This document shows, piece by piece, positions 1-64,000 of a stretch of DNA of 64,000 nt (positions are counted from its first letter, which is position 1; every line of letters starts with the position of its first letter). A program made the position numbers and the translations under genes. Source of the DNA: Atopobium fossor DSM 15642 (GTDB lineage: Bacteria > Actinomycetota > Coriobacteriia > Coriobacteriales > Atopobiaceae); NCBI RefSeq assembly GCF_000483125.1, contig NZ_KI519553.1, positions 593,124 through 657,123 of the forward strand, in the 5' to 3' direction. The notes under the pieces are model-generated. The model did no database searches, was not told the origin of the DNA, and saw nothing but the letters and a program-made list of their open reading frames with translations.

Positions 1-1
1 C

Positions 2-1624
2 GAGTGCCTGACGGCTGCCCAGGAATTTTACAATACACAACTTATGCGTGTACGAGGAGATGCGTTCCAAGCCGCACGAAGCTATTTTGCTGGTCGTGGT
101 TTTGGTTCTGCTGTCTGCAAAAAGTGGATGCTTGGCTATGCGCCTGGGCGAGGCGCGTTGGTACAGCAACTGCAACGTCAGGGCTTTAGCAAAGCGGAGA
201 TGCAGGCAGCTAACCTTGCAGTGGAGCGAAATGGTCGCTTACAGGATGTATTCTACGACCGAGTTATGTTTCCTATTCACGATGAACTTGGTCGTTGCAT
301 TGGTTTTGGCGGTCGCGTTATGAGTGATGCAAAACCCAAATATCTTAATACCCGAGAAACTCCTGTATTTCATAAGGGTAAACATATGTTTGCCTTTGAT
401 TATGCTAAGCAAGCTATTACATCTACAGGCATTGCAATTGTGTGTGAGGGTTATACAGATGTAATCGCCATGCATGAAGCTGGCTTTTCCAATGCTGTAG
501 CTGCATTGGGTACCTCTTTTTCTATCGATCACGTAAAAACACTTTCTCGCTTTGCCAAAACTATTATTTGCATGTTTGATGGTGATGTAGCAGGTCAAAA
601 GGCTGCAGAGCGGGCTGTTCAATTTGTAGATAAAACAGAGTCAGATATTCGTTGTGTGGTCCTGCCTAACAACCAAGATCCTGCAGAGTTCTTGGAAGAT
701 CATGGTGATGAAGCGCTTCAGACTCAACTTGATGCTTCACGCCAGCTCATAGATTTTGTGTTTGATAAACGTTTGGCTCAGTATGATTTAACAGTGCCAG
801 GCCAGCGTGTTCGTGCATTGGATGATTTAGCGTCTGTGCTTGCTCCTCTCAAGAACTCTTTACTGCTCGATGATTACGCCGCTCGTCTTTCTGACGCATT
901 GGGTATGGATCGTACACAAACCATGCAGCGCATAAAACAGGCTAAACCGCTTGGGGATAGTGCATATGCTACAACTGTTTCCAAAGATGCTGCTCCAACA
1001 GCTGCTGCGGGTCATATCACTAGTACCTATCAGCAAGAAAATCTTGAGTATTCTTTTGTGCCAGATGATTATGTGCCTTATGATGACAGCTCTGCTATTC
1101 AGGATGTACCTTCTGCAAACAATACGCACTCTGCTTTGGACAATTCGGTTTTATCTGTAGACGACCGTCGTCAAATTGATATTGAGCAGGAATTACTTTC
1201 TTATATGGCCGAGAATATCGATAAAGTACGTCCATTTGATATGCAGATTGGTACGTTTACCTGGGCAGATTCTCGGCATGAAGCTATTGCATGGGCCATG
1301 CTCGCAACACCAGTTCATACAGCTGCAACTCAGGTGGTTGCTGCTGCACAAACAGCGGTACCAGAGGCTGGTCAAATCTTATCAGCTGGTCGCATGAGCA
1401 GAGTGTGGAAGGGAAGCGAGAGTAGCAAACTTACCTTCCTGCTTAATCAAGTCGAATTATTCTCCACCAAACGCAGAATTAGGGAAATTCGTTCTAAGTT
1501 GCGTGGTGCAGAGATTAATGAAGAAACAGAAAAGCTTTTCCGTGAGGCTACGCAGCTGCAGCAACACGTAAATGAGCTTAATAAAACACTTTCAAGTCTG
1601 TTATCTCCCGACAATAACGGGTAG
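2..1624 (+). CDS. dnaG: DNA primase DnaG (5' end cut off by window edge)
   Basis: Makes RNA primers at the replication fork and contacts the DnaB helicase. The reading frame is open from base 2, so about 540 C-terminal residues are visible and the start and N-terminal CHC2 zinc-binding domain lie upstream. The visible part contains the primase core and TOPRIM fold: the EGYTDV motif is at about nt 446-463 and the DGD metal-binding motif at about nt 578-586, followed by GQKAAERA. The remaining 250 residues match the expected position of the helicase-interaction domain and end with charged helices. An ATG at 44 is internal, not the start. rpoD follows after 32 nt in the same direction, as in the classic primase-sigma macromolecular synthesis cluster (rpsU is not visible). 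Identity is very secure; only the 5' end is missing. Confidence 0.97.
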   Translation, partial: ECLTAAQEFYNTQLMRVRGDAFQAARSYFAGRGFGSAVCKKWMLGYAPGRGALVQQLQRQGFSKAEMQAANLAVERNGRLQDVFYDRVMFPIHDELGRCIGFGGRVMSDAKPKYLNTRETPVFHKGKHMFAFDYAKQAITSTGIAIVCEGYTDVIAMHEAGFSNAVAALGTSFSIDHVKTLSRFAKTIICMFDGDVAGQKAAERAVQFVDKTESDIRCVVLPNNQDPAEFLEDHGDEALQTQLDASRQLIDFVFDKRLAQYDLTVPGQRVRALDDLASVLAPLKNSLLLDDYAARLSDALGMDRTQTMQRIKQAKPLGDSAYATTVSKDAAPTAAAGHITSTYQQENLEYSFVPDDYVPYDDSSAIQDVPSANNTHSALDNSVLSVDDRRQIDIEQELLSYMAENIDKVRPFDMQIGTFTWADSRHEAIAWAMLATPVHTAATQVVAAAQTAVPEAGQILSAGRMSRVWKGSESSKLTFLLNQVELFSTKRRIREIRSKLRGAEINEETEKLFREATQLQQHVNELNKTLSSLLSPDNNG

Positions 1625-1656
1625 AATAGAAAAATCCGTGCGTCGAAAGGACTTTT

Positions 1657-3015
1657 GTGGCCGCTAAAAAGCAAAAAGCCGACGTCAAGCTTTCTGAGGA
1701 ACTGGCACAAGTTGCTCAAAAGCTTGTAAGTGCTTCTGGTAAGAGTGGAAGCATTACAGAAGATGATATTCAGGTTGCGCTACGCGACATTGATATTGAA
1801 GATGATGAACTTTCTGATCTCTACGATGTCGTTCGGGCACATGGTGTGGAAGTAACTACTGCTGGTGATTCTGAGGCAGCAAGTACTTTGATGGATGTGC
1901 TGGGCGATACCGATGACGATGATGCTCCCGTTTTTGATGATGACCTTGATGACGAGGATAAGCGTCCTGGTTTGGATGAGGTTAAAATTGCGGATGAGGA
2001 GCTTCGTAGTGCTTCTCGCGCAAAGCCTTCTAAAAAACGTACTACTACACGTGCAAAAAAGCGTAGTAAGTCTGACGCATCTACCGTATTGCTTACAGGC
2101 GATCCGGTTCGTATGTATCTCAAAGAGATTGGTAAGGTAGACCTTCTTACTGCCGCAGAAGAAGTGCACCTTGCTATGAAGATTGAGGCAGGTTGTGAAG
2201 CTGCCGATAAGCTTGAGGCTGCCGAGAATGGCGAGATTGAGCTTACGCGTGCACAAACACGTCGTCTTACCCGTGTTGAGCAGGTGGGCCTTGAGGCTAA
2301 GCAGGCTCTGATTAGCGCAAACCTTCGTTTGGTTGTCTCTATTGCTAAGCGTTATGTTGGTCGAGGCATGTTGTTCTTGGATCTTATCCAGGAAGGAAAC
2401 CTTGGTCTTATTCGTGCCGTAGAGAAGTTTGACTACACCAAGGGCTTTAAGTTTTCTACCTATGCTACCTGGTGGATTCGTCAGGCCATTACACGCGCCA
2501 TTGCAGATCAAGCTCGTACCATTCGTATTCCTGTACATATGGTAGAAACTATCAATAAGCTTGTACGTGTACAGCGTCAGCTTTTGCAGGATTTAGGTCG
2601 TGACCCAACTCCCGAGGAAATTGGTGAGGAAATGGGCATGACAGCAGATCGCGTTCGTGAGATTCAAAAGATTAGCCAAGAGCCCGTCTCTTTGGAGACC
2701 CCAATTGGTGAAGAAGAGGATTCTCAATTGGGTGACTTTATCGAGGATGCACAGGCAGTTGCGCCTCCTGATGCAGCTTCTGATTCCATGTTGCATGAGC
2801 AGCTCGATCAAGTTCTTGATGGTCTTGCAGATCGTGAGCGTAAGGTTATTAAATTACGCTTTGGTTTAGAAGACGGTCACCCTCGTACCCTTGAGGAAGT
2901 GGGTCGTGAGTTTGGTGTAACGCGTGAGCGTATCCGTCAAATTGAGTCCAAGACCTTGGCAAAGTTGCGTCATCCTTCAAGGTCGGGCAAGCTTAAAGAC
3001 TACATGGAAGAATAG
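1657..3015 (+). CDS. rpoD: Primary RNA polymerase sigma factor RpoD (sigma-70/SigA)
   Basis: Housekeeping sigma factor, 452 aa, directing core RNA polymerase to -35/-10 promoters. Residues 1-70 form a region 1.1-like acidic helical domain, 80-140 an acidic then Lys/Arg-rich linker, 143-180 region 1.2, 218-300 region 2 ([29 protein letters not shown] and a TWWIRQAI segment that melts the -10), 300-370 region 3, and 390-452 region 4 with the helix-turn-helix [20 protein letters not shown]. The start is GTG at 1657 with an AAAGG ribosome site 6 nt upstream. It follows dnaG closely and is probably cotranscribed with it. Sigma region 4 and 2.4 look standard, consistent with the TTGACA/TATAAT-like promoters found elsewhere in the window. 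Confidence 0.98.
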
Positions 3016-3038
3016 TCCTAAGTTTTTTAAAATAATGC

Positions 3039-3066
3039 TTGCACACAAGTACGAGTTCGCTATACT
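3039..3066 (+). promoter_or_regulatory. Promoter of tRNA-Asn
   Basis: TTGCAC at 3039-3044, a 16 bp spacer and TATACT at 3061-3066. The predicted start site is near 3073, about 16 nt before the mature tRNA 5' end. It sits just after the rpoD stop codon, where no terminator hairpin for rpoD is visible. Confidence 0.6.
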
Positions 3067-3088
3067 TAGTATTCGTTGCTCGCAACAT

Positions 3089-3163
3089 TCCCCGGTGGCG
3101 CAGTGGTAGCGCAGCTGACTGTTAATCAGCGTGTCGCAGGTTCGAATCCTGCCCGGGGAGCCA
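3089..3163 (+). tRNA. tRNA-Asn (anticodon GTT), CCA encoded
   Basis: A 75 nt cloverleaf. The acceptor stem TCCCCGG (3089-3095) pairs with CCGGGGA (3153-3159), followed by discriminator G3160 and an encoded CCA. The anticodon stem GCTGA/TCAGC (3114-3118, 3126-3130) encloses the loop CTGTTAA with anticodon GTT at 3121-3123. The T arm contains GGTTCGAATCC. The D arm contains AGTGGTAGC. It reads asparagine codons AAC/AAT. Confidence 0.96.
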
Positions 3164-3175
3164 TTAACATCACAT

Positions 3176-3209
3176 GAGTCCGCAAAGTGCTTCTTTGTGG
3201 ACTCTTTTT
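3176..3209 (+). terminator. Rho-independent terminator after tRNA-Asn
   Basis: GAGTCCGCAAAG (3176-3187) pairs with CTTTGTGGACTC (3193-3204) through 12 pairs including one G-T wobble, with a 5 nt loop, followed by five T at 3205-3209. Confidence 0.9.
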
Positions 3210-3233
3210 CTTACTCAAAAAACTTACTCAAAA
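3210..3233 (+). repeat. Short tandem direct repeat, 11 bp x 2
   Basis: CTTACTCAAAA occurs at 3210-3220 and again at 3223-3233, a 13 bp period, between the tRNA terminator and the glycan-cassette promoter. It could be a protein-binding pair or simple-sequence drift; nothing in the sequence decides. Confidence 0.5.
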
Positions 3234-3283
3234 CTTAACATAATAATATAAAAGTCTTACGCCGTTTGTTTGGAATTTCACCA

Positions 3284-3312
3284 TTGATAGCCTGCTCATG
3301 GTAGGATTTATA
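3284..3312 (+). promoter_or_regulatory. Promoter of the glycan export cassette
   Basis: TTGATA at 3284-3289, a 17 bp spacer and TTTATA at 3307-3312, about 32 nt before the first ATG of the permease gene. The predicted start site is near 3319. It is the only good -35/-10 pair between the tRNA terminator and the permease. Confidence 0.55.
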
Positions 3313-3344
3313 AGAACATAAATACCGTAGGTGACAACCTATCT

Positions 3345-4208
3345 ATGCAGGTTATGAAAGGATTTGGGAACTTAATAGTGAGTACTTCTCAACCTGTAAA
3401 TGCAGATCAAATTATGAGTGCCAAGGATGCGTGGAACGATCCTTTTAAACGCGACCTTTCTATCTTGGAACAACTTGTTTCCAAGGATTTCAAACTTAAA
3501 TATCGTCGTAGTATTTTGGGTGTTGCGTGGAGTGTTTTAAACCCTTTACTCATGATGATTGTCATGGCAGCAGTTTTTTCTTCATTCATGCCAAATGCAG
3601 ATAAAACACTGGGTAATTACCCTCTGTATTTGATTTTGGGTAACACTGCATGGCAGCTGATGGGTGACTCAACTTCTCAAGGTATGGTGTCCATTATTGG
3701 TGCTGCGTCTTTACTAAAAAAAGTTAAGGTAAATAGGTTTGTATTTCCTGTGCAAAAAGTACTTTTTGCAATGGTTAACTATGCATTTTCTTTGGTAGCT
3801 ATTGCCATCGTAATGCTATTTTTCCGCATTCCCTTAACGCCCTTTGCACTGTTTGTTCCCGTCGCACTTTTGTTGTTGGGAATTTTTTCTATTGGCTTGG
3901 CCCTTCTGCTTGCAACGCTGTCTGTGTTTTTCCGTGATGTTATCCACCTGTGGAGTGTGTTCATGACAGCGTGGATGTATGCAACACCATTGTTTTACTC
4001 CTACAACATACTTCCTGAGTGGATGAAGATTATTGAAAACTTCAACCCCATGTATTGTTATGTAACGCTTATTCGCGATGCGCTTTTGTGGCAACAAATG
4101 CCCACTGCTGCCTTGTTGCTTCGCTGTGCTCTCTTTGCTTTTGCAGCACTTGCTCTTGGCTGGATTGTATTTCATAAGAACGAGCATAAGTTTATTCTGT
4201 ATATCTAG
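3345..4208 (+). CDS. ABC-2 type polysaccharide export permease (Wzm/TagG family)
   Basis: Membrane subunit of an exporter that moves a lipid-linked glycan across the cytoplasmic membrane, working with the ATPase encoded next door. The 287 residues contain a cytoplasmic N-terminal amphipathic stretch with the family-typical KLKYRRSILGVAWSVLNP segment (about residues 48-66), then about six hydrophobic segments (65-85, 92-112, 138-160, 165-196, 203-224 and 258-278). Two starts compete. ATG 3345 has TAGGTGA 10 nt upstream; GTG 3378, 11 codons later, has AAAGG further off. The longer form is given. It heads a six-gene + strand run with the ATPase and four glycosyltransferases. The substrate (teichoic-acid-like polymer, O-antigen-like glycan or other) cannot be read from the sequence. 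Confidence 0.88.
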   Translation: MQVMKGFGNLIVSTSQPVNADQIMSAKDAWNDPFKRDLSILEQLVSKDFKLKYRRSILGVAWSVLNPLLMMIVMAAVFSSFMPNADKTLGNYPLYLILGNTAWQLMGDSTSQGMVSIIGAASLLKKVKVNRFVFPVQKVLFAMVNYAFSLVAIAIVMLFFRIPLTPFALFVPVALLLLGIFSIGLALLLATLSVFFRDVIHLWSVFMTAWMYATPLFYSYNILPEWMKIIENFNPMYCYVTLIRDALLWQQMPTAALLLRCALFAFAALALGWIVFHKNEHKFILYI

Positions 4209-4222
4209 CAGGGGAGTAACTC

Positions 4223-5329
4223 TTGTCAGACATCACATTACATAAGCCCGAAGGCTGGACCGCTGAACTTCATGTTGAGAAAACCAACATGCTTACGGAA
4301 GAAACTACGCTGGTAGAACCCATTATTACCGGAATTAATCCTAAGGAACTGTGGCTTAATTATACGTGGTCATTTGAAGGTCGTTGGGATGAGGGTAATT
4401 GGGATTCCGTTTACAATCATACCGGTGAATATACGCAGGATATGTCGTGGACGTTTGAACCACCACATGAAGGGCGCTATCAAATTTTTGTAGACATCAA
4501 TGACTCTCAAAGTGGAACCATGACGGTTTCTCGTTGGATTACAGTGTCTGCACCAGATGGTTTTAAGCGTCCTGATCTTCCTGCACCAGATGCAGAGACG
4601 GTCATTGCTGTAGATGATGTCTCTATGATTTTTAATATTGCTTCCGAGCAGTTTAATTCCCTTAAAGAGTATTTTTTAGCACTTACTAAAGGTGAATTGA
4701 GCTTTAAAGAGTTTCGTGCTTTGGATCACATTACCTTTGAAGTTAAACGTGGTGAAGCATTTGGCCTAGTAGGCACCAATGGTTCTGGTAAATCAACCAT
4801 GCTCAAGATTATTGCGGGTGTGCTTGAGGCTTCTAAGGGAACATGTCGTGTATCGGGTACCATTGCACCGCTTATTGAGCTAGGTGCTGGCTTTGATATG
4901 GAACTTACTGCTAAAGAAAATATCTATCTTAACGGTGCTCTTCTCGGCTATAAAAAAGAATTTATCGATACTCATTTTGATGAGATTGTTGAGTTTGCGG
5001 AACTTCAGAACTTCATGGATATGCCCCTCAAGAATTATTCTAGTGGCATGGTGGCTCGTATTGCCTTTGCAATTGCAACCATCACTGAACCAGACATTCT
5101 TATTGTTGATGAGACGCTTTCGGTTGGTGACTTTTTGTTCCAGCAAAAATGCGAGCGACGCATTAAGGAACTTGTTGAGTCTGAGGGTGTAACCGTTTTG
5201 TTGGTGAGCCACAGCATTGATTTAGTGGAGCGCATTTGCGATCGTGTTTGTTGGATCGAGAAGGGCAGGCAGCGAATGCTTGGACCTACCGACGACGTTT
5301 GCGAGCAATACAAGCGATTGGAAGCCTAA
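4223..5329 (+). CDS. ABC exporter ATPase (Wzt-like) with an extra N-terminal beta-rich domain
   Basis: Energises the neighbouring permease. The start is TTG at 4223 with AGGGGAG 6 nt upstream. Residues 125-368 are the nucleotide-binding domain: Walker A TNGSGKST at about 185-192, signature NYSSGMVARIAFAIA at about 272-286, Walker B with catalytic Glu in ILIVDETLS at about 292-300, and the switch His in LLVSHS at about 329-334. Residues 1-112 precede the ABC domain. They are rich in Trp, Tyr and Gly (WSFEGRWDEGNWDS, MSWTFEPPHEGRYQIFVD) with alternating hydrophobic residues, suggesting a beta-sandwich. Known Wzt proteins carry a glycan-binding beta domain at the C terminus, but this protein ends shortly after the ABC fold. 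The N-terminal module may be a relocated recognition domain; that is inference. Confidence 0.88.
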   Translation: MSDITLHKPEGWTAELHVEKTNMLTEETTLVEPIITGINPKELWLNYTWSFEGRWDEGNWDSVYNHTGEYTQDMSWTFEPPHEGRYQIFVDINDSQSGTMTVSRWITVSAPDGFKRPDLPAPDAETVIAVDDVSMIFNIASEQFNSLKEYFLALTKGELSFKEFRALDHITFEVKRGEAFGLVGTNGSGKSTMLKIIAGVLEASKGTCRVSGTIAPLIELGAGFDMELTAKENIYLNGALLGYKKEFIDTHFDEIVEFAELQNFMDMPLKNYSSGMVARIAFAIATITEPDILIVDETLSVGDFLFQQKCERRIKELVESEGVTVLLVSHSIDLVERICDRVCWIEKGRQRMLGPTDDVCEQYKRLEA

Positions 5330-5330
5330 T

Positions 5331-6419
5331 ATGCCCACCACTTCTTTAGAAAGACCGAGCTTAAGTGTTCTGGTTCCCATTTTTAATGTCGAGAAGTACT
5401 TGCGCCAGTGTCTTACATCGCTGATGGCACAGGATTATCAGGATTTTGAAGTCATTTTGCTTAACGATGGCTCTACAGATTCCTCAGCGGATATTGCGGA
5501 AGAATTTGCTCATTCGTATGAGCGAGTTAGTCTTATTAATAAAGAAAATTCTGGTTACGGCGCTACGCTTAACCTGGGTATCGATAAGGCTCGTGGCACT
5601 TATATTGGTTTTCTCGAGTCTGATGACCTGATGTATCCTGGTGCCTTACGGGTACTTATGGATGCAGCACTTACACATGATGCAGATGTTGTTTGTGGCA
5701 CCTACTCTAACTATTGGTCACAAGAAAACAAAGATGAGATTCAGCATCCTTATGCTGCAGATTTAGTGGGTCGTCCTAAAGATTATCGTGGTGATTTGCG
5801 CCCATTTTTAACGCAACATGCTATTTGGGATGGGGTATACCGTCGCCAAATGCTGTTTGATCAAAGCATTCGTTTTTTGGAAACCGCAGGAGCTTCATAT
5901 CAGGATACTTCCTTTGCGTTTAAGACTTATGCCGCCTCGCAAAAAACTGTCTTTTTGGATGTACCTATCATTCATTATCGTCAAGATAATGAGGGTTCTT
6001 CCGTGCATTCTCGCGGCAAAGTATATGCCGTTTGTCAGGAATACGACGAGATTAATCACTGGTTGGCTCATCGTAACAATCAGTCTTTTGAGAAGAATTT
6101 TCAGATGGCTGCTCTGGTTGGGCGGTACAATGCGTATTTGTGGAATGTCGATCGCATTGCCCCTGAATTTCGTAAAGAGTTCATATGCTTCATGAGCAAG
6201 GAATTCTCTCTTATGGATGATGCTGGCAGGATTGACTGGGTTCATTTGGATGATTGGCGTGCTCTTAACTTACGTAAAATTTTAGACGATCCTTTGGGAT
6301 ATCTTGCTATTCGCGAACGTCTTCATGGACAAACAGCTTTGTCTAAAGTTGCTTTTGCCTTAGAACTTGGTGGACCTGCAGCACTTGTTGCAGCAGTAAA
6401 AGAGCGAAAGACGCGATGA
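5331..6419 (+). CDS. Family 2 glycosyltransferase, copy A
   Basis: Inverting GT-A fold sugar transferase, 362 aa, expected to act at the inner face of the membrane on a lipid-linked glycan. The N-terminal 100 residues hold the family-2 signature: SVLVPIFNVEKYL (12-24), NDGSTDSS (45-52), NSGYGATLN (73-81) and the metal-binding acidic motif ESDD (96-99). The middle part has AGASYQDTSF and YRQDNEGSS, both shared with the gene at 7583-8671. No membrane segment is visible. The start is ATG 5331, one base after the ATPase stop; an earlier in-frame ATG at 5244 lies inside the ATPase gene and was rejected. Sugar donor and acceptor are unknown. Confidence 0.9.
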   Translation: MPTTSLERPSLSVLVPIFNVEKYLRQCLTSLMAQDYQDFEVILLNDGSTDSSADIAEEFAHSYERVSLINKENSGYGATLNLGIDKARGTYIGFLESDDLMYPGALRVLMDAALTHDADVVCGTYSNYWSQENKDEIQHPYAADLVGRPKDYRGDLRPFLTQHAIWDGVYRRQMLFDQSIRFLETAGASYQDTSFAFKTYAASQKTVFLDVPIIHYRQDNEGSSVHSRGKVYAVCQEYDEINHWLAHRNNQSFEKNFQMAALVGRYNAYLWNVDRIAPEFRKEFICFMSKEFSLMDDAGRIDWVHLDDWRALNLRKILDDPLGYLAIRERLHGQTALSKVAFALELGGPAALVAAVKERKTR

Positions 6420-7528
6420 TGTCCGCAGCTCAATTAGACTCCTCTTTAACATGCCATTGTGAGCAGCCGCTTGTTTCCGTTATTGTTCCAGCTTATAACT
6501 CACAAGATTTTTTAGAGGCGTGCCTTGAGTCTTTGAGAAGCCAAACATTGCACAATATCGAAATCATATGTGTAAATGATGGCTCTACGGATAATACAGC
6601 AAATCTGTTGGAGCAGGCTGCAGCTCAAGACAGTCGCATTGTGGTAGTTAGCCAAAAAAATGCTGGTCTTGGATGTGCTCGCAATGCAGGAGTAGCAGCT
6701 GCTCACGGTAAAATTATCATGTTGTGTGACGCGGACGATATGCTCAAGCCTCAGGCTTGTGAACATGTATATCAACAGTTTGAACAAAGTGATTGCACTG
6801 CTGTAGTTTTTGGGTTTGAGATATTTCCAGAGACTGCATTGCATCCTTCATTGGCTTCTCAGCTTCATCCTCGTGATGTGGTTATTACTAAAAGTAATCG
6901 GGGGATAGAGCAGCTTTTATTTGAGGAAAAAGCTCGTCCTTTTGCTTGGCGTATTGCTTTGCGTGCTAAGTTTATGCAAGAACAACATATATGTTTTCAT
7001 CCAGAGCTTACCTTAGGTGAGGATCAGTATTTTTGCTTTGAAGTGTATCCGCGTTCCAGCAAGACTGTGCTTATGAGTGAGCAGCTTTACTTATATCGCA
7101 TGAATAATCAGTCCATGACGCATACCATCGGTTCGGGTGTGGATGCGCGTTTGGTAAAACTGTCTAAGCATCTTGCCTGTGAGCAAGCTATTATTCAGGA
7201 TTGGACTAATGCTTGCTTCATGGGCATATGCGACGAGAAAATCCTTGAGTGGTGTCTCGATCTATTGTTATTGGATGTATCTAAGCTTCCTGCTCAAAAT
7301 CAAGTGAGTTTTTGGGAGCAATGGCGTACAGAGGTACTCAGTAGGTTTTCTCTACAAGAAATAATGAGTTCTCATAAGTTTTCGAGTGCTGCAAAAGCCT
7401 GTGTAACGGATATTTTGTCTGATACTCATCTGGTATCAAAACGCCATCTTGCCATGTTTTACCTGCATAAACGCGGTATGGTAAGCAGTATGAAGCGTGT
7501 GGTATGGGGCCTTACGCATAAAGCTTAG
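6416..7528 (+). CDS. Family 2 glycosyltransferase, copy B
   Basis: 370 aa GT-A fold transferase starting with ATG 6416 inside the stop of the previous gene (ATGA overlap), so the two are translationally coupled. Motifs: SVIVPAYNSQDFL, NDGSTDNT, GLGCARNAG and the DADD metal site. It resembles the gene at 8679-9737 more than its immediate neighbours. Shared features are KPQACE after the DADD motif, a VFG.E.FP segment, PRD, PF.WR and GEDQ at about residues 200-205, where the family base is expected. Two ATG codons are adjacent at the start. The specific sugar is not predictable from sequence. Confidence 0.9.
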   Translation: MMSAAQLDSSLTCHCEQPLVSVIVPAYNSQDFLEACLESLRSQTLHNIEIICVNDGSTDNTANLLEQAAAQDSRIVVVSQKNAGLGCARNAGVAAAHGKIIMLCDADDMLKPQACEHVYQQFEQSDCTAVVFGFEIFPETALHPSLASQLHPRDVVITKSNRGIEQLLFEEKARPFAWRIALRAKFMQEQHICFHPELTLGEDQYFCFEVYPRSSKTVLMSEQLYLYRMNNQSMTHTIGSGVDARLVKLSKHLACEQAIIQDWTNACFMGICDEKILEWCLDLLLLDVSKLPAQNQVSFWEQWRTEVLSRFSLQEIMSSHKFSSAAKACVTDILSDTHLVSKRHLAMFYLHKRGMVSSMKRVVWGLTHKA

Positions 7529-7556
7529 TTAACCTATGCATGGCTGCTGTTACAAT
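7529..7556 (+). promoter_or_regulatory. Possible internal promoter before glycosyltransferase A'
   Basis: TTAACC at 7529-7534, a 16 bp spacer and TACAAT at 7551-7556, preceded by TG with one base between (extended -10). It lies in the 54 nt gap between glycosyltransferases B and A', the only sizeable gap in the cassette. Confidence 0.45.
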
Positions 7557-7582
7557 GTGAACAGTCAATCAAAGGACTTGCA

Positions 7583-8671
7583 ATGACTTATGTTGATCAA
7601 ACCACACCGCTTATTTCGGTGCTGGTACCTATCTATAATGTAGAGCGCTATCTTGAGGAGTGTCTAGATTCCCTACGTGCACAGACCTTTGATTCTTTTG
7701 AAGTACTCTGTATCAATGACGGTTCCACAGATGGGTCAGCTGCGATTGTTCAGCGTTATATAGATATTGATACTCGATTTAAGCTTATCAATAAACCTAA
7801 TTCGGGGTACGGGGCTTCCATGAATCAGGGCTTGGATGCTGCGCGTGGTGCTTATATTGCCATTCTTGAATCTGATGATTTGTTTATGCCCCAGGCACTT
7901 GAAGTGTTGTATCAGACTTTGCGGGCTCATAACGCGCAGGTTGCAAAGGCAAACTTTACGCTGTACTGGTCTGAACCTCAAAAGCGCACGCAATCTTTTG
8001 ATGTGGTGGGTACACTTGCAAATAGGACCTTATGCCCCTCGGTGGAAGGGCATGAATTCTTTTATCAAAAACCTTCTATTTGGAGCGCACTGTATAGTCG
8101 CACATTTTTAGCAGAGAACAATATCCGCTTTTTGGAGACGCCCGGTGCGTCATATCAAGATGCCTCATTTAGTTTTAAGGCTTTTGCTGCAGCAGAATGT
8201 GTGAGTTTTATTGCGGACGAAATTTTGCTGTATCGCCAGGATAACGAGGCCTCGTCCGTGAATTCTGCTGGTAAAGTATTTTGTGTATGCGATGAGTATG
8301 CGGAAATGCAAAGGTGGCTTGCCAAACATCCTGAGCTTGAGTCACGTCTCAAAAAAGTATTGGCTCATATGAAGCTCAATACCTACTTATGGAATTACAA
8401 TCGCTTATCTCCCAATCTGCGCGAAAAATTTTTTCCAACTATGCGTGCGGAATTACAAGCAGATTTTGATGAACATAATTTTGACGAGAATAACTTGGGG
8501 TTGGTTCGCACAGCAGAGCTCAATGCATTGTTGTTTAACCCTCAGCGTTTTTCTTTTGCTTGGCGCAACGGTGAGCCTCAGCCTGGTAAATGGAACTTGC
8601 TTAAGCACGTGTATGCCCTTGGTGGCTTGCAGCTTTTAATTTTCTTAGCAGGTAAGAAGCTCAAGGGGTAG
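7583..8671 (+). CDS. Family 2 glycosyltransferase, copy A'
   Basis: 362 aa GT-A fold transferase, the same length as copy A (5331-6419) and similar along its whole length. Shared features are SVLVPI.NVE.YL, NDGSTD, NSGYGA, ARG.YI..LESDDL, FLET.GASYQD.SF, YRQDNE.SSV and a WN..R region. ATG 7583 has AAAGGA 7 nt upstream. Compared with copies B and B', it has ESDD rather than DADD at the metal site and a Gly-Tyr-Gly after the NSG motif. It probably makes the same type of linkage as copy A, or transfers a related sugar; this is inference from paralogy only. Confidence 0.9.
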   Translation: MTYVDQTTPLISVLVPIYNVERYLEECLDSLRAQTFDSFEVLCINDGSTDGSAAIVQRYIDIDTRFKLINKPNSGYGASMNQGLDAARGAYIAILESDDLFMPQALEVLYQTLRAHNAQVAKANFTLYWSEPQKRTQSFDVVGTLANRTLCPSVEGHEFFYQKPSIWSALYSRTFLAENNIRFLETPGASYQDASFSFKAFAAAECVSFIADEILLYRQDNEASSVNSAGKVFCVCDEYAEMQRWLAKHPELESRLKKVLAHMKLNTYLWNYNRLSPNLREKFFPTMRAELQADFDEHNFDENNLGLVRTAELNALLFNPQRFSFAWRNGEPQPGKWNLLKHVYALGGLQLLIFLAGKKLKG

Positions 8672-8678
8672 TTGCTAT

Positions 8679-9737
8679 ATGGCAAAGTTAAGCATTGTAG
8701 TACCTATATATAACGTACAAGAATATCTTGTTTCGTGTTTGGATTCCTTACGTGCTCAAACATATACCAATATAGAAGTACTTTGCGTAAACGATGGCTC
8801 GCCTGATGGTTCTCGTGCTATTGCACAAACATATGCAGCACAAGATCATCGTTTTACCGTTATCGATAAGCCCAACGGTGGGCTATCGAGCGCGCGTAAT
8901 ACGGGTATTATGGCTGCTACATCACCCTATATATGCTTCTTGGATGCAGATGATTGTTTTAAGCCACAAGCGTGTGAGCGCATGGTGCATGAATTGGAAT
9001 CCAATCATGCAGATGTATTAGTATTTGGCGGGGAAGCATTTCCGCATTCCGAGACGTATCCGTGGCTAGAAAGCGTGTTATCACCACGTGACATCATCTA
9101 TCATTCCTTTAAGCCAGAACTTCTTTTTACCGAAGCAGTAAAACCTTTTTCTTGGCGTCTTGCTTGTAAAACTGATTTTTTGCGTAAGCATCATATTTTA
9201 TTTAATGAAGCCGTTCGTTACGGAGAGGACCAGGTTTTTGCCTTTAACTTGTTTCCACAATCAAGTAAAACACAGCTGATTTCTGACAAATTGTATGAGT
9301 ATCGCATTGTGCATAAGAACTCTCTTCTCAACAAAATGTTGCAGGATAAGGTTGGCATGCTGCTTGAACATATCAAGATACAGCAGGTAATTTTTGACTT
9401 ATGGAAGCGTTTAGGCATTTTGAAAAACTATGCAAGCTATCAAATGGAATGGCTTGTGGAATTTTATTTGTTTGACGCGCTATCCTTGGATGATCCAGGC
9501 TATGAAACAGTATGGGAAGCAGCACAAAAGCAACTTATGCAAAATTTTGAGCGTCATCACATACAACAAGCACAGCTTATGATTCCTACGAAGAGACTTT
9601 TGCTCGCTTGTTTTGATGGCAAGCATCTTTCTCAAGGCAGGCGTAAACTGCTTGCGTTTTGCTATGTAATAACAAAACGTGGCTTCACAGGTATTGTAAA
9701 AAGAATTCTTCGTGGACGCGCAAAAGTTCATAGCTAG
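8679..9737 (+). CDS. Family 2 glycosyltransferase, copy B'
   Basis: 352 aa GT-A fold transferase, paralogue of copy B (6416-7528). Motifs: SIVVPIYNVQEYL, NDGSPDGS (Pro replaces Thr in the usual DGSTD), GGLSSARNTG, LDADD, KPQACE, PRD, PFSWRLA, YGEDQ. It begins 7 nt after the stop of copy A'. The last 35 residues are basic and hydrophobic, which fits peripheral membrane contact. It is the last gene of the cassette; no clear terminator follows, and the pyr promoter begins about 12 nt downstream. Confidence 0.9.
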   Translation: MAKLSIVVPIYNVQEYLVSCLDSLRAQTYTNIEVLCVNDGSPDGSRAIAQTYAAQDHRFTVIDKPNGGLSSARNTGIMAATSPYICFLDADDCFKPQACERMVHELESNHADVLVFGGEAFPHSETYPWLESVLSPRDIIYHSFKPELLFTEAVKPFSWRLACKTDFLRKHHILFNEAVRYGEDQVFAFNLFPQSSKTQLISDKLYEYRIVHKNSLLNKMLQDKVGMLLEHIKIQQVIFDLWKRLGILKNYASYQMEWLVEFYLFDALSLDDPGYETVWEAAQKQLMQNFERHHIQQAQLMIPTKRLLLACFDGKHLSQGRRKLLAFCYVITKRGFTGIVKRILRGRAKVHS

Positions 9738-9749
9738 GATAACGCTCTG

Positions 9750-9758
9750 TGCTATAGT
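9750..9758 (+). promoter_or_regulatory. Extended -10 promoter of the pyr operon
   Basis: TG-C-TATAGT at 9750-9758, an extended -10 with only one mismatch to TATAAT. No convincing -35 was found at the normal spacing. The predicted start site near 9765 gives a leader of about 115 nt before pyrR. Confidence 0.55.
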
Positions 9759-9775
9759 GCTTTCAGACCTTTAAG

Positions 9776-9795
9776 TGTGGTACGAGATACCCACA
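9776..9795 (+). promoter_or_regulatory. Candidate PyrR-binding hairpin (anti-antiterminator)
   Basis: TGTGGTA (9776-9782) and TACCCACA (9788-9795) form a 7-pair stem with one bulged C, closing the pentaloop CGAGA. The loop fits the NGNGA core of the PyrR-binding loop known from Bacillus pyr leaders, though the closing pairs differ from that consensus. The hairpin uses the same bases (9782-9792) that can otherwise form the antiterminator with 9827-9837, as required for a three-state attenuator. Confidence 0.6.
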
Positions 9796-9827
9796 AGGCG
9801 CACTACAAGATTCATATGCCTTTTTCG

Positions 9828-9866
9828 GATGTCTCGTGTCGCATGACGGCAGGGACATCTTTTTTT
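9828..9866 (+). terminator. Attenuator terminator in the pyr leader
   Basis: GATGTC (9828-9833) pairs with GACATC (9854-9859), with an additional T-G pair and an inner CGTG/CATG helix, followed by seven T (9860-9866). It ends 12 nt before the pyrR start. An upstream strand, 9782-9792, is complementary to 9827-9837 (10 pairs with one wobble and one mismatch) and would break this terminator. Confidence 0.75.
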
Positions 9867-9878
9867 GAAGGGGGTCAT

Positions 9879-10433
9879 ATGGAGCAGCAGCCTAAGGCAA
9901 TCCTCATGGACGAGGCTGCCATGAATCGCGCAATCACCCGTATCGCTCATGAAATTTTGGAACGCAATGAAGGTGCATCGCACCTTGCATTGGTGGGTAT
10001 CGTGCGCCGAGGCGTTTTTTTGGCCGATCGTTTAGCCGATCAAATCGAAAAGATTGAAGGTGTACGTCCTCAAACGGGATCGTTGGATATCAGCTTTTAT
10101 CGCGATGACGTAACGCGTGCTATCGCACCTGTGTTGCATGCAACGGATATCCCCTTTGGTATTGATGACATTGATATTGTCCTGGTAGATGACGTGTTGT
10201 ATACCGGGCGTACCGTTCGTTCAGCACTTGATGCTCTTGTAGATTTAGGCCGTCCTAGCACAGTGCAACTGGCAGTAATGGTGGACCGTGGTCATCGCGA
10301 GCTTCCCATTCGAGCGGATTATGTTGGTAAGAACGTACCTTCGTCTCATGAGGAAGATGTACGTGTGCAAATTACCCCATTTGACCACGAGAATTCCGTG
10401 GGTATTTGGGACATTTTGTCTAAGCAAAACTAG
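9879..10433 (+). CDS. pyrR: PyrR, pyr operon attenuation regulator / uracil phosphoribosyltransferase
   Basis: 184 aa protein of the type I phosphoribosyltransferase fold. In the known family it binds pyr mRNA when UMP/UTP is high and promotes termination, and it can also make UMP from uracil and PRPP. The PRPP loop [18 protein letters not shown] lies at about residues 101-118. ATG 9879 is preceded by GAAGGGGG just after the attenuator T-run. A GTG-initiated extension to 9777 is open but runs through the leader hairpins and is not coding. It is the first gene of pyrR-pyrB-pyrC-pyrK-pyrD-pyrF, 15 nt before pyrB. Confidence 0.95.
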
Positions 10434-10448
10434 GAGGTGCTTGCCAAG

Positions 10449-11384
10449 ATGCTTTCTGTCAAAAATCTTATCGACACCAACAGCTTGACTGCCGATGATA
10501 TTACGCAAATTCTTGATACTGCGGCTTCATTTGAGCAGGTAAATAGCCGTGCTATTAAAAAAGTTCCCGCTCTACGTGGTCGTACGATTGTAAACTTGTT
10601 CCTCGAGCCATCCACTCGTACACGCAGTTCATTTGAGCTTGCGGAAAAGCGTTTGAGTGCGGATGCTCTTAATATGGGTGGCTCTACCAGCTCTGTTGTA
10701 AAGGGTGAGAGTTTAGCAGACACTATTCAGACCATTGATGCTATGAATGTAGACATGTTTATCTGTCGTGCTAAATTGGCTGGTACGCCCCAAAAAATTT
10801 CCGAGAATACCGATGCTGTTGTTATTAATGCAGGTGATGGCAAGCATCAACATCCTACACAAGCCATGCTGGATTTATATACGATTCGCAAGAACTTTGG
10901 TCACTTAGATGGACTTAAGGTTGCCATTGTAGGTGATCTTAAGCACAGCCGTGTATGTGGCTCTCTTGCACCAGCTCTTAAGACCATGGGCGCAGATGTT
11001 ACCTTGGTAGCTCCTCCAACCTTCCAGGTAGATGATCCACAGTGGTTTGGTTGTTCTCAAACTTCAAGGCTTGACGATGTGTTGGAAGACATGGATGTGG
11101 TCTATATGCTGCGCGTTCAGCTTGAGCGCATGGAAGGTGCTGCCATTCCTTCTCGTCGTGAATACAACCGCCTCTACGGTTTAGATGAAGCTCGTGAGAA
11201 GCGCATGAAGCCTGAGGCAATCGTTTGCCATCCAGGACCTATGAATCGTGGTATGGAAATCAATACAGAAGTTGCAGACTGTGCACGATCAAGGATTTTG
11301 GACCAAGTAAATGCTGGCGTTTTGACACGCATGGCCGAGATGTACCTGCTTTTGGGAGGAGAAAACAATGGCGTTTCTGCTTAA
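10449..11384 (+). CDS. pyrB: Aspartate carbamoyltransferase catalytic subunit PyrB
   Basis: Joins carbamoyl phosphate and aspartate to carbamoyl aspartate, the committed step of UMP synthesis. The protein has 311 aa. The carbamoyl-phosphate loop EPSTRTRSSFE is at residues 53-63 and HPTQAMLDLYT at about 136-146. The aspartate-domain residues include a LRVQLER segment. ATG 10449 lies 11 nt after AGGAGG (10432-10437); an in-frame GTG at 10437 overlaps that ribosome site and is unlikely. There is no pyrI regulatory subunit, so control is expected at the PyrR leader. The gene ends inside pyrC (17 nt overlap). Confidence 0.96.
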   Translation: MLSVKNLIDTNSLTADDITQILDTAASFEQVNSRAIKKVPALRGRTIVNLFLEPSTRTRSSFELAEKRLSADALNMGGSTSSVVKGESLADTIQTIDAMNVDMFICRAKLAGTPQKISENTDAVVINAGDGKHQHPTQAMLDLYTIRKNFGHLDGLKVAIVGDLKHSRVCGSLAPALKTMGADVTLVAPPTFQVDDPQWFGCSQTSRLDDVLEDMDVVYMLRVQLERMEGAAIPSRREYNRLYGLDEAREKRMKPEAIVCHPGPMNRGMEINTEVADCARSRILDQVNAGVLTRMAEMYLLLGGENNGVSA

Positions 11385-12660
11385 GGGTGCTCATGTAGTA
11401 GATCCTGCAGTACAGTTGGATGAGATCTGCGACGTTTTGATTGAGGACGATAAAATCGCCGAGGTTGGTCAAAACCTTACGGCTCCCAAGAATGCTCATA
11501 TTATTGATGCTACAGGTAAGTACTTGGTTCCTGGCTTAGTGGACATGCATGTTCATTTTCGTGATCCTGGCTTTGAGTATAAGGAAACCATCGAGACAGG
11601 TTCTCGTGCTGCCGTACACGGTGGTTTTACCGATGTTGCCACTATGCCCAATACCGACCCTATTACAGACTCTGGTGCCGAGATTCGCTATCAGATTGAT
11701 CGTGCTCGCGAAGCGGGTTACGCCCATGTACGTCCTTTAGGCTCACTTACTCGTGGCGAGAAGGGCGAAGCAATTGCAGAAATCGGTGACATGGTCATGG
11801 AGGGTGCATGCGGCTTTTCTGATGATGGCCACGGTGTTCAATCTGCTGGTATGATGCGCACCTGCATGGAGTATGTCTCGCAATTTGATCGCGTAGCGAT
11901 TGCTCACTGTGAGGATGAATCCCTGTCCAGCCATGGTGTTATTAACGAAGGTCTTGCATCTACCCGTTTGGGTATGTTTGGCTGGCCTGCACTGGGCGAA
12001 GAACTGGAGATTTATCGCGATATTGAACTTTGCCGCCTTACGGGATGTCCCTTGCATATTGCCCACATTTCCACCAAAAAGGGCTTAGATCTGGTTCGTG
12101 CTGCAAAGGCAGACGGTCTTCCTGTAACCTGTGAAGTTACGCCTCATCACTTATTCTTAAGTGAGGAAGACATTACGGATGCATATAACACTCATCTCAA
12201 AATGAATCCTCCTCTGCGCCTTGCATCTGATGCCCAAGCTTTATGCGAAGGTCTTCTTGATGGTTCCATTGACTGTGTGGTAACCGATCATGCTCCTCAT
12301 GCAGCTCACGAGAAGGACTGCGAGTGGGAGATTGCCTTCTTTGGCATTATTGGTCTAGAGACTTCCTTGCCACTTATGCTCACCAAAATGGTGCTTCCTG
12401 GCAAAATGAGTTGGTCAAAACTAGTAGAAGTTATGGCTATTAATCCTCGTCAGATATTGCGCCTTGATCCTGTACGTATTGCTAAGGGTAGTGTGGCAGA
12501 CCTGACGCTTATTGATCCAGAACAGTCTCGTGTTATTACCAAGGAGTATTTCGAGTCCAAATCCAAGAACTCTGCCTTCCTTGGCGATAAGCTCACGGGA
12601 TTTGCAAGTGATGTATTTGTTGCAGGAAAACAGGTAGTTGTCAACGGTGACGTTGCTTAA
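11368..12660 (+). CDS. pyrC: Dihydroorotase PyrC (class I)
   Basis: Cyclises carbamoyl aspartate to dihydroorotate; zinc amidohydrolase of 430 aa, the length of the class I bacterial type rather than the shorter E. coli type. The metal motif is DMHVHFRDPG at residues 59-68 (His61, His63). Further metal ligands are expected in IAHCEDE, LHIAHIST and VTDHAPH. ATG 11368 follows GGGAGGAG and overlaps the end of pyrB, giving translational coupling. After the stop there is a 72 nt gap with an 11 bp hairpin before pyrK. Confidence 0.95.
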   Translation: MAFLLKGAHVVDPAVQLDEICDVLIEDDKIAEVGQNLTAPKNAHIIDATGKYLVPGLVDMHVHFRDPGFEYKETIETGSRAAVHGGFTDVATMPNTDPITDSGAEIRYQIDRAREAGYAHVRPLGSLTRGEKGEAIAEIGDMVMEGACGFSDDGHGVQSAGMMRTCMEYVSQFDRVAIAHCEDESLSSHGVINEGLASTRLGMFGWPALGEELEIYRDIELCRLTGCPLHIAHISTKKGLDLVRAAKADGLPVTCEVTPHHLFLSEEDITDAYNTHLKMNPPLRLASDAQALCEGLLDGSIDCVVTDHAPHAAHEKDCEWEIAFFGIIGLETSLPLMLTKMVLPGKMSWSKLVEVMAINPRQILRLDPVRIAKGSVADLTLIDPEQSRVITKEYFESKSKNSAFLGDKLTGFASDVFVAGKQVVVNGDVA

Positions 12661-12669
12661 TGCTTACTT

Positions 12670-12712
12670 AAATTGCCTCTTGAGCGTATTATTTCGCTGG
12701 AGAGGCAATTTT
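12670..12712 (+). terminator. Stem-loop between pyrC and pyrK (weak terminator or processing site)
   Basis: AAATTGCCTCT (12670-12680) pairs perfectly with AGAGGCAATTT (12701-12711), and an inner AGCG/CGCT helix lies in the loop. Only four T follow on from the stem, so full termination is unlikely. It may reduce expression of pyrK-pyrD-pyrF or mark an RNA cleavage point. Confidence 0.5.
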
Positions 12713-12732
12713 ATAAGGAAGGAAACGTACGC

Positions 12733-13527
12733 ATGAGAACACGCTCTCGTACTCAGCTACATGAATTTACGGTTGTGGATAATGTTCCCGTTGCAGCTGG
12801 TTTGAATAAAATTGTTATTAAATCAGACCTACTTGCTCAAAAAATTATTCCTGGACAGTTTGTACATATTGCCGTTCCTGGTGACGCTTCACACATTGTG
12901 CGTATTCCAGTTTCGTATAGTGCCTCTGATGCTCAGGCTGGTACTGTAGAAATTGTATATGCACTGGTAGGAGAGGGTACCCGTCGTCTTGCAGCTATGA
13001 AACCTGGTGAATGTTCAGATCTTGTTGGTGCCAGTGGTAACGGTTGGCAAATCTATGATGACGATACTCGCGTACTTTTAGTGGCTGGTGGTGTAGGTGT
13101 GACGCCCATCATTGGCTTAGCACGCGAGCTATCCGATTCTCATACTACTTTTGATGTGGTTATTGGTGCTCAGAACAAAGAACGTTTATGGGGCGCAGAT
13201 GAGGCTTTGGCAGCAGGCGCTGCTCAGGTTGTAGTGACTACGGATGATGGTAGTCGTGGCCTTAAGGGCTTTACTACCGATGGCATGAAGCAGCTTTTGA
13301 ATTCTTACTCATATGATCGCGTGTTTACGTGTGGACCTCAAATCATGATGAAAGGCATTGCTCAACTGGCACAGGATTGCAACATTGCTTGTGAAGTGTC
13401 TCTTGAGCGGATGATGACCTGTGGATTTGGCGCATGCCATACGTGCAATGTTGCAATGGTTGCCGGTGGTTATAAGCGCTGCTGCACCGAAGGCCCTGTA
13501 TTCGATGCAACTGAGGTGATGTGGTAA
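12733..13527 (+). CDS. pyrK: Dihydroorotate dehydrogenase electron-transfer subunit PyrK
   Basis: FAD and [2Fe-2S] subunit that passes electrons from PyrD to NAD+ in the type 1B enzyme. The protein has 264 aa in a ferredoxin-reductase layout: FAD-binding beta barrel (about 10-105, with IPGQFVHI and RIPVS), NAD-binding part (about 112-215, with LLVAGGVGVTPIIGLA) and a C-terminal cluster CGFGACHTC followed by CC (about 229-252). ATG 12733 has AAGGAAGG 10 nt upstream; an upstream in-frame start at 12673 would run through the intergenic hairpin. The stop overlaps the pyrD start as TAATG. Confidence 0.95.
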   Translation: MRTRSRTQLHEFTVVDNVPVAAGLNKIVIKSDLLAQKIIPGQFVHIAVPGDASHIVRIPVSYSASDAQAGTVEIVYALVGEGTRRLAAMKPGECSDLVGASGNGWQIYDDDTRVLLVAGGVGVTPIIGLARELSDSHTTFDVVIGAQNKERLWGADEALAAGAAQVVVTTDDGSRGLKGFTTDGMKQLLNSYSYDRVFTCGPQIMMKGIAQLAQDCNIACEVSLERMMTCGFGACHTCNVAMVAGGYKRCCTEGPVFDATEVMW

Positions 13528-14462
13528 TGCAATCTCCTAATCCTACAGTAGATATGTCAGTAAGTTTTGCTGGCATGCCTATGAAAAATCCCATCAATAC
13601 CGCTTCTGGCACCTATGGTCAAGGCTATCAGTTTGAAGCGTTTTACCCCGTTTCTTCTTTGGGTGCCATTACTACTAAGGGTTGCTCTGCACAGCCTTGG
13701 GATGGCAATCCTTCTCCTCGTATGACAGAGATTACTAGTGGAATTATGAACTCTGTTGGCTTAGAAAATCCTGGTATAGAAGCTTTTGTAAAGTCCTATG
13801 GTACCTACCTCACAAATTTAGGTAAGAAGGATACCCGCATTATTGTGCAAGCTGCAGGTCATACCCTTGATGAATATGTTGAGGCTGTCGAGAAGTACGA
13901 GGAGTTTGCTCCGTTTGCAGATGCCATTGAACTCAATGTGAGCTGTCCTAATGTGGCTGCTGGTGGAGCTGCTATGGGAGGTACACCAGAAGGCGCTTGT
14001 GCTGTTATGCATGCAGTACGTAATCGAACCTCCAAGCCACTTATCGTCAAGATGGCTCCTGTTAATGTAGGAGAGATTGCTCGTGCCCTGGAAGATGCTG
14101 GTGCAGATGGCCTTTCTTTAATTAACACCATTCCTGGTATGGCAATCAATGTGCATACTCGTAAAAGCAAGCTTTCTAGGCCATGTGCGGGCATTTCTGG
14201 TCCTGCAATCCATAATATTGCCGTACGCATGGTGTGGGAGGCTTACAAGGCTTGTAAGCTACCTTTATGTGGTATTGGTGGTATTACGAGTGGCGAAGAT
14301 GCAGCCGAGTTTATTTTGGCTGGCGCTACAGCGGTTTCTGTTGGTACTGCAAATCTTGTTGATCCAGGCTCGGCATTACGTATTTTGTCCGAATTAACAC
14401 AATGGGCAGTATCCCAGGGTGTTTCGAATATTTCCGAACTGATTGGAGCGTTTGAATGCTAA
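13527..14462 (+). CDS. pyrD: Dihydroorotate dehydrogenase catalytic subunit PyrD (type 1B)
   Basis: FMN enzyme oxidising dihydroorotate to orotate together with PyrK. The protein has 311 aa with a TIM-barrel pattern. The cysteine of ELNVSCPNV (about residue 139) is the class 1 catalytic base (class 2 enzymes have Ser). INTIPGMAINV and GIGGIT..EDAAEFILAGA mark the phosphate/FMN region. ATG 13527 overlaps the pyrK stop and has GAGGTG 8 nt upstream; GTG 13521 in the same frame is an alternative. The next gene starts inside its last codons. Confidence 0.96.
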   Translation: MQSPNPTVDMSVSFAGMPMKNPINTASGTYGQGYQFEAFYPVSSLGAITTKGCSAQPWDGNPSPRMTEITSGIMNSVGLENPGIEAFVKSYGTYLTNLGKKDTRIIVQAAGHTLDEYVEAVEKYEEFAPFADAIELNVSCPNVAAGGAAMGGTPEGACAVMHAVRNRTSKPLIVKMAPVNVGEIARALEDAGADGLSLINTIPGMAINVHTRKSKLSRPCAGISGPAIHNIAVRMVWEAYKACKLPLCGIGGITSGEDAAEFILAGATAVSVGTANLVDPGSALRILSELTQWAVSQGVSNISELIGAFEC

Positions 14463-15163
14463 GTGCTTCCGAGCGCATTATTGTTGCCCTTGATTGTGAG
14501 CGAGAAGAGGCTTTGAGTCTGGCTCAACGTCTGCGTGGTCACGCACAGTGGGTAAAAGTTGGTATGACCTTATACTATGCGTGCGGTCCAGAGATTGTTC
14601 ACGCTATGCATGATGCCGGTCTCAAAGTATTTCTCGATCTCAAGTTGCATGATATTCCTCATCAAATCCATGGAGCCGCTCGGTCTGCTTCAGACGCTGG
14701 TGCAGATATTTTGTCTATTCATGGTCTTGGTGCTGGGGCAATGATTGCCGCAGCACGTGAAGGTGTGAATGAGGCTGCAGCTAATCGAGAAGATCGTACA
14801 AAGCTCGTTTCTATTACCGTTCTTACAAGTATGAATCAACAATCGCTTGCTTCTATTGGAATTGAGTGTTCCATTGCAGAAGAAGTGCAGCGTTTAGCCA
14901 CTCTTGCGTGTTCTCATGGTTCAGATGGTATTGTGTGTTCTCCTCAGGAAGCCGCGGCTATGCGTACCTTATTGGGCCCTGAGGCGCTTATTGTCACTCC
15001 AGGTGTACGCCCAGCAGGAGCAACTTTGGACGATCAGCAACGCGTGGCGACGCCCGCTCAGGCCATTGCAGACGGCGCTTCTATGATTGTGATTGGTCGT
15101 CCCATTACACAGGCTCAAGATCCTGTGGCAGCTTTTGATGCTATCGTTGAGGAGTTAAAATAG
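14456..15163 (+). CDS. pyrF: Orotidine 5'-phosphate decarboxylase PyrF (group 1)
   Basis: Last step of UMP synthesis. The protein has 235 aa. The catalytic tetrad region DLKLHDIP is at residues 61-68 (Asp61, Lys63, Asp66), VALDCE-like substrate contacts are near residue 11, and the phosphate-gripper region is around VTPGVRPAG (about 180) and VIGRPI (about 213). ATG 14456 overlaps the pyrD stop. It ends the operon as visible here: pyrE and carAB are absent from the window, so orotate phosphoribosyltransferase must be encoded elsewhere. Confidence 0.96.
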   Translation: MLSASERIIVALDCEREEALSLAQRLRGHAQWVKVGMTLYYACGPEIVHAMHDAGLKVFLDLKLHDIPHQIHGAARSASDAGADILSIHGLGAGAMIAAAREGVNEAAANREDRTKLVSITVLTSMNQQSLASIGIECSIAEEVQRLATLACSHGSDGIVCSPQEAAAMRTLLGPEALIVTPGVRPAGATLDDQQRVATPAQAIADGASMIVIGRPITQAQDPVAAFDAIVEELK

Positions 15164-15295
15164 ACCAATTAATGGGAAAATTTGCTAAATAAGTACGAAA
15201 ATTACTGTTAGTTGTGTAAAGTGAGTGGTACAAAAGCATAGTTTCTGCACTTTAGGCTTGATTTTATAGTCTTATATTGCCAAACTATGTTCTCG

Positions 15296-15324
15296 TTGAC
15301 GTGTCAAAGCGCGTTTGTATGCAG
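15296..15324 (+). promoter_or_regulatory. Possible promoter/operator of mihF-gmk-rpoZ-thiI
   Basis: TTGACG at 15296-15301 could act as a -35 with a weak TATGCA at 15318-15323. The same bases form the inverted repeat TTGAC-GT-GTCAA (15296-15307). The remaining gap after pyrF (15164-15366) is AT-rich with no gene or clear terminator. Confidence 0.35.
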
Positions 15325-15366
15325 TTTGCATTAACGATATCTAACAGTTTTGTGTTTGGAGGAAAA

Positions 15367-15675
15367 ATGGCTCTCCCTAACCTCACCCCAGAGCAGCGCA
15401 AGGCCGCTCTCGAGAAGGCAGCAGCTGCCCGTCATGCTCGTGCAGAGCTCCGTGAGAAGATTAAGAACGGCGAGGTTTCTCTCGATAGTGTTCTTAACTC
15501 TGATGATCCCATCGCTAGCCGTCTGAAGGTTTCCGCTCTTATTGAGTCCCTTCCTGGCTATGGCAAGGCAAAGGCTGCTAAGGTCATGGCTGAGCTTGGC
15601 ATTTCTGACTCTCGTCGTGTAAAGGGCTTGGGCGCTCGTCAGCGCGAGCAGCTTCTTGAGGCTCTTTCCAAGTAA
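15367..15675 (+). CDS. mihF: Integration host factor, actinobacterial type (mIHF)
   Basis: Small basic nucleoid protein, 102 aa, that bends DNA and in related actinobacteria is essential. It is unrelated to the IHF/HU fold. The N-terminal 35 residues form a charged helix (LTPEQRKAALEKAAAARHARAE). The C-terminal part contains the helix-two-turn-helix-like segment LPGYGKAKAAKVMAELGI and RRVKGLGARQREQLL. ATG 15367 has GGAGG 5 nt upstream. The stop is immediately followed by the gmk start. The order mihF-gmk-rpoZ is conserved in actinobacteria and is one of the best taxonomic clues in this window. Confidence 0.95.
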   Translation: MALPNLTPEQRKAALEKAAAARHARAELREKIKNGEVSLDSVLNSDDPIASRLKVSALIESLPGYGKAKAAKVMAELGISDSRRVKGLGARQREQLLEALSK

Positions 15676-16242
15676 GTGTCGGCGAATCCAAAACTTTTCG
15701 TCGTATCGGGACCGTCGGGTGCAGGTAAAGGCACTCTGCTTGCAAAATTGCGTGCAGAGCGTCAGGACCTGGGCCTGACGGTTTCGGCAACTACACGTAG
15801 TCCGCGTGACGGCGAAAAAGACGGCATTTCTTATCACTTTCTTTCCGATGCGCAGTTTGATGCCGGTATTGCTGCGGATGATTTTTTGGAGTGGGCAAAC
15901 GTACATGGTCATAAGTATGGCACTCCTAAGTCTGAGGTAAATAAGTGTTTGGCTGCTGGTCAGTCTGTTATTTTGGAAATTGATGTCCAAGGTGCACTTA
16001 TTGTTAAGCAGCGTTTTCCAGAAGCGGTACTCATTTTTATTGAACCTCCTTCACTGGAAGTTCTCGAAAAACGCTTGCGTGATCGGAAAACAGAAGACGA
16101 AGCTTCTATTATGCTTCGTATGGCAAACGCAGCTAAAGAGCTTGCGCTTGCGCCACAATATGACGTACGCGTCGTGAACGATGAGCTTGATTTGGCAGTA
16201 AAGGATTTGGATGCTGCTATCAAGCAACATGAAATGATGTAA
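15676..16242 (+). CDS. gmk: Guanylate kinase Gmk
   Basis: Phosphorylates GMP to GDP with ATP; 188 aa. P-loop SGPSGAGKGTL at residues 11-21. The GMP-binding segment contains TTRSPRDGEKDGISYHF (about 37-53) and the lid R.RKTED. The start is GTG 15676, directly after the mihF TAA with no intergenic base and no strong ribosome site, so translation probably depends on coupling to mihF. rpoZ follows 12 nt after the stop. Confidence 0.95.
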   Translation: MSANPKLFVVSGPSGAGKGTLLAKLRAERQDLGLTVSATTRSPRDGEKDGISYHFLSDAQFDAGIAADDFLEWANVHGHKYGTPKSEVNKCLAAGQSVILEIDVQGALIVKQRFPEAVLIFIEPPSLEVLEKRLRDRKTEDEASIMLRMANAAKELALAPQYDVRVVNDELDLAVKDLDAAIKQHEMM

Positions 16243-16254
16243 GGAGTGTGCTCA

Positions 16255-16548
16255 ATGTCCGTCATTCAGCCACAGATTAACGATCTTCTCGATAAGACCG
16301 AAAATAACCCTTTCTTGCTGTGCTCTATCGCATCCAAACGTGCTTGCGATATTAACGATATGCTTCGTGGTCAGCACTTGCGTGTTACTGCTGTTCAGGC
16401 CGTAGATGACATTACCACTATTGCTTCTGGCAAGGATTCTATTGGTATTGCCATGTCCGAGATTTCTGAGGGTACCTTAGGCTTTGTAAAAGATGCTTTT
16501 GACGAGGACATTAAGGGTGCAAACAGCAAATACGACAAGATTGACTAG
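16255..16548 (+). CDS. rpoZ: RNA polymerase omega subunit RpoZ
   Basis: 97 aa accessory subunit that helps fold and hold beta-prime. The conserved N-terminal core is NPFLLCSIASKRACDINDML (about residues 18-37), followed by VTAVQAVDDI and GKDSIGIAMSEI. ATG 16255 is 8 nt after AAGGAG (16241-16246). A GTG at 16246 in the same frame overlaps the ribosome site and was rejected. The gene is placed directly after gmk, as in many bacteria, and its stop overlaps the region of the thiI start. Confidence 0.92.
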   Translation: MSVIQPQINDLLDKTENNPFLLCSIASKRACDINDMLRGQHLRVTAVQAVDDITTIASGKDSIGIAMSEISEGTLGFVKDAFDEDIKGANSKYDKID

Positions 16549-16556
16549 TGCAAAAT

Positions 16557-17807
16557 ATGATTTCTCGCGTTTGTCTTGTTCATTATCACGAGATTGGTTT
16601 GAAGGGTAAAAATCGTTCTCGTTTTGAAAATCAACTTGTTGTAAATCTGCGTCACGCGCTCAATACATTTCCAATAGCAGACATTGCAAGGATTTCTGGC
16701 CATCTGCTTATATCCTTGACGGACGACTCTTGTGTACACCAACTTGCTCATGCGGTTTCATTGGTACCAGGAGTCGCACGTGTTTCTATTGCTTTTAGGA
16801 CTGCTCAACGTGAAGAAGAGTTTTGTAGCGCTGCGGTTCAAGCTTTAGCTGAGGCAGGGGAGTTTGTAAGCTTTAAGGTGCATGCTCATCGTGCTGCTAC
16901 CAACTATCACTTGCATACGCTTGAACTTAACAGACTTGTTGGTTCTGTTTTGTGTGAGGCCTATCCCACAAAAAAAGTTGATGTCCACAACCCTGATATA
17001 ACGGTATATGTAAACGTAGTTCAGGGTGACGTGTTTGTGTATGCTGCTTCTCTGATTGGCGTAGGTGGCTTGCCTGTTGGTACTGCAGGTAAGGTAGTTT
17101 CACTCCTGTCCAGTGGTATTGATTCTCCTGTAGCAACATGGATGGTTGGACGTCGTGGAGCAAATGTCATTCCAATCCATTTTTCTGGTCGTCCTATGAC
17201 AGCAGATACCAGTGAGTATCTATGTCAGGATATTGTAGAGAAACTCCGTGGCGCTGGTATTATTGGCCGTATGTATGTAGTTGCCTTTGGAGAGGTTCAA
17301 CGCGAGATCTCTCTTGCTGTTCCTCAGGGTCTACGCATCATTATGTACCGTCGTATGATGTTTAAAATTGCCGAGCGCATTGCTCGCATTGAAGGTGCTC
17401 AGGCCTTGGTCACGGGCGAGTCTTTGGGTCAGGTTGCTTCTCAGACTTTGGAAAATATTGCGGCTGTCAACGAGGTTGTAGAGATTCCTATTTTCCGACC
17501 ACTGATTGGAACGGATAAACAAGAGATTATTCAGCGTGCTCAGCAGATTGGTACGTTTGAGATTTCAAGTCAGACGGCACCAGACTGCTGTACGTTGTTT
17601 ATGCCTCGTCGCCCTGAGACACGTGCTCGTCTTGCAGAAGTGCATACGGCATGGGAACAGTTTGACCATGAAGGTTTTATCGATAAGCTCCTAGATGAGA
17701 TTGAATACATAGATTTTGGGGGTTGTCCTTCATATAGGCCGCCTAAGTCTATGCGTACTTATCACGCCATACTTGGTTCTGCACAGTCAAGTTTTGTGAA
17801 AGAGTAA
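16557..17807 (+). CDS. thiI: tRNA 4-thiouridine synthase ThiI
   Basis: Transfers sulfur to tRNA U8 and, in many bacteria, to ThiS for thiamine. The protein has 416 aa: N-terminal ferredoxin-like segment and THUMP domain (about 1-165, with EIGLKGKNRSRFE), then a PP-loop ATP pyrophosphatase domain from about 180, with SLLSSGIDSPVATWM (the usual SGGIDSP has Ser for the first Gly) and TAPDCCTLFMP. There is no C-terminal rhodanese domain, so a separate sulfur carrier is expected. ATG 16557 is 8 nt after the rpoZ stop; a GTG at 16548 overlapping that stop is an alternative. Confidence 0.93.
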   Translation: MISRVCLVHYHEIGLKGKNRSRFENQLVVNLRHALNTFPIADIARISGHLLISLTDDSCVHQLAHAVSLVPGVARVSIAFRTAQREEEFCSAAVQALAEAGEFVSFKVHAHRAATNYHLHTLELNRLVGSVLCEAYPTKKVDVHNPDITVYVNVVQGDVFVYAASLIGVGGLPVGTAGKVVSLLSSGIDSPVATWMVGRRGANVIPIHFSGRPMTADTSEYLCQDIVEKLRGAGIIGRMYVVAFGEVQREISLAVPQGLRIIMYRRMMFKIAERIARIEGAQALVTGESLGQVASQTLENIAAVNEVVEIPIFRPLIGTDKQEIIQRAQQIGTFEISSQTAPDCCTLFMPRRPETRARLAEVHTAWEQFDHEGFIDKLLDEIEYIDFGGCPSYRPPKSMRTYHAILGSAQSSFVKE

Positions 17808-17839
17808 GATATTTTTGCAGGTATCTTAGCTATTTTTTT
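17806..17839 (+). terminator. Weak stem-loop with T-run after thiI
   Basis: AAGATA (17806-17811) pairs with TATCTT (17822-17827). Seven T follow at 17833-17839 after a 5 nt gap. The stem is AT-rich and would be a poor terminator alone. Confidence 0.4.
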
Positions 17840-17849
17840 GAATGTATAG

Positions 17850-17899
17850 CCTCTGTTTGGGTTTTGTTAGATTTCTGACAGTTCCAGCAGAGGTTTTTT
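17850..17899 (+). terminator. Rho-independent terminator between thiI and comEA
   Basis: CCTCTG (17850-17855) pairs with CAGAGG (17888-17893), with extra GG/CC pairs inside, followed by six T (17894-17899). Confidence 0.65.
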
Positions 17900-17954
17900 C
17901 TTTAGCCCTTGGGTTTGGCTGTTAACTTCCTCACACTTAAAGCAAGGAGGTAGT

Positions 17955-18731
17955 ATGGCACAAATTCAATCAAATGCGTTTATACGCAGGCTATCCGTTT
18001 TAAAGAGAACCTATAGTCTCACAAAACCAAAGCTTCTCGCTTTGGGTGTAAGTGCTGCTTTGTTTATCGGTGGCTTAGTCTTTGTTGCATTCCACCTACC
18101 TATAGGTGGAATCGTTATTGGACAATCAGATACACAAGATGCCCAATCAATCGAGAAGAGCAGTCTTAAAAACATGGCAGAAAAGTCAGACGGGAAATCG
18201 GATACTAAAACTCAGAACCCGACGACGCAGATGCAAGCTTCAGGCACAGCGCAGTTTATTGTAGTGCATGTAGATGGTGCTGTAGCAAAACCTGGTGTGT
18301 ACACGCTTGAGCAGCCAAAACCACGCATCAAAGATGCCGTTGATCTTGCTGGCGGTCTAGGAGAAGAGGCAGATACTTCTACGATTAATCTAGCTGCGAT
18401 TATCGAGGATGGCAGCAAAATATATATTCCAAAACAAGGGGAAAGTATTCCTCTTGAACAAGCTGTTTCTGATGACACCCAGAGCAATTCCAACAGAACC
18501 TTAGGTACACACGCAGATGCTGGTGACACACATGCCAGTGGTCTTATTAACATTAATACTGCGACAGAACAAGAGCTTATGAGCCTTCCCGGTGTTGGCA
18601 AATCAACTGCTCAAGCAATTATTGAGGACCGTAGGATAAATGGAGTTTTTGCAACCGTAGAAGACCTTATGAGAGTCTCTGGTATTGGCGCAAAGAAGTT
18701 TGAAAAACTGCAAGGCAAGATTCGTGTTTAA
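17955..18731 (+). CDS. comEA: Competence protein ComEA (SLBB plus helix-hairpin-helix DNA receptor)
   Basis: Membrane-anchored DNA-binding protein that hands double-stranded DNA to the uptake channel. The protein has 258 aa: basic N-terminus, one membrane segment at about residues 28-47, a Ser/Lys/Gln-rich spacer, an SLBB domain at 100-160 (VVHVDGAVAKPGVYTL ... DGSKIYIP), a second linker, and two helix-hairpin-helix motifs at 198-258 (LININ.A....L.SLPGVG, VSGIGAKKF). ATG 17955 has AAGGAGG 5 nt upstream. comEC follows with overlap or a very short gap, the usual arrangement. Other competence genes are not in this window. Confidence 0.94.
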   Translation: MAQIQSNAFIRRLSVLKRTYSLTKPKLLALGVSAALFIGGLVFVAFHLPIGGIVIGQSDTQDAQSIEKSSLKNMAEKSDGKSDTKTQNPTTQMQASGTAQFIVVHVDGAVAKPGVYTLEQPKPRIKDAVDLAGGLGEEADTSTINLAAIIEDGSKIYIPKQGESIPLEQAVSDDTQSNSNRTLGTHADAGDTHASGLININTATEQELMSLPGVGKSTAQAIIEDRRINGVFATVEDLMRVSGIGAKKFEKLQGKIRV

Positions 18732-18738
18732 AGAAATT

Positions 18739-21117
18739 ATGCTTCCTTATAAACCTTACCTTCCAGAAAGCTTATTGGTTCTTGGTTGCTGTTTGGGTTT
18801 TGATGCACTTATTGTTCAAGCTAGGCTTTCTAGTTTACTGCTGTTGTGTGCGCTGGGAACCTTTGTGCTTGCTGTGGTTAGTCTGTGCTGTTGGAGAAAA
18901 CGAGGTAGAACATATACTTCTCTTTGTGTTGCCATGCTCTTAGTTTGTGCTGCAAGTTGTTTTGTTCAGCAACAACATTTTAAGAAGGTTTCTCGCACAT
19001 TGGAAACGCTGACCCCCTCTTCGTGTATGTATGAGGTGCTGAGCGATAGCACACAAACTCGCTTTGGCTGGAAGGCACGTGCAAACTGCATTTATAAAAA
19101 TATAGACCATCAAGGAAATGATCTTTGTGCTGACGTTTGGCTTTCGAGTAAAGAACCCTTGCGTTATGGAAGTGTCTTGCGCTTGGTGGGTCGCTATAAG
19201 AAAAACTCTGATGATCAATATGGTCAGCAAAACATGGTCCGTGGTATCTGCGGAACAGTGCAAGTTTTACAAGTTAAACAAACATATCTGTTGGGAGGAC
19301 TAAAAGAATCAATCATTTCTTGTCGAGAAGCCCTATTAAAACAGATTAACCCTGATACAAATGCTTCGCGAGCACTATTAGCAGGATGTATTTGTGGATA
19401 CAAAACGGGACTTTCAAGTTTTGGTATTTCCCAAAGCTTGGCAGGTTGTGGTCTTGCTCATATGGTGGCAGTGTCTGGCTCGCACCTTGCCTTAGTTGCA
19501 AGTATCTTAACGTTATTTATAAGCAAAACCTCGCTAAAACCTGCTGTGCGTGTTGGCGCTGTAGTTGCTGTAACAGGATTGTTTGTAGTGTTTTGTGGTT
19601 GCCCTTCATCTGCAATGCGTGCATGGCTTATGTCTGTAACAACTCAAGCGGGAGTGTTGTTGGGTAGGCGCTCTTACGCGCTTTCTGCGAGTTCTTTATG
19701 CGGTATCAGCATGTTGATTGTGCAGCCGTTTTTAGTTATGGATGTTGGATTTTTGTTATCGCTTAGTTCCGTTGTTGGTCTTTGCTTGTTTACTACCTAT
19801 GGTGCATATTTGGGAAAGCTTTTGCTACCTCAGGTTAAAGTATCTCCAACAAAGATACTGGGGAAGTTTTTACACAGAATCCATCCTATTCAAGAGTCGC
19901 TTGGCTCATCTGCCGTGACTTCTTGCGTAGCTCTTATAAGCACTTTTCCTCTTGTTATCCATGTGTTTGAACAGTTATCTGTAATTGGCCCCGTATCAAA
20001 CTGCATAGTAGGACCTCTTTTTGTGTTCTTTATCATGCTTGGTGCAATAAGTGCTCCACTGCTTTTTGTGCCTGTGTTGGGTAATTTGCTACTTGCAGTA
20101 TTAGATATTGTGGCCAAACTTATTTTGCTGCTGGCGGGATGGTTTTCTCAACTTCCACTTGCCAATATCGCATTGAATGAATCAAGTTGGTGGATTTCTG
20201 CTGTAGTAGTAGCTGCGCTTGTAGCTATTGTGCTTGTATGGCCCCGTTTATCCGCACAACTTGTTCGTAGGTGTGTGGGAGTAACCGTATGTTTAATACT
20301 GCTGTGGTTTGTGCATGTGCGCTACTTTGCGCCCGCTCGCGTTGTAGTGCTTGATGTAGGACAAGGTGACGCAATTGTGGTGCAGGATGGTCCACAGGCA
20401 CTGCTAATAGATACTGGACCAAAAGGCATGGTAGTAAAAGCTTTAGGCCGCAAACAAATCCTACACTTAGATGCAGTGTTGTTAACGCATTTGCATGATG
20501 ATCATATTGGTGGAATGGAAGAACTTGCAACTCGAATGCATACTCATCAAGTGCTTGTGGGTAAAGGGGTTTTGCAGGCGGTTTCTTCTGAGCTAGAACA
20601 AAACATCCAAAAAATGACTGACCAGCCAGCTCGGGAATTGTCCTATGGTTCTGTGATTCAAGTTGGACGTTTTTCTCTGCGGATGGTTTGGCCACAAAAG
20701 CCAACAGATGGCACGCATAATGCGGATTCAATCATGCTGATTTGCCAGTATCAGGATAATGAAAATGCACAAGAAGACCTTACACTTTTGCTTACAGGTG
20801 ATGCCGAGAAAGACGAGTTAGAGCAGGTTATACGGTCACATGATATAAAGACTCTTGATGTGCTTAAAGTGGGTCATCATGGTTCGGAAATAAGCATCAC
20901 CTTAGATCAGGCGCATACCTTAGCTCCAGACTTCAGCCTTATTAGTGTTGGGGCGCATAACAAATATGGACACCCTTCACGAGCATGTTTAGATACACTT
21001 ACTCAAGCAGATTCAAAGGTGTTGTGTACCAAGGATTACGGAGACCTTGAACTTCGTCCTGATGGCAGAGGTGGCTTTGCTATTATGGGGACACGCAAAG
21101 GAGGTATAGATGACTAA
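18739..21117 (+). CDS. comEC: ComEC/Rec2 DNA uptake channel protein
   Basis: Channel that brings single-stranded DNA into the cytoplasm; 792 aa from ATG 18739. N-terminal hydrophobic helices and a soluble domain (up to about 200), a competence domain with many membrane segments (about 210-520, containing GLAHMVAVSGSHLALVAS), and a C-terminal metallo-beta-lactamase-like domain with VLDVGQGDAI, LTHLHDDHIGGME and VGHHGS, all metal motifs intact, consistent with a nuclease. An alternative start is GTG 18724, overlapping the comEA stop, with AAGG about 10 nt upstream. The gene overlaps holA by 8 nt. Confidence 0.94.
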   Translation: MLPYKPYLPESLLVLGCCLGFDALIVQARLSSLLLLCALGTFVLAVVSLCCWRKRGRTYTSLCVAMLLVCAASCFVQQQHFKKVSRTLETLTPSSCMYEVLSDSTQTRFGWKARANCIYKNIDHQGNDLCADVWLSSKEPLRYGSVLRLVGRYKKNSDDQYGQQNMVRGICGTVQVLQVKQTYLLGGLKESIISCREALLKQINPDTNASRALLAGCICGYKTGLSSFGISQSLAGCGLAHMVAVSGSHLALVASILTLFISKTSLKPAVRVGAVVAVTGLFVVFCGCPSSAMRAWLMSVTTQAGVLLGRRSYALSASSLCGISMLIVQPFLVMDVGFLLSLSSVVGLCLFTTYGAYLGKLLLPQVKVSPTKILGKFLHRIHPIQESLGSSAVTSCVALISTFPLVIHVFEQLSVIGPVSNCIVGPLFVFFIMLGAISAPLLFVPVLGNLLLAVLDIVAKLILLLAGWFSQLPLANIALNESSWWISAVVVAALVAIVLVWPRLSAQLVRRCVGVTVCLILLWFVHVRYFAPARVVVLDVGQGDAIVVQDGPQALLIDTGPKGMVVKALGRKQILHLDAVLLTHLHDDHIGGMEELATRMHTHQVLVGKGVLQAVSSELEQNIQKMTDQPARELSYGSVIQVGRFSLRMVWPQKPTDGTHNADSIMLICQYQDNENAQEDLTLLLTGDAEKDELEQVIRSHDIKTLDVLKVGHHGSEISITLDQAHTLAPDFSLISVGAHNKYGHPSRACLDTLTQADSKVLCTKDYGDLELRPDGRGGFAIMGTRKGGIDD

Positions 21118-22078
21118 GATGAACAAAGAAAACTTACTTGTTGCTTACTTATTAGTGGGTACCGATGAGCTCAAGCAACAGCGTACCATTGCTCGTCTTA
21201 AGCAATATCTGGATCCTGACTTTGCAGATTTTAATCTGGAAGAACATCTGAGTGCTTCTGGTTTAGAAGCTCAAGTTCTCATCAGTTCCTTACAAGCGCT
21301 TCCTTTTGGAGATAGCCGCAGGTTTGTTATTGTGTGGGAGGCAGATAAGCTTACTAAAGAGGTTTCAGAAGCTTTGGTAAGTTATTTAGCAGATTCCAAT
21401 CCTTCAAGTATTCTGGTGCTTATTGCTCAGAGCTTGGCTAAATCTACGAGGCTGTATAAAGCAGTAGCTAACGTAGGAGCAAAGGCTGTTATTGATTGTG
21501 GTGCCAAGAAAAAATTTGCACTTGCTACCGATGTGATACATATTGCTCAAGTCCATGGTTTATATATAGATACCGCTGCAGCTCAAAGGCTTATTTTTAA
21601 GGTGGGAGAGTCCACTATTATGCTGGACAATCAGCTAGCCTCTTTAGCCTCTCGCTTAGGAGTAGGAGCTACAGTTCATGTGGCAGATATAGATTCCTAT
21701 GTGACCCAAAGTGCAGAAGTAAATCCTTGGGAGTTTTTAGACGTATTGTGTAGTAGAGATTTTGCTCAGTCCATGGAATTATTTCATGTAATGAAATCAA
21801 ATGGCTATGTAGCGCTACAAATATTTATTACTTCTCGTCTTCGTGAACTTATATGCGTAAAAGCATTACAGGAGCGTGGTACACCGGCGATTATGGCTCA
21901 AGAATTGGGTAAGCAAGATTGGCAAATAAAAAAATACCCTAGCTTTGTTCGTAAGTTTGCTCCTGGCGAACTCGAAGAGCTTCTCAAAAAGAGTAAAGAA
22001 CTTGAGTGGACACTTAAAAATTCAAGCGAAAAAGAAACAGCATTTATCCAGTTTATTGCTGCTGTTTGCGGAAAATAG
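21110..22078 (+). CDS. holA: DNA polymerase III delta subunit HolA
   Basis: Clamp-loader subunit that opens the sliding clamp; 322 aa. The pattern of a P-loop-less AAA+ fold is visible: YLLVGTDEL, SLQALPFGDSRRFVIVWEADKL and ILVLIAQS.AKSTRLYK, followed by a helical C-terminal collar domain ending in KNSSEKETAFIQFIAAVCGK. ATG 21110 is 5 nt after AAAGGAGG and overlaps the comEC stop; a second ATG at 21119 is possible. The comEA-comEC-holA-rpsT order is common in Gram-positive bacteria and supports the calls. Confidence 0.92.
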   Translation: MTKMNKENLLVAYLLVGTDELKQQRTIARLKQYLDPDFADFNLEEHLSASGLEAQVLISSLQALPFGDSRRFVIVWEADKLTKEVSEALVSYLADSNPSSILVLIAQSLAKSTRLYKAVANVGAKAVIDCGAKKKFALATDVIHIAQVHGLYIDTAAAQRLIFKVGESTIMLDNQLASLASRLGVGATVHVADIDSYVTQSAEVNPWEFLDVLCSRDFAQSMELFHVMKSNGYVALQIFITSRLRELICVKALQERGTPAIMAQELGKQDWQIKKYPSFVRKFAPGELEELLKKSKELEWTLKNSSEKETAFIQFIAAVCGK

Positions 22079-22109
22079 TAAGTAATGCTACATAAAATAA
22101 ATTGCATAT

Positions 22110-22145
22110 AAAGAATAAAAAGACCTCGCCAGCACGCGAGGTCTT
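22110..22145 (-). terminator. Terminator of rpsT
   Basis: A perfect 10 bp stem, 22120-22129 with 22136-22145 (AAGACCTCGC/GCGAGGTCTT), loop of 6 nt. On the - strand it is followed by a T-rich tract (22119 downwards). The + strand side lacks a T-run, so it mainly serves rpsT, though it also separates the convergent holA. Confidence 0.85.
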
Positions 22146-22176
22146 ACACACAAAGATTACTAAGAAAAGCGCTTAG

Positions 22177-22440
22177 TTATGCAATGGTATTAGCAAGCTT
22201 AGCAACACCGCTCTTGCGCTTTGCTGCCTGATTCTTGTGGATAATACCCTTGGAAGCTGCCTTGTCCAGGAGCTTACCTGCATGCTGAACGGCTGCCTGA
22301 GCTGCTGCAGCGTCATTTGCCTCTACGGCAAGACGAACATTCTTTACAGCAGTCTTGAGCTCGGAGCGAACTGCCTTATTGCGAATACGAGCTTTCTCGG
22401 CAGTCTTAATGCGCTTCTTCTGAGACTTAATGTTTGCCAC
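22177..22440 (-). CDS. rpsT: 30S ribosomal protein S20
   Basis: 87 aa basic protein of the small-subunit body that binds 16S rRNA early in assembly. Starts [23 protein letters not shown], with the typical S20 helical Lys/Arg/Ala-rich composition and [23 protein letters not shown] near the end. The start is GTG at 22440 with AAAGGAAAC upstream on the - strand. It is monocistronic, with its own promoter facing lepA and its own terminator. A leader of about 60 nt is predicted. Confidence 0.96.
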
Positions 22441-22508
22441 GTGTGTTTCCTTTCAAAAATAATCTCTGTGAGGCCTCTGACGTTGAGACACGGTGAGGTC
22501 AACAAGGA

Positions 22509-22535
22509 AGTATAGCATGAATGGGGTGCTATACG
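22509..22535. promoter_or_regulatory. Divergent overlapping extended -10 elements of rpsT (-) and lepA (+)
   Basis: The inverted repeat GTATAGCA (22510-22517) / TGCTATAC (22527-22534) with a 9 bp gap contains one TG-C-TATAC(T/G) extended -10 on each strand: - strand TATACT at 22514-22509, + strand TATACG at 22530-22535. A second + strand candidate, TATTAT, is at 22537-22542. No good -35 was found on either side. Confidence 0.5.
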
Positions 22536-22549
22536 CTATTATCTCTACT

Positions 22550-24361
22550 ATGACTACATTTGACACTTCACATATCCGCAACTTCTCTGTTGTGGCACAC
22601 ATCGATCACGGTAAATCAACGATTTCTGACCGTATTTTGGAGCTTACTCATACGGTGGAAGAGCGTGACATGGAGCAGCAACTGCTTGACTCCATGGATA
22701 TTGAACGTGAGCGTGGTATTACCATCAAATCTAATGCCGTACGCGTTATATATGAGGCAAACGATGGACAAAAATATCAGTTTAATTTAATTGACACTCC
22801 AGGTCATGTGGACTTCACCTATGAGGTATCACGTTCATTAGCTGCCTGCGAAGGGGCTATCTTGGTTGTAGATGCAACTCAGGGTGTAGAGGCACAAACG
22901 GTTTCCAATGCCACACTTGCCATGAATGCTAACCTTGACATTGTACCTGCTATCAACAAGATTGATCTTCCCAGCGCACACCCCGAGGAAGTTAAGGAAG
23001 AGATAGAAGAAGAGCTGGCAATTCCAGCAGAGGATGCAGTATGTGTTTCTGGTAAAACAGGCGAAGGCATCCATGAGCTTCTCGAGAGCATTGTTTATCT
23101 GGTTTCTCCTCCTGAAGGCGACCCTCATTTGCCGCTTAAGGCTTTAATTTTGGATTCATACTTTGATGAATACCGCGGTGTTGTGGCTACAGTCCGCGTC
23201 TTTGACGGTGTTATGAAAGCTGGTCAAAAATTGCAGCTTATGGCTGTAGGGGAGAATTTTATTTGTGATGGAGTTGGCTGTAAGCGCCCTGTTGAGGTGA
23301 GTTTGCCTCAGCTTGGTGTGGGTGAAGTTGGTTTTGTGGTAACAGGCCTCAAAGATCCTAGCTTAGTTAAAACAGGTGACACCATTACACTGGCAGATAC
23401 CCCCTGCGCAGAGCCTTGTCCTGGCTATCATGAAGCTAAGCCCATGGTCTATACAGGTTTGTTCCCTGTAGACAACAAACAGTATGAGAATTTACGTGAT
23501 GCACTCGAGAAACTTAAGGTTAATGATCCATCACTAACCTGGACACCCGAGACTTCTGTAGCTTTGGGTTTTGGTTTTCGTGTTGGCTTTTTGGGCCTTC
23601 TTCACATGGAGGTTGTAAAGGAGCGCTTGGAGCGCGAGTTTGACTTATCTTTAATTGCTACTTCACCTTCTGTGAGCTATCACGTATTTCTAACAGATGG
23701 TGAGCAGATTTCTATTACTAGTCCGCAGGATTTGCCTGAGCCTACGCGTATTGATCATATTGACGAACCTTACCTTAAGGCTAAGGTTATTGTTCCGCCC
23801 GATTACATGGGTGCTGTCATGCAGCTTGCAGTTGAGCATCGTGGTGCCATGCAGGACATGGTGTATTTGACCGAGAAAAGCGTTGAGATGCACTTTGATA
23901 TCCCGCTTGCAGAGCTTATCTTGGACTTTTTTGATCAGCTGAAGAGCCGTACCAAAGGCTATGCATCGCTTGATTATGAATTTGGTGATTACCGAGCATC
24001 TGAACTAGTTAAGCTGGATATTTTGCTTTCTGGTGAGATTGTAGATGCCTTGTCTTTTATTGTTCATAAGGACAAGGCTTATAACATGGGTCGTTCTCTG
24101 TGTGACAAACTCAAGGAAATTATTCCGCGCCAGCAATTTGAGGTACCCATCCAAGGTGCAATTGGTAATAAGATTATTAGCCGTTCTACGGTTAAAGCCA
24201 TGCGTAAGGATGTTCTTGCAAAATGCTATGGTGGCGATATCTCTCGTAAACGCAAGCTCCTTGAAAAACAAAAAGAGGGCAAGAAACGCATGAAACAGAT
24301 TGGTTCTGTTGAGGTGCCCCAAGAGGCCTTCCTTGCGGTTCTCAAGGTGGACGACGAGTAA
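22550..24361 (+). CDS. lepA: Elongation factor 4 (LepA), ribosome back-translocase GTPase
   Basis: Translational GTPase that acts on stalled ribosomes and in 30S biogenesis; 603 aa. The GTPase domain has [17 protein letters not shown] and NKIDLPSA; then domain II, an EF-G-like domain III, domain V and the LepA-specific C-terminal domain ([47 protein letters not shown]). ATG 22550 gives the family-standard N terminus; an upstream extension to 22493 crosses the promoter. No Shine-Dalgarno precedes the ATG and a -10 lies within 8-15 nt of it, so a leaderless mRNA is likely. The stop overlaps the dus start (TAATG). Confidence 0.96.
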
Positions 24362-25422
24362 TGGCCTTGTCTGTAACTGAGCTGCTCAAAATCTATGGAC
24401 CATCTGCGGGGTTATCAACAAATCTTGTACCTGCACCACTAGATAAATCCTTTGCACAGCGTCTTGTGCATAATCCATTTTTGATGGCACCCATGGCAGG
24501 TGTATCCGATGCTGCATATCGTATTATGGCGCGTGCAGGTGGTGCGGCGTGGGCGGTAAGCGAGATGGTTTCTGTTGCCGGTTTACATTACGGTGGCGAG
24601 AAAACCTGGGAGCTCGTTATTCCTCATGATGCAGAGCCAGATATAGTAGTACAGCTTTTTGGTAGCAAGCCCGAACAATTTGCCGAGGCCACAGTTGCAG
24701 TCAGTGAGCGCTTGGGCACAAAGCTCAGTGCCATTGATGTAAATATGGCCTGTCCCGTTCCTAAAGTTACACGTAAAGGCGAGGGTTCGGCACTGCTGGA
24801 TGAGCCCGAACGTGCAGTACAGATTATTCAATATGTTGTACAAAATACTACCGTTCCTGTTACAGCAAAAATTCGTATAGGTCGTACGCCCGATAAAATT
24901 GTAGGTCCCGAGTTTGCCTGCAGGCTGGAAGATGCTGGTGTTGCTGCGATTGCGGTCCATGGTCGTACGGCATCACAGATGTATCGTGGTGAATCTAACT
25001 TAGAACAGGTGTGTCAAGTAGCTCAAGCGCTGTCCATTCCAGTAATTGGTTCGGGCGATATTCTTACTGCGCAGACAGCAGCACAGCTTGTGAGATCTAC
25101 ACCTTGTGCAGCAGCATATGTGGCACGTGGCACCTATGGTAATCCGTGGCTGTTTGGGGATGCAGCAGCTCTTTTACATGACAAGAAGCCTGCTGAGCAT
25201 TCTATAGTCCAACGCCTTAATGCCTTTGATTTACATGTGCGCCTATTGGTAGCAACACATGCTCATTTGGCACGTGCACGAAGTCTTGCGGGCTGGTATT
25301 TGCGTGGTATTCCTCAAGCAGCAGCTTGGCGTCAAAGAGCTGTGGGGTGTACTGTTCCAGAGGACTACTATGAGCTTGTGGCCGAAGTTAAAGATAAGAT
25401 TGCAGCACATGGACTCATGTAA
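24361..25422 (+). CDS. dus: tRNA-dihydrouridine synthase (DusB-like)
   Basis: FMN enzyme that reduces uridine to dihydrouridine in the tRNA D-loop; 353 aa. MAPMAGVSDAAYR forms the FMN loop, the catalytic Cys is in NMACPVPKV (about residue 130), and IAVHGRTASQMYRG and VIGSGDI follow in the TIM barrel. The C-terminal helical domain ends the protein. Translational coupling to lepA is through TAATG. The next gene, hemW, probably starts inside its last codons. Confidence 0.93.
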   Translation: MALSVTELLKIYGPSAGLSTNLVPAPLDKSFAQRLVHNPFLMAPMAGVSDAAYRIMARAGGAAWAVSEMVSVAGLHYGGEKTWELVIPHDAEPDIVVQLFGSKPEQFAEATVAVSERLGTKLSAIDVNMACPVPKVTRKGEGSALLDEPERAVQIIQYVVQNTTVPVTAKIRIGRTPDKIVGPEFACRLEDAGVAAIAVHGRTASQMYRGESNLEQVCQVAQALSIPVIGSGDILTAQTAAQLVRSTPCAAAYVARGTYGNPWLFGDAAALLHDKKPAEHSIVQRLNAFDLHVRLLVATHAHLARARSLAGWYLRGIPQAAAWRQRAVGCTVPEDYYELVAEVKDKIAAHGLM

Positions 25423-26716
25423 CGAGTTTTCTCATATTCCTATTGGCTTTTCTTGTGATTGTGCGCAGGATATGCCACATGCGCTATATCTGCACATTCC
25501 ATTTTGTGCCAAACGATGTAGCTATTGTGACTTTGCAACTTGGGTAGCCGCTCAGGATGATGTCATTATTGCAACGTATGTAAAAAGCTTAGTTCGTTCG
25601 TTACATCAACTTGCATCCGGGGGTCTCTTAAGCGCTATACAAACCGTCTATATTGGTGGTGGTACCCCTTCACTTTTGGGTGAGAAGCTCGTGGAGCTTG
25701 TACAAGAGATTTGTTACGTCTGCAACCCACTTGAGTTGAGCTGTGAAGCTAATCCAGAATCCTTCTCGCAAAAGTTTGCGCAAAATTTGGCGAGTGCTGG
25801 TGCAACTCGTGTGTCATTGGGCGTGCAATCGTTGCTAGATCAAGAACTTAAAGCGTTGGGGCGTATTCATACTGCACAAACAGCACGTACTGCTATTGGT
25901 TATGCCAAGCAGGCAGGATTAGACGTATCTGCTGATCTCATGTGTGGCATCCCACTCCAAACACTTCAAAGTTGGGAATATTCTGTTAAACAGCTTATTG
26001 CCAGCGAGGTAGATCATATCAGCATCTACCCGCTCATGATTGAAGAGGACACGCTGTTTTGGAAGCAGTGTCAAGATGGACTTCTTGCTTGGCCGGATGA
26101 CGATGCACAGGCAAGCATGATGCATTATGCACAGCAAGCCTTACAAGAGCGTGGATATTCTCGTTATGAAGTGGCCAGCTATGCACGCATACACAAGCAG
26201 TGTCAGCATAATTTGGCATATTGGTCTGGTGTTCCATACATAGCCTTGGGAACATCGGGCTCCGCTATGCTTTCTAGACAGGCTTACGAGAAGTTTTGTG
26301 AGCTGGTACCGCATATGCCGCTGCTTGATAAGACTATTTCTCGCGTACGTTATACCATTACAAGTACGCGCAAACAGGTAGCGGCTGCAAAAAGTCTTGC
26401 TGCTATGGCATATGAGTTGGAATTTTTGGATGAACAGCAAGCCTCAGCAGAAGATCTTATGCTTGCTGTACGTACCAGTTATGGTATAACTCCTGCGCTC
26501 TATGAACGTAGCGCCAAGGCACTAGGAGTGCAAAAGCTCGATAGAGCACTTGCACATGCGTATGAGCTGGGATTACTGCAACAATTACCTCAAAATCAAG
26601 CTGCTAAACAATGGTGGATACCAACTCAACGAGGTTGGTTGCTAGGTAATAAACTGTATGGCATTTTATGGGGGTTGGCTCAAAGACCTGTTGAATCTGT
26701 GCAGATAGAAGCTTAA
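25409..26716 (+). CDS. hemW: Radical SAM heme chaperone HemW (HemN-like)
   Basis: 435 aa protein of the HemN/HemW radical-SAM family; the known member inserts heme into respiratory enzymes and is not the coproporphyrinogen oxidase. LYLHIPFCAKRCSYCDF carries the CxxxCxxC[DF] cluster, YIGGGTPS the SAM region, SLGVQS the family motif, and a C-terminal HemN-like winged-helix domain is present. ATG 25409 overlaps dus by 14 nt without a strong ribosome site; ATG 25472, just before the LYLHIPF motif, is a weaker alternative. The gene meets the - strand phosphatase gene 10 nt downstream, with no terminator between. Confidence 0.9.
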   Translation: MDSCNEFSHIPIGFSCDCAQDMPHALYLHIPFCAKRCSYCDFATWVAAQDDVIIATYVKSLVRSLHQLASGGLLSAIQTVYIGGGTPSLLGEKLVELVQEICYVCNPLELSCEANPESFSQKFAQNLASAGATRVSLGVQSLLDQELKALGRIHTAQTARTAIGYAKQAGLDVSADLMCGIPLQTLQSWEYSVKQLIASEVDHISIYPLMIEEDTLFWKQCQDGLLAWPDDDAQASMMHYAQQALQERGYSRYEVASYARIHKQCQHNLAYWSGVPYIALGTSGSAMLSRQAYEKFCELVPHMPLLDKTISRVRYTITSTRKQVAAAKSLAAMAYELEFLDEQQASAEDLMLAVRTSYGITPALYERSAKALGVQKLDRALAHAYELGLLQQLPQNQAAKQWWIPTQRGWLLGNKLYGILWGLAQRPVESVQIEA

Positions 26717-26726
26717 TTTTTTTGGA

Positions 26727-27407
26727 CTAATGAAGGTACTCAGAAAAGCGCTGTTTAAGCTCTTGTGCACACAGTGGAGTAGTAAGTAGAGTAAACCTGC
26801 CGTTTTGCGCCTTAATAAGTCCTATAGATGCATTTGGTGTTTTAACTGTATGACTTTTCCAGCTGCGTGTACAGGCACTGCCATCCATAAACTCCCATAC
26901 AAGGTAGCGTACCAACGCTCCATGAGCAGCAACAAGAATCTTGTCTCCATCTGAGGCATGGGTATACATGTGTTCAAAAATACGACGGATACGTCTACAG
27001 ACATCATTGCGTTTCTCGCCACCAAAGCGAGAAAAATCCTGCATCAGATAGCTGCTTATAAAGTTAAATCGATTGTTTTTGAAGGGCTTGCCATCAATGG
27101 AGCCAAAGTCAAATTCACGGAGGTCTTCTGTGGGCTGTAGTTGTATCTTTCGATTACCTAAAACCATGCGTGCGGTGTCTTGTGCACGCTTGAGTGGAGA
27201 GCACCAACAAGCATTAAACTGTACGTTTTTGAGGGCTTCTGTAGTGTCATGAATAAGATATAGATATTCATTTGCCAGTGGAGAATCTACTCTGCCGCCC
27301 TGAATAATAAGATCCCGATTAAACTCTGTTTTTCCGTGGCGCAAGTAGTAAAACGTAACCGTTTTTGAAGTTGGATGATGTGGCGAAGTAGACGCTTGGG
27401 ACATCAT
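26727..27407 (-). CDS. Histidine phosphatase family protein (phosphoglycerate-mutase-like)
   Basis: 226 aa. FYYLRHGKTEFNRD near residues 19-32 carries the phosphorylated His; LKRAQDTA and the second catalytic His in LVAAHGALVRYLVW fit the fold. Family members include phosphoglycerate mutases, cobalamin phosphatases and broad-specificity phosphatases; this sequence does not decide. Two adjacent ATG codons begin the gene (27407 and 27404). It stands alone on the - strand, divergent from dnaJ1 and convergent with hemW. Confidence 0.85.
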   Translation of the reverse strand: MMSQASTSPHHPTSKTVTFYYLRHGKTEFNRDLIIQGGRVDSPLANEYLYLIHDTTEALKNVQFNACWCSPLKRAQDTARMVLGNRKIQLQPTEDLREFDFGSIDGKPFKNNRFNFISSYLMQDFSRFGGEKRNDVCRRIRRIFEHMYTHASDGDKILVAAHGALVRYLVWEFMDGSACTRSWKSHTVKTPNASIGLIKAQNGRFTLLTTPLCAQELKQRFSEYLH

Positions 27408-27468
27408 TACTCTTTTCTATCGAAAACCGTACACGTAGTACAAGCTTGAGCGTTAATTGTCTGTACTA

Positions 27469-27509
27469 TGCTATAGGAATGCTTAGAATGCATGACGGAT
27501 GGATATAAT
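27469..27509 (+). promoter_or_regulatory. Candidate -10 elements upstream of the first dnaJ
   Basis: TG-C-TATAGG extended -10 at 27469-27477 and a perfect TATAAT at 27504-27509; neither has a good -35. No CIRCE (HrcA) or HAIR (HspR) repeat is present in the 157 nt gap (27408-27564), so heat-shock control of the usual kinds is not supported. Confidence 0.4.
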
Positions 27510-27564
27510 CTCGCACGTATAAATTATAGTAGGTCGCTGCAGACCTGGGGGATAGGATTTTGCT

Positions 27565-28668
27565 TTGGCTTCCATGAACGAGAAGGACTATTACGAGATT
27601 TTAGGTGTCTCATCCGATGCAACAGTGGATGAGATTCGTAAAACATTCCAGCAAAAAGCTCGTAAGCTGCATCCTGACATCAATAAAGCTCCAGATGCAG
27701 AAGAGAAGTTCAAGGAGCTTTCTGAGGCTTATGCAGTGCTTTCCGATGAGTCTAAGCGTAAACGTTACGATGCCATGCGTTCAGGCAATCCGTTTGCAGC
27801 ATCTGGCAATTGGAATCCATCTACTCCAGGTGATATGGACTTTAATGGCTGGCCTTTTGGTGGTGGTTGGGGTTCTCCATTTGGGGCAAGTCCTTTTGGT
27901 GGCGTTGGTCATACGGGGTCAAGGTCGCGTGCGCGTGCTTATAACCCAAAGGTGGGCGCAGATGTTGTATACCATATGGACTTTGATGCGGATGCTGCAA
28001 AAAAAGGCACGCGTCGTGGCGTAACGTACAACCATTTTGTCAGCTGTGAAGTTTGCTCTGGTAAGGGATCGGTACACACCGGTCATGCACAAACGTGTCC
28101 TACCTGCAATGGAAGCGGTCATATTAATGTTGACCTCATGAGTATTTTAGGTTTTGGTGAGATTAAGATGGTGTGTCCTGAGTGTGAGGGCACCGGTAAG
28201 GTTGTTGTTGATCCCTGTGATCACTGTGGTGGCTCGGGTCGTGTGCTCACGGCGAGCGAAATTATAGTGGATATTCCTGCTAACTCTCACGATGGTGATG
28301 TTATTCGTTTGGCGGGTAAAGGTAATGCTGGCACAAATGGCTCTTCTGCGGGAGATTTTGTTTTAAGGGTGGGCGTTCCAAGTGAGCGATTAGATCAACT
28401 ACAGGCCTTTGGTTTTAGACTTGTAGGTCTTACACTACCGTTTTTTGCATATGGCGCTATTGCAAAGACCTTGCTTGCCTTTAGTTTTACTTTCTCCATT
28501 CCATTATTTATCGGTTTGTACCTCGTGTTCTCTCGTGGTATTGTGGGTCGGCGTGGCATCTGGTGGAAAAATGCTTTGCGCTATTTGGGTGATGGTCTAG
28601 CAAATGGTCTGGTTATTACCTTGTTTTTGGTGGGAATGGTCTCGTGCATTTCTGGCGGAAGACTATAG
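27565..28668 (+). CDS. DnaJ-type co-chaperone with membrane-spanning C terminus
   Basis: 367 aa from TTG 27565 (GGATAGGA upstream; ATG 27574 is an alternative). J domain at 5-70 with the DnaK-stimulating HPD at 36-38, a Gly/Phe-rich linker with GGGWGSPFG (about 75-118), then a DnaJ-type zinc region with four pairs (C161/C164, C178/C181, C204/C207, C218/C221) inside the first substrate domain. After [13 protein letters not shown] and FVLRVG (to about 270) the second substrate domain and dimerisation tail of normal DnaJ are missing. Instead the last 85 residues contain about three hydrophobic segments (286-300, 303-322, 346-363) separated by a basic loop. This would anchor the J domain at the membrane. 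A complete DnaJ gene follows, so this copy is free to specialise. Confidence 0.88.
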
Positions 28669-28724
28669 TTGTGAGGTTTGTCCCACAGAGTGCTCTCATA
28701 TTTTTGTAATGACAGTATATTCGA

Positions 28725-28730
28725 TATGAT
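28725..28730 (+). promoter_or_regulatory. -10 element just before the second dnaJ
   Basis: TATGAT at 28725-28730, 11 nt before the GTG start. A TTGTAA 15 nt upstream of it is a poor -35. The implied start site (about 28737-28739) leaves a leader of only a few bases, consistent with absence of a Shine-Dalgarno sequence. Confidence 0.4.
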
Positions 28731-28741
28731 TGGTTTTTAGC

Positions 28742-29947
28742 GTGGCTGCTTCAAAGGATTATTACGATATTTTAGGCGTCAATCGTGACGCGGATGCAAA
28801 GACTATCAAACGAGCTTTTTTAAAGCTTGCACGTCAGTTACACCCTGATGTTTCCAATGAACCTAATGCGGAAGAGAAGTTCAAAGAGGTTAATGAAGCC
28901 TATTCCGTTTTGTCTGACGAGAAGCGCCGTGCAAATTACGATCAATTTGGCAATCCTGATGGTCCGTCCGGTTTTGGCGGAGACTACGTGGATATGTCTG
29001 ACATTTTTGGTGGCTTTGGGATGGATGATCTGTTCTCATCCTTCTTTGGTGGTATGGGTGGCAGTGCGGGTGCACGTTCTGTTCGCACACGTGGTCGCGA
29101 TATGGGCCTTAACCTGCATATTACGCTAGAGGAAGCAGCATGTGGTTGCACCAAGACAGTTGCCTATGATCGTTTAGCTCCTTGTGATGACTGCGGTGGT
29201 ACTGGTGTTGGTGAGGGTGGCAAAGTTACCGCCTGTGATCACTGTCAGGGTACTGGCCGTGTAGTTACTGTACAGCAGACTATTTTAGGTCAGATGAAAA
29301 CTCAGACCACTTGTCCTGAATGTGGTGGTACAGGCAAGGCTGTTGAAGGTGCGTGTGAGACCTGTGGTGGTCAGGGCCGCACTCCTTCACGAGAGACTGT
29401 AGAGGTGAAGATTCCTGCAGGTATTCATTCTGGTCAGTCCATTCGCATTAAGGGACGCGGTGAAGCAGGTGTTCGTGGTGAAGTTGCGGGTGATTTAGTA
29501 GTTACCATAAGCGTGTCCGAGCATGAACATTTCCAACGCCAAGGTGATGATCTGTATTACATACTTAAGATCGATGCCTTTGAAGCTATGGTTGGAATTA
29601 CTCACACCATTGCTGGCATTTTGGCTGACGAGAAGGTCGAAGTTGTTGTTCCGGCTGGTTGTCAGTATGGTCAACAGCTTGTTATTGCTCGATATGGTAT
29701 GCCTCGCCTCCATAGCTCTGCACGTGGCAATTTGATTATTGCTGTTGAAGTAAGTGTGCCGGTAGACCTTACAGATGAACAGGTGCAGCTTGTTCGTAGC
29801 TTGCTTGAGCAACAAAAGTCTCAGGCAAAAGAAGCAGTTCAAGTAGATGATGACTCTGACGATGAAATGGATATGGATACTGCAACTAGTGCTTTCCGTA
29901 GACCTTTTGGTAAGAAAAAGCGTCCTCGTAAGGGACATCGCAAGTGA
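28742..29947 (+). CDS. dnaJ: Chaperone protein DnaJ
   Basis: Canonical DnaK co-chaperone, 401 aa from GTG 28742. J domain with HPD in LARQLHPDVS, Gly/Phe-rich region (GGFGMDDLFSSFFGGMGG), four zinc-binding repeats (CDDCGGTG, CDHCQGTG, CPECGGTG, CETCGGQG), and both beta-rich substrate domains through to a Lys/Arg-rich tail. An in-frame TTG at 28730 would add four codons. There is no ribosome site before either start; the transcript may be leaderless. The gene overlaps mtaB. dnaK and grpE are not in the window. Confidence 0.94.
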   Translation: MAASKDYYDILGVNRDADAKTIKRAFLKLARQLHPDVSNEPNAEEKFKEVNEAYSVLSDEKRRANYDQFGNPDGPSGFGGDYVDMSDIFGGFGMDDLFSSFFGGMGGSAGARSVRTRGRDMGLNLHITLEEAACGCTKTVAYDRLAPCDDCGGTGVGEGGKVTACDHCQGTGRVVTVQQTILGQMKTQTTCPECGGTGKAVEGACETCGGQGRTPSRETVEVKIPAGIHSGQSIRIKGRGEAGVRGEVAGDLVVTISVSEHEHFQRQGDDLYYILKIDAFEAMVGITHTIAGILADEKVEVVVPAGCQYGQQLVIARYGMPRLHSSARGNLIIAVEVSVPVDLTDEQVQLVRSLLEQQKSQAKEAVQVDDDSDDEMDMDTATSAFRRPFGKKKRPRKGHRK

Positions 29948-31236
29948 ACGCTGCTGTTCCTCGTATTGCATTTGTTAATTTAGGCTGCCGTGTTAATCGA
30001 GTTGAACTTGATGATATGGCATATGCCATAGAGCTTTTAGGTGCGCAGGTAGTGCGTCCAGAAGATGCGGATTTGGTAGTTATTAATACCTGTGCCGTAA
30101 CTGGTGAGGCTGAGTCCAAAACCCGTAAGGCAATTCGTAAACATGCAGCATTAGCACAAAGACCGCTTGTTATGGCTACTGGCTGTGTAGCTAATCTCTT
30201 TACCAATGAGCTCACAAGCTTGGGTGAACAAGTTCTTGTCGAGACAAACAAGAGTATGGTGCCAATTCGCGCCTTACAAGAGTTAGGATTTGAGGTAGAT
30301 CAGCACGTAGGTAAAGTTTGTTGTAGCTCCTCTTATGCGTCACACCAGCAATCGGTTTTAACACCCACAGGACGCACTCGTCCTGGTATTAAAATTCAAG
30401 ATGGTTGCGATAATCGCTGTACTTATTGCATTGTGTGGAAGGCTCGCGGCGCTGGTCGTTCACTGCCTGTAGATCAGGTTATACAACGTGTACAAACAGA
30501 GCAGGAACATGGTTCTCCTGAAGTGGTTCTAACTGGCATTAATTTGGGCCGCTATGAGGATATGAGTTTGGGAAGATGCATTAATCTTGCAGGGCTTCTC
30601 GATATGTTATTAGAACAAACCGATATTTCTCGTATTCGTTTATCTTCTATTGAGCCTCAAGATGTAAGTACACAGTTGCTGCGAGTTATTGCGCAGTCTG
30701 ATGGTCGCATTGCTCCGTATTTGTACATCCCGCTACAGTCAGGCTGCAACAAGACTCTTAAGCGTATGGGTCGTGCTTACAGTTTGGATGACTATATGCG
30801 TACTATTGATCGCGTAAAGTCCATGCTTGATGTGGCATTTTTAGGCTGTGATCTAATAGTTGGCTTTCCTGGCGAGACAGATACCGAATTTGAACAAAGT
30901 CTGCAAACTTGCATGAATATTACATACACAAAAATGCATATTTTTAGATATTCAAAACGTCCGGGGACTCCAGCGGCAGATATGCCAAATCAAGTAGATG
31001 CTCTTGTCATGGCTACGCGTGCAAAACAAGCGCGTGAGCTGTCAATATCTATGAGAAAGCAGATTGCTTCAAGGCTTATTGGAACTACCGATTCTGTAAT
31101 TTCACAGGTAGATGGTAGGGGAGTTTCATCAGGTTTATTTGAAGTAGCATTTGAGCAACCATTAGCTATTGGAATGCATATATGCACTATAACAGGGGTT
31201 CAAGGGACCATGCTATTAGCTAAACCAATCGATTAA
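29944..31236 (+). CDS. mtaB: tRNA t6A37 methylthiotransferase MtaB
   Basis: Radical SAM enzyme that adds a methylthio group to t6A37 of tRNA reading ANN codons; 430 aa. N-terminal cluster cysteines in LGCRVN, INTCAVT and ATGCVAN; radical-SAM cluster in DGCDNRCTYCIVW; a C-terminal TRAM-like domain. The LGCRVN.VE signature distinguishes MtaB from MiaB and RimO. The start is GTG 29944, overlapping the dnaJ stop (GTGA). The placement after dnaJ is common, as is an RsmE gene, which is not seen here. Confidence 0.92.
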   Translation: MNAAVPRIAFVNLGCRVNRVELDDMAYAIELLGAQVVRPEDADLVVINTCAVTGEAESKTRKAIRKHAALAQRPLVMATGCVANLFTNELTSLGEQVLVETNKSMVPIRALQELGFEVDQHVGKVCCSSSYASHQQSVLTPTGRTRPGIKIQDGCDNRCTYCIVWKARGAGRSLPVDQVIQRVQTEQEHGSPEVVLTGINLGRYEDMSLGRCINLAGLLDMLLEQTDISRIRLSSIEPQDVSTQLLRVIAQSDGRIAPYLYIPLQSGCNKTLKRMGRAYSLDDYMRTIDRVKSMLDVAFLGCDLIVGFPGETDTEFEQSLQTCMNITYTKMHIFRYSKRPGTPAADMPNQVDALVMATRAKQARELSISMRKQIASRLIGTTDSVISQVDGRGVSSGLFEVAFEQPLAIGMHICTITGVQGTMLLAKPID

Positions 31237-31327
31237 GTACTAATTTCACGAATGTTTCTGTTTAGCTTGTTATAAGTTAATAAATTGTTAACAACCCTCT
31301 TTTATGCACTTTTTCGTGTATTGTGCA

Positions 31328-31342
31328 GCAAATCGCATTTGC
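31328..31342. promoter_or_regulatory. Inverted repeat before the peptide-binding protein gene
   Basis: GCAAAT-CGC-ATTTGC, perfect 6 bp arms with a 3 bp gap, 45 bp before the start codon. A second palindrome, TTGTTAACAA, lies at 31285-31294. The region between mtaB and this gene (31237-31387) holds no gene and no strong -35/-10 pair. Operator function is inferred only. Confidence 0.4.
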
Positions 31343-31387
31343 CTTACACCAGCACATGCGAACGTAGTTTAAGAGGAAGGGAACATC

Positions 31388-32992
31388 ATGGAAACTCCCC
31401 AAGCACAAATGTCTCGTAGACTATTTGTCCAAGCAATGGCTGCGGTTGGCGCAACGTCTGCTTTTGCCTTAGCAGGTTGTGGCTCTAAGCGTGCCGGTTC
31501 TGCGTCTGACGCAGAAGGAGATTACACCATCACATTGGCACAGGGTGCCGATCCTCGTGGTCTTGATCCTGCATTGGTGGATGATGGCGAGTCCGCTGAA
31601 GTATTGGTTCAGGTGTACGAAAATATTTTGCAGTATGAAGACAAGGACTGTTCTTTGCGTCCTGGTCTTGCTAAGTCCTATGAGGTCTCCGATGATGGCT
31701 TGACCTATACCTTCGCTCTTCAAACTGGTGTAAAGTTCCATGATGGTACCGATTTTAATGCTGCGGCAGTAAAGGCCAATCTTGACCGACAGCTCGAGCC
31801 AAATCGTACAGCAGATATGCCCTATGCATCGTTTACCTTTGGTTCAAAAGAACAAAATAATGGTATTGATTCTGTAGAGACACCCGACGATAGTACGGTC
31901 ATTATTAAAATGCGTGCCGTTTCTACGGCTTTTCTCGCTAATCTAGCTATGGCTCTTGCGGCTCCCATTGCTTCTCCTAAGGCTATTGAAGCAGGCACCC
32001 TTAACGAGAAACCCATTGGTACTGGTCCCTTTAAGTTTGTGAGCTGGACTAAGAATTCCGATATTAAGCTCGAGCGCTTTGATGACTATTGGGATAAAGA
32101 AAATGCTGCAAAGCCTAAAAATGTTGTTATCCGCATTATTGCTGAGTCTGCAACACGTGTAACTGCTCTTGCAAATGGTGAAGTAGACATCATTACCGGC
32201 ATTGATGAAGCGGTGGTAGACCAAATTGAATCCAATGGTGATATGGTTAGTAAAGCTGATGGCATGAACATTAACTATATGGCCTTTAACTGTGACTCTG
32301 AGCTGTTTAAGAGCAAGGAGGCGCGCATTGCTGTTGCTCAAGCAATTGACGTTCCTACCATTGTTGACAGTCTGTATAAAGGTTACGGAACCTATGCAAA
32401 TTCCATTATGCCTACTTGGATGGCTCCTTACGATAAGGATGTTGTGCAAACCACCTATGATGCAGCAGCTGCAAAGGAAGAGCTTGCTCGTTTAGGCATC
32501 ACAAAGATTAGCTGCATTACGTATTCCAATCCTCGTCCCTACAACGGTAAAGGCGGTACCGCTTTAGCAGAGGCCGTTCAGGGTTATCTACGTGATGCTG
32601 GCGTAGAGATGACCATTGATCAGTATGACTGGACATCTTACAAAGATGCTGAGGTTGGCGGTAATTTTGATATTTGCTTCTATGGCTGGGTGGGAGACAA
32701 TGGCGATCCAGACAACTTTATGAACTTGTTGTCCGACACTGATCCATCCTTAAATGCTGCTCGCTTTAACAACAGCGAGTATAAGAAGCTCATTGCTCAA
32801 GGACTGCAAACTCCTAATGGTAGTGCTCGTGATGATATTTATCTGCAGTGCGAAAAGATTGCTGCTTCCGAGCAGCCTTGGCTTCCTATCTCTCATGCAA
32901 CGGCTTTGCTTGGTTACAAGAAGGGTGTAGACGGCTTTGTCTTCCATCCAACTGGTAATACGTATCTGCGCAATTGCACTAAGTCTGCATAG
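31388..32992 (+). CDS. Peptide/nickel-type ABC transporter substrate-binding lipoprotein (SBP family 5)
   Basis: Captures oligopeptides or dipeptides outside the cell for the importer encoded downstream. The protein has 534 aa. The N terminus carries a twin-arginine-like signal, SRRLFVQA (Arg10-Arg11), and a lipobox ending ALAGC with Cys31, so it is probably a Tat-exported lipoprotein. The SBP_bac_5 pattern includes AQGADPRGLDPALVDDGES, LAKSYEVSDDGLTYTFAL, VKFHDGTDF and GTGPFKFVSW. ATG 31388 follows AAGAGGAAGGG. A strong terminator separates it from the permease genes, so the binding protein can be made in excess. Confidence 0.92.
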   Translation: METPQAQMSRRLFVQAMAAVGATSAFALAGCGSKRAGSASDAEGDYTITLAQGADPRGLDPALVDDGESAEVLVQVYENILQYEDKDCSLRPGLAKSYEVSDDGLTYTFALQTGVKFHDGTDFNAAAVKANLDRQLEPNRTADMPYASFTFGSKEQNNGIDSVETPDDSTVIIKMRAVSTAFLANLAMALAAPIASPKAIEAGTLNEKPIGTGPFKFVSWTKNSDIKLERFDDYWDKENAAKPKNVVIRIIAESATRVTALANGEVDIITGIDEAVVDQIESNGDMVSKADGMNINYMAFNCDSELFKSKEARIAVAQAIDVPTIVDSLYKGYGTYANSIMPTWMAPYDKDVVQTTYDAAAAKEELARLGITKISCITYSNPRPYNGKGGTALAEAVQGYLRDAGVEMTIDQYDWTSYKDAEVGGNFDICFYGWVGDNGDPDNFMNLLSDTDPSLNAARFNNSEYKKLIAQGLQTPNGSARDDIYLQCEKIAASEQPWLPISHATALLGYKKGVDGFVFHPTGNTYLRNCTKSA

Positions 32993-33019
32993 CGCGAGTC
33001 GCGCCACGTGTACGAGTAG

Positions 33020-33048
33020 CTCGGGCCGGCTCTCCGGCCCGAGTTTTT
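33020..33048 (+). terminator. Strong terminator between binding protein and permease genes
   Basis: CTCGGGCCGG (33020-33029) pairs perfectly with CCGGCCCGAG (33034-33043), a 10 bp GC-rich stem with loop CTCT, followed by five T. It is the strongest intrinsic terminator in the window. It stands only 67 nt before the dppB start. Confidence 0.93.
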
Positions 33049-33115
33049 GTATCTACAGGTAGCAAGACAGTAGGTACCTATCAAATCCGTTGTATGTTTT
33101 AAAGAGGTGTATACG

Positions 33116-34132
33116 TTGATTAAGTACGTTGCAAAACGTTTGCTCCAAGCAATTCCCGTACTTATCGGCTTGTCTATTGTGGTTTTTCTTATTATGCGTG
33201 TCTTTTCTCCTGATCCTGCACCAGTTGTACTGGGAGAACACGCTACTGCTCAAGCAAAAGAAGCTTGGCGAGAAGCCAATGGATTACACGAGCCTATTGT
33301 TACTCAGTATCTTAATTTTATGTTTGGAGCGCTTCGTGGTGATTTAGGGGCATCGTATTATACACATGCTTCAGTTGCTTCTGAGTTGGCAAGTCGTTTT
33401 CCTGCTACTGTTGAACTTGCTTTAGTAGCTATTGTATTTGCTTCAGTTATTGGTGTGTTTTTAGGTGTTATTTCCGCAGTGCATAAAGGTTCATTTATCG
33501 ATGGCTTGAGCATGATATTGGCTTTAGTGGGAGTATCTATTCCCATCTTTTGGTCTGGTGTGCTTCTCATCATTCTCTTTGCGGGTGTCTTACACATTTT
33601 ACCTTCCGGTGGTCGCATTGATCCTATGTTAGCTCCTGTGGGAGGTACCGGATTATTTCTTATAGATACGCTGTTTTCTGGAGATACAGAAGCTCTTATT
33701 GATGCGCTGGCACATATTCTTTTGCCTGCCTTGGCACTTTCCTTGTATTCCATGGCAATCATTACACGTATGACGCGCTCAAGCATGTTAGAAACACTTA
33801 ATGAGGATTATGTTCGCACAGCTCGAGCAAAAGGCGTATCACGCGGTCGTGTGAATCGCCATCATGCACTGCGTAATGCTTTATTACCTGTGTCTACTGT
33901 CATTGGATTACAGCTTGGTAGTTTGTTGGGTGGTGCACTGCTCACAGAGACAGTTTTTGCATGGCCAGGTATTGGTAAATACGTAGTTGACTGCATTCTT
34001 AAATCAGACTTTCCAGTGGTGCAGGGTGTAGTACTTCTTATTGGCGTCATTTTTATTGTGATTAATCTCGTGGTTGATATTGTGTATGCCTATCTTGATC
34101 CTCGCATCAAATATTCGCAGGAAGAGAGGTGA
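33116..34132 (+). CDS. dppB: Peptide ABC transporter permease DppB/OppB
   Basis: 338 aa inner-membrane subunit. Begins with the family-typical IKYVAKRLLQAIPVLIGLSIVVFLI. A large external loop follows, then about five more membrane segments. The ATPase-contact EAA loop is around RTARAKGVSRGRVNRHHALRNALLPV. The start is TTG 33116, 8 nt after AAAGAGG; a GTG at 33107 lies on that ribosome site and was rejected. It is translationally linked to dppC (stop and ribosome site overlap). Peptide versus nickel substrate is not settled by sequence. Confidence 0.92.
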   Translation: MIKYVAKRLLQAIPVLIGLSIVVFLIMRVFSPDPAPVVLGEHATAQAKEAWREANGLHEPIVTQYLNFMFGALRGDLGASYYTHASVASELASRFPATVELALVAIVFASVIGVFLGVISAVHKGSFIDGLSMILALVGVSIPIFWSGVLLIILFAGVLHILPSGGRIDPMLAPVGGTGLFLIDTLFSGDTEALIDALAHILLPALALSLYSMAIITRMTRSSMLETLNEDYVRTARAKGVSRGRVNRHHALRNALLPVSTVIGLQLGSLLGGALLTETVFAWPGIGKYVVDCILKSDFPVVQGVVLLIGVIFIVINLVVDIVYAYLDPRIKYSQEER

Positions 34133-34137
34133 GTTGC

Positions 34138-35058
34138 ATGTTAGATCAAAAAAAGACTACTTCTGATACTTCAATTGCTGCTCTTCCTACAGTGGTGCAA
34201 AAGTCAGAATCATTGTGGAATGACGTGTGGTACTCGCTTTCTCACAATACTGCTGCATTTATAAGTTTTATTTTTATCATCTTAGTTGCGCTCATTGCCT
34301 TGTTTACGGCAGTCTTTCCCCAAGTCTTGCCTTACGATCCATATGCACAAGACCTTACGCAATCCTTTGCTGCTCCTAGCGCAGTTCACTGGTTTGGATG
34401 TGATCAGCAGGGGCGAGATATTTTTTCGCGCATTCTTATTGGTTCACAAATTTCTTTGAGTGTTGGTCTACTTTCTGTAGCAATTTCACTAATAGTTGGC
34501 GTTACACTTGGCGCCATTGCGGGTTATAAAGGTGGCAAGATAGATACCCTTATCATGCGTATGATGGACATTATGCTTGCTGTTCCATCCATTTTATTAG
34601 CTATTACCTTCATGGCTGCATTAGGCAAGGGCATTGATAAGGCAATCATTGCTATTGGTTTAGTTTCTATCCCAGAGTACGCGCGTATTGTTCGCTCACA
34701 AATATTGGCTGTTAAGTCAAATGATTTTGTTGCTGCTGCTCAAATTATTGGCGATTTCGATGCCAAGATTATCTTTAGACACATTTTGCCAAATGTTGCT
34801 CCTTCTATTATTGTGCGCGCAACTTTAGGCATTTCGAGCGCTATTTTGGATGCAGCAGCCTTAGGCTTTTTGGGTTTGGGCGTACAGCCACCACAGGCAG
34901 AATGGGGAGACATGCTTGGACGTGGACGCAATTATATCTTCCAAGCACCTCATGTCATGATATATCCCGGTTTTGCAATTACCTTTACCGTTTTAGCATT
35001 TAATTTGCTTGGTGATGGTATTCGTGATGCTTTTGATCCAAAGAGTAGGAGGCGCTAA
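34138..35058 (+). CDS. dppC: Peptide ABC transporter permease DppC/OppC
   Basis: 306 aa partner of DppB. An N-terminal cytoplasmic tail of about 40 residues precedes the first membrane segment. HWFGCDQQGRDIFSRILIGSQISLSVG is the OppC-type signature, and FVAAAQIIGDFDAKIIFRHILPNVAPSII is the EAA loop. ATG 34138 has AGAGAGG 8 nt upstream. The dppD start follows one base after its stop. No unusual features. Confidence 0.92.
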   Translation: MLDQKKTTSDTSIAALPTVVQKSESLWNDVWYSLSHNTAAFISFIFIILVALIALFTAVFPQVLPYDPYAQDLTQSFAAPSAVHWFGCDQQGRDIFSRILIGSQISLSVGLLSVAISLIVGVTLGAIAGYKGGKIDTLIMRMMDIMLAVPSILLAITFMAALGKGIDKAIIAIGLVSIPEYARIVRSQILAVKSNDFVAAAQIIGDFDAKIIFRHILPNVAPSIIVRATLGISSAILDAAALGFLGLGVQPPQAEWGDMLGRGRNYIFQAPHVMIYPGFAITFTVLAFNLLGDGIRDAFDPKSRRR

Positions 35059-35059
35059 T

Positions 35060-36055
35060 ATGGCTCTTCTCGAAGTCAAAAACTTGGTTACTAAGTTTCC
35101 TACACGCACAGGCGTTGTGAAAGCTGTTGATGGCGTAAGTTTCTTCCTTAACCACGGAGAAATTCTTGCGGTGGTTGGAGAGTCTGGTTCTGGAAAATCC
35201 GTTACATCTCTCTCTATTATGGGATTGTTGCAGGAGCCAGGTTATGTTTCTGGTGGCAGTATCACATTTGACGGTACAGATTTACTTGCGCTTACTAACA
35301 AAAACATGGAACGGCTGCGCGGTCAAAAGCTTGCTATGATTTTTCAAGAACCCATGACATCTCTCAATCCCGTATATCGTGTGGGAGATCAAATTGTTGA
35401 GGCTATTCAGACACATATGTCTATGAAGAAAAACGAGGCTTGGGAACGAGCAGTAGAGATGTTGCGTGTGGTAGGTATTCCGTCTCCCGAAGATCGTGCT
35501 CGAGATTATCCTCATCAGATGAGTGGTGGTATGCGTCAGCGCGTTATGATTGCAATGGCGCTCTCATGTAACCCTCAACTTCTTATTGCAGATGAGCCAA
35601 CCACAGCTTTAGATGTAACCATTCAAGCACAGATTCTCGATCTTATTTATAAGCTTCGTGACGACTATAACATGGCGGTACTGTTTATTACACATGACCT
35701 TGGTGTAGTGTCTGAGGTGGCAGATAACGTTGTAGTTATGTATTGTGGGCAAGTTGTAGAGCAGGCTGGTAAGATTGCGTTGTTTGAAAAGCCATTGCAC
35801 CCCTACACACTTGGTTTGCTTAACTCTATTCCTCGACTTGAGGATGAGAAAAGTAATCGTCTTTACACTATCAGAGGTACTGTTCCTAATCCTTTAGACA
35901 TGCCTCAAGGTTGTCCATTCTCTGATCGTTGTGAAAAATGCTTTAATCGTTGTCTGAAAGAGCGTCCAAAACTTATGTCTGTGCAAGGTGACCCTACACG
36001 TAAAGTCCGTTGTTTTCTTTACGATCAACAGGAGGCCTTACCATCATGCAAGTAG
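35060..36055 (+). CDS. dppD: Peptide ABC transporter ATPase DppD/OppD
   Basis: 331 aa. Walker A GESGSGKS near residues 38-45; signature MSGGMRQRVMIAMAL; Walker B LLIADEPTTALDVT; switch His in FITHDLGVV. The C-terminal oligopeptide-type domain has cysteines in GCPFSDRCEKCFNRC (about 282-297), the pattern that in related transporters holds an iron-sulfur cluster. ATG 35060 follows TAGGAGG. An upstream in-frame ATG at 35009 is inside dppC. It overlaps dppF by 10 nt. Confidence 0.93.
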   Translation: MALLEVKNLVTKFPTRTGVVKAVDGVSFFLNHGEILAVVGESGSGKSVTSLSIMGLLQEPGYVSGGSITFDGTDLLALTNKNMERLRGQKLAMIFQEPMTSLNPVYRVGDQIVEAIQTHMSMKKNEAWERAVEMLRVVGIPSPEDRARDYPHQMSGGMRQRVMIAMALSCNPQLLIADEPTTALDVTIQAQILDLIYKLRDDYNMAVLFITHDLGVVSEVADNVVVMYCGQVVEQAGKIALFEKPLHPYTLGLLNSIPRLEDEKSNRLYTIRGTVPNPLDMPQGCPFSDRCEKCFNRCLKERPKLMSVQGDPTRKVRCFLYDQQEALPSCK

Positions 36056-37191
36056 TGAACTCTGAGCCTCTTGTTGAGGTTAAAAATTTATCTAAAAGTT
36101 TTGTTGCGGACACTAATTTTTTTGGCCGTCCAACATCATTTGTACGTGCAGTAGATGATGTCTCTTTCAAGATTATGCCAGGTGAAGCCTTTGGTCTAGT
36201 GGGTGAATCTGGTTGTGGTAAAACCACCATCGGCAAAATGCTTGTTGGTCTTCTTAAACCCTCAAGTGGTCGTATATTCTTTGATGGAAACGATATTACC
36301 GATTATTCTCGTACTCAAAGACGTAGTTTATGTACAGATATCCAGCTTATTTTTCAAGACCCCTACGCATCCCTTAATCCTCGCATGACGGTTGCACAGA
36401 TTATTTCTGAACCTCTTAGTACCAACAATATCTTGCCATCTAAACATATTGATATGCGAGTTGACGAGCTTCTGGAACGCGTTGGTATTCGCCCTGAGCT
36501 TAAGAATCGGTATCCGCATGAATTTTCTGGTGGACAGCGGCAGCGTGTAGGTATTGCACGTGCACTTTCGGTCAATCCTAAACTTATTGTGTGCGATGAA
36601 CCCGTTTCTGCACTTGATGTATCCATTCAGGCACAGGTTCTCAACTTGTTGGATGACCTTAAGGAGGATATGGGTCTGACATATTTGTTTATTGCTCATG
36701 GACTTAACGTGGTTAAACATATTTCAGATCGTGTTGGTGTTATGTATTTGGGAAAGCTTATGGAAATTGCTCACAAAAATGAGTTGTATCGAGAGCCACT
36801 TTGTCCATATACACAAGCATTGCTTTCTGCAATTCCTTCTCCAGACCCCAAGCTTTCGCGTAAACGTATTATTTTGCAAGGTGATGTACCAAGTCCTATT
36901 GATCCACCTACAGGATGTCGTTTTGCTAGTCGCTGTTTTGCAAAAATTGGTGCATGCGATGTAGCTCACCCCGATTTACGCGAAGTAACAGATGGGCATC
37001 TTTGTGCATGTCATCGCTATGATGATGTGCTCTTGAGTGATGTGTCAAAAATTGCTCGAGAAATGCAATATGAAGCTGCACGTCCAACGTATGGCAGGGG
37101 AGGACGTGATGCAAATGCAGACCCCATTTCTACAGATCCCGATACACCAGAAGAAGCCTATGCAAAAGGAGATGTTCTTCCACAACAATAG
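36046..37191 (+). CDS. dppF: Peptide ABC transporter ATPase DppF/OppF
   Basis: 381 aa. Walker A GESGCGKTT; signature FSGGQRQRVGIARAL; Walker B IVCDEPVSALDVS; switch His replaced by the variant FIAHGLNVV (His present, Gly replaces the usual Asp). The C-terminal family domain has GCRFASRCFAKIGAC. Beyond the usual end near CACHRY there is a 55-residue tail rich in Asp, Pro and Glu (ADPISTDPDTPEEAYAKG) of unknown use. ATG 36046 follows CAGGAGG. It ends the importer operon. Confidence 0.92.
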   Translation: MQVVNSEPLVEVKNLSKSFVADTNFFGRPTSFVRAVDDVSFKIMPGEAFGLVGESGCGKTTIGKMLVGLLKPSSGRIFFDGNDITDYSRTQRRSLCTDIQLIFQDPYASLNPRMTVAQIISEPLSTNNILPSKHIDMRVDELLERVGIRPELKNRYPHEFSGGQRQRVGIARALSVNPKLIVCDEPVSALDVSIQAQVLNLLDDLKEDMGLTYLFIAHGLNVVKHISDRVGVMYLGKLMEIAHKNELYREPLCPYTQALLSAIPSPDPKLSRKRIILQGDVPSPIDPPTGCRFASRCFAKIGACDVAHPDLREVTDGHLCACHRYDDVLLSDVSKIAREMQYEAARPTYGRGGRDANADPISTDPDTPEEAYAKGDVLPQQ

Positions 37192-37211
37192 GCTGTATGA
37201 ACAGTAGAGTA

Positions 37212-37249
37212 AACCAGAGCAGGTAGATGCATACATACCTGCTCTGGTT
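37212..37249 (+). terminator. Perfect 14 bp inverted repeat after dppF
   Basis: AACCAGAGCAGGTA (37212-37225) and TACCTGCTCTGGTT (37236-37249), with a 10 nt loop containing ATGCAT. There is no T-run after it, only GAATAAAACTTT. It could be a terminator of reduced strength or a 3'-end-protecting hairpin; the symmetry would also suit a DNA-binding site. Confidence 0.55.
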
Positions 37250-37322
37250 GAATAAAACTTTAATAATTGGCTAGAATAAAGTCATTAGTATTCGCGCTAA
37301 AGCGAGATTACCTTGGAGGAAT

Positions 37323-38282
37323 ATGGAGCCAACTCAGCTTCGTTTAACAATTCCAGATTCAGTAGACCTTACTATTTTAATGGGTCCAGCTGATTGTTTA
37401 CTTCGTCATATTGAGCAAGCATTTGATGCAATTATTACCGTGCGTGGCAATCAAGTGAGTGTTAGTGGTTCTGCCATGGAGGCAAATGGTGTGACACAAG
37501 TTTTTTCTCATTTGATTCGGCAAGTCCTTGATGGCGATGTGCCTACTACCATGGATGTTGACGTACTTATTGAACAGGTTAAATCCGGAAGCACGCCGCC
37601 TACTTCTTTGTCTGATGACATACTATTAACCTATCGTGGTCGTGCCATTAGGCCTAAGACCGTCGGTCAAAAAGCCTATATAGATTCTATTCGTACAAAC
37701 ACCATTACCTTTGGCGTTGGTCCTGCGGGCACGGGGAAAACCTACCTTGCTATGGCCATGGCGGTTGCCGCACTTAAACGTCGAGAAGTTGGTCGTATTG
37801 TTTTAGCGCGTCCTGTAGTAGAAGCAGGAGAATCGCTCGGCTTTTTGCCAGGTACTTTGGAAGAAAAACTCGATCCCTACGTACGTCCTTTATATGATGC
37901 GCTCTTTGATATGACGGATATGGAGAAAGCAAACTCCCTTATTGAACAAGGGGTTATAGAAATTGCACCTCTTGCCTTTATGCGTGGACGCACTTTTAAT
38001 GATTCGTTTGTTATTCTCGATGAGGCTCAAAATACAACGCCCGAACAAATGAAAATGTTTTTGACTCGTCTGGGTTTCTCGTCACGCTTTGTAGTAACGG
38101 GAGATCTTTCTCAGCGTGATGTTTTGGGTAAAAATGGCTTGGAGTCTGCTCGGGATGTTTTATCGGGAATCAAGGACATTGATTTTGTAGAATTGACACG
38201 AGCTGATATTGTTCGTCATTCGCTGGTAGCGCGTATTGTTGATGCGTATGAAGAAGCCGATGGTGCAATGAGGAGATTCTAG
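37323..38282 (+). CDS. phoH: PhoH-like ATPase (PhoL/YbeZ)
   Basis: 319 aa. N-terminal KH-like RNA-binding part (about 1-100), then a P-loop ATPase: GPAGTGKT at 133-140, Walker B FVILDEAQN, and arginine-finger region SRFVVTGDLSQRD. In other bacteria the protein acts with the RNase YbeY on ribosomal RNA, and here ybeY is 1 nt downstream. ATG 37323 has TTGGAGGA upstream. The gene heads phoH-ybeY-dgkA-era-recO, a conserved order. Confidence 0.93.
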   Translation: MEPTQLRLTIPDSVDLTILMGPADCLLRHIEQAFDAIITVRGNQVSVSGSAMEANGVTQVFSHLIRQVLDGDVPTTMDVDVLIEQVKSGSTPPTSLSDDILLTYRGRAIRPKTVGQKAYIDSIRTNTITFGVGPAGTGKTYLAMAMAVAALKRREVGRIVLARPVVEAGESLGFLPGTLEEKLDPYVRPLYDALFDMTDMEKANSLIEQGVIEIAPLAFMRGRTFNDSFVILDEAQNTTPEQMKMFLTRLGFSSRFVVTGDLSQRDVLGKNGLESARDVLSGIKDIDFVELTRADIVRHSLVARIVDAYEEADGAMRRF

Positions 38283-38283
38283 C

Positions 38284-38787
38284 ATGGCTGCAACACTTGA
38301 TATGTTTTGTGAAGATACTGCTCATCCAGCAATACAGCAAGAAGAGGCGCTTTCTATTTTTAATGCAGTGCTAGAAGAGCGTGGGATTTTGCGTGAGTGT
38401 TCTATCTCCCTATCGTTTGTATCTGATGAAAGTATTGCGGAACTCAATGAAGAATGGCGTGATGTTGCTGCTCCTACGGATGTGCTTTCGTTTGAGATTG
38501 AACGCCCTAATGACCCCGATTTAGCAGAAGACGAAGTATGCGAGCTAGGAGATATTGTTATTGCGCCCGAATATGTTGCACGTCAAGCACTTGACTTTGG
38601 TACTTCTGCGGCTGATGAGACACGCCTTATGCTGGTACATGGCCTTTTACATTTACTTGGATATGATCACATGGAAGAACATGATGCCATTATTATGCAG
38701 CGTATTGAGGATAAGCTTTTGCAAATATTGCCTACAGACGGTACATTAAGCGCAACAGTGCTTACGCGTCATCGTGAGGATGCATAA
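38284..38787 (+). CDS. ybeY: Endoribonuclease YbeY (rRNA maturation factor)
   Basis: Zinc endonuclease for 16S rRNA 3' processing and ribosome quality control; 167 aa. The metal site HGLLHLLGYDH (about residues 119-129) has the three expected His residues, and LNEEWRDVAAPTDVLSFE is the other family signature. ATG 38284 is 1 nt after the phoH stop, and the dgkA start directly abuts its own stop. Confidence 0.95.
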   Translation: MAATLDMFCEDTAHPAIQQEEALSIFNAVLEERGILRECSISLSFVSDESIAELNEEWRDVAAPTDVLSFEIERPNDPDLAEDEVCELGDIVIAPEYVARQALDFGTSAADETRLMLVHGLLHLLGYDHMEEHDAIIMQRIEDKLLQILPTDGTLSATVLTRHREDA

Positions 38788-39162
38788 ATGATTCCCGGAT
38801 CTACCAGCGATCATCCTAGCTTTAAGAAGAGCTTTGATTTTGCCATTAAAGGTTTTATCACCGCTTTAAAAACCGAACGTAATATTTGCGTTATGACAGC
38901 AGTTGCGTTAGCAACAATTATTGCAGGCTTTGTAGTAAAGCTTGATGTTGCAGGTTGGGTTGTCGTGCTATTGGGTAGCGGAATGGTGTTATCTGCAGAA
39001 CTTATTAATACCTCTATAGAAACCGTCGTAGACCTAGCCTCCCCAGAAATTCATCCGCTTGCTGCACGAGCAAAAGATATTGCTGCGGCTGCCGTTTGGA
39101 TTTTATGCATGTTTGTAGCCTGTGCAGGAATTATTGTTTTTGCCCATGCGCTGTTTTATTAG
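38788..39162 (+). CDS. dgkA: Diacylglycerol/undecaprenol kinase (DgkA family)
   Basis: 124 aa integral membrane kinase. After a cytoplasmic helix with SFDFAIKGFITALKTERN come three membrane segments with the catalytic motif AELINTSIETVVDLASPE and AARAKDIAAAAV. Gram-positive members phosphorylate undecaprenol rather than diacylglycerol, so this probably recycles the glycan carrier lipid. It sits between ybeY and era as in Bacillus. ATG 38788 follows the ybeY TAA with no gap. Confidence 0.93.
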   Translation: MIPGSTSDHPSFKKSFDFAIKGFITALKTERNICVMTAVALATIIAGFVVKLDVAGWVVVLLGSGMVLSAELINTSIETVVDLASPEIHPLAARAKDIAAAAVWILCMFVACAGIIVFAHALFY

Positions 39163-39171
39163 GAGCATGAT

Positions 39172-40083
39172 ATGACCTTTGAACCTTCTGGTGTCTTTCA
39201 TAGTGGATTTGTTGCTTTAGTTGGCCGTCCCAATGTTGGTAAATCGACCTTGCTTAATGCCTGTTTAGGACATCGTGTTGCTATCACCAGTCCTGTTGCA
39301 CAGACTACACGCAAACGTTTACGTGCAGTAGTGAATACGGATACATCACAACTTGTGATTGTGGATACGCCGGGGCTGCACAAGCCTAAAGATGCTCTTG
39401 GCAAGGAACTTAATCGGGCTGCTCTTGGTGAGCTTGCAGATGTTGATGTGGTAGCTATGCTTATTGATGCTACCAAGCCGGTAGGTAGAGGAGATGAGTG
39501 GGTAGCTACACATGTGGAGGCCTCTCATGCGTACAAGCTGCTTATCATTACTAAGGCAGATTTAGCCACACCTGAGCAAATGACTTCTCAGCTCGAAGCT
39601 GCTCAAGCCTTAGCTCATTTTGATGATGTATTGGTTGTTTCGGCAACGGAAAACTTCAACGTAGATGCTTTTATAGCCTTGGTATCTTCCAAGCTTCCCG
39701 AAGGCCCAAAGTGGTTTCCTGAAGGTATGGAAACAGATGCCACAGACGAGGAACTGGTGGCAGAGTTTGTTCGCGAGAAGGTCTTGCTTAACTGTAAACA
39801 AGAAATTCCACATTCCGTTGGTGTTCTTTGTAACGAGATTACCTGGGCAAAAAATGGACATGCATCCATTGAAGCTACCGTTTTGGTGGAGCGAGAAGGA
39901 CAAAAACGCATTGTTATTGGCCATGGTGGTCAGATGATAAAAACTATTGGGATGCAAGCACGTAAAGATATTGAGCGTTTGTTTGGTGCTCGAGTCTTTT
40001 TGTCCCTTGAAGTTCGCGTTCGCCCTGCTTGGCGTCGCGATCAAAATGAAATTCGCCGTTTGGGTTATGACGCTGGTGAATAA
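39172..40083 (+). CDS. era: GTPase Era (16S rRNA-binding assembly factor)
   Basis: 303 aa. G1 GRPNVGKST (about 17-25), G2 around TTRKRLRAV, G3 DTPGLHKP, G4 TKAD, and a C-terminal KH domain with VIGHGGQMIKTIGMQARKDIERLF. It binds the 3' end of 16S rRNA, the same substrate region that YbeY matures. ATG 39172 has AGGAGC upstream. Adjacent to dgkA (9 nt) and recO (5 nt). Confidence 0.96.
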   Translation: MTFEPSGVFHSGFVALVGRPNVGKSTLLNACLGHRVAITSPVAQTTRKRLRAVVNTDTSQLVIVDTPGLHKPKDALGKELNRAALGELADVDVVAMLIDATKPVGRGDEWVATHVEASHAYKLLIITKADLATPEQMTSQLEAAQALAHFDDVLVVSATENFNVDAFIALVSSKLPEGPKWFPEGMETDATDEELVAEFVREKVLLNCKQEIPHSVGVLCNEITWAKNGHASIEATVLVEREGQKRIVIGHGGQMIKTIGMQARKDIERLFGARVFLSLEVRVRPAWRRDQNEIRRLGYDAGE

Positions 40084-40088
40084 GAGCC

Positions 40089-40838
40089 ATGCCTCGCAAC
40101 CATACCTTTCGCAATAAAGGAATAGTACTTCACAAGACAAAGCTTGGGGAGCAAGATGTTATCCTTACGTTTTTGTCTGATGATGGCTCACAGCGTCAAG
40201 CGGTGGCTAAAGGTGCACGCAAGCCAGGCGGACGCTTGGCTGCACGTTGTGATCTGTTTTGTGAAGTAGATTTTTTGCTGGCACAGGGACGTTCCTTAGA
40301 TGTAGTTGCAGAGGCTTCGTTGATTACTCCTCACCAGTCTCTACGCACAAATTTAGAGCAAATGAGCTGCGCATCTTGTGTATGTGAGATTGCACAACAT
40401 ACTTCGTTTGAGGATGCGCAAGATGGTTTTTTGTTTCCTCTTTTATCTCGTGTGCTTTTGGCTATTGAACAAACGGCTACAACTGAGCAGCTAGATTTAA
40501 TTGTTACAGCATATGTGTTTAAGGTACTTGCTCATCAAGGCTGGCGTCCACAATTAGATGAGTGTATTGCTTGTGCAGATTCAGATGTATCGCGTTTTTC
40601 GGCAGCTATGGGTGGCGTTGTGTGTGAAAGTTGTGCATCAGACATCGAAGGAGCAGAGTTAATTTCTCGCACGGAAATCAGCTGGCTTGACTCCTTATTA
40701 CACATGACTTTTGATCAGATACTTGCAGCTCAGATAGATAAGCAAACCGCTTCATATCTCGTTTCTTTGGCGCATATATGGGCGGTTACACATCTTGATT
40801 GTAGATTGCGTGCTTTTGAATATTATGTATCGCTGTAG
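40089..40838 (+). CDS. recO: DNA repair protein RecO
   Basis: Loads RecA on SSB-coated single-stranded DNA in the RecFOR pathway; 249 aa. N-terminal OB fold (FRNKGIVLHKTKLGEQDVILTFL, KGARKPGGRLAA), helical C-terminal part with a zinc site of four cysteines: CIAC at about residues 158-161 and CESC at about 179-182. ATG 40089 is 5 nt after the era stop. No terminator follows before the rpsO promoter. Confidence 0.93.
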   Translation: MPRNHTFRNKGIVLHKTKLGEQDVILTFLSDDGSQRQAVAKGARKPGGRLAARCDLFCEVDFLLAQGRSLDVVAEASLITPHQSLRTNLEQMSCASCVCEIAQHTSFEDAQDGFLFPLLSRVLLAIEQTATTEQLDLIVTAYVFKVLAHQGWRPQLDECIACADSDVSRFSAAMGGVVCESCASDIEGAELISRTEISWLDSLLHMTFDQILAAQIDKQTASYLVSLAHIWAVTHLDCRLRAFEYYVSL

Positions 40839-40874
40839 TAATTCTATATATTCCCAGCGTCTATAGGTAGTTTT

Positions 40875-40883
40875 TGCTATACT
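40875..40883 (+). promoter_or_regulatory. Extended -10 promoter of rpsO
   Basis: TG-C-TATACT at 40875-40883; no -35 at normal spacing. The predicted start site near 40890 leaves a leader of about 120 nt. Confidence 0.55.
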
Positions 40884-40889
40884 TCGTAC

Positions 40890-41010
40890 GTTGCATTACC
40901 CAAGCTTTGTTATCACGTACCACCTACATGATTACGCAGCTTTGGGCGTATTATCCAGCGGTTGCATATGCCGCAGTATGGTGCTTGGCACCAGAAAGGT
41001 GGACAGTCCT
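40890..41010 (+). promoter_or_regulatory. Structured rpsO leader, possible S15 autoregulatory site
   Basis: The leader contains the hairpin TGGTGC-TTG-GCACCA (40979-40993) directly before the ribosome site AAAGGTGG (40995-41002), a longer imperfect helix CCCAAGC/GCTTTGGG, and CCACCT at 40920-40925, which is exactly complementary to AGGTGG (40997-41002). Ribosomal protein S15 is known to repress its own mRNA in several phyla with different RNA folds. Function here is inferred. Confidence 0.4.
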
Positions 41011-41292
41011 ATGGCTACCATCACAAATGAGCAGATTGCTGACATCATTAAGGAGTTTGGCAAGAACGAGAAGGACTCCGGTTCCGCTCCTGTTCAGGTT
41101 GCAATTCTTACCACTCGTATTAAGAATCTCACCGAGCACATGAAGTCTCATCCTAAGGACTTCCACACTCGTCGTGGCCTGTTGATGCTCGTAGGTCAGC
41201 GTCGTCGCCTGCTTAGCTACATTAAGCGCAACGACATTAACGAGTACCGTGAGCTTATCGCTCGTCTGGGCATCCGCGACAACGTCCAGTAA
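41011..41292 (+). CDS. rpsO: 30S ribosomal protein S15
   Basis: 93 aa, slightly longer than the usual 88-89. It binds the 16S rRNA three-way junction and nucleates the platform. The typical features are [35 protein letters not shown] and [15 protein letters not shown] 41011 has AAAGGTGG 8 nt upstream; the frame is open further upstream (to 40891) but that part is the leader. Followed by a terminator and then pnp, the classic rpsO-pnp order. Confidence 0.97.
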
Positions 41293-41302
41293 ATTGGTAA
41301 GT

Positions 41303-41329
41303 AAGGGCGCTTAAGTAGCGCCCTTTTTT
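41303..41329 (+). terminator. Rho-independent terminator after rpsO
   Basis: AAGGGCGC (41303-41310) pairs with GCGCCCTT (41318-41325), loop TTAAGTA, followed by T to 41329. Confidence 0.9.
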
Positions 41330-41338
41330 ATAAGAGGC

Positions 41339-41360
41339 CCGTCTGCAATGGGGCAGGCGG
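41339..41360 (+). promoter_or_regulatory. Hairpin in the pnp leader
   Basis: CCGTCTGC (41339-41346) pairs with GCAGGCGG (41353-41360), 8 pairs with one G-T wobble, 20 nt before the pnp start. In E. coli a leader hairpin cut by RNase III mediates PNPase autoregulation; a similar role here is only inferred. Confidence 0.4.
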
Positions 41361-41379
41361 AGTTAAGGGGAAATAAAAC

Positions 41380-43608
41380 ATGACAAAAGTTACCCACGAG
41401 TTTGATCTGTATGGCAAGCAGTATGTCTTGGAATCTGGTGAGCTTGCAAAGCAGGCTACAGGTGCTTGTTTAGTAAAATGCGGCGACTCGACCGTTCTTC
41501 TTACCGCTGTTGTATCGGACGAGCGTAAGGATTACGACTTTTTTCCACTAACAGTAGATTTTATCGAGAAGATGTATGCGGTTGGACGCATCCCGGGCGG
41601 CTATCTTAAGCGTGAGGCTCGTCCCTCCGAGAAAGCCACGTTGACGGCTCGTATGATTGACCGTCCACTCCGCCCAAGCTTTCCAGATGGTTTTCGCAAT
41701 GAGGTCCAAGTTGTTGCTACTTCTTTAGTTGCAGATCAAATTCATGCGGTAGATACCGTTTGCATTATGGGTGCTTCTGTTGCTTTGGCAGTAGGCGGTG
41801 TTCCTTTTGAAGGTCCTTTGGCTTGCGTGCGCATTGGTCGCTCCAAAGAGACAGGCGAGTTTATGGTCAATCCAACCTATGAGGAGCGTGCTAACTCTGA
41901 TTTGGACCTGGAACTCGCTGGTTCTGATGGTTTTATTTCCATGCTTGAAGCTGGTGCAGATGAAATTTCTGAGCAGGACATGCTGTCAGCTATGGCATTT
42001 GGTCAAGAAGCGATTGCCGCTTTTTGTTCAGAGCAGAAGAAATTTATTGCCAAGTATGAAGAAGCTAATGGTGCCATTGAGCAGCGTCAATACATCTTGG
42101 ATGAGCCTATTGCAGAGGTTCATGAGCGCATTTTTGCCCACTATGATGAAATGAGTGCAGCTCTTAAGAATGAGGACAAGCAGTCCCGCATTGGTCGTGT
42201 TTCTGCACTCAAGGAGCACATCAAGTCTGAGTTTAACGATGAGGAACTCGAAGAGTGGGGTCGCGCCATTGCTGTTGAGCTCAAGGGTCTTGAGAAGCAT
42301 GCTATGCGCATGATGGTTGTCGAGACGGGCGAGCGTGTTGATGGTCGTGTTGCCAATGAAGTACGTCCTCTTATGATTAAGCCGGACTACTTGCCTTTGG
42401 TACATGGTTCTGGTTTATTCCAGCGCGGTCAAACTCAGGTTTTATCTGTTGCTACGCTCGGTATGCTCAATGAATGGCAGCGCCTCGATACCATTGAGCC
42501 TGTTGAGGGTAAACGTTATATTCACCATTACAACTTCCCACCGTATTGCACTGGCGAGACTGGTCGTATGGGTAGCCCTAAGCGTCGTGAGCTTGGTCAT
42601 GGTGCTTTGGCAGAGCGTGCCTTGTTGCCTGTATTACCTTCTGAGGAAACATTCCCTTATACCATTCGTGTTGTATCTGAGGTTATGGAGTCCAATGGTT
42701 CATCTTCTATGGGATCAACCTGCGGATCTACGCTTGCATTAATGGATGCTGGTGTACCCATTAAACGTCCGGTATCTGGTGTTGCTATGGGACTTATTCA
42801 AGAAGAAGGCAAGACAGTTGTTCTTACAGACATTCAGGGTCTTGAGGACTTCTTGGGTGATATGGACTTTAAGGTATGCGGCACCGAGCGCGGCATTACT
42901 GCAATGCAAATGGATAACAAAGCAACTGGTCTAACTTCTGAGATTTTTGAGCAAGCTATGAAGCAGTCTCATGAAGGTCGTATGCATATTCTTGAGGCCA
43001 TGCTTACTGAGATTCCTGCTGTGCGTGAGCATACTAAGGAAACCGCACCTACTATTATTAGTCTGCAGATTCCTGTAGATAAGATTCGTGATGTTATTGG
43101 TAGCGGCGGTAAAGTTATTCGTGGTATCCAGGATGAAACGGGCGCTACGATTGACATTCAAGAAGATGGTACAGTCTTTATTGCTGGTGTTGGTGAAGCT
43201 GGTACCGAGGCTGCAGAGCGCGTTAAGGCAATTGTGAAAGTCCCCGAGCCTGGTGAGGAGTACACCGGTCGCGTTGTGGGTATTCAGGCATTTGGTGCCT
43301 TTGTTGAGCTGCTTCCTGGTAAGGATGGTTTGCTGCACATTTCTCGTGTTGCACAGGGCCGTGTCAACAAGGTTGAGGATGTTCTTAACGTTGGTGATGA
43401 GGTTAAGGTTAAGGTCCTTGAGGTAGATGAGAAGGGCAAGATTTCTCTTGATCGCATTGATAAGCCCGAAGCTCCTGAGAGTGCTTCTAAGGGTTTTGAA
43501 GGCGGTAAGCCTCGTGGTGATCGAGCTGATCGTAGTCGTAGCCGTCGCGTTGGCGATCAGGGAACAAATGGTGCTCGCAAACCTCGTCGCCATCACGATG
43601 GCGAGTAG
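41380..43608 (+). CDS. pnp: Polyribonucleotide nucleotidyltransferase (PNPase)
   Basis: Phosphorolytic 3'-5' exoribonuclease, 742 aa, trimeric. Two RNase PH domains (first with PGGYLKREARPSEKATLTARMIDRPLRP, second with GRRMGSPKRRE-like TGRMGSPKRRELGHGALAERAL), the linking helical domain, a KH domain (VIGSGGKVIRGIQDETGATIDIQ) and an S1 domain (EYTGRVVGIQAFGAFVELLPGKDGLLHISR), then a basic tail with RSRSRR. ATG 41380 has AAGGGGA upstream. Tandem terminators follow. Confidence 0.97.
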   Translation: MTKVTHEFDLYGKQYVLESGELAKQATGACLVKCGDSTVLLTAVVSDERKDYDFFPLTVDFIEKMYAVGRIPGGYLKREARPSEKATLTARMIDRPLRPSFPDGFRNEVQVVATSLVADQIHAVDTVCIMGASVALAVGGVPFEGPLACVRIGRSKETGEFMVNPTYEERANSDLDLELAGSDGFISMLEAGADEISEQDMLSAMAFGQEAIAAFCSEQKKFIAKYEEANGAIEQRQYILDEPIAEVHERIFAHYDEMSAALKNEDKQSRIGRVSALKEHIKSEFNDEELEEWGRAIAVELKGLEKHAMRMMVVETGERVDGRVANEVRPLMIKPDYLPLVHGSGLFQRGQTQVLSVATLGMLNEWQRLDTIEPVEGKRYIHHYNFPPYCTGETGRMGSPKRRELGHGALAERALLPVLPSEETFPYTIRVVSEVMESNGSSSMGSTCGSTLALMDAGVPIKRPVSGVAMGLIQEEGKTVVLTDIQGLEDFLGDMDFKVCGTERGITAMQMDNKATGLTSEIFEQAMKQSHEGRMHILEAMLTEIPAVREHTKETAPTIISLQIPVDKIRDVIGSGGKVIRGIQDETGATIDIQEDGTVFIAGVGEAGTEAAERVKAIVKVPEPGEEYTGRVVGIQAFGAFVELLPGKDGLLHISRVAQGRVNKVEDVLNVGDEVKVKVLEVDEKGKISLDRIDKPEAPESASKGFEGGKPRGDRADRSRSRRVGDQGTNGARKPRRHHDGE

Positions 43609-43637
43609 TTGTAGGACTTTTCTATAACAGTAAGTTC

Positions 43638-43660
43638 ACACGTATACTCGTGTAGTTTTT
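43638..43660 (+). terminator. First of two tandem terminators after pnp
   Basis: ACACG (43638-43642) pairs with CGTGT (43649-43653), followed by AG and five T (43656-43660). Short stem. Confidence 0.5.
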
Positions 43661-43694
43661 AAGCGGTTGAGCCTTATGGTTCAGCCGCTTTTTT
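43661..43694 (+). terminator. Second terminator after pnp
   Basis: AAGCGGTTGA (43661-43670) pairs with TCAGCCGCTT (43681-43690) with one G-T wobble, followed by a T-run to 43694. Confidence 0.9.
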
Positions 43695-43834
43695 GTATAA
43701 GTTCAGATGTGGGTATAGTGCAAATAGTGAGAAATCTTGTTGCTATTCCACTACAATTAATAAGTTACAAGCACATCTTGTATCAGCGGGATGCCGCTGT
43801 TGAATATATATGTTTGGAAGGAAATACACATATA

Positions 43835-45499
43835 ATGGCTAAGAAAAAACCGCCTCTAAAGATTATTCCTTTGGGAGGCCTGGATGGCATTGGTAAGAAC
43901 ATGACTGCCTTTGAGTATGGCGATGACATGGTTCTTATCGATGCTGGTTTGATGTTTCCAGATGATGATCAACCAGGTATCGATTTGGTTTTACCTGACT
44001 ACACCTATGTTTTGGAGAATGAAGAAAAACTTCGTGGCATTATTATTACCCACGGCCACGAAGATCATACGGGTGCATTGCCGTATTTACTACAGGATTT
44101 GGTACCTAAAGTACCTATTTTTTCAAGTGCGCTAACACTTGGTTTTATCGAAGGAAAACTAGCGGAACACAAGATTCGTAACCCTAAATTTCGTACGGTT
44201 ACAGATGGCTCTCATATTGATCTTGGTAAGTTTTCAATTGATTTCTTTTCTATGACACATTCCATTCCTGGTGCTTTTGGTGTCTTTTTACAAACACCCC
44301 AAGGTACTGTGATGCATACGGGAGACTTCAAGCTGGATCAGACGCCCATTGATGGTGTTTTACCTAACTACTACGCTATTACTAAGTTTGGACATCAGGG
44401 CATTGATTTGTTACTTTCGGACTCTACCAATGCCATTCGTTCTGGTTATACACCTTCCGAGGCGGAAGTTGGCGCTTCGCTGCGTCACATTATTAAGAAT
44501 GCTACAGGTAGGGTATTTGTGGCTTCCTTTGCAAGTCACATCCACCGTTTACAGCAAATTTGTGACTTTGCCGTTGCATCTGGTCGCAAGGTTGTTGTAA
44601 CTGGTCGCTCTATGGTTACTAACACTAAAATTGCACGTGAACTAGGCTATTTGCACATTGCAGATGAAGACATTATCGATGCGTTTAACGTGGATGAAAT
44701 CCCTGACGATAAAATTGTTGTTTTATGCACAGGCAGTCAGGGCGAGCCTCTGAGCGCTCTAGCGCGTATGGCTAATGGTGAGCATAAGTCACTTTCCATT
44801 ACGGCAAATGATACCGTTATTATTTCTGCCACACCTGTGCCTGGTAACGAGCGCTCTGTTCAGGGTATTGTTAACTCGTTGTCCAAGATTGGCTGCGCTA
44901 TTTACGATAAAAGCAATGCGTTGGTGCATGTTTCTGGTCATGGCTCTCGAGAAGAGCTTAAGCTTATGTTGGCTATGACGCATCCTGTAAATTTTGCTCC
45001 TGTCCATGGTGAGGCAATTCATTTGCGTGCCCACGCTCAGCTTGGTCGTGATATGGGTGTCAACCCAGATAATATTTTCTTGTTAGATAATGGTGATACC
45101 TTAGAGATGCGTGGCGGTAAGGTTCGTTTTGGCACTGCCGTTGAGTCCGGCATTGTTTACGTTGACGGTCTGCGCATTGGTGATACCGAGCCAGCAGTCT
45201 TGCGTGACCGTCAGAAGCTTTCTGAGGACGGTATTGTTACGTGCTTTGTTGCTATCTCTTCTCGTGATCATAAGGTATCCGAGATTGATATTACTATGCG
45301 TGGCGTTTCTTTTGGTGGAGATGATTCATTGCTGTCTGGTGCACAGGATTCCATCCGTGATTCTGTTAATAATGCGGCCAGCAACAATGGTTCTTCACCT
45401 GAATCTCTTCGCAAAACAGCACGTAATAGTCTGTCTAATTATCTGTGGAATAAGACTCACACGCGTCCGATGGTTATTCCGGTCGTGATGGAGGTTTAG
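43835..45499 (+). CDS. rnj: Ribonuclease J
   Basis: Metallo-beta-lactamase/beta-CASP ribonuclease with endo- and 5'-3' exonuclease activity; 554 aa. IITHGHEDHTGALPYLL carries the HxHxDH metal motif, followed by HTGDFKLD, SDSTNA, a beta-CASP domain (SFASHIHRLQQI, CTGSQGEP, VSGHGSREELKLML, PVHGE) and a C-terminal domain. ATG 43835 has GGAAGGAAA 10 nt upstream; the frame is open further upstream through the pnp terminator and was not used. Together with RNase Y (54677) it gives this organism a Bacillus-like RNA decay set. Confidence 0.95.
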   Translation: MAKKKPPLKIIPLGGLDGIGKNMTAFEYGDDMVLIDAGLMFPDDDQPGIDLVLPDYTYVLENEEKLRGIIITHGHEDHTGALPYLLQDLVPKVPIFSSALTLGFIEGKLAEHKIRNPKFRTVTDGSHIDLGKFSIDFFSMTHSIPGAFGVFLQTPQGTVMHTGDFKLDQTPIDGVLPNYYAITKFGHQGIDLLLSDSTNAIRSGYTPSEAEVGASLRHIIKNATGRVFVASFASHIHRLQQICDFAVASGRKVVVTGRSMVTNTKIARELGYLHIADEDIIDAFNVDEIPDDKIVVLCTGSQGEPLSALARMANGEHKSLSITANDTVIISATPVPGNERSVQGIVNSLSKIGCAIYDKSNALVHVSGHGSREELKLMLAMTHPVNFAPVHGEAIHLRAHAQLGRDMGVNPDNIFLLDNGDTLEMRGGKVRFGTAVESGIVYVDGLRIGDTEPAVLRDRQKLSEDGIVTCFVAISSRDHKVSEIDITMRGVSFGGDDSLLSGAQDSIRDSVNNAASNNGSSPESLRKTARNSLSNYLWNKTHTRPMVIPVVMEV

Positions 45500-45506
45500 G
45501 ATTTTC

Positions 45507-48005
45507 ATGCCCAATCGTAGCTCAAACATATCCCGCAAAGGCAAAAAGTCCAATGCTCGCACCAATCGCGGAGCAGGTGCACGTCGTAGTGATGCCAATT
45601 CATTTGCATCTGCTACAGCTATCAATGACATTCTTGGTGTTTTGATTGCTGTTATTGCTCTTGCTCTGGCGCTTGCCTTACTTTCTCCTTCAAATGCACC
45701 GGTAACTCACCTTACAGGTCAAGTGCTCATACAAGGTTTTGGTGCTGGCGCACTCTTGGTGCCCATTGCATTGTTCTTATATGCACTTACCTATTTCATG
45801 TCTTCTGATGGACCCATATCTCGTCGCATTGCGGTGGGTCTTGCGCTGATTGTAGTAGCAATTTTGTCTATCTTATCGGTCATGGTGCCAGGTATTGAAG
45901 GAAAACCTACGATTGTTTTTATGAATGAGGTGCTTCCTAGTGCTGGTGGCTATGTTGGTGGCGCTATTGCATGGGCATTAGTTTCCTTGCTGGGTAAGCT
46001 TGTTTCTTTGGTGGTTCTTGCAGGTGTTATTATTGCTGGCATTATTGTCTGTGGTTTCTCGATAAGCACTGTTGTCGCAAACTTACAGGATAAGGCTGCT
46101 GATTTCCGCGAAGCTGCAGCAATAAGGCGAGAAGAAGCGGCTGCACGTGCTGCTCAAAATAAACTTATGCGTGCACAGGACCGTCAAGATCGCCAGGCGG
46201 CGCAGCATGGCGGCAAAGCTACAAGTGATGAGCCTGCAACTACTTTTATTGGTGCTCGCAAAACTACTGTTATCAAGCGCAATGAGTCTACCGAAACGCA
46301 AGATATTCCCGCTCCGGTAACTAAGTTACTTACGCGTAAAAAGAAAGATGTCTCTTCGGAAGTAGCAATAGATGTTGCGCCTGCAACAAGTAAGTTAGAA
46401 AAGAGGTCTTCTGCGAAGGACGCAACAAATGGCAGTATTGCTATTCCTGGTTTTTTGCAAAATGCTTCCTCCCAAGACCAAAAAACAAAAAATTCATCTG
46501 AATCCAAAGTGGATCCTTTGCGTGAGCGAGCAGATGAGCATGATGGAGCGCTGCCACCAATCAATATGATTAAGTGTGGAGACAGGTCAGCTACCAGTGA
46601 AGTAAGCTCTGATGAGCTTTCTACAACTGCAACTAAGCTTCAGTCTACCTTGGAAGAATTTGGTCTAGTTAGTAGGGTAGTAGGTTGGACGAGTGGTCCT
46701 GCCGTTACCACCTTTAAGATTGAAATGGGTGAGGGTGAGCGCGTAAACAAAATTCGTAATCTTGAGGATGACATTGCCCTGTCCTTGGCAGCAAAGTCTG
46801 TCCGTATTTTTGCTCCAATTCCTGGCACATCTTTAGTTGGTATTGAAATTCCAAATAAGGCAACGCAGCCTGTCTATTTGGGAGATGTACTTTCTCACGT
46901 TACAGGTGGTCCCTTGGAGGCAGCTTTTGGCCGCGATTCTGAAGGTGCCCCTGTTGTAGTAGATATTGCTGCTTTACCTCACTTGCTTGTTGCGGGTACA
47001 ACAGGTTCTGGTAAATCTGTTCTTCTCAACAGCATTGTTATGACTATGCTCATGCGTGCTACACCTGAAGAACTTCGTCTTATTATGGTTGACCCTAAAC
47101 GTGTTGAATTTACTTTTTATGCAGGCCTTCCTCATTTATATGTTCCTGTTGTTACGGAGCCTCGTCAGGCAACAAGTGCGCTGCAGTGGGGCGTTACAGA
47201 GATGGAACGCCGTCTAAAGGTTTTTGAGCACTATAAAGTACGTGACATTAAGTCATTTAACAAGCAGGTAGATAGTGGTAAGTTGTCCGAGATGGACAAT
47301 CCTCCCAAGAAGATGCCCTATTTTGTCATTGTTATTGACGAGCTCAGCGATCTTATGATGGTCGCTGGTAAAGATGTTGAATCTTCCATTGTTCGTATTG
47401 CCCAACTGGGCCGTGCAGCCGGTATTCACCTGATTGTTGCAACACAGCGTCCTTCTGCAGATGTTGTAACTGGTCTTATTAAGGCAAATATTGATAACCG
47501 TGTTGCCTTGTCTGTTGATAACAGCATTAATTCTCGCATCATTTTAGATCAGACAGGTGCCGAGAAGCTCTTGGGTCGCGGTGATATGCTATATAAACTT
47601 CGTGGACGCAAGCCAAAGCGCGCGCAGGCATGTTTTGTATCCGAAGCAGAGGTCGAGCAGGTAGTTGACTTTATTAAGGAGCATCATGAGTCTGATTACC
47701 ATGAGGATATTTTATCTGCAGTAACACCTGGAAAACCCAGTGCCGGTGGTTCAGATGTTGCTTCGGATGATGATCCCTTGGTATGGGAAGCTGCACAAAT
47801 TGTTGTGGATTCCCAACTAGGTTCTACCTCGGGTATTCAGCGCAGGCTTAAAGTTGGTTATGCTCGTGCTGGGCGTATTATGGATATGCTGGAAGCAAAG
47901 GGTGTAGTTGGTCCCCCAGATGGATCTAAACCCCGAGAAGTACTTATCGATGCAGACGGGCTAGAAGAGCTCCGTGCTGCAGAGTCTGAATATAGGGAGG
48001 TGTAG
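45507..48005 (+). CDS. ftsK: DNA translocase FtsK/SpoIIIE
   Basis: Septum-bound motor that clears and segregates chromosomal DNA; 832 aa. Basic N terminus, then about four membrane segments (about 37-200). A charged Ala/Lys/Ser-rich linker (about 200-370) is followed by the alpha-beta motor with Walker A AGTTGSGKSVLLNS (about residue 495-508), Walker B YFVIVIDELSDLMM and the ATQRPSADVVTGLIKANI segment, and the gamma winged-helix domain (LGSTSGIQRRLKVGYARAGRIMDML) that reads polar KOPS-like sequences. ATG 45507 follows TTTAGGA. It is 2 nt from the next gene. Confidence 0.95.
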   Translation: MPNRSSNISRKGKKSNARTNRGAGARRSDANSFASATAINDILGVLIAVIALALALALLSPSNAPVTHLTGQVLIQGFGAGALLVPIALFLYALTYFMSSDGPISRRIAVGLALIVVAILSILSVMVPGIEGKPTIVFMNEVLPSAGGYVGGAIAWALVSLLGKLVSLVVLAGVIIAGIIVCGFSISTVVANLQDKAADFREAAAIRREEAAARAAQNKLMRAQDRQDRQAAQHGGKATSDEPATTFIGARKTTVIKRNESTETQDIPAPVTKLLTRKKKDVSSEVAIDVAPATSKLEKRSSAKDATNGSIAIPGFLQNASSQDQKTKNSSESKVDPLRERADEHDGALPPINMIKCGDRSATSEVSSDELSTTATKLQSTLEEFGLVSRVVGWTSGPAVTTFKIEMGEGERVNKIRNLEDDIALSLAAKSVRIFAPIPGTSLVGIEIPNKATQPVYLGDVLSHVTGGPLEAAFGRDSEGAPVVVDIAALPHLLVAGTTGSGKSVLLNSIVMTMLMRATPEELRLIMVDPKRVEFTFYAGLPHLYVPVVTEPRQATSALQWGVTEMERRLKVFEHYKVRDIKSFNKQVDSGKLSEMDNPPKKMPYFVIVIDELSDLMMVAGKDVESSIVRIAQLGRAAGIHLIVATQRPSADVVTGLIKANIDNRVALSVDNSINSRIILDQTGAEKLLGRGDMLYKLRGRKPKRAQACFVSEAEVEQVVDFIKEHHESDYHEDILSAVTPGKPSAGGSDVASDDDPLVWEAAQIVVDSQLGSTSGIQRRLKVGYARAGRIMDMLEAKGVVGPPDGSKPREVLIDADGLEELRAAESEYREV

Positions 48006-48007
48006 CC

Positions 48008-49516
48008 ATGGCTTATCCACGTTTTAGCGAGATGTTGCGTAACCGCCGCGAGCAGCTTGGCTTAACTATTGAGCAAGCAGCTCGTGTGCTTAAACTAAAA
48101 GAGCAGGCGCTTATTGCTTTTGAGGAAGCAGACTTCACTTCCATTCCTAAGTCAGGATATGCTCAGGGCATGCTTTCTTCGTATGCACGCTATTTAGGAT
48201 TGAATCCACGTGAGGTTGTGGATCAGTTCCAAGAGGACTTATACGAGCATACTAATGGCGTTATGTCTCATGAGCTGCGACGTCGTACTCGTGATGGTGT
48301 GCATGGACGAGGGCCTATGGAAGGGTCAAGCTACGAGCTTCCTATTGTAGGTAGACGCTCTTCTAACTCTAATTTGCCCGAGCCTCCCCATCTACTTCCC
48401 GAGAATCCCTTGCTTGGACGCACGGGTTCTTTTGAGACTACTTCTCAGGCTCGTTCTCGCTCGGAGTTATATCAGCAAGGTAGTCCTGCTACCCGCAGCT
48501 ATGATGCTACGAGCACTAATATGATGTCACAGTCTCGTGATTCGTATCCACAGGGTCGCCCTTATACGAGCAGCTCTGCCTCTTCAGCATATACAAGTCC
48601 GCGTCGTTCTTCTCGACGTTCTCGTAATACGTCCAATTCCCAAGAAAGTCAGGCACGTGCAATAACACCACGTACGGGTGATGTGGTTTCTCGTCGTCCA
48701 TCAACCAATCAGTATACGGATGATTTGCGTATTGAGAACAATGCACGCAGGTACGAAACCGCTTCTTCACGTCAAGGCAGGCATTCCTACCGTAACATTG
48801 CTTCTACTAATCGACCTTTGGTCAAGCGAAATGATGAACTTAATCGTAGGCAGCTGCGCAATAGACGAAGTAACACAGTACCTCAGGAACCTGGCATTAT
48901 AGGTTTTTTGAGCTATTTTTTCTCTGACCGAGTGCGTGCTATTGCAACTATTTTGATTGCTTTGGCGGTTTTACTCATCATCTTGGTATCTACAGCTGTT
49001 CGTTCTTGTGCAAGCAGGGTTACTGATGACAAAAAAACAGTTGCTATTTCTACTGCAACTCCTGCTGCTTCTAGTACAGCGGCTGCCAGCACTACTGCTA
49101 CCACCGAAGCCGAGCCGGCTACTACTACTGCCGCACCTATTACCGAAACAGTGGTAAAGGTTAGTGTCGAAGACGGTGCAGTTACTTGGCTTGAAATTAC
49201 CAATGACGGTACTTCTGAGGTCGTGCAAACCGTTACGGGCCCCTGGTCAAAGACATATACCGTTACTAAGGAAATTACCATTCAGGTTAATGATACTTCG
49301 GCTGTAAACGTTACAAAAAACGGTGAGAATGTTCGTTTTGATGAACGTGCAAGTGGAGTAGGAAGCATTACCATTCAGGGAACTAATCCTCAGGCTGCAA
49401 CTACAGACGCTGCAGATAATGGCACTGATGCTAACGAAAATAAAAGCGCAGAGGGATCCTCAAAAGATTCCAAGAACTCTAGTTCTTCATCCAACTCATC
49501 TTCGAGCAATAGGTAA
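48008..49516 (+). CDS. RodZ-like helix-turn-helix membrane protein
   Basis: 502 aa. N-terminal RodZ-type HTH (about 1-75: LRNRREQLGLTIEQAARVLKLKEQALIAFEEADF, YLGLNPREVVDQF), which in RodZ contacts MreB. A long Ser/Arg-rich disordered cytoplasmic part (80-300) is followed by one membrane segment (about 308-332), an Ala/Thr-rich external linker, a small beta-domain (DUF4115-like, about 370-450) and a tail ending in a Ser/Asn-rich stretch. This is the layout of RodZ, but mreB is not in view, so a shape or division role is inferred. ATG 48008 follows AGGGAGG. Located between ftsK and yajQ. Confidence 0.85.
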   Translation: MAYPRFSEMLRNRREQLGLTIEQAARVLKLKEQALIAFEEADFTSIPKSGYAQGMLSSYARYLGLNPREVVDQFQEDLYEHTNGVMSHELRRRTRDGVHGRGPMEGSSYELPIVGRRSSNSNLPEPPHLLPENPLLGRTGSFETTSQARSRSELYQQGSPATRSYDATSTNMMSQSRDSYPQGRPYTSSSASSAYTSPRRSSRRSRNTSNSQESQARAITPRTGDVVSRRPSTNQYTDDLRIENNARRYETASSRQGRHSYRNIASTNRPLVKRNDELNRRQLRNRRSNTVPQEPGIIGFLSYFFSDRVRAIATILIALAVLLIILVSTAVRSCASRVTDDKKTVAISTATPAASSTAAASTTATTEAEPATTTAAPITETVVKVSVEDGAVTWLEITNDGTSEVVQTVTGPWSKTYTVTKEITIQVNDTSAVNVTKNGENVRFDERASGVGSITIQGTNPQAATTDAADNGTDANENKSAEGSSKDSKNSSSSSNSSSSNR

Positions 49517-49528
49517 AGGAGAATTGCT

Positions 49529-50026
49529 ATGGCCAAAGATTCTAGTTTTGACGTCGTATCTACGGTAGACATGCAAGAAGTAGATAACGCTTTTCAGCAG
49601 ACTGCTCGTGAACTTACGCAGCGCTATGACCTTAAAGATACTGGTGCCACCATTGAACTTTCCAAGGCAGATGGTATGATTACCGTTCATGCTCCTTCTG
49701 AGTTTACTGCTTCGCAGGTAACTGATGTTTTAAATAGCAAGCTTGTTAAGCGTAAGGTTGACCTTAAGGCTGTTCGATGGGATAAGCCTCAGGCTGCAAC
49801 GGGCTCTTCCATTCGCTTAGTTGGTCACATTGTTCAAGGTATTGAGCAGGAGCTTGCCAAGAAAATTTCCAAGGACATTCGTGATCAAAAGCTTAAGGTT
49901 AAAGCTACAGTAGAGGGCGATAAACTCCGTGTTACTTCTGCTTCCAAGGATGCCCTTCAGCAGGTCATTAGCTTCCTTCGCGAGAAGGACTATGATCAGC
50001 CGCTTCAATTTGTTAATTATCGTTAG
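49529..50026 (+). CDS. yajQ: YajQ family nucleotide-binding protein (DUF520)
   Basis: 165 aa. Begins AKDSSFDVVSTVDMQEVDNAFQQTARELTQRYD, the family hallmark, with a two-domain ferredoxin-like layout and LVGHIVQGIEQELAKKISKDIRDQKLKVKA. Some homologues bind cyclic di-GMP, others bind nucleotides or RNA; the function here is not known. ATG 49529 has AAAGGAG 7 nt upstream. Confidence 0.92.
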   Translation: MAKDSSFDVVSTVDMQEVDNAFQQTARELTQRYDLKDTGATIELSKADGMITVHAPSEFTASQVTDVLNSKLVKRKVDLKAVRWDKPQAATGSSIRLVGHIVQGIEQELAKKISKDIRDQKLKVKATVEGDKLRVTSASKDALQQVISFLREKDYDQPLQFVNYR

Positions 50027-50038
50027 GACAGTTCTTTT

Positions 50039-51379
50039 ATGCCATCTGTTTGTTATGTCACGCTTGGCTGTGCAAAAAATGAAGTTGATACTGACCGTAT
50101 GCGTGCCCTGTTGCGCAATAGTGGTTATTGTGATGCTGCTATGGCTGAAGATGCGGATGTTGTTCTAGTAAACACCTGCTCATTCCTTGCAAGCGCCACT
50201 ACAGAAAGTATCGAGACTACACTTGAGCTTGCGGAGGAAACAGCCTCTGGTGTGCGCCAAAAGCCTATTATTATGTGCGGCTGCGTGCCTTCTCGTTATG
50301 GCGATGCACTTCCTAATGAGCTTCCTGAGGTTGCTGCCTTTGTACGCACAGATGAAGAAGATGGCATTGTTGACGTTGTTTCCAGTGTTTTGGGTATCGA
50401 GAAACGCTCATCTGTAACAGATTTTTCTGAACTCACCTTGCGTACGATTGATGGTGCAAGTGCCTTTGTCAAAATCTCTGACGGCTGCGATCGCTTCTGT
50501 GCCTTTTGTGCCATTCCTTACATTCGTGGTCGTTATGCGTCAAGAGCTGCAGAAGAAATTTTGGACGAGGTTCATGCACTTATGGGGGGCGGTGTTCGTG
50601 AAGTTATCCTCATTGGTCAGGATACTGGCGTATGGGGTAGCGACATGAAAGATTCTTACAACCTTGCCTGGCTTTTGCGTCAGGTGGGAAAAGTTGTACG
50701 ACCTTACCAGGGTTGGGTTCGTGTTTTGTATCTACAGCCTGAGGGCATGACAGATGATTTGATTGCAGCTATTCGCGATACTCCTGAAGTATTGCCTTAT
50801 ATTGATATTCCTATCCAGCATTGCTCGGGTTCCGTCCTTAAAGCAATGAATCGTACGGGCAATGCGGATGAATTTCGTAATGTGTTTAATCGTTTGCGTA
50901 ATGAAATTCCTGGCATGGTTTTGCGCACCACTGCACTTACTGGTTTTCCTGGAGAAACTGAGGATGATTTTGACGAGCTCATGGACTTTCTCGTCGAACA
51001 AGAGTTTGACTACACCTCGGTATTTTCGTACTCACCAGAAGAGGGTACACGCGGTGCAAAAATGTCCAATCAGATTGATGAATCAGTAAAGCTTGAACGC
51101 ACGCAGGCCCTTATTGATGTGACAGAACAACTTGGATTTGCTGCAACTGCTAAGCATGTAGGCGAGCGCGTACAAGTTATTATTGATGGAATCGAAGAGG
51201 GCGATAATGGCCCTGAACTTATTGGCCATACTTGGTTCCAAGCGCCTGATTGTGATGGTGCGGTTCACATTGCCTATGGCGAGGCTGCGGTGGGCGAAGT
51301 TGTAACCTGCGATTTGGTGGATTCGTTTTGTTACGAACTAATCGGTGAACTTGTGGATACGGCAGATGGGAAAGCATAA
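50039..51379 (+). CDS. rimO: Ribosomal protein S12 methylthiotransferase RimO
   Basis: Radical SAM enzyme that methylthiolates Asp of S12; 446 aa. N-terminal cluster in LGCAKNEVDTD, VNTCSFL and CGCVPSRY; radical-SAM cluster CDRFCAFCAIPYIRGRYASR; C-terminal TRAM domain (ERVQVIIDG). LGCAKN.VD and CAFCAIP separate it from MiaB (LGCQMN, CSYCIVP) and MtaB. ATG 50039 is 12 nt after yajQ. Third methylthiotransferase gene of this window together with mtaB and miaB. Confidence 0.94.
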   Translation: MPSVCYVTLGCAKNEVDTDRMRALLRNSGYCDAAMAEDADVVLVNTCSFLASATTESIETTLELAEETASGVRQKPIIMCGCVPSRYGDALPNELPEVAAFVRTDEEDGIVDVVSSVLGIEKRSSVTDFSELTLRTIDGASAFVKISDGCDRFCAFCAIPYIRGRYASRAAEEILDEVHALMGGGVREVILIGQDTGVWGSDMKDSYNLAWLLRQVGKVVRPYQGWVRVLYLQPEGMTDDLIAAIRDTPEVLPYIDIPIQHCSGSVLKAMNRTGNADEFRNVFNRLRNEIPGMVLRTTALTGFPGETEDDFDELMDFLVEQEFDYTSVFSYSPEEGTRGAKMSNQIDESVKLERTQALIDVTEQLGFAATAKHVGERVQVIIDGIEEGDNGPELIGHTWFQAPDCDGAVHIAYGEAAVGEVVTCDLVDSFCYELIGELVDTADGKA

Positions 51380-51383
51380 AAAC

Positions 51384-52004
51384 ATGTGTACTGATTCTTC
51401 TCATAGCACACCTGGTTCTGGTATTCGCTGGACTGCCGCAAATATAGTTACAACTATTCGAGTTGTGCTCATACCGGCATGGATTTTGATGGCAGAGCTT
51501 ATATATGCAAAGAGCAATGGTGTAGAGGTTAACTGGGGCGGTTTTGCAATTTTTTGTTTCTTTGCCTTCTTGTCTCTTACCGATAAGATAGATGGTTACC
51601 TTGCGCGTAGCAGGGGAGAGGTAACTGTCTTTGGTAAGTTTCTTGATCCCATTGCAGATAAATTATTAGTTGTTACTGGCATGGTTTGGCTATTAGAACA
51701 AGGAGCTATCCCGGCTTGGGCTATTGTGTTGGTAATTTCTCGTGAGTTTTTAGTGTCTGGTTTACGCATGGTCGTTGCTTCTAAAGGCACAGTTATTGCA
51801 GCAAGTAATCTTGGTAAATGGAAAACAGCTACTACCATGGTGGCATTATGTGGCTATATGTTGGCTATTACCCTTCCAGCAGGAATTTTATGGCTCGGTG
51901 TCTTTAGCGTTTCTACAGTAAGTTTTTGTGTTGCTATGATACTAACCGCTTGGTCTGGAATTGACTACTTTATTAAGTCTTGGAGCGCCTTGGGCGAGGA
52001 CTAG
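51384..52004 (+). CDS. pgsA: CDP-diacylglycerol--glycerol-3-phosphate 3-phosphatidyltransferase PgsA
   Basis: Makes phosphatidylglycerol phosphate, first step to phosphatidylglycerol; 206 aa integral membrane enzyme with about five to six hydrophobic segments. The CDP-alcohol transferase motif is complete: DG..AR........G...D...D, seen as DGYLARSRGEVTVFGKFLDP followed by IAD. ATG 51384 has GGGAAAG 9 nt upstream; ATG 51366 and GTG 51345 in the same frame overlap rimO and are less likely. The rimO-pgsA-cinA-recA order is widely conserved. Confidence 0.92.
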   Translation: MCTDSSHSTPGSGIRWTAANIVTTIRVVLIPAWILMAELIYAKSNGVEVNWGGFAIFCFFAFLSLTDKIDGYLARSRGEVTVFGKFLDPIADKLLVVTGMVWLLEQGAIPAWAIVLVISREFLVSGLRMVVASKGTVIAASNLGKWKTATTMVALCGYMLAITLPAGILWLGVFSVSTVSFCVAMILTAWSGIDYFIKSWSALGED

Positions 52005-52017
52005 CAAGGAAATACTC

Positions 52018-52545
52018 ATGACGCACTCTGCATCTTTTGCAGCTTCTTCAGATTTGTTTGAACGAGAAATTCGTGAACTTGCAACGCAAGTTGTGCAATG
52101 TGCTACTGAAGCTCATGTACAGCTTGCAGTAGCAGAGTCTTGTACTGGTGGTTTGGTGAGTGCTGCTCTTACGTCTGTAAGCGGTTCAAGCGCAGTTGTG
52201 CGAGGCGGAGTTACAAGCTATGCAATTGAAGTAAAACACGATGTCCTTGGTGTGGATAATCAAATTTTCTCCACCGTAGGTGCTGTTTCTTCTGAATGTG
52301 CTCAACAAATGGCTCAAGGTGTTTCTCAGGTGCTAAAAGCGGATATTGCAGTATCTGTAACAGGTATTGCAGGACCTACAGGTGCAGAGCCTGGCAAGCC
52401 CATTGGAACAGTATGGTTTGGCTTATGTACCCCTCTTACTTGCAAGAGTTTTGTAAAATATTTTGATGGCAATAGGGATGCTGTTCGTATGCAAGCTACC
52501 CGTACCGCGCTTCAGAGCTTATTGGATGAAATCGCTGCTTGTTAG
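52018..52545 (+). CDS. pncC: Nicotinamide-nucleotide amidase PncC (CinA C-terminal domain only)
   Basis: 175 aa. LAVAESCTGGLVSAALTSVSGSSAVVRGGVTSYAIEVKHDVLGV and SVTGIAGPTGAEPGKPIGTVW are the CinA amidase signatures; the enzyme deamidates NMN in pyridine nucleotide salvage. The N-terminal MoaB-like domain of full CinA is absent, so it is the single-domain form. ATG 52018 follows CAAGGAAA. It lies just upstream of recA, as cinA does in competent Gram-positives. Confidence 0.92.
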   Translation: MTHSASFAASSDLFEREIRELATQVVQCATEAHVQLAVAESCTGGLVSAALTSVSGSSAVVRGGVTSYAIEVKHDVLGVDNQIFSTVGAVSSECAQQMAQGVSQVLKADIAVSVTGIAGPTGAEPGKPIGTVWFGLCTPLTCKSFVKYFDGNRDAVRMQATRTALQSLLDEIAAC

Positions 52546-52605
52546 ATATATGTTAGTAGGTGTTTGATATACGTTAGAAGCCTCTTACAAAATGATTATT
52601 AGTGA

Positions 52606-52634
52606 TTGACATCGAACAGATGTTCGTATATTCT
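52606..52634 (+). promoter_or_regulatory. recA promoter with LexA box in the spacer
   Basis: TTGACA at 52606-52611, a 17 bp spacer and TATTCT at 52629-52634. The spacer contains CGAAC-AGAT-GTTCG (52613-52626), an SOS box of the Gram-positive/actinobacterial type (CGAAC-N4-GTTCG). LexA bound here would cover the promoter. Confidence 0.9.
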
Positions 52635-52658
52635 CTTTTGTGAGAGAAGGGGAGCCAT

Positions 52659-53738
52659 ATGGCAAAAAACAAAGGTGTTAACCGCGAGATTCACGCTAAA
52701 ACAACAGGTGAAGAGCGCGATAAAATGATTGATACCACAACAGCAGAGATTGAGAAGCGCTTTGGTAAAGGCGCAATCATGCGTTTTGGTGATGGTGGAC
52801 CAGATCTTGAGGTGGAAGGAATTCCCACAGGATCTGTTGCTTTGGATGCGGCGCTTGGCATTGGCGGAGTTCCCCGTGGTCGTATTATCGAGATTTACGG
52901 TCCTGAGTCTTCTGGCAAGACTACACTTTCTTTGGAAATCCTGGCCGAAGCTCAGGCTCTTGGCGGTATTGTTGCATTTATTGATGCAGAGCATGCACTG
53001 GATCCTGGTTATGCGGCTCGTATTGGTGTAGATATTGATGATGTTTTAATTTCTCAGCCAGATACCGGTGAGCAAGCTTTGGAAATTTGTGACATGCTCG
53101 TTCGTTCCGGTGCTATCGATGTTGTGGTTGTAGACTCTGTTGCCGCTTTGGTTCCTCGTGCAGAAATTGAAGGAGAGATTGGCGATACAACAGTGGGTTT
53201 GCAGGCACGCTTAATGAGTCAGGCGTTGCGTAAACTTGCTGGGTCTCTCTCTAAGTCTAAGACTACCTGTATTTTCATTAATCAACTTCGCGAGAAGATT
53301 GGTGTTATGTTTGGCAATCCAGAGACGACCCCCGGTGGGCGTGCTCTGAAGTTTTTTGCTTCGGTACGTATGGATATTCGACGCATTGATTCCATTAAGG
53401 AAAGCGGTGAAGTAGTTGGTAATCGCGTACGCGTAAAGATTGTTAAAAACAAGGTAGCTCCACCATTCAAGCAAGCTGAGTTTGACATCATGTATGGTGT
53501 TGGTATCTCCAAGGAAGGCTCTATCTTGGATATGGCTGTAGATTTTGACATTGTTAACAAGTCTGGTGCCTGGTATACCTATCAAACTGAACGTTTGGGA
53601 CAAGGTCGTGAGGCTGCTAAGGAGTTTTTACGCACTAATCCAGATTTATGCCTTGAAATTGAACATAAGGTTCGTGAGGCGTGTGGTCTTGAGTTGAGTG
53701 ATGAGCCTGTTGGTGCACCAATATTAGATAAAGAATAA
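52659..53738 (+). CDS. recA: Recombinase RecA
   Basis: Strand-exchange ATPase and LexA co-protease; 359 aa. Walker [10 protein letters not shown] at 81-89, Walker B region [11 protein letters not shown]1 and L2 loops ([43 protein letters not shown]) and an acidic C terminus. The N-terminal extension [19 protein letters not shown] is longer than in E. coli. ATG 52659 follows GAAGGGGAG. SOS-controlled by the LexA box upstream; recX follows 5 nt later. Confidence 0.98.
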
Positions 53739-53743
53739 CTATT

Positions 53744-54409
53744 GTGCCTTGTGATACTTTTTTATGGGATTGTGAGCTTCCAGAGCGCACCACTGCTGCA
53801 TTGGGAGCTCATAAGCCTAAAGCACAGTTACATATATCCTCTGAGGCAACAGGTCAAGAGACATTTTATATTCCTATAGCTGTTGCACGTAAGCTCATAT
53901 CTGCTCAAAAAAAGAATGAGATTAACCCTCAATCACGTGCAGAAGTTTTATATGAGTTTGGACGTATCTCAGAAAGCTGTGCATTTTTACGTCTTACTAA
54001 GATGATTGACAGAAGAGATTACTCTGTTAAAGAGGCATCTGATAAATTGCGCCTTGATGGATATTCTCAAAAAAGCATCGAACATGCCATTGCAAGAGCA
54101 GTGGAATGCAACTTTCTTAATGATCAGCGTTTTGCAGATATTTTTATTCGTTCAAAAATATATATGGGTTGGGGCAAGCTTCGCATAGAAAGAGAGCTTC
54201 TATGTAAGGGGATTGAAGCCAATCATGTTGATGGATGGCCTGAGAAGTTCTTTGAAGAACAAAGCGAGGCTGACCGTGCTTATGATTTTATTTGTACAAA
54301 GTTTATTCCAGAGAAGAATGCCTATCAGAAGTTTATGAGAAAATTAGTATCACGAGGGTTTTCATATAAAGCTTCGTCTGATGCAGTAAAACGATATCTC
54401 CAAGATTAA
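53744..54409 (+). CDS. recX: RecX family regulator of RecA
   Basis: 221 aa. The three-helix RecX repeats begin near residue 75 (SCAFLRLTKMIDRRDYSVKEASDKLRLDGYSQKSIEHAIARAVECNFLNDQRFADIFIRSK) and end VSRGFSYKASSDAVKRYL. RecX proteins bind the RecA filament groove and usually limit its activity. A 70-residue N-terminal extension is not typical of RecX. The start is GTG 53744 without a clear ribosome site; coupling to recA (5 nt gap) is likely. Confidence 0.85.
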   Translation: MPCDTFLWDCELPERTTAALGAHKPKAQLHISSEATGQETFYIPIAVARKLISAQKKNEINPQSRAEVLYEFGRISESCAFLRLTKMIDRRDYSVKEASDKLRLDGYSQKSIEHAIARAVECNFLNDQRFADIFIRSKIYMGWGKLRIERELLCKGIEANHVDGWPEKFFEEQSEADRAYDFICTKFIPEKNAYQKFMRKLVSRGFSYKASSDAVKRYLQD

Positions 54410-54449
54410 ATTTTTTATTCATGCAAATTTTAATAGAGTTCATGAATTA

Positions 54450-54463
54450 CTGCATTTATGCAG
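54450..54463. repeat. Short palindrome CTGCAT-TT-ATGCAG after recX
   Basis: Perfect 6 bp arms with a 2 bp centre, 40 bp after recX. TTCATGAA, another palindrome, lies at 54439-54446. Too short for a confident terminator and without T-run. Confidence 0.4.
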
Positions 54464-54482
54464 GTAGGTCAAATAAAAGAAT

Positions 54483-54511
54483 TTGACAAGAGCATCGTAT
54501 CTCAATACGAT
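54483..54511 (+). promoter_or_regulatory. rny promoter with operator-like palindrome
   Basis: TTGACA at 54483-54488, a 17 bp spacer and TACGAT at 54506-54511, one of the best promoters in the window. The inverted repeat ATCGTAT-CTCA-ATACGAT (54494-54511), with perfect 7 bp arms, covers the spacer and the whole -10. The transcript would have a leader of about 160 nt (54518-54676) with small stems (ACGTC/GACGT near 54535) but no RNA family that I recognise. Confidence 0.65.
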
Positions 54512-54676
54512 TATAGAGTCACTTGAGTTTACTTACGTCTGCCATAGGTTGACGTTTTATATATTTTGATGTGTCTTGCCAACTATATAGCGGTCCTAGG
54601 TGCTCTTTTGACGGGTTCAATCCGTATAGATTGATTCCAGAACTAACTTATACACTTTTTATAGGAGAGCAGTTTT

Positions 54677-56236
54677 ATGGAACCGGTTTCGATTTTGATT
54701 GGCATTGTGTGCCTTATTGCAGGTGCTGCAATTGCCTATTATTTTGCTAATAACGCACATACAAAGCGCGTACAAGAAGCTCAGGCAAAAATCCAAGAGG
54801 CAGAAGATAAGGCTAAGCAGATTCATGCAGATGCTCAGCGTCAGGCAGAAACATCTCGTAAGGAAGCTGTTCTTGAAGCTAAAGAAGAAATCCTGCAAAT
54901 GAAGCAGGCATCTGAGAATGAAGAACGTCAGCGCAAGAGCGAGCTTCGTAGCATGGAAAATCGTATCATGCAACGCGAGGAGTCGCTTGATCGTCGCAAT
55001 GATGTACTTGATAAGCGTGAGCATCAACTTTCCAGCTTGCAAGGCCAGCTTGACCGCAGGCGTAATGATTTAGACGGTATTATTTCTCAACAGACCACAG
55101 AGTTGGAGCGTATTTCTGCACTTACCACCGACGACGCACATAAAGAACTTCTCGATAGGGTTCGTAAGGATACCATCAAGGAAGAAGCTCAGATTTTACG
55201 TGAGTCCGAGACTCGTGTTCGTGCAGAGGCCGAGAAAACCGCGCGTAAGATTGTTTCTATTGCAATCCAGCGCTGTGCTTCTGATCAGGCCGGTGAGATT
55301 ACCGTAACTTCCGTACATATTCCTTCCGATGACTTAAAGGGTCGTATCATTGGTCGTGAAGGTCGTAATATTCGTACCTTTGAACAGATTTCTGGTGTTT
55401 CACTGGTTATTGACGACACACCTGAAACCGTTGTGCTTTCCAGTTTTGATCCTGTCCGACGCGAAACTGCTCGTGTTGCCCTAGAAAATCTCATTGCAGA
55501 TGGGCGAATTCATCCTGCTCGAATTGAAGAGATGTATAAGAAGGCAGAAGAGCTTGTAAATCAGCGAGTTCAGGAGGCGGGTGAGCAAGCTGCATTTGAT
55601 TGTGGCATGCATGATTTGCACCCAGAGGTTATTAAAATTTTGGGTAAACTGCGTTATCGTACGTCATTTGGACAGAATGTTCTTCAGCATTCTATACAGG
55701 TGGCAGAGCTTTGTGCCATTATGGCGTCTGAGCTTGGTATTGACCCTACTCCCGTAAAGCGTGCTGGCTTGTTGCACGACATTGGAAAGGCTATCGATCA
55801 CGAAGTTGAAGGTCCTCACGCTGTTATTGGTGCTGATTTTGCTCGTCGTTATGGAGAGCGTGCAGACATCGTACATGCTATCGAGGCCCACCATGCAGAC
55901 ATTGAGCCTAATACCATCATGGATCTTCTCGTTCAAGCTGCAGATGCTATTTCTGCAGCTCGCCCAGGCGCTCGTCGTGAATCTGCAGAAAATTACATTA
56001 AGCGCCTTGAGAAGCTTGAGACTATCTCTAATGCCCATGATGGTGTTGAGCGTACCTATGCAATGCAAGCTGGTCGTGAGTTGCATGTAATGGTTGAGCC
56101 TCAAAAGATTTCTGACTCCGAAGCAACTGTTTTGGCACATGATATTGCTCAGCAAATTGAGGATGAGATGGAATATCCCGGTCAAGTTCGCGTTGTTGTT
56201 ATTCGTGAATCTCGAGCAGTAGACATTGCTAAATAG
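54677..56236 (+). CDS. rny: Ribonuclease Y
   Basis: Membrane-anchored endoribonuclease that starts mRNA decay; 519 aa. One membrane segment at about 4-25, a long charged coiled coil (25-200), a KH domain with LKGRIIGREGRNIRTFEQISG (about 220-240) and an HD domain with LLHDIGKAIDHEVEGPHAVIG (about 366-386) and AHHADIEP. ATG 54677 follows ATAGGAGAG. The following ATPase gene starts 3 nt after its stop, suggesting an operon with it and perhaps spoVS. Confidence 0.96.
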   Translation: MEPVSILIGIVCLIAGAAIAYYFANNAHTKRVQEAQAKIQEAEDKAKQIHADAQRQAETSRKEAVLEAKEEILQMKQASENEERQRKSELRSMENRIMQREESLDRRNDVLDKREHQLSSLQGQLDRRRNDLDGIISQQTTELERISALTTDDAHKELLDRVRKDTIKEEAQILRESETRVRAEAEKTARKIVSIAIQRCASDQAGEITVTSVHIPSDDLKGRIIGREGRNIRTFEQISGVSLVIDDTPETVVLSSFDPVRRETARVALENLIADGRIHPARIEEMYKKAEELVNQRVQEAGEQAAFDCGMHDLHPEVIKILGKLRYRTSFGQNVLQHSIQVAELCAIMASELGIDPTPVKRAGLLHDIGKAIDHEVEGPHAVIGADFARRYGERADIVHAIEAHHADIEPNTIMDLLVQAADAISAARPGARRESAENYIKRLEKLETISNAHDGVERTYAMQAGRELHVMVEPQKISDSEATVLAHDIAQQIEDEMEYPGQVRVVVIRESRAVDIAK

Positions 56237-56239
56237 GCT

Positions 56240-57331
56240 ATGAGCAACGAAGCTCAAAAACATAACAACTTGTTTGATTTTGTGGAAACAGTATCAGGCG
56301 ATAAAACCCTTCGCGTTGAGGAAAACCTAGGCGAGGGGTTTGTCCGTCTACGTGTAGCTGAGGCAGAGCGGCGTCAGGCAAAGCATGATATTCGCTGCTC
56401 TGAGGATGTTATTGTCGAGATGCTCCGTAACTCACGCGATGCTGGTGCACAACATATTTATGTGGCAACTGCGCGTGATAGGGATATGCGCTCTATTGTT
56501 ATTCTTGATGATGGTCAAGGTATTCCAGAGTATATGCAAGAAAAGGTTTTTGATGCGCGCGTAACCTCCAAGCTAGAATCCATGCACATGGATCGTTGGG
56601 GAGTTCATGGTCGCGGTATGGCTTTGTATTCTATTAAAGAAAATTCTGACGAAGCACGTGTCATGTCCTCTGGTCTTGGAAAGGGTACATCCATCCGGAT
56701 TGTAACTGACACCACCAGACTATCCGAACGTGCAGATCAATCAACCTGGCCCCAAATCGGAACTGATGATGAGGGCGCTCAGAGTGTGGTACGTGGTCCT
56801 CATAATATTGTTCGTACATGCTGTGAGTTTGCATTAGAAGAACGACCTCAGGTATCGGTATATCTTGGATCTCCTGCAGAGATTGTTGCAACTATTCGCT
56901 CCCGTGTGCGCTCTGAGATTGATGAAACAGAACTATTATTTATTGATTCTTTAGAGTTTCTACCGGTACTTCATAGGTTATATGCAGCAGCAGATGCTAT
57001 TGATTTGCAAGAAGTTTCAAGAAGTCTTGGGTTAGATATATCAGAACGTACCGCCCATCGTATCCTTGCTCATCAGATTAAGCCTCAGCGTAGTGTTATT
57101 GCTCAACTAACACACTCTACAGATGATTTAGGCGCTCATGAAGTTGACCTTCTTAAAGATCGTCGTGGTCTCAAATTATCACAAGATGACCTAGATGATT
57201 TCTCTCGTTTGCTTGAACGTGATTTTGAACTTATTGCAAAGCGCTATTATGTTTCACTCGCGGGTCAACCAAAAATTAGGGTATCTAAAAATAGAATTTC
57301 GGTAAGTTTTGAGATAGATAAGGACGATTAA
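56240..57331 (+). CDS. Uncharacterised GHKL (Hsp90/MutL-like) ATPase
   Basis: 363 aa. The N-terminal 160 residues show all Bergerat-fold motifs: N box EMLRNSRDAGA (Glu60, Asn64, Asp67), G1 DDGQGIP (90-96), G2 GVHGRGMALYSI (121-132) and GLGKGTSI (145-152). That predicts ATP binding and, with Glu60, hydrolysis as in Hsp90, MutL, type II topoisomerases and MORC. It is not a sensor kinase: no His-box, no membrane segment, no sensor domain. The middle and C-terminal 200 residues are unfamiliar; LQEVSRSLGLDISERTAHRILA (about 254-275) may be a helix-turn-helix, and the end forms predicted beta strands. ATG 56240 is 3 nt after rny, and spoVS follows 108 nt later. Function unknown; RNA or chromosome work with its neighbours is a guess. 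Confidence 0.85.
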   Translation: MSNEAQKHNNLFDFVETVSGDKTLRVEENLGEGFVRLRVAEAERRQAKHDIRCSEDVIVEMLRNSRDAGAQHIYVATARDRDMRSIVILDDGQGIPEYMQEKVFDARVTSKLESMHMDRWGVHGRGMALYSIKENSDEARVMSSGLGKGTSIRIVTDTTRLSERADQSTWPQIGTDDEGAQSVVRGPHNIVRTCCEFALEERPQVSVYLGSPAEIVATIRSRVRSEIDETELLFIDSLEFLPVLHRLYAAADAIDLQEVSRSLGLDISERTAHRILAHQIKPQRSVIAQLTHSTDDLGAHEVDLLKDRRGLKLSQDDLDDFSRLLERDFELIAKRYYVSLAGQPKIRVSKNRISVSFEIDKDD

Positions 57332-57439
57332 CTGCATTTCTAATCTTCCGTTTATTTTGTCCGAACGGTATCGTAAAATGAATCCGCCTAAACGTAGTAC
57401 ATACATGCTTACATAAAACATTTTGTAGGAGTCACATAC

Positions 57440-57736
57440 ATGGAGTTTCTAAAAGTATCAAGCAAGTCTTCACCTGCATCGGTTGCTGGTGCTATCGCCG
57501 GCATGGTTAAGGATGGAACTCCAGTAAACATGCAGTGTGTAGGTGCTGGCGCTGTTAACCAAGCAATTAAGGCCTTAGCTATTGCACGTGGATTCTTGAT
57601 TCCAACTGGCATTGATATTTCTTGTGCTCCTACATTTTCTGATATTTCCATTGGTGGAGAAAATCGTACGGCTATCCGCATTGCTGTGTATGTACATCGT
57701 TTAGCTGCACCTACGGCAGAAACTTCTGTCGAGTAA
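57440..57736 (+). CDS. spoVS: Stage V sporulation protein S family (Alba-like)
   Basis: 98 aa with the conserved beginning MEFLKVSSKSSPASVAGAIAG, GAGAVNQAIKALAIARGFL and AVYVHRL. In Bacillus it affects septation and coat assembly; the fold resembles Alba nucleic-acid-binding proteins. No other sporulation gene is visible and the inferred lineage does not sporulate, so a general nucleic-acid role is more likely. ATG 57440 has GTAGGAG upstream. A TAAAAT -10-like element lies about 60 nt upstream. Confidence 0.94.
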   Translation: MEFLKVSSKSSPASVAGAIAGMVKDGTPVNMQCVGAGAVNQAIKALAIARGFLIPTGIDISCAPTFSDISIGGENRTAIRIAVYVHRLAAPTAETSVE

Positions 57737-57763
57737 TTGTTTGTTTTTGGAGAGAACTTCTTA

Positions 57764-59134
57764 ATGGCTGATTTTCCTGTTCTTGTAGGTAAGACCTACT
57801 CTATTAAAACCTTTGGCTGCCAAATGAATTTGCATGATTCCGAGCGCGTCTCGGGTCTCTTGGATTCTGTAGGTATGAACGAGGCTTCTTCAATGGAGGA
57901 AGCTGATGCTGATATTTTTATGACTTGCTGCGTGCGTGAGAAGGCAGATACACGTTTATATGGTCAAGTTTCCTCTTTAGTAAGTGCCCCTATACCCGCT
58001 GCTGGAAAGCGTGTTGTTGCTGTTGGAGGCTGTATTGCACAGCGTGATGGAGAAAATCTGCGCAACAATATTCCTAATGTAGATGTTGTTTTTGGTACAC
58101 AGGCCATTCAAAACTTGCCTCATCTACTTACTGAGGCTTTTGGCTCTGAGAGTCACACAACTTTGTATGCGGACACCGAAGAGACCTACAAGAACTTCTC
58201 TACAGATTTGCCAAGCAACCGAGTACAGTCTTTTCATGCCTGGCTGCCCATTATGACGGGGTGTAATAATTTCTGCAGCTATTGCATAGTTCCTTATGTT
58301 CGCGGTCGAGAAAACAGTCGTGACATCGAGGATATTGTTATCGAGGCAGAACATCTTGTTCATGATGGTGTACGTGAAATCACCTTACTTGGTCAGAATG
58401 TCAATTCATATGGCCGTAGTATTTACGGCGAGCCGCGCTTTGCAGAGTTACTGCGTCGTGTGGGGAATACTGGCATCGAACGTCTGCGTTTTACGTCATC
58501 TCATCCAAAAGATTTGTCTACGCAAACCATTGCTGCCATGGCAGAAACTCCAGCTGTCATGCCTCATCTACATTTAGCAGTTCAGAGTGGCTCTACTAAT
58601 GTACTGCGTAAGATGAATCGTCGTTACACGCGTGAAGACTACCTTCGTTTAGTAGACAATATACGTGCTTCCATGCCAGACATTGCGCTTTCCACAGACA
58701 TTATCGTTGGTTTTCCTGGTGAGACTGAAGAAGATTTTAAACAGACGCTTTCTTTGATCGAAGAGGTTGGATTTTCTTCTGCATTTACCTTTATCTACTC
58801 TAAGCGTCCCGGTACACCTGCCGAGAAAATCATTGATCCAACACCTCATGAGGTTATTCAAGAGCGTTTTGAACGCCTCGCTCAGCTGGTAAGTGATCTT
58901 TCATATAAGTCCAATCAAGCTGATCTTCATACGGTTGCTGAGGTACTTGTAGAAGGTCTCTCTAAGTCTGATGAGACTATTATGGTTGGGCATAGTCGTA
59001 AAAACCAAACAGTTCATTTTCCAATTCCAGAAAAAATGATTGCTCAGGATCTTATCGGTAAGATTGTAGATATACAGGTTGATGAGGCTCGTACCTGGTA
59101 CTTACGTGGACCCATGATTGGTGATCCTCGATGA
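57764..59134 (+). CDS. miaB: tRNA i6A37 methylthiotransferase MiaB
   Basis: 456 aa radical SAM enzyme converting i6A37 to ms2i6A37. FGCQMNLHDSERV, CCVREKA and GGCIAQRDG carry the auxiliary cluster cysteines, GCNNFCSYCIVPYVRGRENSR the SAM cluster, and the TRAM domain closes the protein. ATG 57764 has GGAGAG 9 nt upstream; the open frame to 57737 overlaps the spoVS end and was not used. The next gene, miaA, makes its substrate, and the two overlap by 4 nt. Confidence 0.96.
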   Translation: MADFPVLVGKTYSIKTFGCQMNLHDSERVSGLLDSVGMNEASSMEEADADIFMTCCVREKADTRLYGQVSSLVSAPIPAAGKRVVAVGGCIAQRDGENLRNNIPNVDVVFGTQAIQNLPHLLTEAFGSESHTTLYADTEETYKNFSTDLPSNRVQSFHAWLPIMTGCNNFCSYCIVPYVRGRENSRDIEDIVIEAEHLVHDGVREITLLGQNVNSYGRSIYGEPRFAELLRRVGNTGIERLRFTSSHPKDLSTQTIAAMAETPAVMPHLHLAVQSGSTNVLRKMNRRYTREDYLRLVDNIRASMPDIALSTDIIVGFPGETEEDFKQTLSLIEEVGFSSAFTFIYSKRPGTPAEKIIDPTPHEVIQERFERLAQLVSDLSYKSNQADLHTVAEVLVEGLSKSDETIMVGHSRKNQTVHFPIPEKMIAQDLIGKIVDIQVDEARTWYLRGPMIGDPR

Positions 59135-60063
59135 CAAACCCTGTTGTTTGCATTGTTGGCCCAACAGCATCTGGTAAAAGTGCTCTAGCCGATTTACTGG
59201 CGGAGCATTTTTGTGTTCCTGTCATTTCCGTTGATGCTATGCAAGTGTATAGAGGTATGGATATTGGTACTGCTAAAACACCAATACATAAGCGTCGCGT
59301 AGAGCTACAAATGGTTGATGTGTGTGATGTTAATCAAAATTATTCGGTAGATATATTTCAAAAACAAGCACGTCACTGCGTCGATACACTTTTATCTGAG
59401 AAACGCCAGCCTATTTTATGTGGAGGTACAGGACTGTATCTCGATGCTGTTATTGATGAAATGAATTTTCCTTCTGGAGATGTTCAAAGTCTTTCTCGTG
59501 AGAAATATACTCGCTATGTAGAGAATGAAGGTAAAGAAGCGCTTTATGCATTACTGCAAAAAAAAGATCCTGCAAGCGCTCAAGAGATTCACCCTAACAA
59601 TATTCGTCGTATTATCCGTGCTTTGGAGTTGTGTGATCAGGGTCAGTCTTATGCCTCTATTCACAAAGGTCTTCTTGATAGAAAATCACATTATTCTGTC
59701 CTCATTTTTGGCCTTACGCGTAATAGAGAAGAACTCTATAGACGCATTGATGAGCGAGTTGATCTCATGTTTGAGCAAGGACTTGTAGATGAGGTACAAG
59801 GTCTTTTGAACAGAGGTCTGAGAAATTCTAAAACCGCTTATAAAGCAATCGGGTACAAAGAAATTATTGATGCATTTGAGGGACTTACTTCTATAGATGA
59901 GGCTCGTAAACGTATCAAGATGCACACTAGAAGATATGCAAAACGTCAGCTCTCTTGGCTAAGACGTGACAAAAGAACTATATGGCTTTCCTTGGATGAG
60001 CTTAGCCAACAAGAAGCTTTTGAATTCATTGTATATTCAATTAAGCAGTGGAAACGAGATTAG
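59131..60063 (+). CDS. miaA: tRNA dimethylallyltransferase MiaA
   Basis: Adds the isopentenyl group to A37 of tRNAs reading UNN codons; 310 aa. P-loop GPTASGKSALA at 9-19, DAMQVYRGMDIGTAK at about 36-50, and GGTGLYL. The tRNA-binding insertion follows, with RRYAKRQLSWLRRD near the C terminus. ATG 59131 overlaps the miaB stop (ATGA). Together with miaB it supplies both steps to ms2i6A. Confidence 0.96.
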   Translation: MTNPVVCIVGPTASGKSALADLLAEHFCVPVISVDAMQVYRGMDIGTAKTPIHKRRVELQMVDVCDVNQNYSVDIFQKQARHCVDTLLSEKRQPILCGGTGLYLDAVIDEMNFPSGDVQSLSREKYTRYVENEGKEALYALLQKKDPASAQEIHPNNIRRIIRALELCDQGQSYASIHKGLLDRKSHYSVLIFGLTRNREELYRRIDERVDLMFEQGLVDEVQGLLNRGLRNSKTAYKAIGYKEIIDAFEGLTSIDEARKRIKMHTRRYAKRQLSWLRRDKRTIWLSLDELSQQEAFEFIVYSIKQWKRD

Positions 60064-60070
60064 TATCAAT

Positions 60071-61375
60071 ATGACTAAACCTCAGCGTTTTAAACCTATT
60101 TCGACCGCACCAGTTCCTGAGCGTGCAATTTTGGTAGGCGTTGATTTTGGAAAAGGGGAGTGGAGTATTGAGGAATCCCTCGCTGAGTTGGAGCGTTTAG
60201 CTCAAACTGACGGTGCAGAAGTAGTAGCCCATCTGACACAAAAGCTCGATTCTCCCATTCCTAAAACTTTTATTGGATCTGGTAAAGCTCAAGAACTTGT
60301 CTCTATGGTAAAGCGGTTTGAAGCTGATATTGTCATTTTTGATGATGAACTAAGTCCTTCTCAACAGTCAAATCTTGAGAAAATCTTGGGCGAGCCTACT
60401 AAAGTAATTGATCGAACGGCACTTATTTTAGACATTTTCGGAGTTCATGCAAAAACACGAGAAGGTCGTTTGCAGGTTCAGCTGGCGCAACTTCAATATT
60501 TGTATCCACGTTTACGTGGCATGTGGAGCCATCTTGTTGGAGAGCAAACACGAGGTGGTATTGGCAGTCGTTTTGGTCAGGGTGAAAGTCAGCTTGAGGT
60601 GGATCGTCGTTTAGTACGCAAGCGTATTGGTATGCTGCAAGAAGAGCTTGCCAATCTTGATAAGAGACGTTCTACACAAAGTAAAGCGCGCTGGGAATCT
60701 GGTGTTTGGCGTGTAGCATTAGCAGGGTATACCAATGCGGGTAAATCAACACTTCTTAATAGATTAACGGGCGCACATGTGTATGCAAAAGACGAACTCT
60801 TTGCCACACTTGATCCAACAACACGCTCTCTTGATTTGTCTGAAGGTAGAAAGATTACGCTTACCGATACCGTAGGTTTTATTCAAAAGCTTCCAACTAC
60901 CTTAGTTAAATCATTTAACTCTACACTTGCAGAAGTTAAGGCCGCAGATCTTGTGTTAAAAGTTGCAGACGCAAGTGATCCTCATGTGTTAAAGCAGCTA
61001 CAAGCTGTTGATGAGGTGTTGGAGCAAATTGATGCTCAGGACATTCCATCGCTTATTGTTTTGAACAAATGCGACCTCATTACTCCAGAGCTTAAACGCA
61101 CGCTTTCTATTACATTTCCTCAGGCGGAGTTTGTTTCTGCTTTTGTAGGAATTAATACCGATGGACTGCTCTATAGAATTGCAAAAGAAGCATCGGCTGG
61201 TAATAGTGTTATGACTGTTTGCATTCCTTATAATAAGGGCATGTTGCTCAAGATGATTCATGAGCAAGCCCAGGTTATTCGAGAAGAATATAGTGAGTGT
61301 GGTCTGATAGCTACAGTCAGTGTTTCTGTTCGTATGGAGCAAACGCTTAAACCATATAAGCTTGATGCTGAATAG
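60071..61375 (+). CDS. hflX: GTPase HflX (ribosome-splitting factor)
   Basis: 434 aa. N-terminal HflX domain with TFIGSGKAQEL and IFDDELSPSQQSNLEK, coiled linker with SHLVGEQTRGGIGSRFGQGESQLEVDRRLVRKRI, and G domain with GYTNAGKST (about 219-227), LDPTTR, DTVGFIQKLPT and NKCD. Known members rescue stalled ribosomes under stress. ATG 60071 is 7 nt after miaA, with only a weak ribosome site. The stop codon abuts the stop of the - strand gene (TAG/CTA at 61373-61378). Confidence 0.94.
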   Translation: MTKPQRFKPISTAPVPERAILVGVDFGKGEWSIEESLAELERLAQTDGAEVVAHLTQKLDSPIPKTFIGSGKAQELVSMVKRFEADIVIFDDELSPSQQSNLEKILGEPTKVIDRTALILDIFGVHAKTREGRLQVQLAQLQYLYPRLRGMWSHLVGEQTRGGIGSRFGQGESQLEVDRRLVRKRIGMLQEELANLDKRRSTQSKARWESGVWRVALAGYTNAGKSTLLNRLTGAHVYAKDELFATLDPTTRSLDLSEGRKITLTDTVGFIQKLPTTLVKSFNSTLAEVKAADLVLKVADASDPHVLKQLQAVDEVLEQIDAQDIPSLIVLNKCDLITPELKRTLSITFPQAEFVSAFVGINTDGLLYRIAKEASAGNSVMTVCIPYNKGMLLKMIHEQAQVIREEYSECGLIATVSVSVRMEQTLKPYKLDAE

Positions 61376-62116
61376 CTAAGAAATAACCTGCAATAGGCCT
61401 AAAAGTAATGGTTGATGCAAGATATATACTAGCAAGGCATGTTTACCGATAAACTCCAGAGGCTTACAGGATACGTTAACGAATTGATCTGAAATACCAG
61501 CTTCTTTCCAAGAAGAACAGAATGACCAGCCAGCGAGAAACATAAGTGTATAGGGAAGTACAGGATAATAATCCCCAGAGGTAAAGCCTGGGCCTGGTAA
61601 ACCTAACCAACTAAAATATGGGGTTGAATAGAGTGCATAAGGAAGTTTATATGAAATTCCCATCAATTCAAGGTATCCATCATTAAGATGCAATAAAGCT
61701 AGAAACATAAGGATAAGTAAGGCGCTCACCTTAACGCCAGAAATTTTTATTTTGTATTGTTGTAGGGTCCCAACAACAAGAGAAGAAGCACCAAGACAAA
61801 AGATAATTCCAAAATTGATGGGAGTGTCTACAGCAACAATACTTGTGAGGACAAAAATAGTCGCTGCTAAAGTGAGTAGTTTAAAAGAACGTTTGATATT
61901 ACTCCTTGAATAGCAAGACATGCATCCTGCAATAAATAAAAATGTCCATGAAATACTATTGCGCCATATGATTTCTAATACACCAGAGAACCATGGTAGT
62001 GATACGTTTGTGAAGGTTGCTAAGTCATAGCAAAGATGAAATGCCACCATAGATATAACAGCTATGCCTCTTACAGCATCAAATCCATGAACTCTTACAG
62101 ATTGCATGTCCTTCAT
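61376..62116 (-). CDS. DUF1624 / heparan-alpha-glucosaminide N-acetyltransferase-like membrane protein
   Basis: 246 aa with about seven hydrophobic segments. The opening RVHGFDAVRGIAVISMVAFHLCYDL is the hallmark of the DUF1624/acyltransferase-like family, whose eukaryotic member acetylates heparan glucosamine across the lysosomal membrane. LEFIGKHALLVYILHQPLL near the end is also typical. The bacterial substrate is unknown; a cell-envelope glycan is plausible. The start ATG at 62116 overlaps the lexA stop (TAATG), so it is cotranscribed with lexA and probably SOS-inducible. Confidence 0.82.
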   Translation of the reverse strand: MKDMQSVRVHGFDAVRGIAVISMVAFHLCYDLATFTNVSLPWFSGVLEIIWRNSISWTFLFIAGCMSCYSRSNIKRSFKLLTLAATIFVLTSIVAVDTPINFGIIFCLGASSLVVGTLQQYKIKISGVKVSALLILMFLALLHLNDGYLELMGISYKLPYALYSTPYFSWLGLPGPGFTSGDYYPVLPYTLMFLAGWSFCSSWKEAGISDQFVNVSCKPLEFIGKHALLVYILHQPLLLGLLQVIS

Positions 62117-62781
62117 TAGGAAATAGAGCGAATAAGTGCTGTTACTCTACCTAAAATTTTAGGATTCTTAACATAGATAGGATCCATGGAATCATTTTCT
62201 GGTTGCAAACGCACACGATACTTTTCGCGATAGAACGTTTTTACTGTTGCAGAATCATCAATAAGCGCTACAACGATTTCCCCATTATGCGCATCCGACT
62301 GTTCTTTAACAACAATATAATCACCATCAAAGATGCCAGCATTAATCATGGAGTCACCACGAACGCGAAGGATAAATGAACTGTAGTCACCAACAATACT
62401 GGTAGGCAAAGAAAGACTTTCCTCTACATTTTGTTCAGCTAAGATTGGTTGCCCTGCAGCAACTCTTCCTACTACAGGCAAAGAAATAAGATTGTTATTA
62501 ATATCGAGAGATACCGTAGCCAACTTAGAATTACTCGTTGGATTAGTTTCTGAATTATCTTGCTCATTTACCACACCAATAGCACGTGGCTTGTTTGAGT
62601 CACGATGAATAAAACCATTATCTTCAAGATATTTGAGGTGCATGTGAACTGTAGAAGGTGATGCCAATCCTACTGCACGTCCAATCTCACGAACTGAAGG
62701 TGGAAAACCATGGGTTTGAGAATAGACACAAATATAGTCATATATCTGTTGCTGACGCGCACTAAGCTTTCCTTTAGGCAT
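62116..62781 (-). CDS. lexA: SOS repressor LexA
   Basis: 221 aa. Winged-helix DNA-binding domain (about 1-70: SVREIGRAVGLASPSTVHMHLKYLEDNGFI), Ala109-Gly110 cleavage site in GRVAAGQP, catalytic Ser144 in GDSMINAG and Lys181 in TVKTFYRE; all residues needed for RecA-stimulated self-cleavage are present. ATG 62781 has AAGGAGG upstream on the - strand. The frame stays open 33 codons further (to 62880) but that crosses the promoter and LexA boxes. Represses itself, recA and the divergent LysM gene by inference from the boxes. Confidence 0.97.
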   Translation of the reverse strand: MPKGKLSARQQQIYDYICVYSQTHGFPPSVREIGRAVGLASPSTVHMHLKYLEDNGFIHRDSNKPRAIGVVNEQDNSETNPTSNSKLATVSLDINNNLISLPVVGRVAAGQPILAEQNVEESLSLPTSIVGDYSSFILRVRGDSMINAGIFDGDYIVVKEQSDAHNGEIVVALIDDSATVKTFYREKYRVRLQPENDSMDPIYVKNPKILGRVTALIRSIS

Positions 62782-62808
62782 TTCATCCTCCTTGACGATG
62801 TAATTAGC

Positions 62809-62837
62809 ATAATACATCTGTTCTAAAAAATATGCAA
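62809..62837 (-). promoter_or_regulatory. lexA: lexA promoter with overlapping LexA boxes
   Basis: On the - strand: TTGCAT (62837-62832), a 17 bp spacer and TATTAT (62814-62809). A LexA-type box overlaps the -35 (62835-62848, CGAAC-AAAT-GTTTG on the - strand). A degenerate one lies in the spacer (62812-62823, GAAC-AGAT-GTAT on the - strand). Confidence 0.75.
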
Positions 62838-62861
62838 ACATTTGTTCGTTTTTACTTGACA

Positions 62862-62904
62862 AGAACAAATGTTCGTACATACTTATAATCAGAACAAATG
62901 TTCT
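62862..62904 (+). promoter_or_regulatory. Two LexA boxes and promoter of the LysM gene
   Basis: Box AGAAC-AAAT-GTTCG at 62862-62875 and box AGAAC-AAAT-GTTCT at 62891-62904, 29 bp apart. TTGACA lies at 62856-62861 with CATACT 16 bp later; a perfect TATAAT is at 62884-62889, between the boxes, but 22 bp from TTGACA. Either -10 would be blocked by LexA. Confidence 0.8.
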
Positions 62905-62970
62905 AAGCCTAATAGTGTCTGAGTACTCCTCTATAAATGACTCAGAACCTAAAGCAAAGAGGAGAAGGAT

Positions 62971-63420
62971 ATGAAGTCTGATCGTATGTATCTAACATAT
63001 GCAGTTAATGGCTCTACAGCACTTAAGCCTAAGGTTACTCAATTTACGGTTTACGAGGGAGGTCTTAATAAACCAGCACGTAATCTAAAGCCAACATTCC
63101 GTAGGTCTCAAGATGACAAGAGAAATCTTTCTTCTCAATTAATTTCAGTGTTTGCTTTTATAGTTACAGTTGCCTTCTTTGTTGGAGCAATCTTATTTGT
63201 AGATATTACTGCAGCCATGCAACGTACTGCTGGTTTTAATTCTATTCAAACCAAAGAGATTTCCGTACAACCAGGAGAGTCTCTTTGGACTATTGCCGCC
63301 AATCATTCTGTTGAGGGACATTCTACAGAAGATGTTGTTAAGTATATTAGCCAGAAAAATAATTTATCTGATTCAATGTTAACCGTTGGACAAAAAATAA
63401 CCGTTCCTGCAATAAGTTGA
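62971..63420 (+). CDS. SOS-controlled LysM membrane protein (YneA-like division inhibitor candidate)
   Basis: 149 aa. About 55 cytoplasmic residues, one membrane segment at 56-77 (SVFAFIVTVAFFVGAILFV), then an external LysM domain (97-147: VQPGESLWTIAANHS ... LTVGQKITVPA). Size, topology, LexA boxes and position divergent from lexA all match YneA of Bacillus, which delays division after DNA damage, and DivS-type proteins of actinobacteria. ATG 62971 follows AGAGGAGAAGG. The cytoplasmic part has no recognised domain. Function inferred from context. Confidence 0.82.
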   Translation: MKSDRMYLTYAVNGSTALKPKVTQFTVYEGGLNKPARNLKPTFRRSQDDKRNLSSQLISVFAFIVTVAFFVGAILFVDITAAMQRTAGFNSIQTKEISVQPGESLWTIAANHSVEGHSTEDVVKYISQKNNLSDSMLTVGQKITVPAIS

Positions 63421-63457
63421 GTTCTTTTGTATTGCTTGTGTTTGTAACTGTAAATTA

Positions 63458-63473
63458 ACACTATATATAGTGT
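63458..63473. promoter_or_regulatory. NrdR box upstream of nrdR
   Basis: ACACTATATATAGTGT, a perfect 16 bp palindrome matching the NrdR-box consensus (ACACWATATVTWGTGT-like). It overlaps a likely -10 (TATAGT, 63466-63471) with TTGTAA 18 bp upstream (63442-63447). The usual second box 30 bp away is not apparent. This implies autoregulation of nrdR. Confidence 0.85.
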
Positions 63474-63541
63474 TTCATGTGTTTTTTTATGTTATCGTCC
63501 TTTTTGGTGAAAATCATTTTCAAAGAAAAAAGGATGTGTCC

Positions 63542-63994
63542 ATGCGTTGTCCAAAGTGTGGCTATGAAGAGTCACGCGTTGTAGATTCACGTTCATCCGA
63601 CAATAATGCTATTCGTCGAAGGCGAGAGTGTGAGAAGTGTCACCATCGCTTTACAACATACGAACGACGCGAAGAAACACCGTTAACCGTAATTAAACGT
63701 AACGATGTTTGTGAGCCGTTCGATCGCCAAAAGCTCATGCGTGGGCTGATTACAGCTACCGTAAAGCGTAATGTTTCTACAGATCAGCTTAATAATTTTA
63801 TCGATACTATCGAATCAGAAATTCGTGATACCGGTAAAACTGAAATTCATTCTTCTGAATTAGGCAGTCTTGTTTTAAAGAATCTTCTTTCTTTAGATAA
63901 GGTTGCCTATGTTCGTTTTGCATCGGTATATCGTGACTTCAAGGATTTGGAAGAATTTAGCAATGAGCTGAGGAGCCTTTCTGATGAGCACTAA
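63542..63994 (+). CDS. nrdR: Transcriptional repressor NrdR
   Basis: Represses ribonucleotide reductase genes in response to dATP/ATP; 150 aa. Zinc ribbon with Cys3, Cys6, Cys30 and Cys33 (RCPKCGYEESRVVDSRSSDN, CEKCHHRFTTYERRE) and an ATP-cone domain from about residue 49 (VIKRNDVCEPFDRQKLMRGL). ATG 63542 has AAAGGATG upstream. The gene is complete, ending 6 nt before the window edge. Its own promoter carries a near-ideal NrdR box. nrd structural genes are not in the window. Confidence 0.97.
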   Translation: MRCPKCGYEESRVVDSRSSDNNAIRRRRECEKCHHRFTTYERREETPLTVIKRNDVCEPFDRQKLMRGLITATVKRNVSTDQLNNFIDTIESEIRDTGKTEIHSSELGSLVLKNLLSLDKVAYVRFASVYRDFKDLEEFSNELRSLSDEH

Positions 63995-64000
63995 TCATAT

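What the first reader, a model, noticed from the sequence alone, without database searches (positions are those of the whole stretch)
56240..57331. Uncharacterised GHKL ATPase wedged between RNase Y and SpoVS
Every Bergerat-fold motif is intact, yet there is no kinase or known chaperone, MutL or topoisomerase partner domain, and the C-terminal 200 residues are unfamiliar. It starts 3 nt after rny, a membrane RNase, and is followed by spoVS, an Alba-like nucleic-acid-binding protein, in a lineage not expected to sporulate. A three-part RNA- or chromosome-handling unit (RNase, ATP-driven clamp, nucleic-acid-binding protein) is a testable idea and the best candidate here for an undescribed system.
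Basis: partly seen in the sequence, partly recalled or inferred. Interest (0 to 1): 0.62.

Follow-up and report, generated by a model that had tools for sequence, protein, structure and literature searches.

The report
Uncharacterised ATPase partnered with RNase Y
A gene of unknown function encodes an ATP-using protein that, across a whole branch of bacteria, is almost always found directly behind the gene for RNase Y, an enzyme that starts messenger-RNA breakdown, so it is probably an ATP-driven helper or regulator of that enzyme that nobody has yet studied.

Summary
The ORF (56240-57331, 363 aa) is real and starts 3 nt after rny. It is under strong purifying selection and has an intact GHL-type ATP site (residues ~51-157) that most resembles MutL. 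Residues 158-363 match no Pfam family or solved fold.

295 of 298 Coriobacteriia genomes carry the gene. It recurs in many other early-branching Actinomycetota lineages. In all 126 loci holding both genes, rny lies upstream on the same strand, 104 of them within 30 nt. Outside the class, 91 of 92 carriers have rny; 86 genomes have neither gene.

SpoVS is a looser companion: it is missing genome-wide in some GHKL+ lineages and present in some GHKL- ones. In deeper lineages a PHP/RNase-AM-like gene follows. All 36 carriers tested have RicT (PSP1), the RNase Y specificity factor; none of 74 genomes has Com_YlbF. Mismatch repair, classical kinase, chaperone, topoisomerase and defence membership find no support.

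Best reading: a new family of ATP-driven RNase Y accessory factors. The mechanism is inferred. Occurrence outside Actinomycetota could not be searched, and the RicT correlation is phylogenetically confounded.

The parts
54483..54511 (+). sigma-70-like promoter candidate (TTGACA-17-TACGAT) upstream of rny; no comparable + strand site lies between rny and the ATPase gene or between it and spoVS
   Evidence: consensus match only, number found not above chance
54677..56236 (+). rny, ribonuclease Y, 519 aa
   Evidence: TIGR03319 E 4e-210, above curated cut-off
56240..57331 (+). the uncharacterised GHL-type ATPase gene, 363 aa
56390..56710 (+). Bergerat-fold ATPase domain, residues ~51-157
   Evidence: Pfam HATPase_c_3/HATPase_c; Foldseek MutL, histidine kinases, Topo VI-B, MORC2
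56417..56443 (+). N box E60-MLRN64-SRD67-A68, with the GHL-type (MutL/GyrB-like) catalytic-base glutamate
   Evidence: alignment A2
56507..56527 (+). G1 box D90-DGQGI-P96
56564..56572 (+). TSK motif T109-S110-K111, also present in MutL (HATSK)
56600..56626 (+). G2 box / ATP lid G121-VHGRGMA-L129
56711..57328 (+). C-terminal region of no known family (residues 158-363): conserved E-R-x-D-Q-S segment, mixed alpha/beta stretch, helical bundle, final helix plus beta hairpin
   Evidence: no Pfam hit in 46 members; no PDB fold match; invariant Q167, N189, G210, R270, R274
56996..57070 (+). HTH-like helix-turn-helix stretch (residues 253-277) with invariant R270 and R274
   Evidence: model helices 253-262 and 269-276, local pLDDT about 95-97; no homology to any solved HTH, so assignment by eye
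57440..57736 (+). spoVS, Alba-superfamily protein, 98 aa; frequent but not obligate companion
   Evidence: PF04232 E 7e-35

Best explanation
The gene encodes a member of an undescribed family of GHL-type ATPases whose job is tied to RNase Y. Shown: an ATP site of the MutL/gyrase/Hsp90 type with the catalytic glutamate; near-universal presence in Coriobacteriia and recurrence in other early-branching Actinomycetota; almost invariable position directly behind rny; occurrence only in genomes that have rny. Inferred from what GHL ATPases do: ATP binding closes, and hydrolysis reopens, a dimer of the N-terminal domain, and that movement is passed to the unique C-terminal domain, which contacts RNase Y, its specificity factor RicT (PSP1) or RNA. 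The protein thus controls loading, assembly or substrate choice of the membrane RNase Y machinery. A specific testable version: because these bacteria have RicT but no Com_YlbF proteins (RicA/RicF), which in Bacillus subtilis hand RicT to RNase Y, the ATPase may do that loading job here. SpoVS (nucleic-acid binding) and, in deeper lineages, a PHP/RNase-AM-like nuclease are optional companions.
For: Presence in 295/298 Coriobacteriia genomes, 269/270 of good quality. Outside the class 92 of 270 genomes carry it; 91 of these have rny, the exception G520 being 79% complete with the gene at a contig end; 86 genomes have neither gene. 126/126 loci holding both genes have rny upstream on the same strand, 104 at <=30 nt. 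In rny+ GHKL- genomes rny is followed directly by miaB, miaA, spoVS or another unrelated gene, and only histidine-kinase-level hits remain elsewhere. All 36 carriers tested have PSP1/RicT against 10/38 rny+ non-carriers; Com_YlbF in 0/74; B. subtilis RicA/RicF are needed to form RicT-RNase Y (PMC10470536). The downstream PHP protein of deeper relatives scores best against RNase RNM and nucleoside-bisphosphatase models. GHL catalytic residues are conserved.
Against: No biochemical, interaction or expression data. The carriers are related: on the rny tree the label changes only 7 times (3 forced), so the correlations with spoVS and PSP1 rest on few independent events and are not significant after correction. 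Conserved adjacency can also reflect simple co-transcription in a stable gene cluster (recA-recX-rny-...-miaB-miaA-hflX). One complete genome of the same order (G163) lacks the gene cleanly but keeps rny and spoVS, and many rny+ lineages lack it, so it is not indispensable for RNase Y. The most divergent relatives (f36) have an eroded G2 box, so ATP use may not be universal.
Confidence: 0.55

Rival explanations
1. It acts on DNA: a MutL/MORC-like ATP-gated clamp in recombination, repair or chromosome organisation, sitting near recA and recX and paired with the Alba-like SpoVS.
For: Nearest ATPase relatives are MutL (profile E 6e-10; hhalign probability 97%) and, structurally, Topo VI-B and MORC2. 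The cluster starts with recA-recX.
Against: Dependence is on rny: carriers have it, and the recA-recX-rny-miaB order is the same in genomes without the ATPase. MutL and MutS are absent from tested carriers outside family f36, which has both, so it is not a mismatch-repair part. No restriction-modification or helicase neighbours as described for MORC/paraMORC (PMC2292703).
Confidence: 0.13
2. An ATP- or energy-sensing transcription regulator with a C-terminal HTH that controls its own rny-spoVS-miaB cluster or other genes.
For: HTH-like stretch 253-277 with invariant R270 and R274, confidently modelled helices.
Against: No homology of that stretch to any Pfam or solved HTH; genome-scale dependence on rny is not expected of a general regulator; no conserved operator was looked for.
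Confidence: 0.12
3. An Hsp90-like chaperone that folds or assembles RNase Y (a coiled-coil membrane dimer) rather than regulating it.
For: GHL ATPase type shared with Hsp90; TRAP1 among weaker fold hits; strict pairing with one client gene.
Against: No Hsp90 middle or C-terminal domain detected. G163 keeps rny without it, as do many other rny+ lineages.
Confidence: 0.1
4. A degenerate histidine kinase or anti-sigma-like GHKL switch that ended up behind rny.
For: HATPase_c and many histidine-kinase models give weak matches to residues 54-156.
Against: No HisKA/DHp or sensor domain; the N box carries the GHL glutamate and the protein has MutL's TSK motif; the profile search ranks MutL above kinases.
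Confidence: 0.04

Closest known systems
MutL N-terminal ATPase domain (DNA mismatch repair)
   Same: GHL-type N box (E-x3-N-x2-D-A), D-D-G-x-G, TSK, G-x-G ATP lid; best profile hit, E 6e-10; hhalign 97% over residues ~50-242
   Different: No match to the later transducer part with the NVHPxK lysine motif, no MutL C-terminal domain; far below the MutL cut-off (36 vs 180 bits); carriers outside f36 lack MutS; genomic partner is rny
MORC / paraMORC families (PMC2292703)
   Same: Stand-alone GHKL ATPase with an additional C-terminal part; linked by operon to a nuclease
   Different: Neighbours are an RNase and RNA-modifying enzymes, not restriction-modification genes; vertical core gene, not sporadic; MORC matches stop at residues ~56-125; no credible PADLOC match
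Y-complex RicA/RicF/RicT (YmcA/YlbF/YaaT) of Bacillus subtilis
   Same: Accessory proteins that determine RNase Y function; RicT (PSP1) is present in all 36 carriers tested
   Different: No sequence relation; RicA/RicF (Com_YlbF) absent from all 74 genomes tested; not ATPases
rny-ymdB-spoVS cluster of Bacillus subtilis
   Same: Gene neighbourhood of rny with spoVS (the B. subtilis order is recalled, not tested here)
   Different: Here a GHL ATPase sits between rny and spoVS, and a PHP-domain gene, not ymdB, follows spoVS in the deeper lineages examined

Membership tests
GHKL superfamily, GHL subgroup (gyrase/Hsp90/MutL type) | Bergerat-fold ATP site with N, G1 and G2 boxes | tested here: met
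   Pfam HATPase_c_3 and HATPase_c above cut-off; motif conservation; Foldseek
GHKL superfamily, GHL subgroup (gyrase/Hsp90/MutL type) | Catalytic-base glutamate in the N box | tested here: met
   E60 in 45 of 46 diverse members
GHKL superfamily, GHL subgroup (gyrase/Hsp90/MutL type) | S5-fold transducer domain with a basic residue contacting ATP | tested here: inconclusive
   hhalign against MutL runs into the start of that region but misses the NVHPxK motif; the C-terminal model has no fold match and only moderate confidence
GHKL superfamily, GHL subgroup (gyrase/Hsp90/MutL type) | ATP hydrolysis and N-terminal dimerisation | not testable with these tools
   needs purified protein
MutL | Whole-protein match to the MutL equivalog and C-terminal dimerisation/endonuclease domain | tested here: not met
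   35.7 bits vs cut-off 180, residues 55-136 only; no MutL C-terminal family
MutL | Works with MutS | tested here: not met
   MutS absent in 21 of 23 carriers; present only in the two f36 genomes, which also have true MutL
Histidine kinase | HisKA/DHp phospho-acceptor domain | tested here: not met
   no such domain in any of 46 members
Hsp90 (HtpG), gyrase B, topoisomerase VI-B | Family-specific middle, transducer or C-terminal domains | tested here: not met
   no such Pfam family in any of 46 members at E<=1; near-full-length fold alignments to Topo VI-B have rmsd about 21
MORC / paraMORC | Restriction-modification or helicase operon context | tested here: not met
   context is rny-spoVS-(PHP)-miaB
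MORC / paraMORC | GhXhhpXXRhl motif in the S5 domain (MORC proper) | not tested
   not searched for
RNase Y accessory factor (functional class) | Genomic dependence on, and linkage to, rny | tested here: met
RNase Y accessory factor (functional class) | Physical interaction with, or effect on, RNase Y | not testable with these tools
   needs pull-down or deletion strain

The most novel reading that the evidence does not exclude
A GHL-type ATPase acting as an ATP-driven loading or gating factor of RNase Y: the MutL/gyrase/Hsp90-type ATPase engine driving mRNA decay, possibly replacing RicA/RicF in handing the specificity factor RicT to RNase Y in early-branching Actinomycetota.
Probability: 0.25. 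Interest if true: 0.85.

Novelty: new variant of a known kind. Interest (0 to 1): 0.62.

Why it matters
RNase Y starts mRNA decay in many bacteria, but how it is controlled outside Bacillus and its relatives is largely unknown. This family is a core companion of rny across a whole class and several sister lineages, including common human gut and oral bacteria (Collinsella, Atopobium, Olsenella), yet public annotation calls it only 'ATP-binding protein'. If it energises or licenses RNase Y, mRNA decay in these bacteria would be coupled to ATP by an engine otherwise known from DNA repair, topoisomerases and chaperones. The natural loss in G163 and the rny+ lineages without it give ready comparisons.

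Tried and rejected
Mismatch repair: MutL and MutS are absent from tested carriers outside f36. Histidine kinase, Hsp90, gyrase or topoisomerase: no partner domains in 46 members. Defence: PADLOC gives only a 0.028 hit, to a methyltransferase. Mobile element: no phage hit, no viral contig relative; the one 'plasmid' hit is a 0.9-Mb Collinsella replicon that also carries rny. C-terminal domain by fold: a second AlphaFold job on residues 158-363 (57 sequences) gave no PDB match, best E 1.4. HTH by profile: chance hits only. Replacement of RicT: rejected, tested carriers all have PSP1. Co-divergence of RNase Y and the ATPase in f36: not special, miaA and miaB diverge as much. Phylogenetically corrected test of the spoVS and PSP1 correlations: too few independent contrasts.

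Full report
WHAT IS THERE. The window lies in a 1.65-Mb genome of a bacterium close to Atopobium minutum (84% identity of this protein). The cluster reads rimO-pgsA-cinA-recA-recX-rny-ATPase-spoVS-miaB-miaA-hflX, all on the + strand (names other than rny, spoVS, recX and the ATPase are assigned by eye). The ATPase ORF, 56240-57331, starts 3 nt after the rny stop codon. The only + strand promoter-like site in the intergenic regions from recX to spoVS lies upstream of rny, and the + strand terminator-like sites lie inside the ATPase ORF and at the end of spoVS (weak evidence, but consistent with co-transcription).

THE PROTEIN. Residues 51-157 form a Bergerat-fold ATPase (HATPase_c_3 E 1e-9, HATPase_c E 2e-7). 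The N box has the GHL-type catalytic glutamate (E60, 45 of 46 members), and T109-S110-K111 matches MutL's TSK motif. Profile searches rank MutL first among solved structures (E 6e-10, residues 49-135), and hhalign against MutL N-terminal domains gives probability 97% over residues ~50-242. Foldseek with the whole model (mean pLDDT 75) hits MutL, histidine kinases, Topo VI-B and MORC2; the good matches are to the ATPase domain. Residues 158-363 match no Pfam family in any of 46 members and no solved fold (best E 1.4), yet carry residues invariant across the phylum (Q167, N189, G210, R270, R274). A confidently modelled helix-turn-helix-like stretch at 253-277 holds the two invariant arginines, but it has no homology to known HTHs, so its role is open.

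DISTRIBUTION. 295 of 298 Coriobacteriia genomes have it, 269 of 270 good ones. In a 296-genome draw over the phylum 118 have it. Outside the class: 92 carriers, 91 with rny; 92 genomes with rny but no ATPase; 86 with neither. The single carrier without rny (G520) is 79% complete and the gene sits at a contig end. The most divergent group, f36 (probably Rubrobacteria, from memory of genome size, not tested), keeps the position behind rny but is shorter and has an eroded G2 box.

LINKAGE. In all 126 loci that hold both genes rny is upstream and co-directional; the gap is at most 30 nt in 104, 31-350 nt in 21, and in one an extra 180-aa ORF intervenes. SpoVS follows within 1 kb in 116 of 126. In rny+ genomes without the ATPase, rny is followed by miaB, miaA, spoVS or another gene, and a sensitive search finds only histidine-kinase-level hits elsewhere. 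One complete genome of family f2 (G163) shows a clean absence: recA-rny-spoVS-miaB, with recX gone too.

COMPANIONS. In lineages outside Coriobacteriales a PHP-domain gene sits between spoVS and miaB; it scores against RNase RNM (5e-50) and nucleoside-bisphosphatase models, below their cut-offs. PSP1/RicT occurs in 36/36 tested carriers and 10/38 rny+ non-carriers (Fisher p 3e-12), and Com_YlbF in none of 74. In B. subtilis RicA and RicF, which are Com_YlbF proteins, are needed to place RicT on RNase Y (PMC10470536). On an rny tree, however, the ATPase label changes 7 times (3 forced), and the PSP1 and spoVS correlations rest on 2-3 supported independent contrasts, so these two correlations are leads, not proof. 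The adjacency to rny is less exposed to this weakness, because it holds in every lineage examined, long-separated ones included.

WHAT IT IS NOT. Not MutL or a mismatch-repair part (35.7 bits vs cut-off 180; no MutS/MutL in tested carriers outside f36). Not a histidine kinase, Hsp90, gyrase or Topo VI (no partner domains). Not a known defence protein. Not mobile: no phage or viral-contig relatives, and the one plasmid-database hit is a 0.9-Mb Collinsella replicon that also carries rny.

HOW IT MOST LIKELY WORKS. Shown: ATP site, conservation, occurrence with rny, gene order. Inferred: ATP-driven closing and opening of a dimer moves the unique C-terminal domain, which acts on RNase Y, RicT or RNA. 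Probability that it is an RNase Y accessory factor of any kind: about 0.55; that it is specifically an ATP-driven loader or gate: about 0.25.

NOVELTY AND LIMITS. The searches of the open-access library found no paper linking a GHKL protein to RNase Y; subscription papers were not searched. Phyla other than Actinomycetota could not be searched sensitively. The ATPase engine is a known kind; its pairing with RNase Y and its C-terminal domain are not, hence 'new variant of a known kind'.

Noticed in passing
L168 (G163:C1:1014000-1026000), 4775-9682: Complete 1.45-Mb genome of the same order (family f2) has recA-rny-spoVS-miaB with both recX and the ATPase gene cleanly missing: a natural deletion useful as a comparison.
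   Followed up: yes
L087:7519-8337, L088:8383-9198, L089:4617-5441, L100:2956-3774, L101:4777-5622, L113:7537-8379, L126:4674-5492: A PHP-domain protein related to RNase RNM/AM and nucleoside bisphosphatases sits between spoVS and miaB in deeper-branching relatives, making the cluster rich in RNA enzymes.
   Followed up: partly
L096:4633-5997 and L098:7089-8837; similar genes near rny in L129 and L130: In one lineage (f45) spoVS was not found in the genome and its place is taken by a ~306-aa membrane or secreted protein without Pfam family plus a DUF948 protein.
   Followed up: no
L104:6056-6985, L105:5789-6985, L106:6054-6998: The most divergent relatives (f36) have lost much of the G2 box yet keep the gene behind rny, suggesting a role that may not need full ATP cycling there.
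   Followed up: partly
L116:7144-7686: The only locus with an extra ORF (180 aa, acetyltransferase-like by eye) inserted between rny and the ATPase gene.
   Followed up: no
NZ_OY725717.1 (Collinsella aerofaciens): A 0.9-Mb record listed as a plasmid carries rny and this core gene; probably a chromosomal piece mislabelled as plasmid.
   Followed up: no
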